DNA of 37,335 nucleotides from assembly GCA_013042825.1 (NCBI GenBank), contig JABDPL010000250.1, positions 1 through 37,335 of the forward strand, written 5' to 3'. The position numbers and the translations under genes are program-made. The notes below the pieces were generated by a model. That model had not been told where the DNA came from. It saw only the letters and a program-made list of their open reading frames with translations, and did not search any database. Positions 1-37,335 of the stretch are shown here, piece by piece (positions within the stretch are counted from its first letter, which is position 1; every line of letters begins with the position of its first letter). The DNA comes from Flavobacteriaceae bacterium (GTDB lineage: Bacteria > Bacteroidota > Bacteroidia > Flavobacteriales > Flavobacteriaceae).

Positions 1-886
1 GGGTGATCCCGTAAACAGGGAAAAGAGCGAACATAAGCATCCGGCCGACAATGGCATAGGCGGTTACCGAAGTTTCTCCTCCGAAATCATAGAGAATATT
101 GTTCATAAGGAGGTAGGTAATACTAACCGTAGCCTGACGGGACATTGTAACAAAGCCCAGTGAAGCGATCTCTTTAACTATTTTTCGCTCCAGTACGAAG
201 TGCTCTAATCCGATCTTAAGTTCTGAATGCTTTGAAAGGAAATACCACAAGATGAACAGAAAACAAAGCAGGTAGGACCCCGTTGTTGCCCAGGCCGCGC
301 CATGCATACCAAAATCAAATACCTTTATCAATATTACATCCAGCACCAGATTGACAACTGATGGGATCAACATGGCATACATGGCAAATTTAGGCTTGCC
401 TTCCGCCCGGATGACCGTATTACCCATCATGCAGAGGGCTAACAGGGGAATGCCGTAAAGCACGATCTTATAATAGATCTTGGCAGGTTCGAAAATCGCT
501 CCCTTTCCCCCGAAAGCGGGAATTATTCCATCGATAAAATAAAGACCCACTAAAACCAGAAGGGTAGTTAATACGGTCGTAAGAGTGATCTGGTTTCCGA
601 AAGTCCGCAAGGCTTTTGGCTTCGCCTGTGCACCAAGTGCCCTTGAGATTACCGAAGATCCGCCAACGCCTATTGCCATCCCAAGCGCAGCGATAAAAAA
701 TGATACGGGTAATACCACATTTATGGCCGCAATAGCTATCGAGCCAATCCAGTTTCCTACAAAAATGGTATCGATCAGTATATTGAGGGACATTACAAGA
801 ATGCCAATTGAGGCTGGAACAGCTTGCTTAACCAGCAGACTTCCAATAGGTTGAATTCCCAGATCCTCAGAAGAGACTCGCGACAT
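1..886 (-). CDS. MATE family efflux transporter (C-terminal end truncated by window edge)
   Basis: Reverse-strand reading from ATG at 886 gives MSRVSSEDLGIQPIGSLLVKQAVPASIGILVMSLNILIDTIFVGNWIGSIAIAAINVVLPVSFFIAALGMAIGVGGSSVISRALG..., typical MatE; open to the window edge. Confidence 0.9.
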   Translation of the reverse strand, partial: MSRVSSEDLGIQPIGSLLVKQAVPASIGILVMSLNILIDTIFVGNWIGSIAIAAINVVLPVSFFIAALGMAIGVGGSSVISRALGAQAKPKALRTFGNQITLTTVLTTLLVLVGLYFIDGIIPAFGGKGAIFEPAKIYYKIVLYGIPLLALCMMGNTVIRAEGKPKFAMYAMLIPSVVNLVLDVILIKVFDFGMHGAAWATTGSYLLCFLFILWYFLSKHSELKIGLEHFVLERKIVKEIASLGFVTMSRQATVSITYLLMNNILYDFGGETSVTAYAIVGRMLMFALFPVYGIT

Positions 887-996
887 CAATGCTAATTTAT
901 GACCGCTCGAAGATAGTTAATTTAAGCGGGGCATTTATGCATTAATTAGGTATTCGCTTCAGGCTTTTATAACTTTAAGCATTAGACTTCAACGGC

Positions 997-2319
997 ATGT
1001 ATTTACCCCGGCTTCGGAATTTGTTTCCACTCCTTTTCTGTCTTTTTTCAGTTGTGATTTATGCACAGCAGGAGGATACATATTCCAAAGAAATACATAT
1101 TGCCGACAGTGTTGTTTTTTCAATAGAAAGACAGGTAGATTCAATCATGAATATGGGCATTGCGAAGGAGGCATTTCCGGGAGCCCAGCTTAAGGTTTGG
1201 CACAGGGGGCAGGAGATATTCCATAAGACTTATGGCTATCATACCTACGACAGCATTCGGCCCGTTGAAACCGAAGCGATTTACGATCTGGCATCGGTTA
1301 CAAAAATTGCAGGACCTCTTTTAGGCCTTATGAAATTATATGAGGAGGGCAAATTGGATCTCGATGCTCCTTTCAGCGACTACTGGAGATCCTGGAAGAA
1401 CAAAGCAGATAAGCAAGACATCACTTTAAGGGAATTGCTGGCGCATCAATCCGGATTGGACCCATACATCGCATTTTTGAATACGGTTGTGAGAAAAGAC
1501 CGCTTAAAAACCCGGTTTTTAAAGTCGAAGCCGAGCAAACGCTTTTCAAAGCGAGCTTACGATAAAATATATGTGAAAAATCGCTTCAATCGCAAGATGT
1601 TCCGCAACATTAAACGGCTAAAAGTAAATTCTGAAAAGACCTATGTTTATTCGGGAATTGCCTCGTTGTTGTATCCCGAATTGATAAAACAATTAAGCGG
1701 GCAATCCTATGAACAGTACTTGATACAAAACTTCTATGAGCCTCTGGGATGTGAGACCCTGGGCTTCAATCCATTGGAAAAAGATCTGGGCCCTATAGTT
1801 CCTACCGAGATCGATACTGTATTTCGTAAATCCCTGGTGCAAGGCTGGGTACATGACGAGAATGCAGCACTTCTCGGGGGAATATCAGGTAACGCAGGCT
1901 TATTTGGAACGGCAGATGATCTGGCAATTCTTATGCAAATGCTCCTTCAGAAAGGGGTTTATAAGGGCAGACGCTATTTGAAGGAATCAACTGTAGATGA
2001 ATTTATCAGGGTTCAATACCCGGAAAATGATAATCGCCGGGGGCTCGGTTTCGATAAACCCCTTATCGGTAACGACACCTTAACGATAAACGCATCTTAC
2101 CCGGCTCCTGTAGTTAGCCAGAAAAGTTTTGGACATAGCGGATTTACAGGCACTTTTGTCTGGGCTGATCCGGAGTTTGAACTTGTTTTTATCTTTTTAT
2201 CAAACCGGGTATATCCTGATCGCTCCCATAGAAACCTGTATAATCTGAATATTCGTCCGAGCTTACAGCGGGTGTTTTACAAGACACTTTTTGATGATTC
2301 CGATTTCATAAATAATTAG
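997..2319 (+). CDS. Serine hydrolase, beta-lactamase (class C/PBP4*) family, exported
   Basis: ORF 440 aa; signal peptide; SxxK in DLASVTKIAG, YSG motif (YVYSGIAS), HSG (FGHSGFTGT). Confidence 0.88.
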   Translation: MYLPRLRNLFPLLFCLFSVVIYAQQEDTYSKEIHIADSVVFSIERQVDSIMNMGIAKEAFPGAQLKVWHRGQEIFHKTYGYHTYDSIRPVETEAIYDLASVTKIAGPLLGLMKLYEEGKLDLDAPFSDYWRSWKNKADKQDITLRELLAHQSGLDPYIAFLNTVVRKDRLKTRFLKSKPSKRFSKRAYDKIYVKNRFNRKMFRNIKRLKVNSEKTYVYSGIASLLYPELIKQLSGQSYEQYLIQNFYEPLGCETLGFNPLEKDLGPIVPTEIDTVFRKSLVQGWVHDENAALLGGISGNAGLFGTADDLAILMQMLLQKGVYKGRRYLKESTVDEFIRVQYPENDNRRGLGFDKPLIGNDTLTINASYPAPVVSQKSFGHSGFTGTFVWADPEFELVFIFLSNRVYPDRSHRNLYNLNIRPSLQRVFYKTLFDDSDFINN

Positions 2320-2345
2320 TACTTTAGGCCCAATTAAATCGGACT

Positions 2346-3467
2346 ATGGGCCTGTTGATATTCTACGGAATTCTCTCCATTTTTTTCTCCTTTTTATGCT
2401 CGATCCTGGAAGCCGTCTTGTTAAGTGTCACACCCACTTTCATCAAGGTTAAAAAGAGTGAAGGAAAGGCATATGCCACCGCGCTTGAACATCTTAAGCA
2501 GGATGTAGATAAGCCACTAATAGCTATCCTTACCCTAAATACAATAGCTCATACAGTTGGGGCCATTCTTGTTGGGGTACAGGCTAAAGTAGCCTATGTG
2601 GATCTTTATGGCACAAGAACCCGAAGTGTCTTCGGAATTGAATTTACCGAGGATCTCATGGTTGGGGTTGTATCTACTGTGATGACGATTTTGATACTCG
2701 TTGCTTCGGAAATTATTCCGAAGACCATAGGGGCGAGTTATTGGAAACAACTGGCTAACCTCACTACAAAGAGTTTACATATCCTGATCTGGCCCTTAAA
2801 GTATAGCGGTATTCTCTGGATGCTGCAGCTCACTACCAGGTTAATAGGTGAAAAAGGACGCAAGGGAAGTGTTCTGAGCCGGGAAGATTTTTCGGCAATG
2901 GCTCAAATTGCCCATGATGAAGGTGTTTTTGAGGAAAGCGAGAGCAAGGTCATCAAGAATCTCATGTCATTTAAAGACGTCCCGGTTAAGGATATTATGA
3001 CGCCACGCACGGTGATGAAGATCGATGATGCGGCTCGTACAATCGAAGAATTCTTCCTTGAAAATACCAACCTTCGGTTCTCCCGTATTCCTGTTTTTGA
3101 GGAATCTTCTGATAATATCGTAGGACTGGTACTCAAGGATGACATCTTCAAGGAAATGGCTTTTGATAACGGGGATAAGAAATTGAGTGAGATCAAACGG
3201 GATATTCTCGTTACGAATCGTGAAACACCAATTCCCGTATTGTTTGAAGAACTTGTTCGTAACCGTAATCATATGGCTCTTGTCGTTGATGAATACGGAA
3301 CGGTAAACGGACTGGTAACCATGGAAGACGTTATAGAAACCCTGCTCGGGTTTGAGATCATGGATGAAAGCGATAATGTTGCCGACCTACAGCAATTCGC
3401 GAGGAAAAGCTGGGAGTCCAGGGCAAAGCGTCTTGGTATTATAGAAGATCAGTCCTCTGAGGATTAA
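2346..3467 (+). CDS. CNNM-domain/CBS-domain hemolysin-family transporter (CorC/TlyC-like)
   Basis: ORF 373 aa with N-terminal TM DUF21/CNNM region (SEIIPKTIGA) and a CBS pair (DIMTPRTVM..., VVDEYGTVNGLVTMEDVIE). Confidence 0.9.
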   Translation: MGLLIFYGILSIFFSFLCSILEAVLLSVTPTFIKVKKSEGKAYATALEHLKQDVDKPLIAILTLNTIAHTVGAILVGVQAKVAYVDLYGTRTRSVFGIEFTEDLMVGVVSTVMTILILVASEIIPKTIGASYWKQLANLTTKSLHILIWPLKYSGILWMLQLTTRLIGEKGRKGSVLSREDFSAMAQIAHDEGVFEESESKVIKNLMSFKDVPVKDIMTPRTVMKIDDAARTIEEFFLENTNLRFSRIPVFEESSDNIVGLVLKDDIFKEMAFDNGDKKLSEIKRDILVTNRETPIPVLFEELVRNRNHMALVVDEYGTVNGLVTMEDVIETLLGFEIMDESDNVADLQQFARKSWESRAKRLGIIEDQSSED

Positions 3468-3937
3468 TGGAAAGCTGTGTAATACAAACCCCCCTCGGTT
3501 CAACAACCATTACCGGAAATATCAACGGTATTTCCTCGGTTTCTCTTTCAGATAAATCGTTGGAGGAAACTGTCATCCCCGAATCGCTAAAAGCTTGTGT
3601 TCAGCAATTAGGTGAATATTTTCAAGGTACGCGTCATGAATTCGAGCTCAAGCTAAATCCGGAAGGAACAGATTTTCAGAAACGAGTGTGGAAAGCCCTG
3701 CTGCAGGTGCCCTATGGTAAAACAAAAACCTATCTCGAATTAAGCAGGACCATAGGCGATGCAAAGGCCATAAGAGCGGTCGCTGCTGCTAATGGAAAAA
3801 ATCCGCTTTGGATTATAGTTCCCTGTCATCGAATCATTGGAAGCGATGGCTCCCTGGTGGGTTATGCCGGGGGCCTTGGACGAAAAAAATGGCTTCTGAA
3901 CCATGAAAGCGCGGTCAGGCAGGTTTCCCTATTCTGA
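3467..3937 (+). CDS. ogt: Methylated-DNA--[protein]-cysteine S-methyltransferase
   Basis: ORF 156 aa with the active-site motif IVPCHRIIGSDGSLVGYAGGLGRKKWLL. Confidence 0.95.
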   Translation: MESCVIQTPLGSTTITGNINGISSVSLSDKSLEETVIPESLKACVQQLGEYFQGTRHEFELKLNPEGTDFQKRVWKALLQVPYGKTKTYLELSRTIGDAKAIRAVAAANGKNPLWIIVPCHRIIGSDGSLVGYAGGLGRKKWLLNHESAVRQVSLF

Positions 3938-3969
3938 TGGAACCACTTTTAATTTTAGAGAATATTTTC

Positions 3970-3977
3970 TATATTTG
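3970..3977 (+). promoter_or_regulatory. Bacteroidota-type -7 box TATATTTG upstream of the 3989 CDS
   Basis: Exact match to TAnnTTTG, 11 nt before the ATG. Confidence 0.5.
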
Positions 3978-3988
3978 AATGATAGTCT

Positions 3989-5143
3989 ATGAAAACCTTA
4001 AAAAAGACATTAAAGTATCTATTGATTTTTATAGCATTTCTGGTTGTTACGCTCTATGTATTCGACTATGATTATATGCTTAAAGCCTTGCGTACCATTT
4101 ACTTTCAGGGACATACAACAGCCTACCTGGAGGATTATAAGGAATTTGATAATGATACCGTTCAAGCCGGCATAAGGCAAGCCTGGCCGCTTCATGCAGA
4201 TTATAATACAATTGAAGCGACCGAAACCTTGACCGATTGGCACGAGCGCCTGGGGACTACGGCATTTCTTGTATTAAAAAATGACAGCATTTGGTATGAA
4301 AAATACTTTGATGGTTTTGACAGAAATTCCAGGAGTAATTCCTTTTCCGTTGCGAAAAGTATGGTGAGTGCCATGCTGGGCAAAGCCATCATGCAGGGCA
4401 GGATCAAAAGTCTTGATCAGCCAGTTGGCGATTTCTTTCCGGAGTTCGCGAACGGACTCGGGGCTGAACTTACCGTCGGGGACTTATCCTCAATGGCTTC
4501 CGGACTCAAGTGGGATGAGGCGTATTACTCCCCTTTCTCAATAACCACACGGGCATATTTTTACGACGATCTGAAGTCGATGATGCTCGGACTGGAAGTG
4601 GTTGAACAACCCGGAATGTCGTATAAATATTTAAGCGGGAACACCCAGCTTCTCGGGATGGTGATTGAGAAAGCAACCGGCCAATCCCTTTCGGAATACC
4701 TCAGCGAGTCCTTCTGGAAACCCATGGGTGCCTCGGCCGACGCCTTCTGGCAGGTAGACAGTGAAGAGAATAACCTTGAAAAAGCATATTGCTGTCTTGC
4801 GAGCAATGCCAGGGATTTTGCCCGATTCGGTAAGCTCTACAAAGATCATGGCAGATGGAACGGGGAACAGTTGTTGGATTCGGCCTTTGTTGCCAGGTCA
4901 GTCAGGCCCAGATTCACAGAAAGCCCTCAATATGGCTATGGCTGGTGGCTTTTGAATCACTTGAATAAGAGCTTCTTTATGATGCGGGGTCACTTAGGCC
5001 AATATATTATCGTACAACCAGAGGATAACGTAATCATCGTCCGCTTGGGTCATAAGAATGCCAAAGGACCTGATCCCACAGTGAAATTCTCAGACGATAT
5101 CTACGCTTATATCGAAGAGGCATACAAGATGCTTTCCCCATGA
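3989..5143 (+). CDS. Serine hydrolase, beta-lactamase family
   Basis: ORF 384 aa; SFSVAKSMVS (SxxK), YKYLSGNTQLLG, RGHLGQ; N-terminal TM. Confidence 0.88.
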   Translation: MKTLKKTLKYLLIFIAFLVVTLYVFDYDYMLKALRTIYFQGHTTAYLEDYKEFDNDTVQAGIRQAWPLHADYNTIEATETLTDWHERLGTTAFLVLKNDSIWYEKYFDGFDRNSRSNSFSVAKSMVSAMLGKAIMQGRIKSLDQPVGDFFPEFANGLGAELTVGDLSSMASGLKWDEAYYSPFSITTRAYFYDDLKSMMLGLEVVEQPGMSYKYLSGNTQLLGMVIEKATGQSLSEYLSESFWKPMGASADAFWQVDSEENNLEKAYCCLASNARDFARFGKLYKDHGRWNGEQLLDSAFVARSVRPRFTESPQYGYGWWLLNHLNKSFFMMRGHLGQYIIVQPEDNVIIVRLGHKNAKGPDPTVKFSDDIYAYIEEAYKMLSP

Positions 5144-5853
5144 TAAAACGATTGAAACTTCAAGACATTCTGTTCCTCGATATTGAGACCGTTCCCGAAG
5201 TTGAAAATTATGATCAGCTCGATTCGGAAAAACAGCAATTATGGGAGCTCAAGTCGAAATATCAGCGAAAAGAAGAATTCACCGCAGAAGAGTTTTACGA
5301 CCGGGCGGGAATTTGGGCAGAATTCGGAAGGATCGTCTGTATTTCTGTCGGATTTTTTTCTCATGCATATGGAGAACGGGAATTTCGTGTCAAGTCTTTT
5401 ACAGGAGACGAAGCTGAAATCCTCGAAGCCTTCAAAGAGCTTCTGACATCTCATTTTAACAGACCACAACACCTCCTCTGTGCGCATAACGGGAAAGAAT
5501 TCGACTTTCCTTACATGGCGCGTCGAATGATCATACACAATATTGAACTTCCATTGAAACTGAGCTTATTTGGCAAGAAACCCTGGGAAGTTCCGCATCT
5601 CGATACCCTGGAAATGTGGAAATTCGGAGATTATAAAACCTTCACATCCCTTAAGTTACTTACCCATGTGCTTGGTATTCCATCTCCAAAGGATGATATC
5701 GATGGTAGTGACATATACCGGGTTTTCTATGAAGAAGGAGACATTAAACGCATCAGCGAATATTGTGAGCGTGATACCATTGCCGTTGCCCAGGTCCTGT
5801 TGCGTTTTCGTGGTGAACCGCTTCTTAAAGAAGATGAGATCGTAACCTTATAG
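5140..5853 (+). CDS. Predicted 3'-5' exonuclease (DNA polymerase B exonuclease-like, RNase H fold)
   Basis: ORF 237 aa; DILFLDIETVPEV (DxE), CAHNGKEFDFPYMARR, YCERDTIAVAQVLLRF; 4-bp ATGA overlap with the upstream CDS. Confidence 0.88.
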   Translation: MIKRLKLQDILFLDIETVPEVENYDQLDSEKQQLWELKSKYQRKEEFTAEEFYDRAGIWAEFGRIVCISVGFFSHAYGEREFRVKSFTGDEAEILEAFKELLTSHFNRPQHLLCAHNGKEFDFPYMARRMIIHNIELPLKLSLFGKKPWEVPHLDTLEMWKFGDYKTFTSLKLLTHVLGIPSPKDDIDGSDIYRVFYEEGDIKRISEYCERDTIAVAQVLLRFRGEPLLKEDEIVTL

Positions 5854-5855
5854 AA

Positions 5856-5881
5856 AAAGCCCGGATAATTCTCCGGGCTTT
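5856..5881. terminator. Bidirectional intrinsic terminator between convergent genes
   Basis: AAAGCCCGGA-TAATTC-TCCGGGCTTT perfect 10-bp stem with flanking A/T tracts. Confidence 0.9.
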
Positions 5882-5904
5882 CCATTTTAATAATTCAACC
5901 AATC

Positions 5905-8900
5905 TTACTGACGTATGAAGCGTTTCATCATAACTTCGTCACCATCATCCAATTCGATGAAATAGACACCTGATCGAAGATTGGACACATCTACCTGATC
6001 GTTACTCAGTTCTCCCTGTCGAATCGTTTGTCCGAGCATATCCACGAGACGATATTTCACACCTTCGGAATTCATAAGTTTTACATGAAGTACCTTTCCT
6101 GAAACCGGGTTCGGATATATCGTAAAATCACCTTCTTCAAGAGATTCGATAGTTTGAGAGGAGCCTCCTCCAAGAGCTGTTATTCCATCCTTAGATTTAG
6201 CAACAGAACCGCTAATACCTGTTCTGGTCACCTGGTCGATATAGATCTGGTCCTGATTGCTTGAGGCATCGCACTGGAACCGGAAGCCGGAGTTGGTTGC
6301 AAAGTTATATTGCGTCGCATCCAGGGTAACCGTAGCCGTAAAGAACGACCCGTTTGTAAAGCTCGATCCGCTTATATAAGTAGCTACGGTGGTCCAGGTC
6401 GAACCATTGAAGAACCTCAACCAGAAATCCTCACCATTCTCCATACTGTTAGGATAGAAGAAGAACTCCACTTCAACCTGATCGTATGAGGTCAGGTTCA
6501 CATTCGACAAGGTCATAGCCGATGACGTTCCTGAATTGTCCCTGAGCCTTATAGAATAAATGCCTTCATAGGAGTTACTTGAATTTACACGTGCACAGTC
6601 ACCTCCACCGTCTGACCAGCCGTCCCAGCCGGTCTCAAAGAAGCCTTGACTGAGAATCACACTAGTTGTAGTACATGGCGCACAGAAACTTCCACCGCAA
6701 TCTACCCCTTCCTCATCACCGTTCTGCTCACCGTCATCACATGTTGGTGGTGCGGGATCTGACAGATCAATGTTATCTATCGCAATATCAGCCTGCCAGG
6801 TGCCTCCTGTGATACGATTGAATCGCAGTTGAATAGCCGAACCGGCATAAGCGCTAAGATTTATACTAACACTTAACCAGATATTCCCCTGATTTCCCGT
6901 CTGGCTCCATAGCGATGACCAGTTTGCACCTTCGTCGGTACTCACTTCCAACGCAATGCTTCCCATATCGGAGGAGCCAAACATATGGTAATCGAAATTG
7001 AACTCCGGATTTGTGAGTCCGCCAAGATCAAAACATGGAGAGTTGATTATCGCCTGTTTGTTCGGATAACCGGTATTATTGCCTGAGGCTTCGACGTAGA
7101 TATAATATGTACCTTCTGAAGCCGATTCCGGTCCGGTATTATTCGATTGGGTGCCACCGGCATCCACTGTCCAATCCAAGTCATCGGCCGTGGACTGGGT
7201 CCAGGCACCGATCGTATTCTCAAAACCTTCAGTATACGGATAACTTGTAATACCCCCGCTACATCCTGAGGACGGCTCTGTTACATTGACAGTTCTGATT
7301 ACCTGGGTAGCGGCATTTCCAGATGAATCACTAACATCATAGGTCACAATATAAGTACCTGCTGTATTGGTATCAACCACATCTCCACCAATAACAATAC
7401 TAGCGGAGATATCACCGTCCACGTTATCGGTTGCGGTTGCTCCCTGTTCGATATAGGTATCACCCACATTCAGATTAACTACTGAAGGGCCGATCAATGT
7501 GATCACCGGTGGAGTAGTGTCTGCGTTTACATTAACCGTTCTTGTAACCTCAGTAGCCGCATTGCCCGCCGCATCGCTTACATTATAGGTAACCACATAA
7601 GTGCCTGCCGTATTGGTGTCAACCACATCTCCACCAATAACAATATTAGCAGAGATGTCACCGTCCACATTATCGGTTGCGGTTGCTCCCTGTTCGATAT
7701 AGGTATCCCCTATATTCAGATTAAGCACTGAAGGGCCGATAAGCGTGATGACCGGTGGTGTAGTATCCGGATTTACATTAACCGTTCTTATGACTTCCGT
7801 GGCGGCGTTACCCGCTGCATCGCTTACATTATAGGTAACCAAATAGGTGCCTACTGTATTCGTATCAACAGTATCGCCTCCGATAACAATGTTGGCTGAT
7901 ATATCGCCATCCACATTATCGGTAGCAGTCGCGCCTTGTTCGGTGTAGGTGTCACCGACGGTCAGATCGATTACCGAACTTCCGATCAAGGTGATTACCG
8001 GTGGCGTTGTATCAGGACCTGTTCCTTCAATTATGACCGTATAATCCTCAACCTCACCGTAGGTGAAAGTCTCACAGGCGGTTGGTATACCGTTATACTT
8101 CATCGATACCCGCATTCTTGTAGAGTTCTCTACAGCCCCCGCAGGTATAGTGAAATTACCACTTACCGGGGTTGCAGTTGTGGCCGCCCGGGTGAAAACC
8201 TGCTCTCCTGCATCGGAGAAATCACCATCCCGGTTGTAGTCTATCCATACCGAATAGCCTTCAGCATAAATAGTACCCGTCCATGTAGGCGTGATCGTGA
8301 TCGTATACTGGCTGCCCTTTGTAAGGGTGGTCGAGATATTGGTAAAATCGGTGTAAAACTGAGCGCCCGAGGAATTATCAATAGTATTTAACTGTACCCG
8401 GCCGATGTACTCATCATTCACATTGGTACTCGCCGATGTACAATAGTTCAATGGAACATCTGTGGTGGTGAACGTAATCGGACTGCTGTAAGCCGATGTT
8501 GAACTATCAGGACACTTGCTTCTAACCTGTGCTTCGTACTGGGTGAGTGGAGTTAAACCATTAAGCACTTGTGAAACTCCTGATATATCAAATACATCGA
8601 TCCAGTTTTGAGCTCCCAGCTCACGGTACTGAAGATCATAAGTGGCCCCTGCAACGGCATCCCAGCCTAAGGTAGCTGTATCAGCGCCAACACTGGATGT
8701 AGCGAGTCCGGTTGGCACTAAAGCTGTACATGGAACCTGACCTGAAATCGTGAAATCGGTATTTGAAATATCAAAGAAGATATTTCCGGAACCTCTCACC
8801 ATAAGTCTGCATTGGGTGCTCTGATTGTTTGGAACCAGAATATCATGAGAGCCATCGTTGGCTACCCCTGAGGCTACCGCTACCGGATACGTATTACCTC

Positions 8901-10662
8901 CGTCTGTTGATAAGAATATATCCACGGTGGAAGCATTAACCCCATTTCCGGTTGTTCCTGCAACATCCCAGGTCACGGTTTGAGTTGAGCCGGCGCTCCA
9001 GTTCACGGCGGTATTCGGTGAAGTGAGAACGAAAGGTCCGGCTGTTCCACTTACCGAAACAACCATATTATCACTGTTATTGGTACCGCCACCAGCCACA
9101 TTGTCCCGAACCGTTAAACGGAAATTCAGGGTTCGGGCTACATTTGGCACGGCCTCCCAGGTCCATGCGGTCTGACCGGCTTTTATCGTCTCCAGCCTCG
9201 GAAAATACCGGTTGTTTTCGGTGGTTGGATTGTAGGTTCGAAAAGCAACACCGCTTGTATTATTAACACTTGGATAGGTAGTGGCCGCGTTGTTCTCATC
9301 AAATTGCTCCCAGCAATAGGTGAGAACATCTCCCGGGTCAGCATCAGTTGCCGTGCCTTCCAGCACAAACGGAGTTCCTCTGGGAATGGTGTAATTATTC
9401 CCTGCATTAACAACAGGAACAGCATTACCAGTTGCGGTATTGCTTTGGCAACTGGTCCCTTTAATATAGTTTGTTACTTGTTGGATTGAAATCCCATGGA
9501 AGTAGGGATCGACCTGTGGCTGAACATCGGTCGCCCCTGTTATCCCCGCATAACTCATAATAGTCGATCCGCTTCCGGGTTCCATTTGTGCATTGGTGCC
9601 TTCGTTCCCACCGAAGGTCCAGGTATGGTTTGCTCCAAACTGATGACCCATTTCATGTGCCACATAATCCACATCGAAGAAATCGCCTTCAGGTACAGTA
9701 GCAGATGTCCATCCACTACCCTTCTGATTATTGACACAGACGCATCCGATACATCCGGCATTACCATTATTCTGAAGGTTGGCAAACAAATGTCCAATAT
9801 CATAATTCGCTTCCCCTATCACGCTGGTAAGTGTAGACTGCAACTGGCTGTTATAATTGGATGTGGTATTGCCATAAGGATCGTTGGACGGATTTGTATA
9901 AATCACATCGTCAGTGTTGGCAATAAGGATCATGGTAACATTAAAGTCCACTTCAAAAATTCCGTTCACTCTGGTCATTGTGGTATTTATTGCCGATAAG
10001 GCCAGTGCTTTTGTGCCACCGTGATACTGAGTATATTCCCCGGTAGCTGAAACAGCCAGCCTGTAGGTCCGAAGGAATCCGTCATCGGCATTTTTATATT
10101 GAGCAGATCCATCCATAGCTTTATTCATGGCCGTGGTCACCTCACATTCAAATGCATCGGCAGGACTCAGGCTATCATTCTTTTCATATACAATATAGCC
10201 CTGGAGATCGACCGTGTAGGGTTCGATAAATTCGGCCTTGCGGTCGGCTGATAATTTCATACTCGATAATCCTAGCGGCGATATGCTAAACCTGATTACG
10301 GAGGCCGGGTCGTCGACCCCGCGGCCCACATAAGATTGAATTTCGGGATACTTTGCTGCCAGTTCAGGATGAAGGACCGCTGCCTTTAAAATCCTGAAAT
10401 TTTCAAAATCACCGTCGGAATTGGGAAAAGGAATGACAACCTTGGATATGCCACTGAATTCTCCGCGTGTTGGTGCCTGATCAACCAGATCTATCATAGC
10501 TGATAAATCAAGTGAATAGGTCAGATTTTTAGGTAGATTCTGTTTACTTGCTTTTACATTTTCCGGGCCGGAAGGAGATATTCTCTGCCAGATCGAATTG
10601 CTTTGCGACCATGCCGTATTGCATAGCAACAAAAATACTAGAGGGATTAGTTTGATTTTCAT
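5905..10662 (-). CDS. Secreted reprolysin-like zinc metalloprotease with FN3, GEVED, three DUF5011-like Ig repeats, Cys-rich linker, and T9SS type A sorting domain
   Basis: ORF 1585 aa; signal peptide; [13 protein letters not shown] (HExxHxxGxxH); GEVEDYTV; three [11 protein letters not shown]... repeats; C-terminal [12 protein letters not shown]...[21 protein letters not shown]. Confidence 0.93.
7275..8012 (-). repeat. Three tandem 246-bp (82-aa) intragenic repeats encoding DUF5011-like domains
   Basis: The phase marker ttacatt(g/a)ac occurs at 7281, 7527 and 7773, exactly 246 bp apart; the protein shows three [11 protein letters not shown](S/P)SV...VNV units. Confidence 0.92.
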
Positions 10663-10843
10663 TACTTGTGATAATAAATTATTGTACTTATGTAGAAAGA
10701 CCTGAAATTAACTTATTTTCATGGTTCATATAGCAGAAGTTAAAAAGTTGTTAATAAGTAATGAACTTATGTAGGATTATATTTTCAAGTTCTATAACCT
10801 TTTACTCATACTAGCTGTCCTGAGGAAAATTAATCTTTAAAAA

Positions 10844-12535
10844 ATGTCAAAAAATATCCTACTTGAAGTGAAAGATCTTCAAATATCCTTTCTCAGGGAT
10901 TCCGGATTTGAAGCTGTTATTCACGATGTTGGTTTTTCACTTTTTAAAAATGAAGTTTTGGGAATTGTAGGAGAATCGGGCAGTGGCAAATCGGTTTCCT
11001 GCCTTTCATTGGCAGGTCTACTTCCGAAAGGGGTAAGCAGAATTGATTGTGGCAATGTTTTATTCGAAGATCAACAACTGGACCTAAACCAGCCTGACAG
11101 CTTAAAACCGATAAGAGGGAGCGACATCGGGGTTGTATTCCAGGAACCCATGAGTTCACTTAATCCATCGCTGACCTGCGGAAAACAGTTGGCTGAAGTC
11201 TTACTCAATCATAAACTCTATACTCGAAAAGACGTTAAGACTCGCGTAATCCAATTATTTGAACAGGTGAGACTTCCGGAACCGAGAACCCTTTATTCCA
11301 AATATCCACATGAGATCTCAGGTGGTCAAAAGCAACGGGTTATGATTGCCATGGCCATTGCATGTAATCCGAAGATCCTTATTGCTGATGAGCCTACAAC
11401 TGCATTAGATGTGACCGTTCAAAAGGAGATCATCGATCTTCTTATCGACCTGCAAAAGCAAACGGAAATGAGCATCATCTTCATATCCCATGATCTTGCC
11501 CTGGTTTCTGAGATTGCCGACAGGGTTATGGTGATGTATAAAGGAAGGATTGTTGAAAAAGGAGCAGTTCATGATATTTTTTTAAACCCAAAACACGAAT
11601 ACACAACGGCCTTGTTGGCTTCAAGGCCAAATCTCGATCTGCGTATTAAACGATTGCCAACAATTGCAGATGTCATGTCGGGAGATTTACGTCTTGAGAT
11701 CGTTTCAGAAAAAGAAAGGAAACAACGTCTAAGAGCACTTTATTCTAAAGCGCCTTTACTGGAGATAATCGACCTTGAAAAAACCTATTTTTCAAATCTT
11801 GGTCTTTTCAGGTCTAAAAAACCATTTAAGGCTGTAGATTCGGTTTCCTTCAAACTTTATGAAGGAGAAACCCTTGGATTGGTCGGTGAATCCGGCTGTG
11901 GGAAATCGACCTTGGGAAATGCCATTCTGCAGCTCGATAAGGCTACAGCGGGCAAAATATTTTATAAGGGCCGGGATATTACAGATCTTCCTTCAAGGCA
12001 AATAAGAAAAATGAGGCGGTCATTACAGATCATTTTCCAAGATCCATATTCATCCTTAAATCCTAGAATGATGGTAGGCCGTTCAATAATGGAGCCCATG
12101 AAAGTACATGGCATACATAAAACTGATAAGGCATGCCGTGAGGCTGCCATGCAGCTGTTGGAGCAAGTTGGACTAATACCGGAGCATTTTTCAAGATTCC
12201 CTCATGAATTCTCCGGTGGGCAACGCCAGAGAATCGGTATTGCACGCACCATCGCAGTTCAACCGGAACTTATTGTTTGTGACGAATCGGTATCGGCCCT
12301 GGATATTTCTGTTCAGGCTCAGGTACTGAACTTGTTGAATGAATTAAAAGAAACCTTTGGATTCACCTACATTTTTATTTCTCACGATCTCTCCGTGGTC
12401 AAGCATATGTCAGACCAGCTTCTGGTAATGAATCAGGGGAAAATAGAGGAAATAGGAGATGCCGATAGTATATACGGCGATCCGAAGAGTAGCTACACCC
12501 AAAAATTAATTGATGCTATACCCAAAGGGTTATAG
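10844..12535 (+). CDS. ABC transporter ATP-binding protein with two nucleotide-binding domains (dipeptide/oligopeptide type, DppD-DppF fusion)
   Basis: ORF 563 aa; two Walker A (GESGSGKS, GESGCGKS), two signatures (ISGGQKQR, FSGGQRQR), two Walker B. Confidence 0.93.
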   Translation: MSKNILLEVKDLQISFLRDSGFEAVIHDVGFSLFKNEVLGIVGESGSGKSVSCLSLAGLLPKGVSRIDCGNVLFEDQQLDLNQPDSLKPIRGSDIGVVFQEPMSSLNPSLTCGKQLAEVLLNHKLYTRKDVKTRVIQLFEQVRLPEPRTLYSKYPHEISGGQKQRVMIAMAIACNPKILIADEPTTALDVTVQKEIIDLLIDLQKQTEMSIIFISHDLALVSEIADRVMVMYKGRIVEKGAVHDIFLNPKHEYTTALLASRPNLDLRIKRLPTIADVMSGDLRLEIVSEKERKQRLRALYSKAPLLEIIDLEKTYFSNLGLFRSKKPFKAVDSVSFKLYEGETLGLVGESGCGKSTLGNAILQLDKATAGKIFYKGRDITDLPSRQIRKMRRSLQIIFQDPYSSLNPRMMVGRSIMEPMKVHGIHKTDKACREAAMQLLEQVGLIPEHFSRFPHEFSGGQRQRIGIARTIAVQPELIVCDESVSALDISVQAQVLNLLNELKETFGFTYIFISHDLSVVKHMSDQLLVMNQGKIEEIGDADSIYGDPKSSYTQKLIDAIPKGL

Positions 12536-12550
12536 CATCAATATTTTTTT
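12510..12550 (+). terminator. Intrinsic terminator overlapping the 3' end of the ABC ATPase CDS
   Basis: TTGATGCTATA-CCC-AAA-GGG-TTATAGCATCAA (one bulge) followed by TATTTTTTT; stop codon TAG at 12533-12535 lies inside the right arm. Confidence 0.85.
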
Positions 12551-12887
12551 GGCAAGAAATGCGAGATTTTTTAAAAGTCGCGTCGTGCTTTGAACACTTG
12601 CAGCCATCTTCTGAAATCTAAGATTAGTTTCCGGTTGATTTAAGCTTGCATTCATAAGTTAAGTTCATGGTAGATTTGAAGCAAATCGGTGACTTTGTTT
12701 ATTCGATTTGGGATGGCTAATATGAAAACTTTTTTTTAATTGCACGTTTAAACGCTAATTTATTCGATGAAATGCATCATTTTTTAACATTTAGCTATTT
12801 TTAGCTCCTAATATTTCACAAAACTACTTAACGATTTAAATGGATTGACCCTGATCTCGAATACTAACATATTAGGTCAACTTTCAC

Positions 12888-12895
12888 TACTTTTG
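12888..12895 (+). promoter_or_regulatory. Bacteroidota-type -7 box TACTTTTG upstream of acetoacetate--CoA ligase
   Basis: Exact match to TAnnTTTG, 22 nt before the ATG. Confidence 0.5.
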
Positions 12896-12916
12896 GCTTA
12901 AGGCTAAATCAATTTT

Positions 12917-14887
12917 ATGCAGCTAAAGCAATTATGGGAGGGTAACCCGGATTTTAAGGATAATTCCCATCTTACCGATTATTTGAATTGGCTTAAAGAC
13001 CAAAAGAACCTGACCTTTGCAGATTATCAAGACTTATGGATGTGGTCTGTTTCTCATGTTGAGGAGTTCTGGGAATCCTTATGGAATTATTTTGAAATCA
13101 AATCCACGGGCTCGTATTCCGAAGTCATCGATTCAAATGATATGCCAGGGGTAAAATGGTTTCAGGGGACCAAGTTAAATTACTGCGAACATCTGTTCAG
13201 AAAAGCCAGGAATGATTCAACTGCTATTATCTTTGGAAATGAATCGGGAGAGCGTCGCCAGATAAATTGGGCAGAATTGCGCAAAAGCGTGGGTTCGATG
13301 TCTAATTATCTGAGATCTGCCGGCGTTCAAAAAGGTGATCGTGTTGTAGCGTTTCTTCCTAATATCCCTGAAGCCACCATCGCCTTTATGGCGGTTAATG
13401 CCATTGGTGCAATCTGGTCAAGTACTTCACCCGATTTCGGAACTGAGAGTGTGGTGGACCGGTTTGCTCAGATCGAGCCTAAGGTTTTAATTGCGGTTGA
13501 CGGGTATCGCTATAACGGTAAAACCTACGATAAGACCGAAACAGTTAAAAGCGTTGAAAGCGCTTTGCCCTCACTTGAGAAAACCATCATTCTGCCTTAC
13601 CTGAATAAGGACATTAGCCGCGAAATCCCTGATCACTGGATTCTCTTTGATGAGTGCGTCACGTTTGCCGATAGCATACTTTCTTTTGAAGCGGTTGAAT
13701 TCGGCCACCCGATTTGGGTGCTCTATTCTTCGGGAACTACAGGCCTGCCTAAGGCCATTGTTCATTCCCATGGCGGTATTCTTCTGGAGCATTTGAAATA
13801 TATGGCGTTTCATAATGATGTTCATCAGGGCGAGCGGTTTTTCTGGTTTACGACCACGGGCTGGATGATGTGGAATTTCGTTCAGGCAGCCTTCCTCATG
13901 GGATCGGCAATCGTCCTTTACGATGGCAGTCCGAATTACCCGGACATAAATGCGCTTTGGCGATTTTCCGATGAGATGGGAGTGAATCATTTCGGGACCA
14001 GTGCTCCCTACCTGGTTTACCAGATGAAACAGGCCAATAAACCAAAGGCGGTATTTGATCTTTCTGCAATCCGCTCGATCAGTTCAACAGGAGCACCGCT
14101 TCCTGCTGAGGCCTTTGAGTATGTGTACGAGAGCGTTAAATCTGATGTCTGGCTATGTTCCATGGCTGGTGGAACCGATGTCTGTACGGCATTTGTCGGT
14201 GGATGCCCGCATTACCCGGTTCATGCCGGAGAAATACAATGCCGCGCCCTGGGCGTTTCATTATTTGCCTATGACGACCATGGGGATAAAGTAACCGATG
14301 AATTAGGTGAGATGGTAATTGACAAACCCCTGCCTTCGATGCCCATCTATTTCTGGAAGGACACCGACAATAAGCGTTACCTCAGCAGCTATTTTGATCA
14401 TTATCCGGGAAAATGGCGTCACGGTGACTTTATCCGTATTAATTCTGAAACCGATGGTTTAGTCATTTTTGGCCGCTCGGATGCCACCCTCAACAGACAT
14501 GGGATACGGATTGGAACCAGCGAAATCTATCGCACCATCAACAAGATCGAAGGTATAGAAGATGCTCTGATCATAAACCTGGAACTCGAGGAAGGCCGGC
14601 ATTACATGCCATTATTTATCAAGATGTCTGATGAATTGTCCCTCTCCGAGGATATAAAAGCTAATATCAGAACGATGTTGAGAAAGGAGAATTCGCCAAG
14701 GCATGTTCCCGATGAAATCTTTCAGGTTTCCGATATTCCTTACACCATAAGCGGGAAGAAAATGGAAACCCCGGTTAAGAAGATCCTGATGGGAATGTCG
14801 GTTGAGCGATCGGTAAATGTTGATTCGATGAGAAATCCCGATGCAATCAATTACTTTATTGATTTTGCGTCAACCTTGAAACAATAG
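12917..14887 (+). CDS. Acetoacetate--CoA ligase
   Basis: ORF 656 aa; AMP-binding motif LYSSGTTGLPKAIVHSHGG; N-terminal ACS-type region; overall AACS-like. Confidence 0.92.
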   Translation: MQLKQLWEGNPDFKDNSHLTDYLNWLKDQKNLTFADYQDLWMWSVSHVEEFWESLWNYFEIKSTGSYSEVIDSNDMPGVKWFQGTKLNYCEHLFRKARNDSTAIIFGNESGERRQINWAELRKSVGSMSNYLRSAGVQKGDRVVAFLPNIPEATIAFMAVNAIGAIWSSTSPDFGTESVVDRFAQIEPKVLIAVDGYRYNGKTYDKTETVKSVESALPSLEKTIILPYLNKDISREIPDHWILFDECVTFADSILSFEAVEFGHPIWVLYSSGTTGLPKAIVHSHGGILLEHLKYMAFHNDVHQGERFFWFTTTGWMMWNFVQAAFLMGSAIVLYDGSPNYPDINALWRFSDEMGVNHFGTSAPYLVYQMKQANKPKAVFDLSAIRSISSTGAPLPAEAFEYVYESVKSDVWLCSMAGGTDVCTAFVGGCPHYPVHAGEIQCRALGVSLFAYDDHGDKVTDELGEMVIDKPLPSMPIYFWKDTDNKRYLSSYFDHYPGKWRHGDFIRINSETDGLVIFGRSDATLNRHGIRIGTSEIYRTINKIEGIEDALIINLELEEGRHYMPLFIKMSDELSLSEDIKANIRTMLRKENSPRHVPDEIFQVSDIPYTISGKKMETPVKKILMGMSVERSVNVDSMRNPDAINYFIDFASTLKQ

Positions 14888-14896
14888 ATTGAAATA

Positions 14897-17245
14897 TCAG
14901 AAATCGATCTCGGGTTCTTCAAAATCTTTTATCCTGTCTTTATCCAGCTCTTCCTTATACTTCAGGCAATTGACCTCAATCGACAAGTCTGTCGGTTCCT
15001 CGAATTCGGCAGTTGAAATCTTGAGATCCTGGTTTTCATAACAGCTTTTCATATACAAGCCCCAGATCGGCAAAGCCATTGAGGCGCCCTGCCCATAGGT
15101 GATAGTCTTGAAATGAGCTGCCCGGTCTTCGGCTCCAACCCAAACGCCAGTAACAAGGTTGGGCACCATGCCGATAAACCAACCATCACTCTGGTTTTGG
15201 GTAGTCCCGGTCTTACCAGCAATAGGATTCGTAAACTCATAGGGATATCCGGTAATTATTTCTTTGTATACAGGCACATTTTTTGCCCAGCTGTGACGCA
15301 GTCGCATCCCGGATCCTGATTCGGTAACGCCTTCTAACAGCTTTACCGTGACATAAGCTGTCTCAGCACTCAAGACATCTTTGCTTTCAGGATTGAATTG
15401 ATAAAGAATGGTTCCATTCTTATCCTCGATACGTGTGACCATTACCGGTTTATTATATACGCCTTGATTCGCAAAGGTTGAATAGGCAGCTACCATTTCA
15501 TAAACGCTTAGGTCTGGCGTTCCGAGTGCAATAGAGGGAACTGCAAGAATATCCTGTTCCACACCGAGCTTCTGAGCCATGTCGATGACCGGTTGAGGCC
15601 CTACCTTATCCATCAGTCTCGCCGTAATGGTATTGACCGAATTACCAAGGGCATTCTTCAGTGTACGCGTACCGCCATATTTGCCTCCGGAATTTTTCGG
15701 ACACCATTCCTCGGGATTACCATATTTATCTTTTTCAATACAGAAGGGTGTATCGGGCAATGTATCACAAGGTGATAAATGCAATTGATCGATAGCCGTG
15801 GCATAAACAAAAGGTTTGAATGTCGACCCGATCTGGCGCTTCCCCTGCTTTACCATATCGTATTGGAAATGCTTATAATTCATACCGCCAACCCAGGCTT
15901 TTACATGCCCGGTTTGCGGTTCCATCGACATCATTGACGGAAGCAGGAATGACTTATAATATCGCATGGAATCCATAGGAGTCATGATGGTATCGATCTC
16001 ATTGCCCTCGGCTGACCATGAATAAATGCTCATCTGGACCGGTTTATTAAAGGATTCTATGATCTCCTTATCCGGCTTCTTCAGGTCATATTTCATCTTG
16101 CGCCAGCGCTCGGAACGTCGCATGCCCTTATTCATCAGATCCTCGATTTCTTCTCCTTCCAGATCCAGGAATGGCGCCGTAGGATTGCGCTTTGGCGTAT
16201 TTTGATTATCGAATTCGGCCTGAAGCCTTGGCATATGCGTTTGAACCGCCTTCTCGGCATAAGCCTGCATGCGTGAATCGATGGTTGTGAAGATCTTCAA
16301 ACCATCACTATTGATATTGTACTTGCTGCCGTCAGGCTTTCGGTTAGCCTTATCATCGCACCAGTCCTTCATGAATCCGCGTAAATACTCCCTGAAATAT
16401 GTAGCGATTCCTTCACGGTGAGACTCCGGGGAATATCTTAGAGACAGCGGCATTTTTTGAACCGAATCTTTTTCCTCAGCCGTGATATAACCATATTTTT
16501 CCATCTGGGCGAGTACGACATTCCTTCGGTTCATAGTGCCCTCAGGATTTCTGTGCGGCCTCGGGTTGTAAAGGGAAGAATTCTTGAACATGCCTACCAG
16601 CATGGCCGATTCGTGTAATTCAAGCGCAACGGGTTCCTTGCCGAAATAAATCCGTGCAGCAGAGCGTATACCGTCAGCATTGTTATTAAAATCATATATG
16701 TTGAAGTACATCGAGATGATCTCTTCCTTGGTATACTGACGTTCAAGTCGTATCGCAATGATCCATTCCTTGATCTTTTGCGTAATCCGGCCCAGTGTAT
16801 TCTTTGATCCTTCTCCGTGGAACAATTGCTTTGCAAGCTGCTGGGAGATCGTACTGGCCCCGCCTCCCTGGCCTGCCTTTACAATGGCCCGCAACGTACC
16901 ACGGGCATCAATTCCCGCATGCTTATGATACCTGGCATCCTCAGTCGCGATAAGGGCTTCTACCAGCTGCTTCGGAAGTTCGCTGTAATCAACGGGCGTG
17001 CGGTTATCCTTAAAATAAAATTTTCCCAGGGTTTTACCGTCGGAGGAAATGATCTCACTCGCCAGGTTTGTCCGCGGATTCTCCAGAATAGTATGATCGG
17101 GCATTTCACCAAAAGCACCCCATGACGCCAATAAGAATAACAAGGCAACCCCCAATACTCCAGCCAGGAACAATTTCCAGAACCATTTCACATATTTGGT
17201 GAAATTTAGTGCTGCGTTTGATTTCGTCTTTTTTGCCATAATCAA
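14897..17245 (-). CDS. Penicillin-binding protein 1A (bifunctional transglycosylase/transpeptidase)
   Basis: ORF 782 aa; GT51 motifs EDARYHKHAGID, GGASTISQQLAKQLF; transpeptidase GSTFKPFVYATAID, SVNT, KTGTTQNQSDGWFIG. Confidence 0.95.
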   Translation of the reverse strand: MIMAKKTKSNAALNFTKYVKWFWKLFLAGVLGVALLFLLASWGAFGEMPDHTILENPRTNLASEIISSDGKTLGKFYFKDNRTPVDYSELPKQLVEALIATEDARYHKHAGIDARGTLRAIVKAGQGGGASTISQQLAKQLFHGEGSKNTLGRITQKIKEWIIAIRLERQYTKEEIISMYFNIYDFNNNADGIRSAARIYFGKEPVALELHESAMLVGMFKNSSLYNPRPHRNPEGTMNRRNVVLAQMEKYGYITAEEKDSVQKMPLSLRYSPESHREGIATYFREYLRGFMKDWCDDKANRKPDGSKYNINSDGLKIFTTIDSRMQAYAEKAVQTHMPRLQAEFDNQNTPKRNPTAPFLDLEGEEIEDLMNKGMRRSERWRKMKYDLKKPDKEIIESFNKPVQMSIYSWSAEGNEIDTIMTPMDSMRYYKSFLLPSMMSMEPQTGHVKAWVGGMNYKHFQYDMVKQGKRQIGSTFKPFVYATAIDQLHLSPCDTLPDTPFCIEKDKYGNPEEWCPKNSGGKYGGTRTLKNALGNSVNTITARLMDKVGPQPVIDMAQKLGVEQDILAVPSIALGTPDLSVYEMVAAYSTFANQGVYNKPVMVTRIEDKNGTILYQFNPESKDVLSAETAYVTVKLLEGVTESGSGMRLRHSWAKNVPVYKEIITGYPYEFTNPIAGKTGTTQNQSDGWFIGMVPNLVTGVWVGAEDRAAHFKTITYGQGASMALPIWGLYMKSCYENQDLKISTAEFEEPTDLSIEVNCLKYKEELDKDRIKDFEEPEIDF

Positions 17246-17733
17246 TTCGTCGTGTTCGGCCGTTCAATTCTCAGGCCTACATCTATGATGCCTTCCAGAA
17301 CCTGAATCCCGTTCACCTGTCCGTTTTCCCTCATAGCCTGACCGATATTGATGATATATTCTCCTGATTCTGTAAAAATCTCAGCTTCTTTATACCAGAG
17401 TTTGTTCTCTTTGATATCGGTAAAACCCGATCCCATGAAACTGCCATCTGGATTGGTCATTTTATACTCGAGGGTATCCTTTTTTACCTTGCCATTCGGG
17501 TGATTCATTTCAACGATCAAGAACAAATTACTGTATCTGTAATCACTGGTATTCCTGAGATTGATGAAAAGGTTATATGGGTTTACAGTATCAGGAGGCG
17601 TTATTTTAAACTCCACCACATCATTTTTATCCCATCCGCCATCAATACTCCTGTATTCATCATACAGCTGTTCTGAATCACAAGAAGCCAGCATCAAACT
17701 CATAACAGTCAAATACAGGATTTTATTTTGCAT
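17242..17733 (-). CDS. gldH: Gliding motility lipoprotein GldH
   Basis: ORF 163 aa lipoprotein (LMLASC lipobox); GldH-like body; located between ricT and pbp1A. Confidence 0.85.
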   Translation of the reverse strand: MQNKILYLTVMSLMLASCDSEQLYDEYRSIDGGWDKNDVVEFKITPPDTVNPYNLFINLRNTSDYRYSNLFLIVEMNHPNGKVKKDTLEYKMTNPDGSFMGSGFTDIKENKLWYKEAEIFTESGEYIINIGQAMRENGQVNGIQVLEGIIDVGLRIERPNTTN

Positions 17734-18892
17734 TTGATGATGCTTTTCTATTGTTTTTCCTCCGGTTCCTATTCTTATTACGTTTGCGACGGCGTTTTGG
17801 ACGATCGAATCGTGTTAAACTATCCTGTCCGACGACATTTTCATAATGAATCTTATCGTCATCTATCAAATCAGCCGCAAACTCTTCAAGACTGGCAACC
17901 GGTTTGTTTTTGTTATTCAAGTCTATGATTTCATTCGCCTGATCGACGGTGAGCTTGTGCCAGTTCATCCATTCACCCTCGTATGCATACCATATATGAC
18001 CTTTGAAGATATCGGTCTTCTGGTAAACACCGATGCCTTTTTGGGTCTTTAATTTAATATCGGTTTTGGGGAAGCTCTCAAGCGCTTCGAGGTAGGCGTC
18101 GAGCTCGTAATTCAGACAGCATTTTAATTTTCCACACTGACCCGCCAGTTTCAGAGGATTTAGCGATAATTGCTGATATCTTGCTGAAGAGGTGCTTACC
18201 GATCGAAAATCGGTCAACCAGGTGGAGCAACATAGTTCGCGTCCACACGAACCGATGCCCCCTAGGCGGGCCGCTTCCTGGCGGAAACCAACCTGGCGCA
18301 TTTCGATCCGCGTTCTGAATTCCCTGGCATAAACCTTGATCAATTCCCGGAAATCAACCCGTTCTTCCGCCGTATAATAGAATGTTGCCTTGCTCCCATC
18401 GCCCTGATATTCGATATCAGATATCTTCATTTCCAGGTGAAGATCAATGGCGAATTGCCTCGCCCTGACTTTCATCGGCTCCTCTTTATCACGCATCTCC
18501 TTCCAGATCCTGATGTCTTTTTCAGTAGCTTTCCGATATATCTTTTTAACAGCCTCCTGATCGTCAGGATCAACCTTTTTATGTTTCATCTGTATCCTTA
18601 CCAATTCACCTGTAAGGGTAACTATCCCCACATCATGCCCAAACTGGGCCTGGGTTGCAACAACATCTCCAATGCTCAATGAAATTTTATCGGGATTCAT
18701 GTAATAATGCTTTCGGCCATTTTTAAAACGTACCTCAACACAATTAAAGGGTTCCTGGCCATTTGGTAAGGCCATATTTCCCAACCAATCGAATACAGTT
18801 AATTTGTTACAACCGTCAGATCCGCATGTTCCATTATTCTTACATCCCCTCGGCTGACCGTTTGAACCGGTCGAACAGCTGCTACAAGCCAT
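17723..18892 (-). CDS. ricT: PSP1-domain protein, RicT/YaaT-like, with Cys-rich N-terminus
   Basis: ORF 389 aa; PSP1 signatures GSCGRELCCSTWL and QCGKLKCCLNYELDAY; N-terminal MACSSCSTGSNGQPRGCKNNGTCGSDGCNK. Confidence 0.9.
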   Translation of the reverse strand: MACSSCSTGSNGQPRGCKNNGTCGSDGCNKLTVFDWLGNMALPNGQEPFNCVEVRFKNGRKHYYMNPDKISLSIGDVVATQAQFGHDVGIVTLTGELVRIQMKHKKVDPDDQEAVKKIYRKATEKDIRIWKEMRDKEEPMKVRARQFAIDLHLEMKISDIEYQGDGSKATFYYTAEERVDFRELIKVYAREFRTRIEMRQVGFRQEAARLGGIGSCGRELCCSTWLTDFRSVSTSSARYQQLSLNPLKLAGQCGKLKCCLNYELDAYLEALESFPKTDIKLKTQKGIGVYQKTDIFKGHIWYAYEGEWMNWHKLTVDQANEIIDLNNKNKPVASLEEFAADLIDDDKIHYENVVGQDSLTRFDRPKRRRKRNKNRNRRKNNRKASSNAK

Positions 18893-18909
18893 GAAAAGCT
18901 ATTATATTG

Positions 18910-18938
18910 AATTCGCCTGTATGACTATACCGCGAATT
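18910..18938 (-). promoter_or_regulatory. Inverted repeat in the predicted 5' leader of ricT-gldH-pbp1A
   Basis: AATTCGC-CT-GTAT-GACT-ATAC-C-GCGAATT; 18 nt upstream of the ricT ATG; no T-tract. Confidence 0.5.
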
Positions 18939-18999
18939 GAAGTTCATACTTAATTTCGAAGGTAAATATACTATTATTACAGACAAGACGAAAATCAAA

Positions 19000-20004
19000 T
19001 CAGTTCAACTCGATCTCATAATTCAGTCTTGTAGATGTATTTCTCAGCTCGGATTTCGATTTAAATATGTTGGAATACAAGGTTTTCCCCCAACCAAACG
19101 ATTTGCTGAAATGATCGAACGACTCGGTCTTCCATTTAAAATCAGGCTTCCAAACCAAATCGGGAGATACATAACAAAATGTGTAATCAAATATCAAGCC
19201 CGATGCATTTATTGCTGAACTGTCGGGGATTTCGTTTGCCGCAAGCAGGGTAATACCGTTAGCCTTGCAACTGTTTCTGATACTTTTTATAACCTCTGAA
19301 TAATCCTTCCGTAACGGTTCAAGATCAAAATTACTGTAGGCCGTGTTACCCAATTTACGAACAGGACGTATTTGAAGTATATCGAAACTCCTGCCATCAA
19401 AATACTGGAAGAAATCCTTTAATTCATGGAAATTGTCAACGTTAAAGGTGTAATTGATCCGGACTTTGAAGTTTCTCGAACGCTTTAATTCAGAAAAGAT
19501 CGAGAAGACATTCATAAACTTCTCATATTGCCCTTTCTGCATAAAAGATTCATAAGTCTCCTTTCTCACCCCGTGCAATGATATGGTAAATTCATTCAAT
19601 CCGGCATCCAAAAGGTCTGTGATCGACTCCCTTGTCAACAGATTTGCATTAGTCGTAAGGGAAATATAAGGTACTTTATATTTGGAGCCCAGTTTTACAA
19701 CCCTTGCCAGGTCTTTATATAATGTCGGTTCGGTCCCGCAGCCAATCTGAAGCTTTAGCGCTCTTGAGAACAGCAACTCGGCAATACGGTCAAGCTCTTG
19801 CGGTTTTAGCTGACCCTTCATTTTCTTAACATATTCCGCATCTGTGAAGTAACACATGGTACAGCGCAGGTTACACGCCATAACGGGATCGAGGTTAACG
19901 GCCAAATAGCGCATCTTAAGTCGATGCATTAAGTACAGGGCCAGAAACTTCAACCTATGATTTTTAACCAGCCGGTTAAGCCTTAAAAGCTTGTATATGT
20001 TCAT
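19000..20004 (-). CDS. Radical SAM protein
   Basis: ORF 334 aa; CNLRCTMCYF (CxxxCxxC), GCGTEPTLYKDL, SLTTNANLL. Confidence 0.9.
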   Translation of the reverse strand: MNIYKLLRLNRLVKNHRLKFLALYLMHRLKMRYLAVNLDPVMACNLRCTMCYFTDAEYVKKMKGQLKPQELDRIAELLFSRALKLQIGCGTEPTLYKDLARVVKLGSKYKVPYISLTTNANLLTRESITDLLDAGLNEFTISLHGVRKETYESFMQKGQYEKFMNVFSIFSELKRSRNFKVRINYTFNVDNFHELKDFFQYFDGRSFDILQIRPVRKLGNTAYSNFDLEPLRKDYSEVIKSIRNSCKANGITLLAANEIPDSSAINASGLIFDYTFCYVSPDLVWKPDFKWKTESFDHFSKSFGWGKTLYSNIFKSKSELRNTSTRLNYEIELN

Positions 20005-21075
20005 TTAAACCTTTGTCTGAAGAACGTCGAAAATGTTGCGAAGGTCTTTTTTATAGGGTAAATAATCAGCTCTTCCTTTTTTGAAAATATCATTACTGTT
20101 GCCTTGACCCTTTCGCAAAGCCTTCTGTTCCTCGTATGGCAGGGCATGAATCTCCTTGCAATTGGTGGAACAACAGCCATTCAATTCTGCCTTACAATCG
20201 TCGCATTGTATAAACAACAAATGACAGGCATCATTAGCACAGTTGGTATGTGTATCGCAGGGTTTGCCACATTGATGACATTGAGCGATTATCTCTTCGC
20301 CAATCTTTTCGGCTCGCCTGTCGTCAAATACAAAATTCTTGCCGACAAACTTGTTTTCAAGTTCCTGACTTTTTACCTGCCGGGCGTATTCGATAATTCC
20401 GCCTTCGAGTTGAAAGACATTCTTAAATCCCTTGTGCTTGAAATAAGCACTTGCCTTTTCGCATCGGATGCCTCCCGTACAGTACATCAACAGGTTTTTC
20501 TCTTCTTTATAGTCGCTTAGATCGCTCTCTATTATGGGTAGAGACTCCCTGAAGGTATCCACATCAGGGGTCACGGCGTTCTTAAAATGTCCGATCTCGC
20601 TCTCATAATGGTTACGCATATCGATGCAAACGGTGTTTTCATCATCCAGCAAGGCATTGAATTCTTCGGCGTTAAGATGCACACCCTTGTCGGTAACGTC
20701 GAAGGTCTTGTCATTCAGTCCGTCGGCAACGATCTTCTTTCTCACCTTGATCTTTAACTTCAGAAATGAATAATCATCCTGTTCAACCGCAATATTCAAC
20801 CGAACATTCTTTAAAAATGAAATACTGTCGAGCTGTGCTTTAAAGGAGTCGAAATTTTCCGCAGGAAGAGACAGTTGTGCATTTATACCTTCATCAGCAA
20901 CATAAATCCTGCCGAGGACATCCATTTTATCCCAGTTAAAGAACAACCGGTCTCTGAATTCTTGGGGGTCGTTGATATGTGCATATTTATAGAACGACAG
21001 CGTAAGGCGATCCTTGCCTGCTTTTTTTATAAGCTCCTTTCGTTCTTTAGCACTTAATTTGTTGTACAGTTGCAT
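20005..21075 (-). CDS. trhO: Rhodanese-family tRNA uridine(34) hydroxylase TrhO (YceA)
   Basis: ORF 356 aa; rhodanese loop MYCTGGIRCEKASAY; C-terminal Cys-rich CHQCGKPCDTHTNCANDACHLLFIQCDDCKAELNGCCSTNC. Confidence 0.93.
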   Translation of the reverse strand: MQLYNKLSAKERKELIKKAGKDRLTLSFYKYAHINDPQEFRDRLFFNWDKMDVLGRIYVADEGINAQLSLPAENFDSFKAQLDSISFLKNVRLNIAVEQDDYSFLKLKIKVRKKIVADGLNDKTFDVTDKGVHLNAEEFNALLDDENTVCIDMRNHYESEIGHFKNAVTPDVDTFRESLPIIESDLSDYKEEKNLLMYCTGGIRCEKASAYFKHKGFKNVFQLEGGIIEYARQVKSQELENKFVGKNFVFDDRRAEKIGEEIIAQCHQCGKPCDTHTNCANDACHLLFIQCDDCKAELNGCCSTNCKEIHALPYEEQKALRKGQGNSNDIFKKGRADYLPYKKDLRNIFDVLQTKV

Positions 21076-21104
21076 GCTATACTTGTATTAAGGTTAAAGA
21101 CTAT

Positions 21105-21131
21105 TTCCGCAAAGTTAATATTTCTGCGGAA
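21105..21131 (-). promoter_or_regulatory. trhO promoter region: -7 box TAACTTTG (21110-21117, minus strand) within inverted repeat TTCCGCA...TGCGGAA
   Basis: Exact TAnnTTTG match on the minus strand; perfect 7-bp inverted repeat brackets it. Confidence 0.5.
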
Positions 21132-21140
21132 TTGGGTATT

Positions 21141-21172
21141 AAAAAAAGCACCTTCGGGCAAAAGGTGCTTTT
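21141..21172 (-). terminator. Intrinsic terminator of a minus-strand small transcript between trhO and recA
   Basis: Minus strand AAAAGCACCTT-TTGCCCG-AAGGTGCTTTTTTT: 11-bp stem plus T7. It lies in a divergent intergenic region where neither trhO nor recA needs a terminator. Confidence 0.85.
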
Positions 21173-21211
21173 ATCAGTCTTAAGGTGTAATAATTTTCAA
21201 TCTGACTTTTT

Positions 21212-21301
21212 TCATAAAACCCCCATGGCCTGGACAGCATACAAAATACCCCTTGCATCAAATGCCTTGGCAGCGGCAATTAAACAAAACAGATTTTTCA
21301 T
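21212..21301 (-). CDS. Candidate 29-aa small protein within the small transcript
   Basis: ATG AAA AAT CTG ... TTA TGA = MKNLFCLIAAAKAFDARGILYAVQAMGVL*. Too short for the ORF track; no homology available to me. Confidence 0.35.
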   Translation of the reverse strand: MKNLFCLIAAAKAFDARGILYAVQAMGVL

Positions 21302-21320
21302 AATATGTCTGAAAAATCTG
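21290..21320 (-). other. Perfect 11-bp RNA hairpin covering the candidate sORF start codon
   Basis: Minus strand CAGATTTTTCA-GACATATTA-TGAAAAATCTG; the ATG at 21301 straddles the loop/stem junction. Confidence 0.75.
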
Positions 21321-21381
21321 AATAAATCAGGATCAGTGAACCTATTCAGTTCCCTTTCATAGCAATTATTTCCCCGTTATT

Positions 21382-21413
21382 AGGAATAGATGCAAAAACT
21401 CTGAAAAGGTTGC
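21382..21413 (-). promoter_or_regulatory. Candidate ECF sigma promoter (copy 2) driving the small transcript
   Basis: Minus strand GCAACCTTTT-cagagttttt-GCATCTATTCCT; same spacing and 20 of 22 non-spacer positions identical to the element at 22529-22560. Confidence 0.65.
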
Positions 21414-21481
21414 GTTATAAAATTGTTTACGCCTGAAAGAAATGTTATTTTAGCATAAATGTAGAACAGAAAAAACCGTTT

Positions 21482-22483
21482 ATGAGCAAGGAGAAAGAAG
21501 CAAAATTGAAAGCCCTTAAATTGACATTGGATAAGCTGGATAAAGCCTATGGGAAAGGGACAGTAATGAAGATGAGCGATTCCGCACAGGAAAATGTTGA
21601 GGCGATTCCAACGGGTTCATTGGGCCTGGACATTGCTTTGGGTGTAGGCGGATATCCGCGTGGGCGGGTTGTAGAGATCTATGGTCCCGAATCATCCGGT
21701 AAAACAACGCTGACATTACATGCCATTGCCGAGGCGCAAAAGGCCGGCGGTATTGCAGCATTTATAGATGCTGAACATGCTTTCGACAGGTTCTATGCCG
21801 AAAAACTAGGGATAGATATTGATAACCTGATCATATCACAGCCCGACCATGGCGAACAGGCTCTTGAAATTACAGATAATCTAATACGCTCCGGCGCTAT
21901 TGATATTGTGGTGATAGACTCTGTTGCGGCCTTAACACCAAAAAGTGAGATCGAAGGCGAAATGGGAGATTCAAAAATGGGTCTGCATGCGCGATTGATG
22001 TCACAAGCTTTGAGAAAGCTCACAGCATCTATCAGCAAGACCAATTGCACCGTGATGTTTATCAATCAGTTAAGGGAAAAAATCGGAGTGATGTTCGGTA
22101 ACCCCGAGACGACCACAGGTGGGAATGCTCTGAAATTTTATGCGTCTGTAAGGCTTGACATCAGGCGATCAACTCAGATCAAGGATAGCAATAACCAGGT
22201 TCTCGGAAATAAGACCCGGGTAAAAGTTGTGAAAAACAAAGTTGCGCCGCCGTTTAAAATGGCGGAATTCGATATTATGTATGGCCAGGGCATATCTAAG
22301 GTCGGTGAAATCCTCGATATTGCGGTAGATCATGATATAATCAAGAAAAGCGGATCCTGGTTCAGCTATCAGGATACCAAGCTTGGCCAGGGGCGCGATG
22401 CCGTTAAGACAGTAATTCAGGATAATCCGGAACTGATGGAGGAACTGGAACAGAAAATCAGGGAAGTTATTTCTGCTGAATAG
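21482..22483 (+). CDS. recA: Recombinase RecA
   Basis: ORF 333 aa; [57 protein letters not shown]. Confidence 0.99.
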
Positions 22484-22494
22484 AAGTCATAAAG

Positions 22495-22516
22495 TCCCGT
22501 TAAAACGGGATTTTTT
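22495..22516 (+). terminator. recA intrinsic terminator
   Basis: TCCCGT-TAAA-ACGGGA-TTTTTT just after the recA stop. Confidence 0.85.
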
Positions 22517-22528
22517 ATTTTTTGTCAC

Positions 22529-22560
22529 GCAACCTTTTGCAAACACAGGCATCTAATTCT
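22529..22560 (+). promoter_or_regulatory. Candidate ECF sigma promoter (copy 1) driving lipoprotein-sigma-barrel operon
   Basis: GCAACCTTTT-gcaaacacag-GCATCTAATTCT; lies between the recA terminator and the lipoprotein ATG (22591). Confidence 0.65.
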
Positions 22561-22590
22561 ATATAAACAACGACTCAAATAAAGGAAAAG

Positions 22591-23016
22591 ATGAAAAGGC
22601 TGATCCTGTTTTTAGGAGTTATACTGACTTGGAGCTGCAGTACAGATGATGCGGTGGTTGATGAATTTTCATTTGAAATTCTTCCCATACGCACGGTAAT
22701 TGATATGCCCGAATCTGTCAATTATAATGACGTGTATACCATTCGATACACCTATTCACTTCCAAGTACATGTCATACCTTTAGTGATCTCTATTACCTG
22801 ACTGAAGGCCAATTTCGGACAGTGGCCGTAATCAGCAGGGTTTTAGAGGATACCGATACTGTTATATGTGAACCCCTCGAAGAGGAATTGGTGGAAGGAA
22901 CGTTCCAGTTCACCGTTCTGAATAATGCAGGCACTTACATATTCCGGTTTTGGCAAGGGGTTGATGAAGCTGGTGTAGATCAATATCTGGTATATGAGGT
23001 CCCCATAGAGCAATAA
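22591..23016 (+). CDS. Uncharacterised lipoprotein
   Basis: ORF 141 aa; lipobox GVILTWSC-STDD; no recognised domain. Confidence 0.8.
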   Translation: MKRLILFLGVILTWSCSTDDAVVDEFSFEILPIRTVIDMPESVNYNDVYTIRYTYSLPSTCHTFSDLYYLTEGQFRTVAVISRVLEDTDTVICEPLEEELVEGTFQFTVLNNAGTYIFRFWQGVDEAGVDQYLVYEVPIEQ

Positions 23017-23042
23017 TTGTATAATGATTAACTACAGTCTAT

Positions 23043-23585
23043 TTGAGTTTAAAATTACTCATAGAAAAATGCAAGAATCATGATACTAATGCGCAAAGCG
23101 AGTTATACAAATTATTTTCGCGGAAAATGTTTTCTCTTTGCCTGAAGTACTCACGTAATCGCACGGAAGCTGAGGATGTTCTGCAGGATTCCTTTTTGAC
23201 CATTTTTGAGAAAATCGGACAATACCAGGAAAAGGGCTCATTTGAAGGCTGGATGAAAAGGATCGTGATCAACACAGCTCTTCAGCGGTATCGTGGTCAA
23301 AGTGTTTTGAACATCGTAGATGAAGCAAAAATAGAAGATGTAAGCGTCAGTGTTGAAACCGACGACTTGAGTTTAGATTTCCTGCTGCGCTGCATACAAG
23401 AATTACCCGACAGGTATAGACTTGTATTCAATCTTTATGTGCTGGACGGCTATTCGCATAAACAAATAGCGACCATGCTCGATATAACAACGGGAACTAC
23501 CAAATCAAATCTGGCAAGAGCCCGAATGATATTGAAAGAAAAAATTGAAATCCATAAATCGCAAGTGAACTTGCAATCAATATAA
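23043..23585 (+). CDS. RNA polymerase sigma factor, ECF (sigma-70) family, TTG start
   Basis: ORF 180 aa; region 2 RNRTEAEDVLQDSFLTIFEKIGQYQEKGSFEGWMKRIVINTAL; region 4 ELPDRYRLVFNLYVLDGYSHKQIATMLDITTGTTKSNLARAR. Confidence 0.93.
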   Translation: MSLKLLIEKCKNHDTNAQSELYKLFSRKMFSLCLKYSRNRTEAEDVLQDSFLTIFEKIGQYQEKGSFEGWMKRIVINTALQRYRGQSVLNIVDEAKIEDVSVSVETDDLSLDFLLRCIQELPDRYRLVFNLYVLDGYSHKQIATMLDITTGTTKSNLARARMILKEKIEIHKSQVNLQSI

Positions 23586-25111
23586 TGAGCGAGAAACAAA
23601 ATATCGACAAGTTGTTTCGAGATAAACTCGATGACTTTGAAGCGACCCCCAGTTCCTCGGTTTGGGATAACATTTCTGGAAAACTTAATAAGGATTCCAG
23701 GGAAAGAAAAGTTATTCCCTTGTGGTTTAAAATCGCTGGAATTGCTGGAATCATTGTGATCCTGATCTCCCTGGGATTCCTGGTTTTAAATTCCAACAAT
23801 GATGAACAGCCACCACAGCCAGTGGTAGAAACCGAGTCTGGTGTCGAAAATGAAACCGATACGTCGAAAGATGTAAATGGTGAGGAAACATCGGTAAATT
23901 CGGAAATCTTAAAAGAAATAGCAGATTCTGAAGAGGAGAATTTACCTGAGAATGCACGCGCTGAACAAGATGCTATTAGCGAGAGCGTTCAGGGCCAGTC
24001 CCGTTCCGAAGAGAAAAGGGCGAATCAAATCATTACAGATAAGCCCAGCCTTATTAACGATGAGAATGCCACTGTTAGCGGGTCAGATAAAAACGATGCT
24101 CCGGACAGCTCAGCACTAAAGAAACGCTCTGATGCCGTGGTGAACAACGAAAATCAGCCAGTAAATGAAGATAGCTCCGTTAATCGCGATCAAAATATCG
24201 AGAAAAAACAGGCAGAGGCTATCCTTTCAGATGAAAAATCTGAAGAAACAGAACAATTAGCACAGATCGATGAGACTAAAACCGAAGATGTAAAAGTAAA
24301 TGAGGTAGAAAACGCAGAGGTTAAGGATGATTTGGAAGAAGCTATTGCCGAGCAACAGGAAGAGGAATCAGAATTGGATGAACCTGAAGAAAAAGGTGAC
24401 AAATGGCGAATCGCTCCGAATATTGCGCCGGTATATTTTGGTTCAATCGGCAAAGGTTCGGCCATTGATGATCAGTTTGTGAATAATTCTTTGTCAGGAG
24501 AAATCAATATGAGCTATGGTATTCTCGCTTCCTATGAAATCTCTGATAAATTAAGGGTCAGGTCGGGCATCAATCGCATGAGGCTGGGCAGTAAAACGAA
24601 TGATGTCATTGTATATAATAATATCGATCCTCAGGATGATGTGAAACCGTTGAGAAATGTTGTGTTGAATAATGCCAGTAGCGACCTGTTATTTCTTACG
24701 GCAAATGAATTGAATTTAGCTCAGGTTCCCGGTGTGGTTGCAGACAATATACAGTCGTCAATCGATCAGGAATTGGGCTTTATTGAAATTCCTCTGGAAT
24801 TGGAATACAAACTATCGGATAAAGGCTTTGATATAAGTGTTATTGGTGGAATGAGTGCATTATTTCTGAACGATAATGCCGTGTATTCAAGCCTTCAAGG
24901 CAACCGTACCGAATTAGGGAAAGCCACAAATGTGAATTCAACCAGTTTCAGTGCTAATCTGGGCCTTGGTTTTAACATTAAAGCTTCCGATCGTCTTGAT
25001 TTAAATCTGGAACCTGTTTTTAAATATCACCTGAATACCTTTAAGAATACTTCGGGTGATTTTAACCCTTTCAATCTCGGGATCTATACAGGCTTCAGCT
25101 TTAAGTTTTAG
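23585..25111 (+). CDS. Putative anti-sigma-like protein: short cytoplasmic N-terminus, one TM helix, ~200-aa acidic linker, outer-membrane beta-barrel-like C-terminus
   Basis: ORF 508 aa; TM VIPLWFKIAGIAGIIVILISLGFLVL; Glu/Asp/Ser-rich segment; porin-like C-terminus ...NLGIYTGFSFKF; TAATG overlap with the sigma gene stop. Confidence 0.8.
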   Translation: MSEKQNIDKLFRDKLDDFEATPSSSVWDNISGKLNKDSRERKVIPLWFKIAGIAGIIVILISLGFLVLNSNNDEQPPQPVVETESGVENETDTSKDVNGEETSVNSEILKEIADSEEENLPENARAEQDAISESVQGQSRSEEKRANQIITDKPSLINDENATVSGSDKNDAPDSSALKKRSDAVVNNENQPVNEDSSVNRDQNIEKKQAEAILSDEKSEETEQLAQIDETKTEDVKVNEVENAEVKDDLEEAIAEQQEEESELDEPEEKGDKWRIAPNIAPVYFGSIGKGSAIDDQFVNNSLSGEINMSYGILASYEISDKLRVRSGINRMRLGSKTNDVIVYNNIDPQDDVKPLRNVVLNNASSDLLFLTANELNLAQVPGVVADNIQSSIDQELGFIEIPLELEYKLSDKGFDISVIGGMSALFLNDNAVYSSLQGNRTELGKATNVNSTSFSANLGLGFNIKASDRLDLNLEPVFKYHLNTFKNTSGDFNPFNLGIYTGFSFKF

Positions 25112-25178
25112 GTTTTGTTAGTTAGTTATATTGGAATTGATCTCCTGATCTTCTTAAAAGGAGAGCAATGATGAGGAA

Positions 25179-25212
25179 AAGCTGCTCTATTTGCCCGGAG
25201 CAGCTTTTTTAT
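25179..25212. terminator. Bidirectional terminator overlapping the 3' end of plsC
   Basis: AAAAGCTGCTC-tatttgcccg-GAGCAGCTTTT + TT; the minus-strand plsC stop (ends 25187) lies inside the stem. Confidence 0.85.
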
Positions 25213-25963
25213 TGTCACTTTGATCATTTTCAAGAGAATTTAAAATCAATTCCCGGGCCTCTGTTCTTATGCGCTGGGTATCTTCCATGGTGAGCTGGTG
25301 CGTTTCTATGAACGGATGAATTTTTACACGCAGCCTTCCTGGGCCACCACTGAAAAACGTATAGGAAAATCGTTTCCTATTATCGTAAAAAACGATGGGA
25401 ACTACAGCTATGTTGTGATTGATCGCCAGCCTGAATGCTCCATCCTTAAAATCATCCAGAACCACGGAATCCTCGGGCACTCGCCCCTCAGGAAATATAC
25501 AGATGCTCAAACCTGAGTTCAATCGCTTTTGCGCTTGTTTAAATACAGCCTGGCGGCTGGCTGCGTTGCTTCGATCAACCAGAATACAGGTCTTGCGGTA
25601 AAAGAATCCGAACAAGGGTATTTTTGCCAATTCTTTTTTGCCCACAAAAACAAACGGATTATTGGTTACGCTTACCAGCATTAACATGATATCGATCATA
25701 GACGTATGGTTGGCTATCAGCATATAGCTATGGCCTTTTTTAAGCTCCTGGTCTTTTTCAATTCTCCAGCTAAATCCCATACCAATCAGAATGAAATGCG
25801 CCCAGAATCTCGCCAGGCGTATGAAGAAAGGATACCAGTTCTCTCTGGATATGGTAACGATCAATACAGGAAATAAAACAATTATAGGTATTGCTACGAG
25901 CACATAGAACCACACACGATAAACGATCCAAAAGGGATACTTGATGAATTTCATGTCAGTCAA
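25187..25963 (-). CDS. plsC: 1-acyl-sn-glycerol-3-phosphate acyltransferase
   Basis: ORF 258 aa; NHTSMIDIMLML (NHxxxxD), CIFPEGRVPED. The actual start may be the second Met (MKFIKYPFW). Confidence 0.9.
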   Translation of the reverse strand: MTDMKFIKYPFWIVYRVWFYVLVAIPIIVLFPVLIVTISRENWYPFFIRLARFWAHFILIGMGFSWRIEKDQELKKGHSYMLIANHTSMIDIMLMLVSVTNNPFVFVGKKELAKIPLFGFFYRKTCILVDRSNAASRQAVFKQAQKRLNSGLSICIFPEGRVPEDSVVLDDFKDGAFRLAINHNIAVVPIVFYDNRKRFSYTFFSGGPGRLRVKIHPFIETHQLTMEDTQRIRTEARELILNSLENDQSDNKKAAPGK

Positions 25964-26024
25964 ACCTACGATAAAAATTTGATTTTATTCCGCAGGATAA
26001 ATTGAGCAGTTTTAGCAAAAAAAT

Positions 26025-26032
26025 TACCTTTG
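26025..26032 (+). promoter_or_regulatory. Bacteroidota-type -7 box TACCTTTG upstream of trpS
   Basis: Exact match to TAnnTTTG, 23 nt before the ATG. Confidence 0.5.
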
Positions 26033-26054
26033 CCGCAGTTAAAGCTCAATCAAA

Positions 26055-27023
26055 ATGGCCAGAATATTAACAGGGATCCAAAGCACGGGGACGCCGCACC
26101 TAGGTAATTTATTAGGTGCTATCCTTCCTGCGATAACTATGAGTAATACCCCTGAGAATGACTCGTTCCTGTTTATTGCCGATATGCATTCATTGACGCA
26201 GATCAAAGATTCGGAACTGCTTCGCCACAACACTTATTCCACTGCTGCCACATGGCTGGCGTGTGGATTGAATGTAGAGAAGACCGTTTTTTACAGACAA
26301 AGTGATGTGCCTCAGGTTACTGAATTGGCCTGGTATCTCAGCTGCTTCTTCCCCTATCAGCGTCTTACCCTGGCTCATTCCTTTAAGGACAAGGCCGATC
26401 GCCTGGAAGATGTCAATGCCGGTCTATTCGGTTATCACATGTTGATGGCGGCTGATATTCTGCTATATGATGCCGACATCATTCCTGTGGGTAAAGATCA
26501 ATTGCAGCATATTGAAATGACGCGGGACGTAGCGGGCAGATTTCATGCCCAGATGGGGGAAACATTTGTCATGCCTGATGCCGACCTTAAAGAAGATACC
26601 ATGTATGTACCGGGCACGGATGGGGAAAAGATGAGCAAAAGCAAAAACAATATCATAAACATCTTCCTTCCCGATAAAAAACTCAGAAAGCAGATCATGG
26701 GAATCAAAACCGACAGCACACCCCTTGAGGACCCTAAAGACTGGAAGTCCTGCAACCTTTTCGGTATTTATAAATTGCTCGCTTCCGATGAGCAGATCGA
26801 ACAGATGAAGGGGAATTACGAACAGGGGGGATATGGCTACGGACATGCAAAACAAGAACTGTTCGAACTACTCTTGAATCGATTTTCACGCGAACGTGAG
26901 TTATACAACGATTATATGAATAATCTGGACAGCATAGATGCAATTCTTTCTGAAGGTGCTGAAAAGGCGAGTACTGTAGCAAATGATGTGCTGAATAGGG
27001 TCAGAGGTAAGCTCGGGTATTGA
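26055..27023 (+). CDS. trpS: Tryptophan--tRNA ligase
   Basis: ORF 322 aa; GIQSTGTPHLGNLLGAI, GEKMSKSKNN. Confidence 0.97.
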   Translation: MARILTGIQSTGTPHLGNLLGAILPAITMSNTPENDSFLFIADMHSLTQIKDSELLRHNTYSTAATWLACGLNVEKTVFYRQSDVPQVTELAWYLSCFFPYQRLTLAHSFKDKADRLEDVNAGLFGYHMLMAADILLYDADIIPVGKDQLQHIEMTRDVAGRFHAQMGETFVMPDADLKEDTMYVPGTDGEKMSKSKNNIINIFLPDKKLRKQIMGIKTDSTPLEDPKDWKSCNLFGIYKLLASDEQIEQMKGNYEQGGYGYGHAKQELFELLLNRFSRERELYNDYMNNLDSIDAILSEGAEKASTVANDVLNRVRGKLGY

Positions 27024-28121
27024 TCAAAGCGACTCAAAGGCTTTTCCCGGCAAAGGGCGAATGATACCCTTGAGTTCCAGGCTTAACAAAACCGATGCCA
27101 CCTTAAATGTCGGGAGGTCTAATTCCAGGGCAATACTATCTAACTCTGTCTTGCCATGCTTTCCGAGAAAACCATAAATGCGTTGTTCTTCAGAGGTAAG
27201 TTCCGGAAATAACTTTATTTGTTGCTCTTTTTTACCCGGGGTCGGCCAGTCCAGAAGATAGGGAACATCTTCGGGCTGTGTTAGCATATGAGCCAAATGG
27301 TTTTTTATAAGGTTATTACATCCCGCACTAAAAATGTCTTCCGGACGTCCGGGTACGGCAAAAACCTCACGGTCGTAAGAATTTGCAATATCTGCCGTAA
27401 CCAGGCTTCCGCCCTTCTCTGCCGATTCGATAACTATGGTGACCTCGCTCAGGCCGGCAATGATCCTGTTGCGCTTCAGGAAATTTGTCCGTTCAAAATC
27501 ATCTATACTCCAAAAGTCTGTGTAAAATCCACCGTGTTCCATTATTCGCTCAACATAGATTTTATGCGGCCTTGGATAGATCTGATCGAATCCATGAGCC
27601 AAACATCCGATGGTCTGAAGATTGTTATTAACCGCCGCCTGTTGCGCTGTAATATCCGTGCCATAAGCAAATCCAGACACCACAATCGGGTTATAGGGCG
27701 CTAATGATGCGACCAGGTGCTCGCAAAAATCTCTTCCCCGTGATGTGATCTGACGTGTTCCAACAATACTGATCACCGGTTGATCACTCCATTTTATATG
27801 CCCCTTTTGAAAGAGAAGAATAGGCCCATCAACACAATGCTTTAATCTACAAGGATAATCATCACCGAGAAAGAAACAATAATCGATGCCATGGTCTTTG
27901 ATGAATCGCAATTCTTGTTCTGCCAGCCGGAAATTAGAGGAATCGAAAAGGTCTGCAATCAATTTCTGACCTATACCGTCGATCGTTCGAAGCATCTTTG
28001 CTTTAGATCGAAAGATCGCTTCGGCAGATCCACAAGTTTTGATCAGGCGTTTGGCCAGAATATCACCGATTTGCGTACTTCGTTGTAAGGCCATTACAGC
28101 CAGGAGTTCCGATTCTTTCAT
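27024..28121 (-). CDS. dprA: DNA-processing protein DprA
   Basis: Rossmann core SIVGTRQITSRGRDFCEHLVASLAPYNPIVVSGFAYGTDITAQQAAV, MFAVPGRPEDIFSAGCNNLI-type motif. Start placed at MKESELLAVM (28121) rather than the track's 28214. Confidence 0.93.
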   Translation of the reverse strand: MKESELLAVMALQRSTQIGDILAKRLIKTCGSAEAIFRSKAKMLRTIDGIGQKLIADLFDSSNFRLAEQELRFIKDHGIDYCFFLGDDYPCRLKHCVDGPILLFQKGHIKWSDQPVISIVGTRQITSRGRDFCEHLVASLAPYNPIVVSGFAYGTDITAQQAAVNNNLQTIGCLAHGFDQIYPRPHKIYVERIMEHGGFYTDFWSIDDFERTNFLKRNRIIAGLSEVTIVIESAEKGGSLVTADIANSYDREVFAVPGRPEDIFSAGCNNLIKNHLAHMLTQPEDVPYLLDWPTPGKKEQQIKLFPELTSEEQRIYGFLGKHGKTELDSIALELDLPTFKVASVLLSLELKGIIRPLPGKAFESL

Positions 28122-28139
28122 ATCACTTTTCAAAATATA

Positions 28140-28163
28140 AATATAGAATATTTTCTCTATATT
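28140..28163. repeat. AT-rich inverted repeat in the dprA / HU-SPOR divergent intergenic region
   Basis: AATATAGA-atattttc-TCTATATT, perfect 8-bp arms. Confidence 0.5.
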
Positions 28164-28223
28164 AGAATCATTTTTCCTGTTAATAACTCTTAGCCAATGA
28201 TGTTCAGCGAACATAAAAATTTT

Positions 28224-28231
28224 TAACTTTG
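28224..28231 (+). promoter_or_regulatory. Bacteroidota-type -7 box TAACTTTG immediately upstream of the HU-SPOR gene
   Basis: Exact match to TAnnTTTG ending 4 nt before the ATG at 28236. Confidence 0.5.
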
Positions 28232-28235
28232 TTTT

Positions 28236-29174
28236 ATGCAGATTGACACCTATATAAGTGACTTGCTCTATCGTTATGAATGCGTTATTATTCCTGAGTT
28301 TGGGGCGTTTTTAACCCGGGCTGTTTCTGCGGAAATCGACCGATCATCAAACACCTTTTATCCGCCGACAAAAGTTGTTTCATTTAATGAGCAACTAAAA
28401 AATAATGACGGACTTCTGGCTAATTATATTGCGAGTGTTGAGAAGATCCCGTTTGAGCTTGCTTCACAGCGGCTTTCAAAACGTATAAAAGCCTTAAAGT
28501 CCTATTTAGCTCAGGGTGAAACACTTACATTTAAAAACATCGGTGAGATCAGCCTGAATTCACATGGCAACCTCTCGTTTGAACCCGATAAAAAAATAAA
28601 TTACCTGACCGCCTCCTTCGGTTTGCAATCCTTTACTTCACCCGATGTACTTCGAGAGATATACAACAAGGAAGTTGAAGCGATTGAGAGCAGTACGTCA
28701 ATACATATCAGTCCGGAAAAGCGCAAGGCGCGTCCGTTTCTCAGGTATGCTGCAATAGCCGTTATTGCAATCGGTTTAGCCAGCTGGTTCGGGTCTGATT
28801 ATTATCTCGATCGCATCGATGAACAAAACCAAATTGCTGAACAGGAGGCCCAGCAGCAGTTGGAAAACCGTATTCAAGAGGCCACATTTATAATCGATAA
28901 TCCTCTTCCGGCTGTTACCCTGGAAATCGAGAAGCAAACGGGTAACTATCATATTGTTGCCGGCGCTTTCAGATTTGAAGAAAACTGCGAGAAAAAACTG
29001 AATGAACTTAAGAGCCTTGGTTACCACGCACGGCGCATAGGCGCTAATAAATATGGCCTGCATCAGGTTGTATATTCCAGTTTTGAAACCCGGGCTGATG
29101 CTCAGCGAATGCTCTACAAAATCAGACGTGAGCACAACCGCGATGCCTGGCTATTAATCCAGGAACTGGATTGA
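28236..29174 (+). CDS. HU-CCDC81-like domains + TM + C-terminal SPOR domain protein
   Basis: ORF 312 aa; N-terminal YISDLLYRYECVIIPEFGAFLTR; TM FLRYAAIAVIAIGLASWFG; SPOR NYHIVAGAFRFEENCEKKLNELKSLGYHARRIG...VVYSSFETRADAQRML. Confidence 0.88.
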   Translation: MQIDTYISDLLYRYECVIIPEFGAFLTRAVSAEIDRSSNTFYPPTKVVSFNEQLKNNDGLLANYIASVEKIPFELASQRLSKRIKALKSYLAQGETLTFKNIGEISLNSHGNLSFEPDKKINYLTASFGLQSFTSPDVLREIYNKEVEAIESSTSIHISPEKRKARPFLRYAAIAVIAIGLASWFGSDYYLDRIDEQNQIAEQEAQQQLENRIQEATFIIDNPLPAVTLEIEKQTGNYHIVAGAFRFEENCEKKLNELKSLGYHARRIGANKYGLHQVVYSSFETRADAQRMLYKIRREHNRDAWLLIQELD

Positions 29175-29222
29175 TTTCCACAGCATGTCTGCAGCTTATC
29201 CCAGGACCATAAATGCCCAACT

Positions 29223-29738
29223 ATGAACCCTAAACATCCGGAGGATTCCAAAACTATAATGACAGATCTGGTCCTGCCAAGTGAGACCAATCCCCTGAAT
29301 AATCTTTTCGGGGGTGAGTTACTGGCGCGTATGGACAGGGCGGCCAGTATTGCTGCAAGACGGCATTCCCGGCGAATTGTTGTCACGGCCTCGGTCAATC
29401 ATGTGGCCTTTAAGCATGCCGTTCCCCTTGGTAGTGTTGTTACTGTTGAAGCCAAGGTTTCACGTGCTTTCAAAACGTCTATGGAAGTATACCTGGATGT
29501 CTGGATAGATGACCGTGAAACCGGAAACCGTACCAAGGCCAATGAAGCCATTTATACCTTCGTAGCTGTTGATGATCGCGGACACCCGGTTGCTGTACCC
29601 GAACTTATACCGGAAACCGATCTTGAAAAATTGCGATATGATGGCGCATTAAGACGCAAGCAACTCAGCCTTGTGCTCGCAGGGAAAATGAAGCCGGCCG
29701 ATGCAACCGAATTAAAGGCGATTTTCGAGATCGAATAA
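29223..29738 (+). CDS. Acyl-CoA thioesterase (hotdog fold)
   Basis: ORF 171 aa; PSETNPLNNLFGGELLARMDRAASIAARRHS, VTASVNHVAFKHAVPLGSVVTVEAKV. Confidence 0.92.
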   Translation: MNPKHPEDSKTIMTDLVLPSETNPLNNLFGGELLARMDRAASIAARRHSRRIVVTASVNHVAFKHAVPLGSVVTVEAKVSRAFKTSMEVYLDVWIDDRETGNRTKANEAIYTFVAVDDRGHPVAVPELIPETDLEKLRYDGALRRKQLSLVLAGKMKPADATELKAIFEIE

Positions 29739-29792
29739 TTCTTCCTTTAAACCTTTTTTGACCGTTCCAGTCTTATAGTAAAACCCAATACC

Positions 29793-30005
29793 ATGAGACT
29801 ACTTTTTTATATCCTCGGAATCGCATTTGTTTTATCAACAACTTCTTGTGCCACACGGGTAAGCGTACGCCCTAATCAGACCAAAGTGATCACGGTGGCC
29901 CCGAAAAATCACAAGGTGGTAATCATAAAAGGAAAACGTTACTACTACTGGAATGGAAAACATTACAAAAAAACCACACGAGGATTCGTGATGGTGCGGG
30001 TTTAA
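29793..30005 (+). CDS. Small Tyr/Lys-rich lipoprotein
   Basis: ORF 70 aa; lipobox LSTTSC; VVIIKGKRYYYWNGKHYKKTTRGFVMVRV. Confidence 0.75.
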   Translation: MRLLFYILGIAFVLSTTSCATRVSVRPNQTKVITVAPKNHKVVIIKGKRYYYWNGKHYKKTTRGFVMVRV

Positions 30006-30010
30006 CCTGA

Positions 30011-31237
30011 TCACATTTTATATATCCAATGAGCCGGATTCTGGGTTTTCAGTTCCTTCAAGACCAGGAAACTCAGGATCGTTTCTCCGGAAGCCTTATT
30101 GGTTAAAACCTCACCGATGACCTCCTTGGTGCTCACCTTATCTCCTTTTTTTACATAGATCTTAGAGAGATTTTTATAAACCGTGAAGTAATTTCCATGC
30201 TTGATCATGACCGTTAGATTACCATTTCTGGGAACAATAACTGCATTGACCTCACCTTCAAATACCGCCCGTACCTTCTCTCCTCTTTTTGTAGCAATTC
30301 TAACACCGTTGCTGTTTATTTTCACCGACCTATCAATAGGAGACGGATGTGTCCCATAACCCATTTTAACGATTCCTTCCTGAACAGGCCAGGGTAATTT
30401 ACCTTTATTAGACGTGAAATTCGCCGCAAGAACTTTGTCTTCAGGAGTCAATGCAAAGGTGTTGGAGGAGGCAGATCTGCCAGCTTTACGGTTTGAACTG
30501 GCCATGGCCTCTCGTATGATCTTTTCTATTTCCCGGTCTAAACGCTCGGCTTCCCGCTGTTTTTTTCTTATTTGAGAGTTATAATTGGTCAGATTTCTTT
30601 TGATGGATGCAATTAGAACCTGTTGCTCAGTCAATTCCTTTTCCAAATCATCTTTGGCTTTCCGGTTATCCCCTATCAGCTTTTGCTTATCCTCCTTCTG
30701 TACCAATAACAAGCCGTTCAACTCCTGGAGTTTTTCCGTTTGAAGCTGGATCTCATCCTTTTGTTTTTTCTGATACTTGGCATATTGCCTGATATACTGA
30801 AGCCTTTTAAACGCTTGTTGAAATCCGGTTGAAGACAACAGGAACATCACCTTACTTTGATCTGACCGGCTTTTGTATGAGCGCACGATCATTTTTGCGT
30901 ATTCCTCTTTAAGTACTTTTAACCGGTCCCTGTATTGGGTTATGGCGTTTTGATTTTCATTGATCTCACGGGTTAAAAGATTTGCCTGTTGATTGGTTAC
31001 ATTGATGAGGTTTTGTCGCACAGACATCTTATAACTGAGGTCTTCTACCGATGTCAGGACTGATTTTTGCTCCTTTTTACCCTTAAATAAGAGCTTATTT
31101 ATCTGATTGATCTCCTGGCGGAGTTCCTGCCGGCGTTCTTCCAGTTCCTGTTGTTTTTTGTTCTGGGACTGAGCGCCCATCAGTCCGATAAGGAAAACGA
31201 TAAAAACGGATATAAGCTGCCTGCTGATGATTGTCAT
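30011..31237 (-). CDS. Murein hydrolase activator EnvC-like, coiled-coil + M23 peptidase domain
   Basis: ORF 408 aa; long N-terminal coiled coil; LytM-like C-terminus GVRIATKRGEKVRAVFEGEVNAVIVPRNGNLTVMIKHGNYFTVYKNL. Confidence 0.92.
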   Translation of the reverse strand: MTIISRQLISVFIVFLIGLMGAQSQNKKQQELEERRQELRQEINQINKLLFKGKKEQKSVLTSVEDLSYKMSVRQNLINVTNQQANLLTREINENQNAITQYRDRLKVLKEEYAKMIVRSYKSRSDQSKVMFLLSSTGFQQAFKRLQYIRQYAKYQKKQKDEIQLQTEKLQELNGLLLVQKEDKQKLIGDNRKAKDDLEKELTEQQVLIASIKRNLTNYNSQIRKKQREAERLDREIEKIIREAMASSNRKAGRSASSNTFALTPEDKVLAANFTSNKGKLPWPVQEGIVKMGYGTHPSPIDRSVKINSNGVRIATKRGEKVRAVFEGEVNAVIVPRNGNLTVMIKHGNYFTVYKNLSKIYVKKGDKVSTKEVIGEVLTNKASGETILSFLVLKELKTQNPAHWIYKM

Positions 31238-32007
31238 CTGATTTCAATTTCTTCAAAGCCCGTAGGTATTCGGAAAGGAAAGCGCAATTCATTATTTAAC
31301 GACACCGATCGGAATTCCATTTTCAGTATGGTTTCTTCGTCATCCTCCAAAGCAATTACCCGGATGTTCTCCGGAAGTATCTGCCTTTTGACCTCCTGGT
31401 AATTGGCATAGTCTATCTGGAGCATCCGCTGTTCAAGGGGTTGAGCCAATTGCTGCGAATCCATTTTAAAATGCGACGGGTTTAAGAGAAAGAAAATTTC
31501 ATATAGCGCATTTTGATCTCTTGGATAAAGCACATAGGACGCTTCATGGATATCATTGTTGTAGGGTTGGGCTTCCAGGTTGAACAAGGCCTCCCCCAGT
31601 AAAAGGTTCTGAATATTTTCGAAGTTCAGCTCAGTCCCAAGGAAATCACTGATGAGCATGAAATCGCCATCAAAATAGGTGTTATCGAGTTTATTGTAAT
31701 AACTGACCTTTTCAGGAGTGATCTTAGCCCGGACAATACCCAAGGCTGCGCTCATCCAGATCACCTTATTCTTTTCCATCCTTAAATTGACCGAATGGGT
31801 TTGCGATTTATCGCCTTGCACATACTCGACTCTTAGTTTCGACTGAAGTGTTTTGAAATCGACCTGTTTCTTCTGATGTTTCCGTATTAACTCAGAAGAC
31901 GACATCCGATCGCTTAGGTTACCTTCCCCTGCAACCCGCTTACCGCTCTTACAGCCTGCAACCACTAAGGCCAAGGCCAGAAATACAATTTTTAAAAATC
32001 TAGTCAT
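31234..32007 (-). CDS. DUF4292-type lipoprotein (LolA/LolB-like fold)
   Basis: ORF 257 aa; lipobox LALVVAGC; SKLRVEYVQGDKSQTHSVNLRMEKNKVIWMSAALGIVRAKITPEKVSYYNKLDNTYFDGDF. Confidence 0.85.
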   Translation of the reverse strand: MTRFLKIVFLALALVVAGCKSGKRVAGEGNLSDRMSSSELIRKHQKKQVDFKTLQSKLRVEYVQGDKSQTHSVNLRMEKNKVIWMSAALGIVRAKITPEKVSYYNKLDNTYFDGDFMLISDFLGTELNFENIQNLLLGEALFNLEAQPYNNDIHEASYVLYPRDQNALYEIFFLLNPSHFKMDSQQLAQPLEQRMLQIDYANYQEVKRQILPENIRVIALEDDEETILKMEFRSVSLNNELRFPFRIPTGFEEIEIR

Positions 32008-33361
32008 TGTTGTTCAAAACTTCCTGCGCCATCTTTTCAAACGCCTGAGATCGTTCAATATTATTATCCAATTTGTATGCCAGACTTAATTGCTTATAAA
32101 AATCGGATGTCATAACCGGATCGTCAATTATGTAATCTACACCTATTTCTAATACGGAAATGGCTTCTTTGGGTCTCTTAAGGAAATTCAGGGCGACCCC
32201 GTTTATCAGGTATAATACCGGCTGTGAGGGATAGCTGTCGAGCGACTCCTTGCTTTTTGCTGCTGCTTCCTCAAAGGCGCTTACATCCAGTAGCAACAAC
32301 AGCATATTTTTTAGCAGATCGAAATTACCGGGATCTTTGCCCAAGGCCTTCTTAAAAAACTCTAATGCTCTATCCTTGTTATCGTTTTGAAGATAATACT
32401 GAGCCATTTCAGCATCCGATTTTCCGGATTTATCATCAACAACCGCAGTAGTGACCTCTAATAATTCCGCCTCATACTTCGGATTGGCCTGCACGAATTT
32501 TACAAAATCATTCAATACCCTGGCTTTGGCTTCTGGCTTGATAGCAGGGCTTTTAAGAACGATCTTCATCGATTCGATGGCCTCGGCTTCTTTCCCATCA
32601 TCTAAATAGAACTTATAAAGCGCCAGATGCACCAGTTGGGAATCCGGTTGGCGATCACGCAGTTTTTCAGCTGTTTCAAGAGCCTTTGTCTCATTCCCTG
32701 CTGCACTGTATCGATAGATCAGATTGAGGTAGTTATACTCATTATCAGGGTTGTCAATGATACGTTTCTCCAGGTAATCGATTCTTTCCTGATCGGAACC
32801 CGTGGCATTGTAGATCTCATGGCGCAGTTCCTCTCTTGATTTCGTAACGCCATAGCTATCATCTAACTCGTCTAATAATTCCAGAGCTTTTTTAAATTGT
32901 CCGCCGCGATAATAGAGATTGGCCAGATCTTCCTTATAATCGGGATGATATTCTACCAACTGCTGCACGGTTTCAATTGCCCTGTCAAAATCCTTCATTT
33001 CAACATAAACCCCATACAATTCGTCCAGATACCATTCATTATCAGGATCGAGGGCCAGGGCTTTTTTTAATGCACCTTCAGCCGCTCCGTAATTCTTGAG
33101 TTGCACATAATTCTTTCCCATTTCAAAATGAACAACAGCTTCAGAATCGTCAAGGTTCAAGCATTTCTGAAGGGCAATGATCGCGCGATCGTAATTTTCG
33201 ATCCCTTTTTGCTTGAGTGCCTCAAAGAAAAACTCCTGGAATTTGTCCTCGATATTACCCAGATCATCATCCGGGGTCTGGTTAAAGTCGACCTGTCCCA
33301 AGGCTCCATGATATGAGCCTAGGAAAACCAAGAACAATATTGCTTTTTTATACCTGTTCAT
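32000..33361 (-). CDS. Tetratricopeptide repeat protein, exported
   Basis: ORF 453 aa; signal peptide; multiple TPRs (e.g. AVVHFEMGKNYVQLKNYGAAEGALKKALALDPDNEWY). Confidence 0.9.
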   Translation of the reverse strand: MNRYKKAILFLVFLGSYHGALGQVDFNQTPDDDLGNIEDKFQEFFFEALKQKGIENYDRAIIALQKCLNLDDSEAVVHFEMGKNYVQLKNYGAAEGALKKALALDPDNEWYLDELYGVYVEMKDFDRAIETVQQLVEYHPDYKEDLANLYYRGGQFKKALELLDELDDSYGVTKSREELRHEIYNATGSDQERIDYLEKRIIDNPDNEYNYLNLIYRYSAAGNETKALETAEKLRDRQPDSQLVHLALYKFYLDDGKEAEAIESMKIVLKSPAIKPEAKARVLNDFVKFVQANPKYEAELLEVTTAVVDDKSGKSDAEMAQYYLQNDNKDRALEFFKKALGKDPGNFDLLKNMLLLLLDVSAFEEAAAKSKESLDSYPSQPVLYLINGVALNFLKRPKEAISVLEIGVDYIIDDPVMTSDFYKQLSLAYKLDNNIERSQAFEKMAQEVLNNND

Positions 33362-33430
33362 TGAAGTTGGGTTCGATCTAAATTAGCAAAATAGTGGACG
33401 TGCCGTACTATATTAAGCTATTTTTAACGC

Positions 33431-33865
33431 CTATTGTTTTCCGGTGCTTCCAAAACCGCCCGATCCTCTAACGGTTTCGCTCAGGATCTCAACCTCATCC
33501 CATTGCGCGCGTTCATGCTGGCTGATTATCAATTGGGCGATCCGGTCTCCGGACTTGACATGAAAGTCTTCAGCTGATAAATTGATCAAAATTACGCCTA
33601 TCTCCCCGCGATAATCTGCATCAATGGTGCCCGGAGTATTCAGAACGGTGATTCCTTTTTTTAACGCCAGCCCGCTTCTGGGCCTTACCTGAGCTTCGTA
33701 ACCCTCAGGCAGTTCGATGAATAAGCCGGTTTTAACCAGGGCCCTAGCCAACGGTTTGAGCAAAATGTCTTCATCCAGTGATGCCCGGATGTCCATTCCG
33801 GCCGACAAGGCCGTTTCATAGTGCGGTAGGGCATTCTCAGATTTATTGATTATCCGTATCTTCAT
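33431..33865 (-). CDS. dut: dUTP diphosphatase
   Basis: ORF 144 aa; [59 protein letters not shown]. Confidence 0.97.
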
Positions 33866-35326
33866 TTATGATCTTAATATTTGTTTTAATTCATCTTTCT
33901 CACCTATCCAGAGAATTGTAATAAAAATTATAACCATAATCGATCCAACGATATAGTTTTCTCTGAACATATAAAAATAGAGCAGAGAGAATACAATACT
34001 GGTCACCAGATACAAACCAATTCGTTTGAAATCATAAGGAATTGGATAATATTTTCTTCCATAGTACAGCGATAGCATGGCCATGATTGCGTACGCTGCC
34101 AGGGTTGCGATAGCTGACCCTTTATAGCTGATAACCGGGATCAGCACAATATTCAGCACCAGGGTTATCAAGGCGCCAACTACCGATATAAATGCCCCGA
34201 ATCGGGTTCGATCGGTAATCTTGTACCATACAGACAGGTTATGATATATCCCCAGAAAAAGATAGGCCATCAGGAGAATAGGGACCACCCACATGGCTTC
34301 CCAATAGGGTTCATCGCGAATAATAATAGGCTTGATAATATCGGCTAACACCACAACAACAAGTAAGATCAGAGATCCCAGGATTACAAAATACTCCAGT
34401 ATCTTGGCATAATTTCTCTGAGGTTGCTCAGTATTGGCATGTTTAAAAAAATAAGGCTCGATGCCCAATCGGTAAGCGGCAGCGAAGAGTGTCATAAAAA
34501 GAGCCAGTTTATAACAAGCCGAATACATTCCTATTACATGTTTCGGATCGTCGTTTTCAAGCAACCGGTCAAGCAAAATTCTGTCGAAAGTCTCATTAAT
34601 GGAAAAGGCAATTCCGGCTATTAACACCGGCCAGGCGTATTGAATCATTTGTTTCCAAATACGCATATCAAACCGGTATTTGATCCTGGCATAAAAATGC
34701 GTCATTATCAGCAGGGTCACACCGCTTGCGACAACATTGGCAATGAAAATATAATTTATCTCAAAATCAGGCCTGTACATCCATCCAAAAACCGTTGACT
34801 CCTGTCCCTGGTTCTTCAGCCACAACAGGAAAAACAGGTTAAGACAGATATTGATGAACACATTGGCAAGTTTAATAACCGTATAGGTTTTAGGCCGTTC
34901 TTTAGCCCTTAACCAGGCAAAGGGAATAACAACGAGAGCATCGAGTAACAAGATCCAAATAACGAGGATGATATAATCGACCCTTATATTTGTAAAAGCT
35001 GCCAATTGATCCTTAAAAGCAAAAGCCAAAAGAAAGAACAGTGCCGAAGTACCGATCAATGAGATGGCCGCAGTTCCAATAACACTTTCCTTGTCCTTTT
35101 CCTTGTTAAAAAACCTGAAAAAGGCAGTCTCCATGCCATATGCAAGGATTACATTAAAGAGTACAAACCAGGCAAAGATCAGAGAAACGTTTCCATATTC
35201 GGAAACTGATGGCAATACTCCAGGAGAGGTGTACAATGGCACGAGCAGGAAACTCAACATCCTGGGCAGGACCGTCGCCAAACCGTAAAAGAATGTTTGC
35301 TTGAAAAGAGTTTTAAATGCGCTCAA
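33866..35326 (-). CDS. Polysaccharide/lipid flippase (MOP superfamily, Wzx-like)
   Basis: ORF 486 aa; polytopic; FKTLFKQTFFYGLATVLPRMLSFLLVPLYTSPGVLPSVSEYGNVSL. Confidence 0.88.
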   Translation of the reverse strand: MSAFKTLFKQTFFYGLATVLPRMLSFLLVPLYTSPGVLPSVSEYGNVSLIFAWFVLFNVILAYGMETAFFRFFNKEKDKESVIGTAAISLIGTSALFFLLAFAFKDQLAAFTNIRVDYIILVIWILLLDALVVIPFAWLRAKERPKTYTVIKLANVFINICLNLFFLLWLKNQGQESTVFGWMYRPDFEINYIFIANVVASGVTLLIMTHFYARIKYRFDMRIWKQMIQYAWPVLIAGIAFSINETFDRILLDRLLENDDPKHVIGMYSACYKLALFMTLFAAAYRLGIEPYFFKHANTEQPQRNYAKILEYFVILGSLILLVVVVLADIIKPIIIRDEPYWEAMWVVPILLMAYLFLGIYHNLSVWYKITDRTRFGAFISVVGALITLVLNIVLIPVISYKGSAIATLAAYAIMAMLSLYYGRKYYPIPYDFKRIGLYLVTSIVFSLLYFYMFRENYIVGSIMVIIFITILWIGEKDELKQILRS

Positions 35327-35383
35327 TAATAACGGTTTATTCGGCTAAAAATACGCTTTTAGCAAACGTGAACCAAGGCTTAG

Positions 35384-35890
35384 TTATTGCTTTACCGGCG
35401 GAGCACTTGGATAGGCCAGGGCTTGTTTTTCAACCACATTGGTTATCTTGAAGTATTTGGTCTTTTCACCTTTCCTGAGGCTGATTACGCACTCATTATC
35501 CTTGAGGTCGAAGGGAATAGGTTTTTCGATTGCGGGCATTTCATTGCCATACTCCTCCTTGACGTCCTGGCTCATTATGATATCCTTCTTTTTATTGAAA
35601 TCTGAAGTATACCGCCCGACAAACTGCATGGCCTGCTCTTTAAATTCGAGCCTGGCTACTTTTCCCCTGAAATAGACGCTATCCAGCATTAAATCGGCTC
35701 TGGTTACCGGAATAAAAATATTCAATCCTGACCCGCCACCTTCAACACCGGCAACCCAGCTTTGGCAAAATACCTGGCCTATACCTTCAGGCGTGTTTTT
35801 TTGTAACTTTTTAGAACTCGAACATTGAGAAAAACTGGTCATGGCAATAAAGGCTAAAACGGTGAGTACTATGGATCGTAACTTTTTCAT
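35384..35890 (-). CDS. Uncharacterised exported protein
   Basis: ORF 168 aa; signal peptide/lipobox-like TSFSQCSSSKKL; no recognised domain. Confidence 0.78.
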   Translation of the reverse strand: MKKLRSIVLTVLAFIAMTSFSQCSSSKKLQKNTPEGIGQVFCQSWVAGVEGGGSGLNIFIPVTRADLMLDSVYFRGKVARLEFKEQAMQFVGRYTSDFNKKKDIIMSQDVKEEYGNEMPAIEKPIPFDLKDNECVISLRKGEKTKYFKITNVVEKQALAYPSAPPVKQ

Positions 35891-35945
35891 AATAGGTAAT
35901 TTCAGTGTTAATAAAGATAATAAATCAAAATTTGTTCCATAAAAA

Positions 35946-35966
35946 AACCCCGTCTGTGACGGGGTT
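35946..35966 (-). terminator. Intrinsic terminator downstream of atpG
   Basis: AACCCCGTC-TGT-GACGGGGTT, followed on the minus strand by a T-tract. Confidence 0.9.
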
Positions 35967-35985
35967 CAAATATCTTTATTCAATC

Positions 35986-36846
35986 TTATTCTTTCAAGGC
36001 TTCCGCACCACCAACGATCTCAAGGATCTCACCGGTAATGGCAGCCTGACGTGCTTTGTTATACGAGAGGGTGAGTTCATCTCTCATTTCTTTAGCACTT
36101 TCAGTAGCTTTATGCATGGCTGTCATACGCGCCCCGTGCTCACTTGCAAACGAATCGCGAATAGCCTTATACAACTGAATCTTCAATGATTTGGGATAAA
36201 GCTCTTCAACGATCTCAGCTTCTGAAGGTTCAAAAATATAATCAAGATGAACCGATGGATCCATTTCAACCGGTTCTACCGGTAAGAATTGCTCGGTTCT
36301 GATAATTTGGGTAGCTGCATTCTTAAAGCTGTTGTACACTAAAATGATCTTATCGCATTCTCCCTGCTCGAATTTGTCCATCAGAGTTTGGGCAATTTCG
36401 GCTACATTCTCGAAGGTAAGATCATCAAAAATCTCGTTATTGTTCATCAGGACATCTTCGGACTTAGAAAGTATATCATTTCCTTTTTTTCCGAGGGTTA
36501 TGACCTGATTAGAAAAACCGGCATAATCGTCCTCGATAAGCTGTGTTGCCTCTTTGATTATGTTTGAATTAAAAGCCCCGCATAGGCCGCGGTTAGATGT
36601 AATCGCTACAATAAGCACCTTCTTTACATCACGTTGCTGAGCGTATCTGCTTCCAAATTCATCATCGAGGGTAGAGCTAAGGCTTTGAAGTAACTCGGTT
36701 AGTTTATTGGCATAAGGTCGCATCGCTGTGATCGCATCCTGTGCCTTCTTCAACTTAGCAGCAGATACCATTTTCATGGCGCTGGTAATCTGCATAGTCG
36801 ATTTAACCGAGCTTATCCTATTTCGTATTTCTTTGAGATTCGCCAT
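35986..36846 (-). CDS. atpG: ATP synthase F1 subunit gamma
   Basis: ORF 286 aa; MANLKEIRNRISSVKSTMQITSAMKMVSAAKLKKAQ, TSNRGLCGAFNSNI. Confidence 0.98.
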   Translation of the reverse strand: MANLKEIRNRISSVKSTMQITSAMKMVSAAKLKKAQDAITAMRPYANKLTELLQSLSSTLDDEFGSRYAQQRDVKKVLIVAITSNRGLCGAFNSNIIKEATQLIEDDYAGFSNQVITLGKKGNDILSKSEDVLMNNNEIFDDLTFENVAEIAQTLMDKFEQGECDKIILVYNSFKNAATQIIRTEQFLPVEPVEMDPSVHLDYIFEPSEAEIVEELYPKSLKIQLYKAIRDSFASEHGARMTAMHKATESAKEMRDELTLSYNKARQAAITGEILEIVGGAEALKE

Positions 36847-36860
36847 TCGCCTCTATGGAT

Positions 36861-37335
36861 TTAAACGTATTTCGACGTCATTTCCTGGCAAACTTTAGTC
36901 AAGGTATCCGTTACCTCGTCTGTAAGTTTACCTGACCGGATAACATCCAGGATATCCCTGTGTTTTGCATTTAAAAATTCGATGAAATCACGCTCGAACT
37001 CCTTGACTTTTTCAACCGGAACATTCCTGAGAAGGTTTTTCGATCCGGCAAAAATGATCGCCACCTGGTCTTCAACCTTAAATGGATCATTCTGTGCCTG
37101 TTTCAGGATCTCGACATTGCGTTTTCCTTTTTCGATGACATTTAGGGTAGCGGCATCGAGATCAGAACCGAATTTTGCAAAGGCTTCCAATTCACGGAAC
37201 TGCGCCTGGTCAAGCTTAAGTGTTCCTGCAACCTTCTTCATGGCTTTGATCTGAGCAGATCCACCAACCCGAGATACCGAAATACCAACGTTGATCGCTG
37301 GTCGTACCCCGGCGTTAAACAGGTCACTCTCCAGG
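36861..37335 (-). CDS. atpA: ATP synthase F1 subunit alpha (C-terminal part; continues beyond window)
   Basis: Reverse strand reads LESDLFNAGVRPAINVGISVSRVGGSAQIKAMKKVAGTLKLDQAQFRELEAFAKFGSDLD...; open to the window edge, so the track's start at 37241 is internal. Confidence 0.97.
   Translation of the reverse strand, partial: LESDLFNAGVRPAINVGISVSRVGGSAQIKAMKKVAGTLKLDQAQFRELEAFAKFGSDLDAATLNVIEKGKRNVEILKQAQNDPFKVEDQVAIIFAGSKNLLRNVPVEKVKEFERDFIEFLNAKHRDILDVIRSGKLTDEVTDTLTKVCQEMTSKYV

Follow-up and report, generated by a model that had tools for sequence, protein, structure and literature searches.

A probable Dma-type anti-sigma factor predicted to link an ECF sigma factor to the outer membrane, encoded in a conserved operon beside recA in Flavobacteriaceae

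The last gene of a three-gene operon in a Flavobacteriaceae bacterium very probably encodes a Dma-type anti-sigma factor that spans both membranes and frees its co-encoded ECF sigma factor on an outer-membrane or surface cue, for the transcription of an envelope regulon. The operon was found on contig JABDPL010000250.1 of assembly GCA_013042825.1, positions 1–37,335 of which form the window, the whole stretch of DNA that was analysed. The source genome is 2.39 Mb in size and 73% complete. The gene order, the domain architecture, the constant tether length, the promoter and the promoter sites at envelope genes were all obtained by computation. The genes are arranged head to tail at 22591–25111 of the forward strand, 3' of recA, with the following features.

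22494–22520, + strand: recA terminator-like hairpin just 5' of the operon promoter, read from the sequence
22527–22555, + strand: ECF-type operon promoter, ACGCAACCTTT-N12-CATCTA, conserved 5' of the lipoprotein gene
22591–23016, + strand: lipoprotein, 141 aa, beta-sandwich, with C-S-T-D-D after the lipobox
23043–23585, + strand: ECF sigma factor, 180 aa, TTG start (Pfam, NCBIfam)
23043–23063, + strand: non-ATG sigma start inside the nucleotide-conserved element TTGAGTTTAAAATTACTCATA, with the inverted repeat TGAGT...ACTCA
23585–25111, + strand: third protein, assigned to the Dma type, 508 aa (Pfam, AlphaFold, Foldseek, 35-locus comparison)

The genes are tightly packed, and every detail listed for them in the preliminary description of this DNA was correct. 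The lipoprotein and sigma genes are separated by 26 nt, and the sigma stop codon overlaps the start of the third gene by 1 nt (TAATG); this overlap and the one conserved promoter 5' of the operon are consistent with a single transcript. Homologues of the third protein were detected in 128 of 151 Flavobacteriaceae genomes, an occurrence beyond chance. Conservation of the neighbourhood, earlier proposed as a check, was also found: the order recA, lipoprotein, ECF sigma factor, Dma, plsC-like gene (opposite strand) and trpS is kept, with the lipoprotein gene present at 32 of 35 loci, recA detected at at least 29 and trpS at 30, some of the recA and trpS misses being due to contig ends or the limits of the pattern used. 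The operon is thus conserved beside recA across the family, a setting that appears undescribed in the literature searched. One locus (L178:749-4818, genome G238) carries a tandem duplication, with the order lipoprotein, ECF, Dma-like, ECF and Dma-like, in which both sigma genes read from TTG.

The structure of the third protein was predicted with AlphaFold using 35 sequences, and the segments were assigned as follows.

23585–23719, + strand: cytoplasmic N-terminal domain, residues 1–45, two helices, presumed to bind the sigma factor
23720–23791, + strand: inner-membrane TM helix, residues 46–69 (AlphaFold)
23792–24403, + strand: disordered acidic tether, residues 70–273 (AlphaFold, 35-locus comparison)
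24404–25108, + strand: 8-stranded outer-membrane beta-barrel ending in -FKF (AlphaFold, Foldseek)

The two N-terminal helices were placed at residues 5–18 and 24–38, and residues D8, F11, P22, W27 and I30 of this domain are invariant. The tether was predicted with low confidence over most of residues 70–268, the pLDDT being below 50 nearly throughout residues 70–248, and Asp and Glu make up 30% of it in the window protein. The eight-stranded barrel comprises residues 274–507 with a pLDDT mostly above 90; OmpA, OmpW and NspA were among the best Foldseek matches to it, and Pfam gave a match to OMP_b-brl_2 (PF13568) with an E-value of 7e-5, under the curated cut-off. AlphaFold therefore supported all segments previously proposed (a cytoplasmic N-terminus, a TM helix, an acidic linker of about 200 residues and a barrel), including a C-terminus of the outer-membrane type. 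The earlier remark that no zinc-binding anti-sigma motif is visible also held, as the HxxxCxxC motif is absent and residues 1–45 of the window protein contain neither Cys nor His. No FecR domain was matched by Pfam, and no receptor gene lies within the operon.

Across the 35 loci the mean pairwise identity was 59% for the N-terminal 45 residues, 51% for the TM helix and 54% for the barrel, compared to 19% for the tether. The tether contains no cysteine at any of these loci and has a length of 173–236 aa (median 201, sd 13.5). Its length is kept while its sequence is not, indicating selection on length and not on sequence; a constant length without a constant sequence is what should be expected of a spacer between two membranes.

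The promoter of the operon had been described as autoregulatory in appearance, and its conservation argues that it is real: at all 32 loci checked, the lipoprotein gene is preceded by CGCAACCTTT and, after a spacer of 12 nt, by CATCTA or CATCTT, each element in this or a closely similar form. The exact pattern GCAACCTTT-N12-CATCT gave three sites in the source genome, including the operon promoter, a lower bound given that this genome is 73% complete. In 61 genomes 105 exact sites were found, compared to 1 for a reversed-pattern control. Among genomes with a Dma homologue 44 of 54 carried exact sites, as opposed to 0 of the 6 that lack one (Fisher p 1.6e-4), all of these being genomes of one family and hence not fully independent; about 10 family genomes that carry a Dma homologue lack the exact promoter. 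In a set of ten genomes, with six from genus group g128, a looser pattern without the leading GC was no commoner than its reversed control and was therefore dropped.

Of 54 exact sites away from recA, 41 were followed by an ATG at a distance of 7–54 nt (median 26), and the proteins encoded there had a hydrophobic N-terminus in 40 of the 41 cases; nearly all of them look exported. About 29 of these predicted targets were lipoproteins as identified by a regular expression, in many of which an acidic stretch follows the cysteine, while SusD-like proteins, a 28-aa membrane peptide and small barrels with GYRF at their end were among the others. LVIVD-repeat lipoproteins also recur among the promoter sites, and in two genomes of another family an LVIVD-like lipoprotein, recognised by eye, is encoded directly 3' of the ECF–Dma pair, which agrees with the regulon prediction. 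The third site of the source genome precedes the gene of a 178-aa barrel-like protein (L044:1561-2097). Exact promoter sites thus mostly precede lipoprotein and outer-membrane genes, which appears to be new as far as the literature was checked; the near-invariant operon promoter, its leftward copy with the short unit and the sigma-gene start described below appear to be new in the same sense. The 28-aa membrane peptide, of the MKILLIFSILIVINIILLVFSVNKKTDP type, is conserved 3' of the promoter in several genera (L049, L110 and L140; also L107).

The sigma factor carries the Pfam domains Sigma70_r2 and Sigma70_r4_2, and of the NCBIfam models only the general ECF family exceeded its cut-off. Its start codon is unusual. 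At the 35 loci (L003–L036 plus the window) it was TTG in 28, GTG in 6 and ATT in 1, and never ATG, while both neighbouring genes always start with ATG; at L014 an in-frame ATG lies three codons 5' of the start. The codons that follow, AGT TTA nnn CAA CTC ATA, show conservation at their synonymous sites, and of 119 columns post-start codons 1, 2 and 5 rank as the top three in this respect. The five pairs of TGAGT...ACTCA are kept at 32 of the 35 loci, with wobble changes only and no double-sided compensatory change, so that a hairpin at the sigma start is weakly supported. A weak sigma start together with a normal start for the inhibitor would favour an excess of inhibitor.

The lipobox and mature start of the lipoprotein read MKRLILFLGVILTWSC/STDD. 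The cysteine is followed by S-T-D-D in the window and by S-x-D-D or a similar sequence in most relatives in an alignment of 32, and positions +2 to +7 include two acidic residues or more in at least 28 of the 32 lipoproteins, some of the exceptions stemming from a mis-chosen cysteine. This start resembles the surface export signals SDDFE and SDDDD described for F. johnsoniae and B. fragilis (PMC5080379). AlphaFold gave a confident beta-sandwich (pLDDT 89.8) for which there was no close solved relative, the best PDB fold match having an E-value of 0.016. A relationship to NigD was considered and rejected, since there was no Pfam or NCBIfam match and no NigD among the 50 best PDB folds, all with E-values of 0.016 or above. 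The role of co-sensor proposed earlier is plausible from the presence of the lipoprotein in the operon and its export-signal-like start, and it may reasonably be guessed to be a surface-exposed partner of the barrel or to act on it as a feedback component.

A second copy of the promoter was located on the other side of recA, together with a short transcription unit.

21388–21413, − strand: second promoter copy, exact pattern, directed leftward away from recA
21141–21381, − strand: short transcription unit of about 240 nt, candidate small RNA, with an intrinsic terminator at 21171–21141

The leftward promoter is present at the equivalent position in about 28 further genera, L032, L033 and L035 included. 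The unit consists of a conserved leader, which in most cases contains GGGAAA..TTTGCTATGAAA, and the intrinsic terminator. The peptide that it encodes is exactly 30 aa long in 15 genomes, with CKADGG as the usual end, and 28–29 aa long in three more; the consensus in the relatives (L077–L105) is MKFFKxTI..NALGVSV...NSNCKADGG, with the end K-x-DGG. Third codon positions vary most, and the ratio of nonsynonymous to synonymous differences is 0.25 of expectation, indicating purifying selection on the peptide. The long peptide is missing from the window and from its genus mate G151, both of which retain promoter, leader and terminator. Neither the RNA nor the peptide matched a family in Rfam, Pfam or NCBIfam, and for the leftward RNA and the operon Rfam gave sub-threshold noise only, with nothing at the gathering level.

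When the whole leftward RNA was tested for pairing with the sigma start, the result did not convince (mean z of −0.9 relative to shuffles and +0.2 relative to random windows). The leader by itself showed complementarity to the sigma start with a Fisher p of 4e-4, compared to 0.21–0.94 for four control segments, which is a lead only, given that the species are related, that the segment was picked after the whole-RNA test and that the latter was unconvincing. To our knowledge, a small-RNA or peptide arm of an envelope sigma factor is familiar from Proteobacteria and not from Bacteroidota. It is a rather doubtful suggestion that the sigma-dependent leftward RNA, the peptide of about 30 aa or both regulate envelope mRNAs and feed back on the TTG-start element of the sigma gene. 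Beyond the leftward unit lies a gene for a YceA/TrhO-type rhodanese (20005–21075, − strand). In F. psychrophilum an ECF-type start, SM6, has been mapped upstream of a YceA gene (PMC9723704); it may or may not be the same as the leftward promoter of the window.

In the proposed mechanism the N-terminal helices of the third protein would hold the co-encoded ECF sigma factor at the inner membrane, the length-constrained disordered tether would cross the periplasm and the C-terminal barrel would be inserted in the outer membrane. A disturbed outer-membrane condition or barrel assembly, or a surface ligand acting on either the barrel or the operon lipoprotein, could be the trigger on which the grip on the sigma factor is lost, a release step that may need proteolysis. 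The freed sigma factor would read ACGCAACCTTT-N12-CATCTA promoters, at its own operon (positive autoregulation), at genes for surface lipoproteins and outer-membrane proteins, and at the short leftward transcript beside recA; the parts given here to the lipoprotein and the leftward RNA are putative. The preliminary description had suggested that one polypeptide links the cytoplasm to the outer membrane without an RseP/DegS-type relay. The link itself is the best reading of the AlphaFold and Foldseek results and of the 35 loci, and such a link has been published for Dma and for P. vulgatus; the absence of a relay could not be carried over, as the sequence is compatible with release by proteolysis.

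A variant of this explanation, possible though short of an even chance, is that the barrel acts as a sentinel for the assembly of the outer membrane and not as a ligand receptor. A barrel that fails to be inserted by BAM would be degraded in the periplasm, a site-2-type protease would follow and the sigma factor would be freed, giving a one-chain equivalent of sigmaE with a proteolytic relay. In length, acidity and disorder the tether resembles a protease substrate, but at 19% identity it contains no conserved cleavage motif, and the operon has no protease gene. The toxin that induces a related pair in P. vulgatus also induces many genes that respond to the BamA inhibitor bacteroidetocin A (PMC9308784), which favours the variant.

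Two further explanations would remove the barrel from signalling. It is highly improbable that residues 46–69 are part of a cleaved signal sequence and that the protein is an ordinary outer-membrane protein, with the sigma factor regulated by something else. The 45 residues before the TM helix show a conservation no lower than that of the barrel (59% vs 54%), which argues against a cleaved signal peptide, and their five invariant residues would be unexpected in a signal-peptide n-region. A hydrophobic segment of this kind could serve as a Sec signal, and barrel and sigma factor might be neighbours by chance, but ECF–Dma-like pairs adjoin in other families of the class as well. It is also improbable that the anti-sigma part works while barrel and tether are dispensable for signalling, the barrel being outer-membrane cargo that is merely co-translated, since fusion and tether length are kept at 35 of 35 family loci. 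In favour of this explanation, contig C75 of the same genome (L002:924-3390) encodes an ECF sigma factor together with an anti-sigma-like protein of 258 aa and, as a separate gene product, an exported-looking one of 367 aa, so that members of this anti-sigma class need not be fused. The N-terminal part of the 258-aa protein is weakly related to that of the window protein, and this may be an unfused version of the system.

The Dma proteins described so far come from a few gut Bacteroides, and the same design, read here as an anti-sigma factor spanning both membranes, is fixed beside recA in most of the Flavobacteriaceae sampled. The sharp promoter predicts targets and the tether length appears to be under selection, which makes the reporting of the outer-membrane state to RNA polymerase by one chain testable in flavobacteria. 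With the conserved small transcript and its peptide of about 30 aa comes a part that is new to the family databases searched.

Signals from the outer membrane also reach a cytoplasmic ECF sigma factor in FecA-FecR-FecI and in systems with a SusC-type receptor, an anti-sigma factor and an ECF sigma factor. These use a separate receptor, an anti-sigma factor and TonB, whereas the window system would use one chain with a small barrel. The sigmaE-RseA-DegS-RseP system of E. coli controls an outer-membrane protein and lipoprotein regulon and the small RNAs MicA and RybB, with RseA lacking an outer-membrane part; the window system shares with it an envelope sigma factor, such a regulon and possibly a sigma-dependent small RNA. 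The EcfO pair of B. fragilis was reportedly described by Ndamukong in 2013, and the Dma/Das systems of B. thetaiotaomicron are said to have been presented by Pardue et al. in PNAS in 2024.

In P. vulgatus the pair M0N98_03760-61 consists of an ECF sigma factor and a large anti-sigma factor with a predicted outer-membrane barrel, and is induced by an envelope-acting toxin, the sigma gene being up 33-fold (PMC9308784). Putative lipoproteins of the NigD type are among the induced genes, O-antigen lengthening is one output, and a similar EcfO pair of B. fragilis is cited in a passage of the same paper (PMC9308784). The window system has the same design of ECF sigma factor and barrel-bearing anti-sigma factor, while its lipoprotein, unlike those of P. 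vulgatus, falls in no Pfam or NCBIfam family. Members of the Dma family have an N-terminal anti-sigma domain, a TM helix, a long disordered tether, a C-terminal barrel and an adjoining ECF sigma factor (PMC13088901), and in Dma1/Das1 and Dma2/Das2 of B. thetaiotaomicron one chain joins sigma binding to the barrel (Pardue et al. 2026, PMC13088901). Dma2 sits in a three-gene operon whose genes rise upon dma2 deletion, and the output of the B. thetaiotaomicron Dma systems is vesiculation and PUL control (PMC13088901). The design is therefore already published as a class and is not a new kind of system. Membership of the third protein in the Dma class is supported by architecture and gene context, not by sequence; in other families of the class its family profile matched N-terminal parts and, in some cases, barrels. 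The domain order and the adjacent ECF sigma factor are common to the window protein and Dma1/Dma2, whereas the window system differs in the lipoprotein gene that precedes the sigma gene, the recA-side locus, the defined promoter with its predicted targets, and the second promoter with its RNA/peptide unit.
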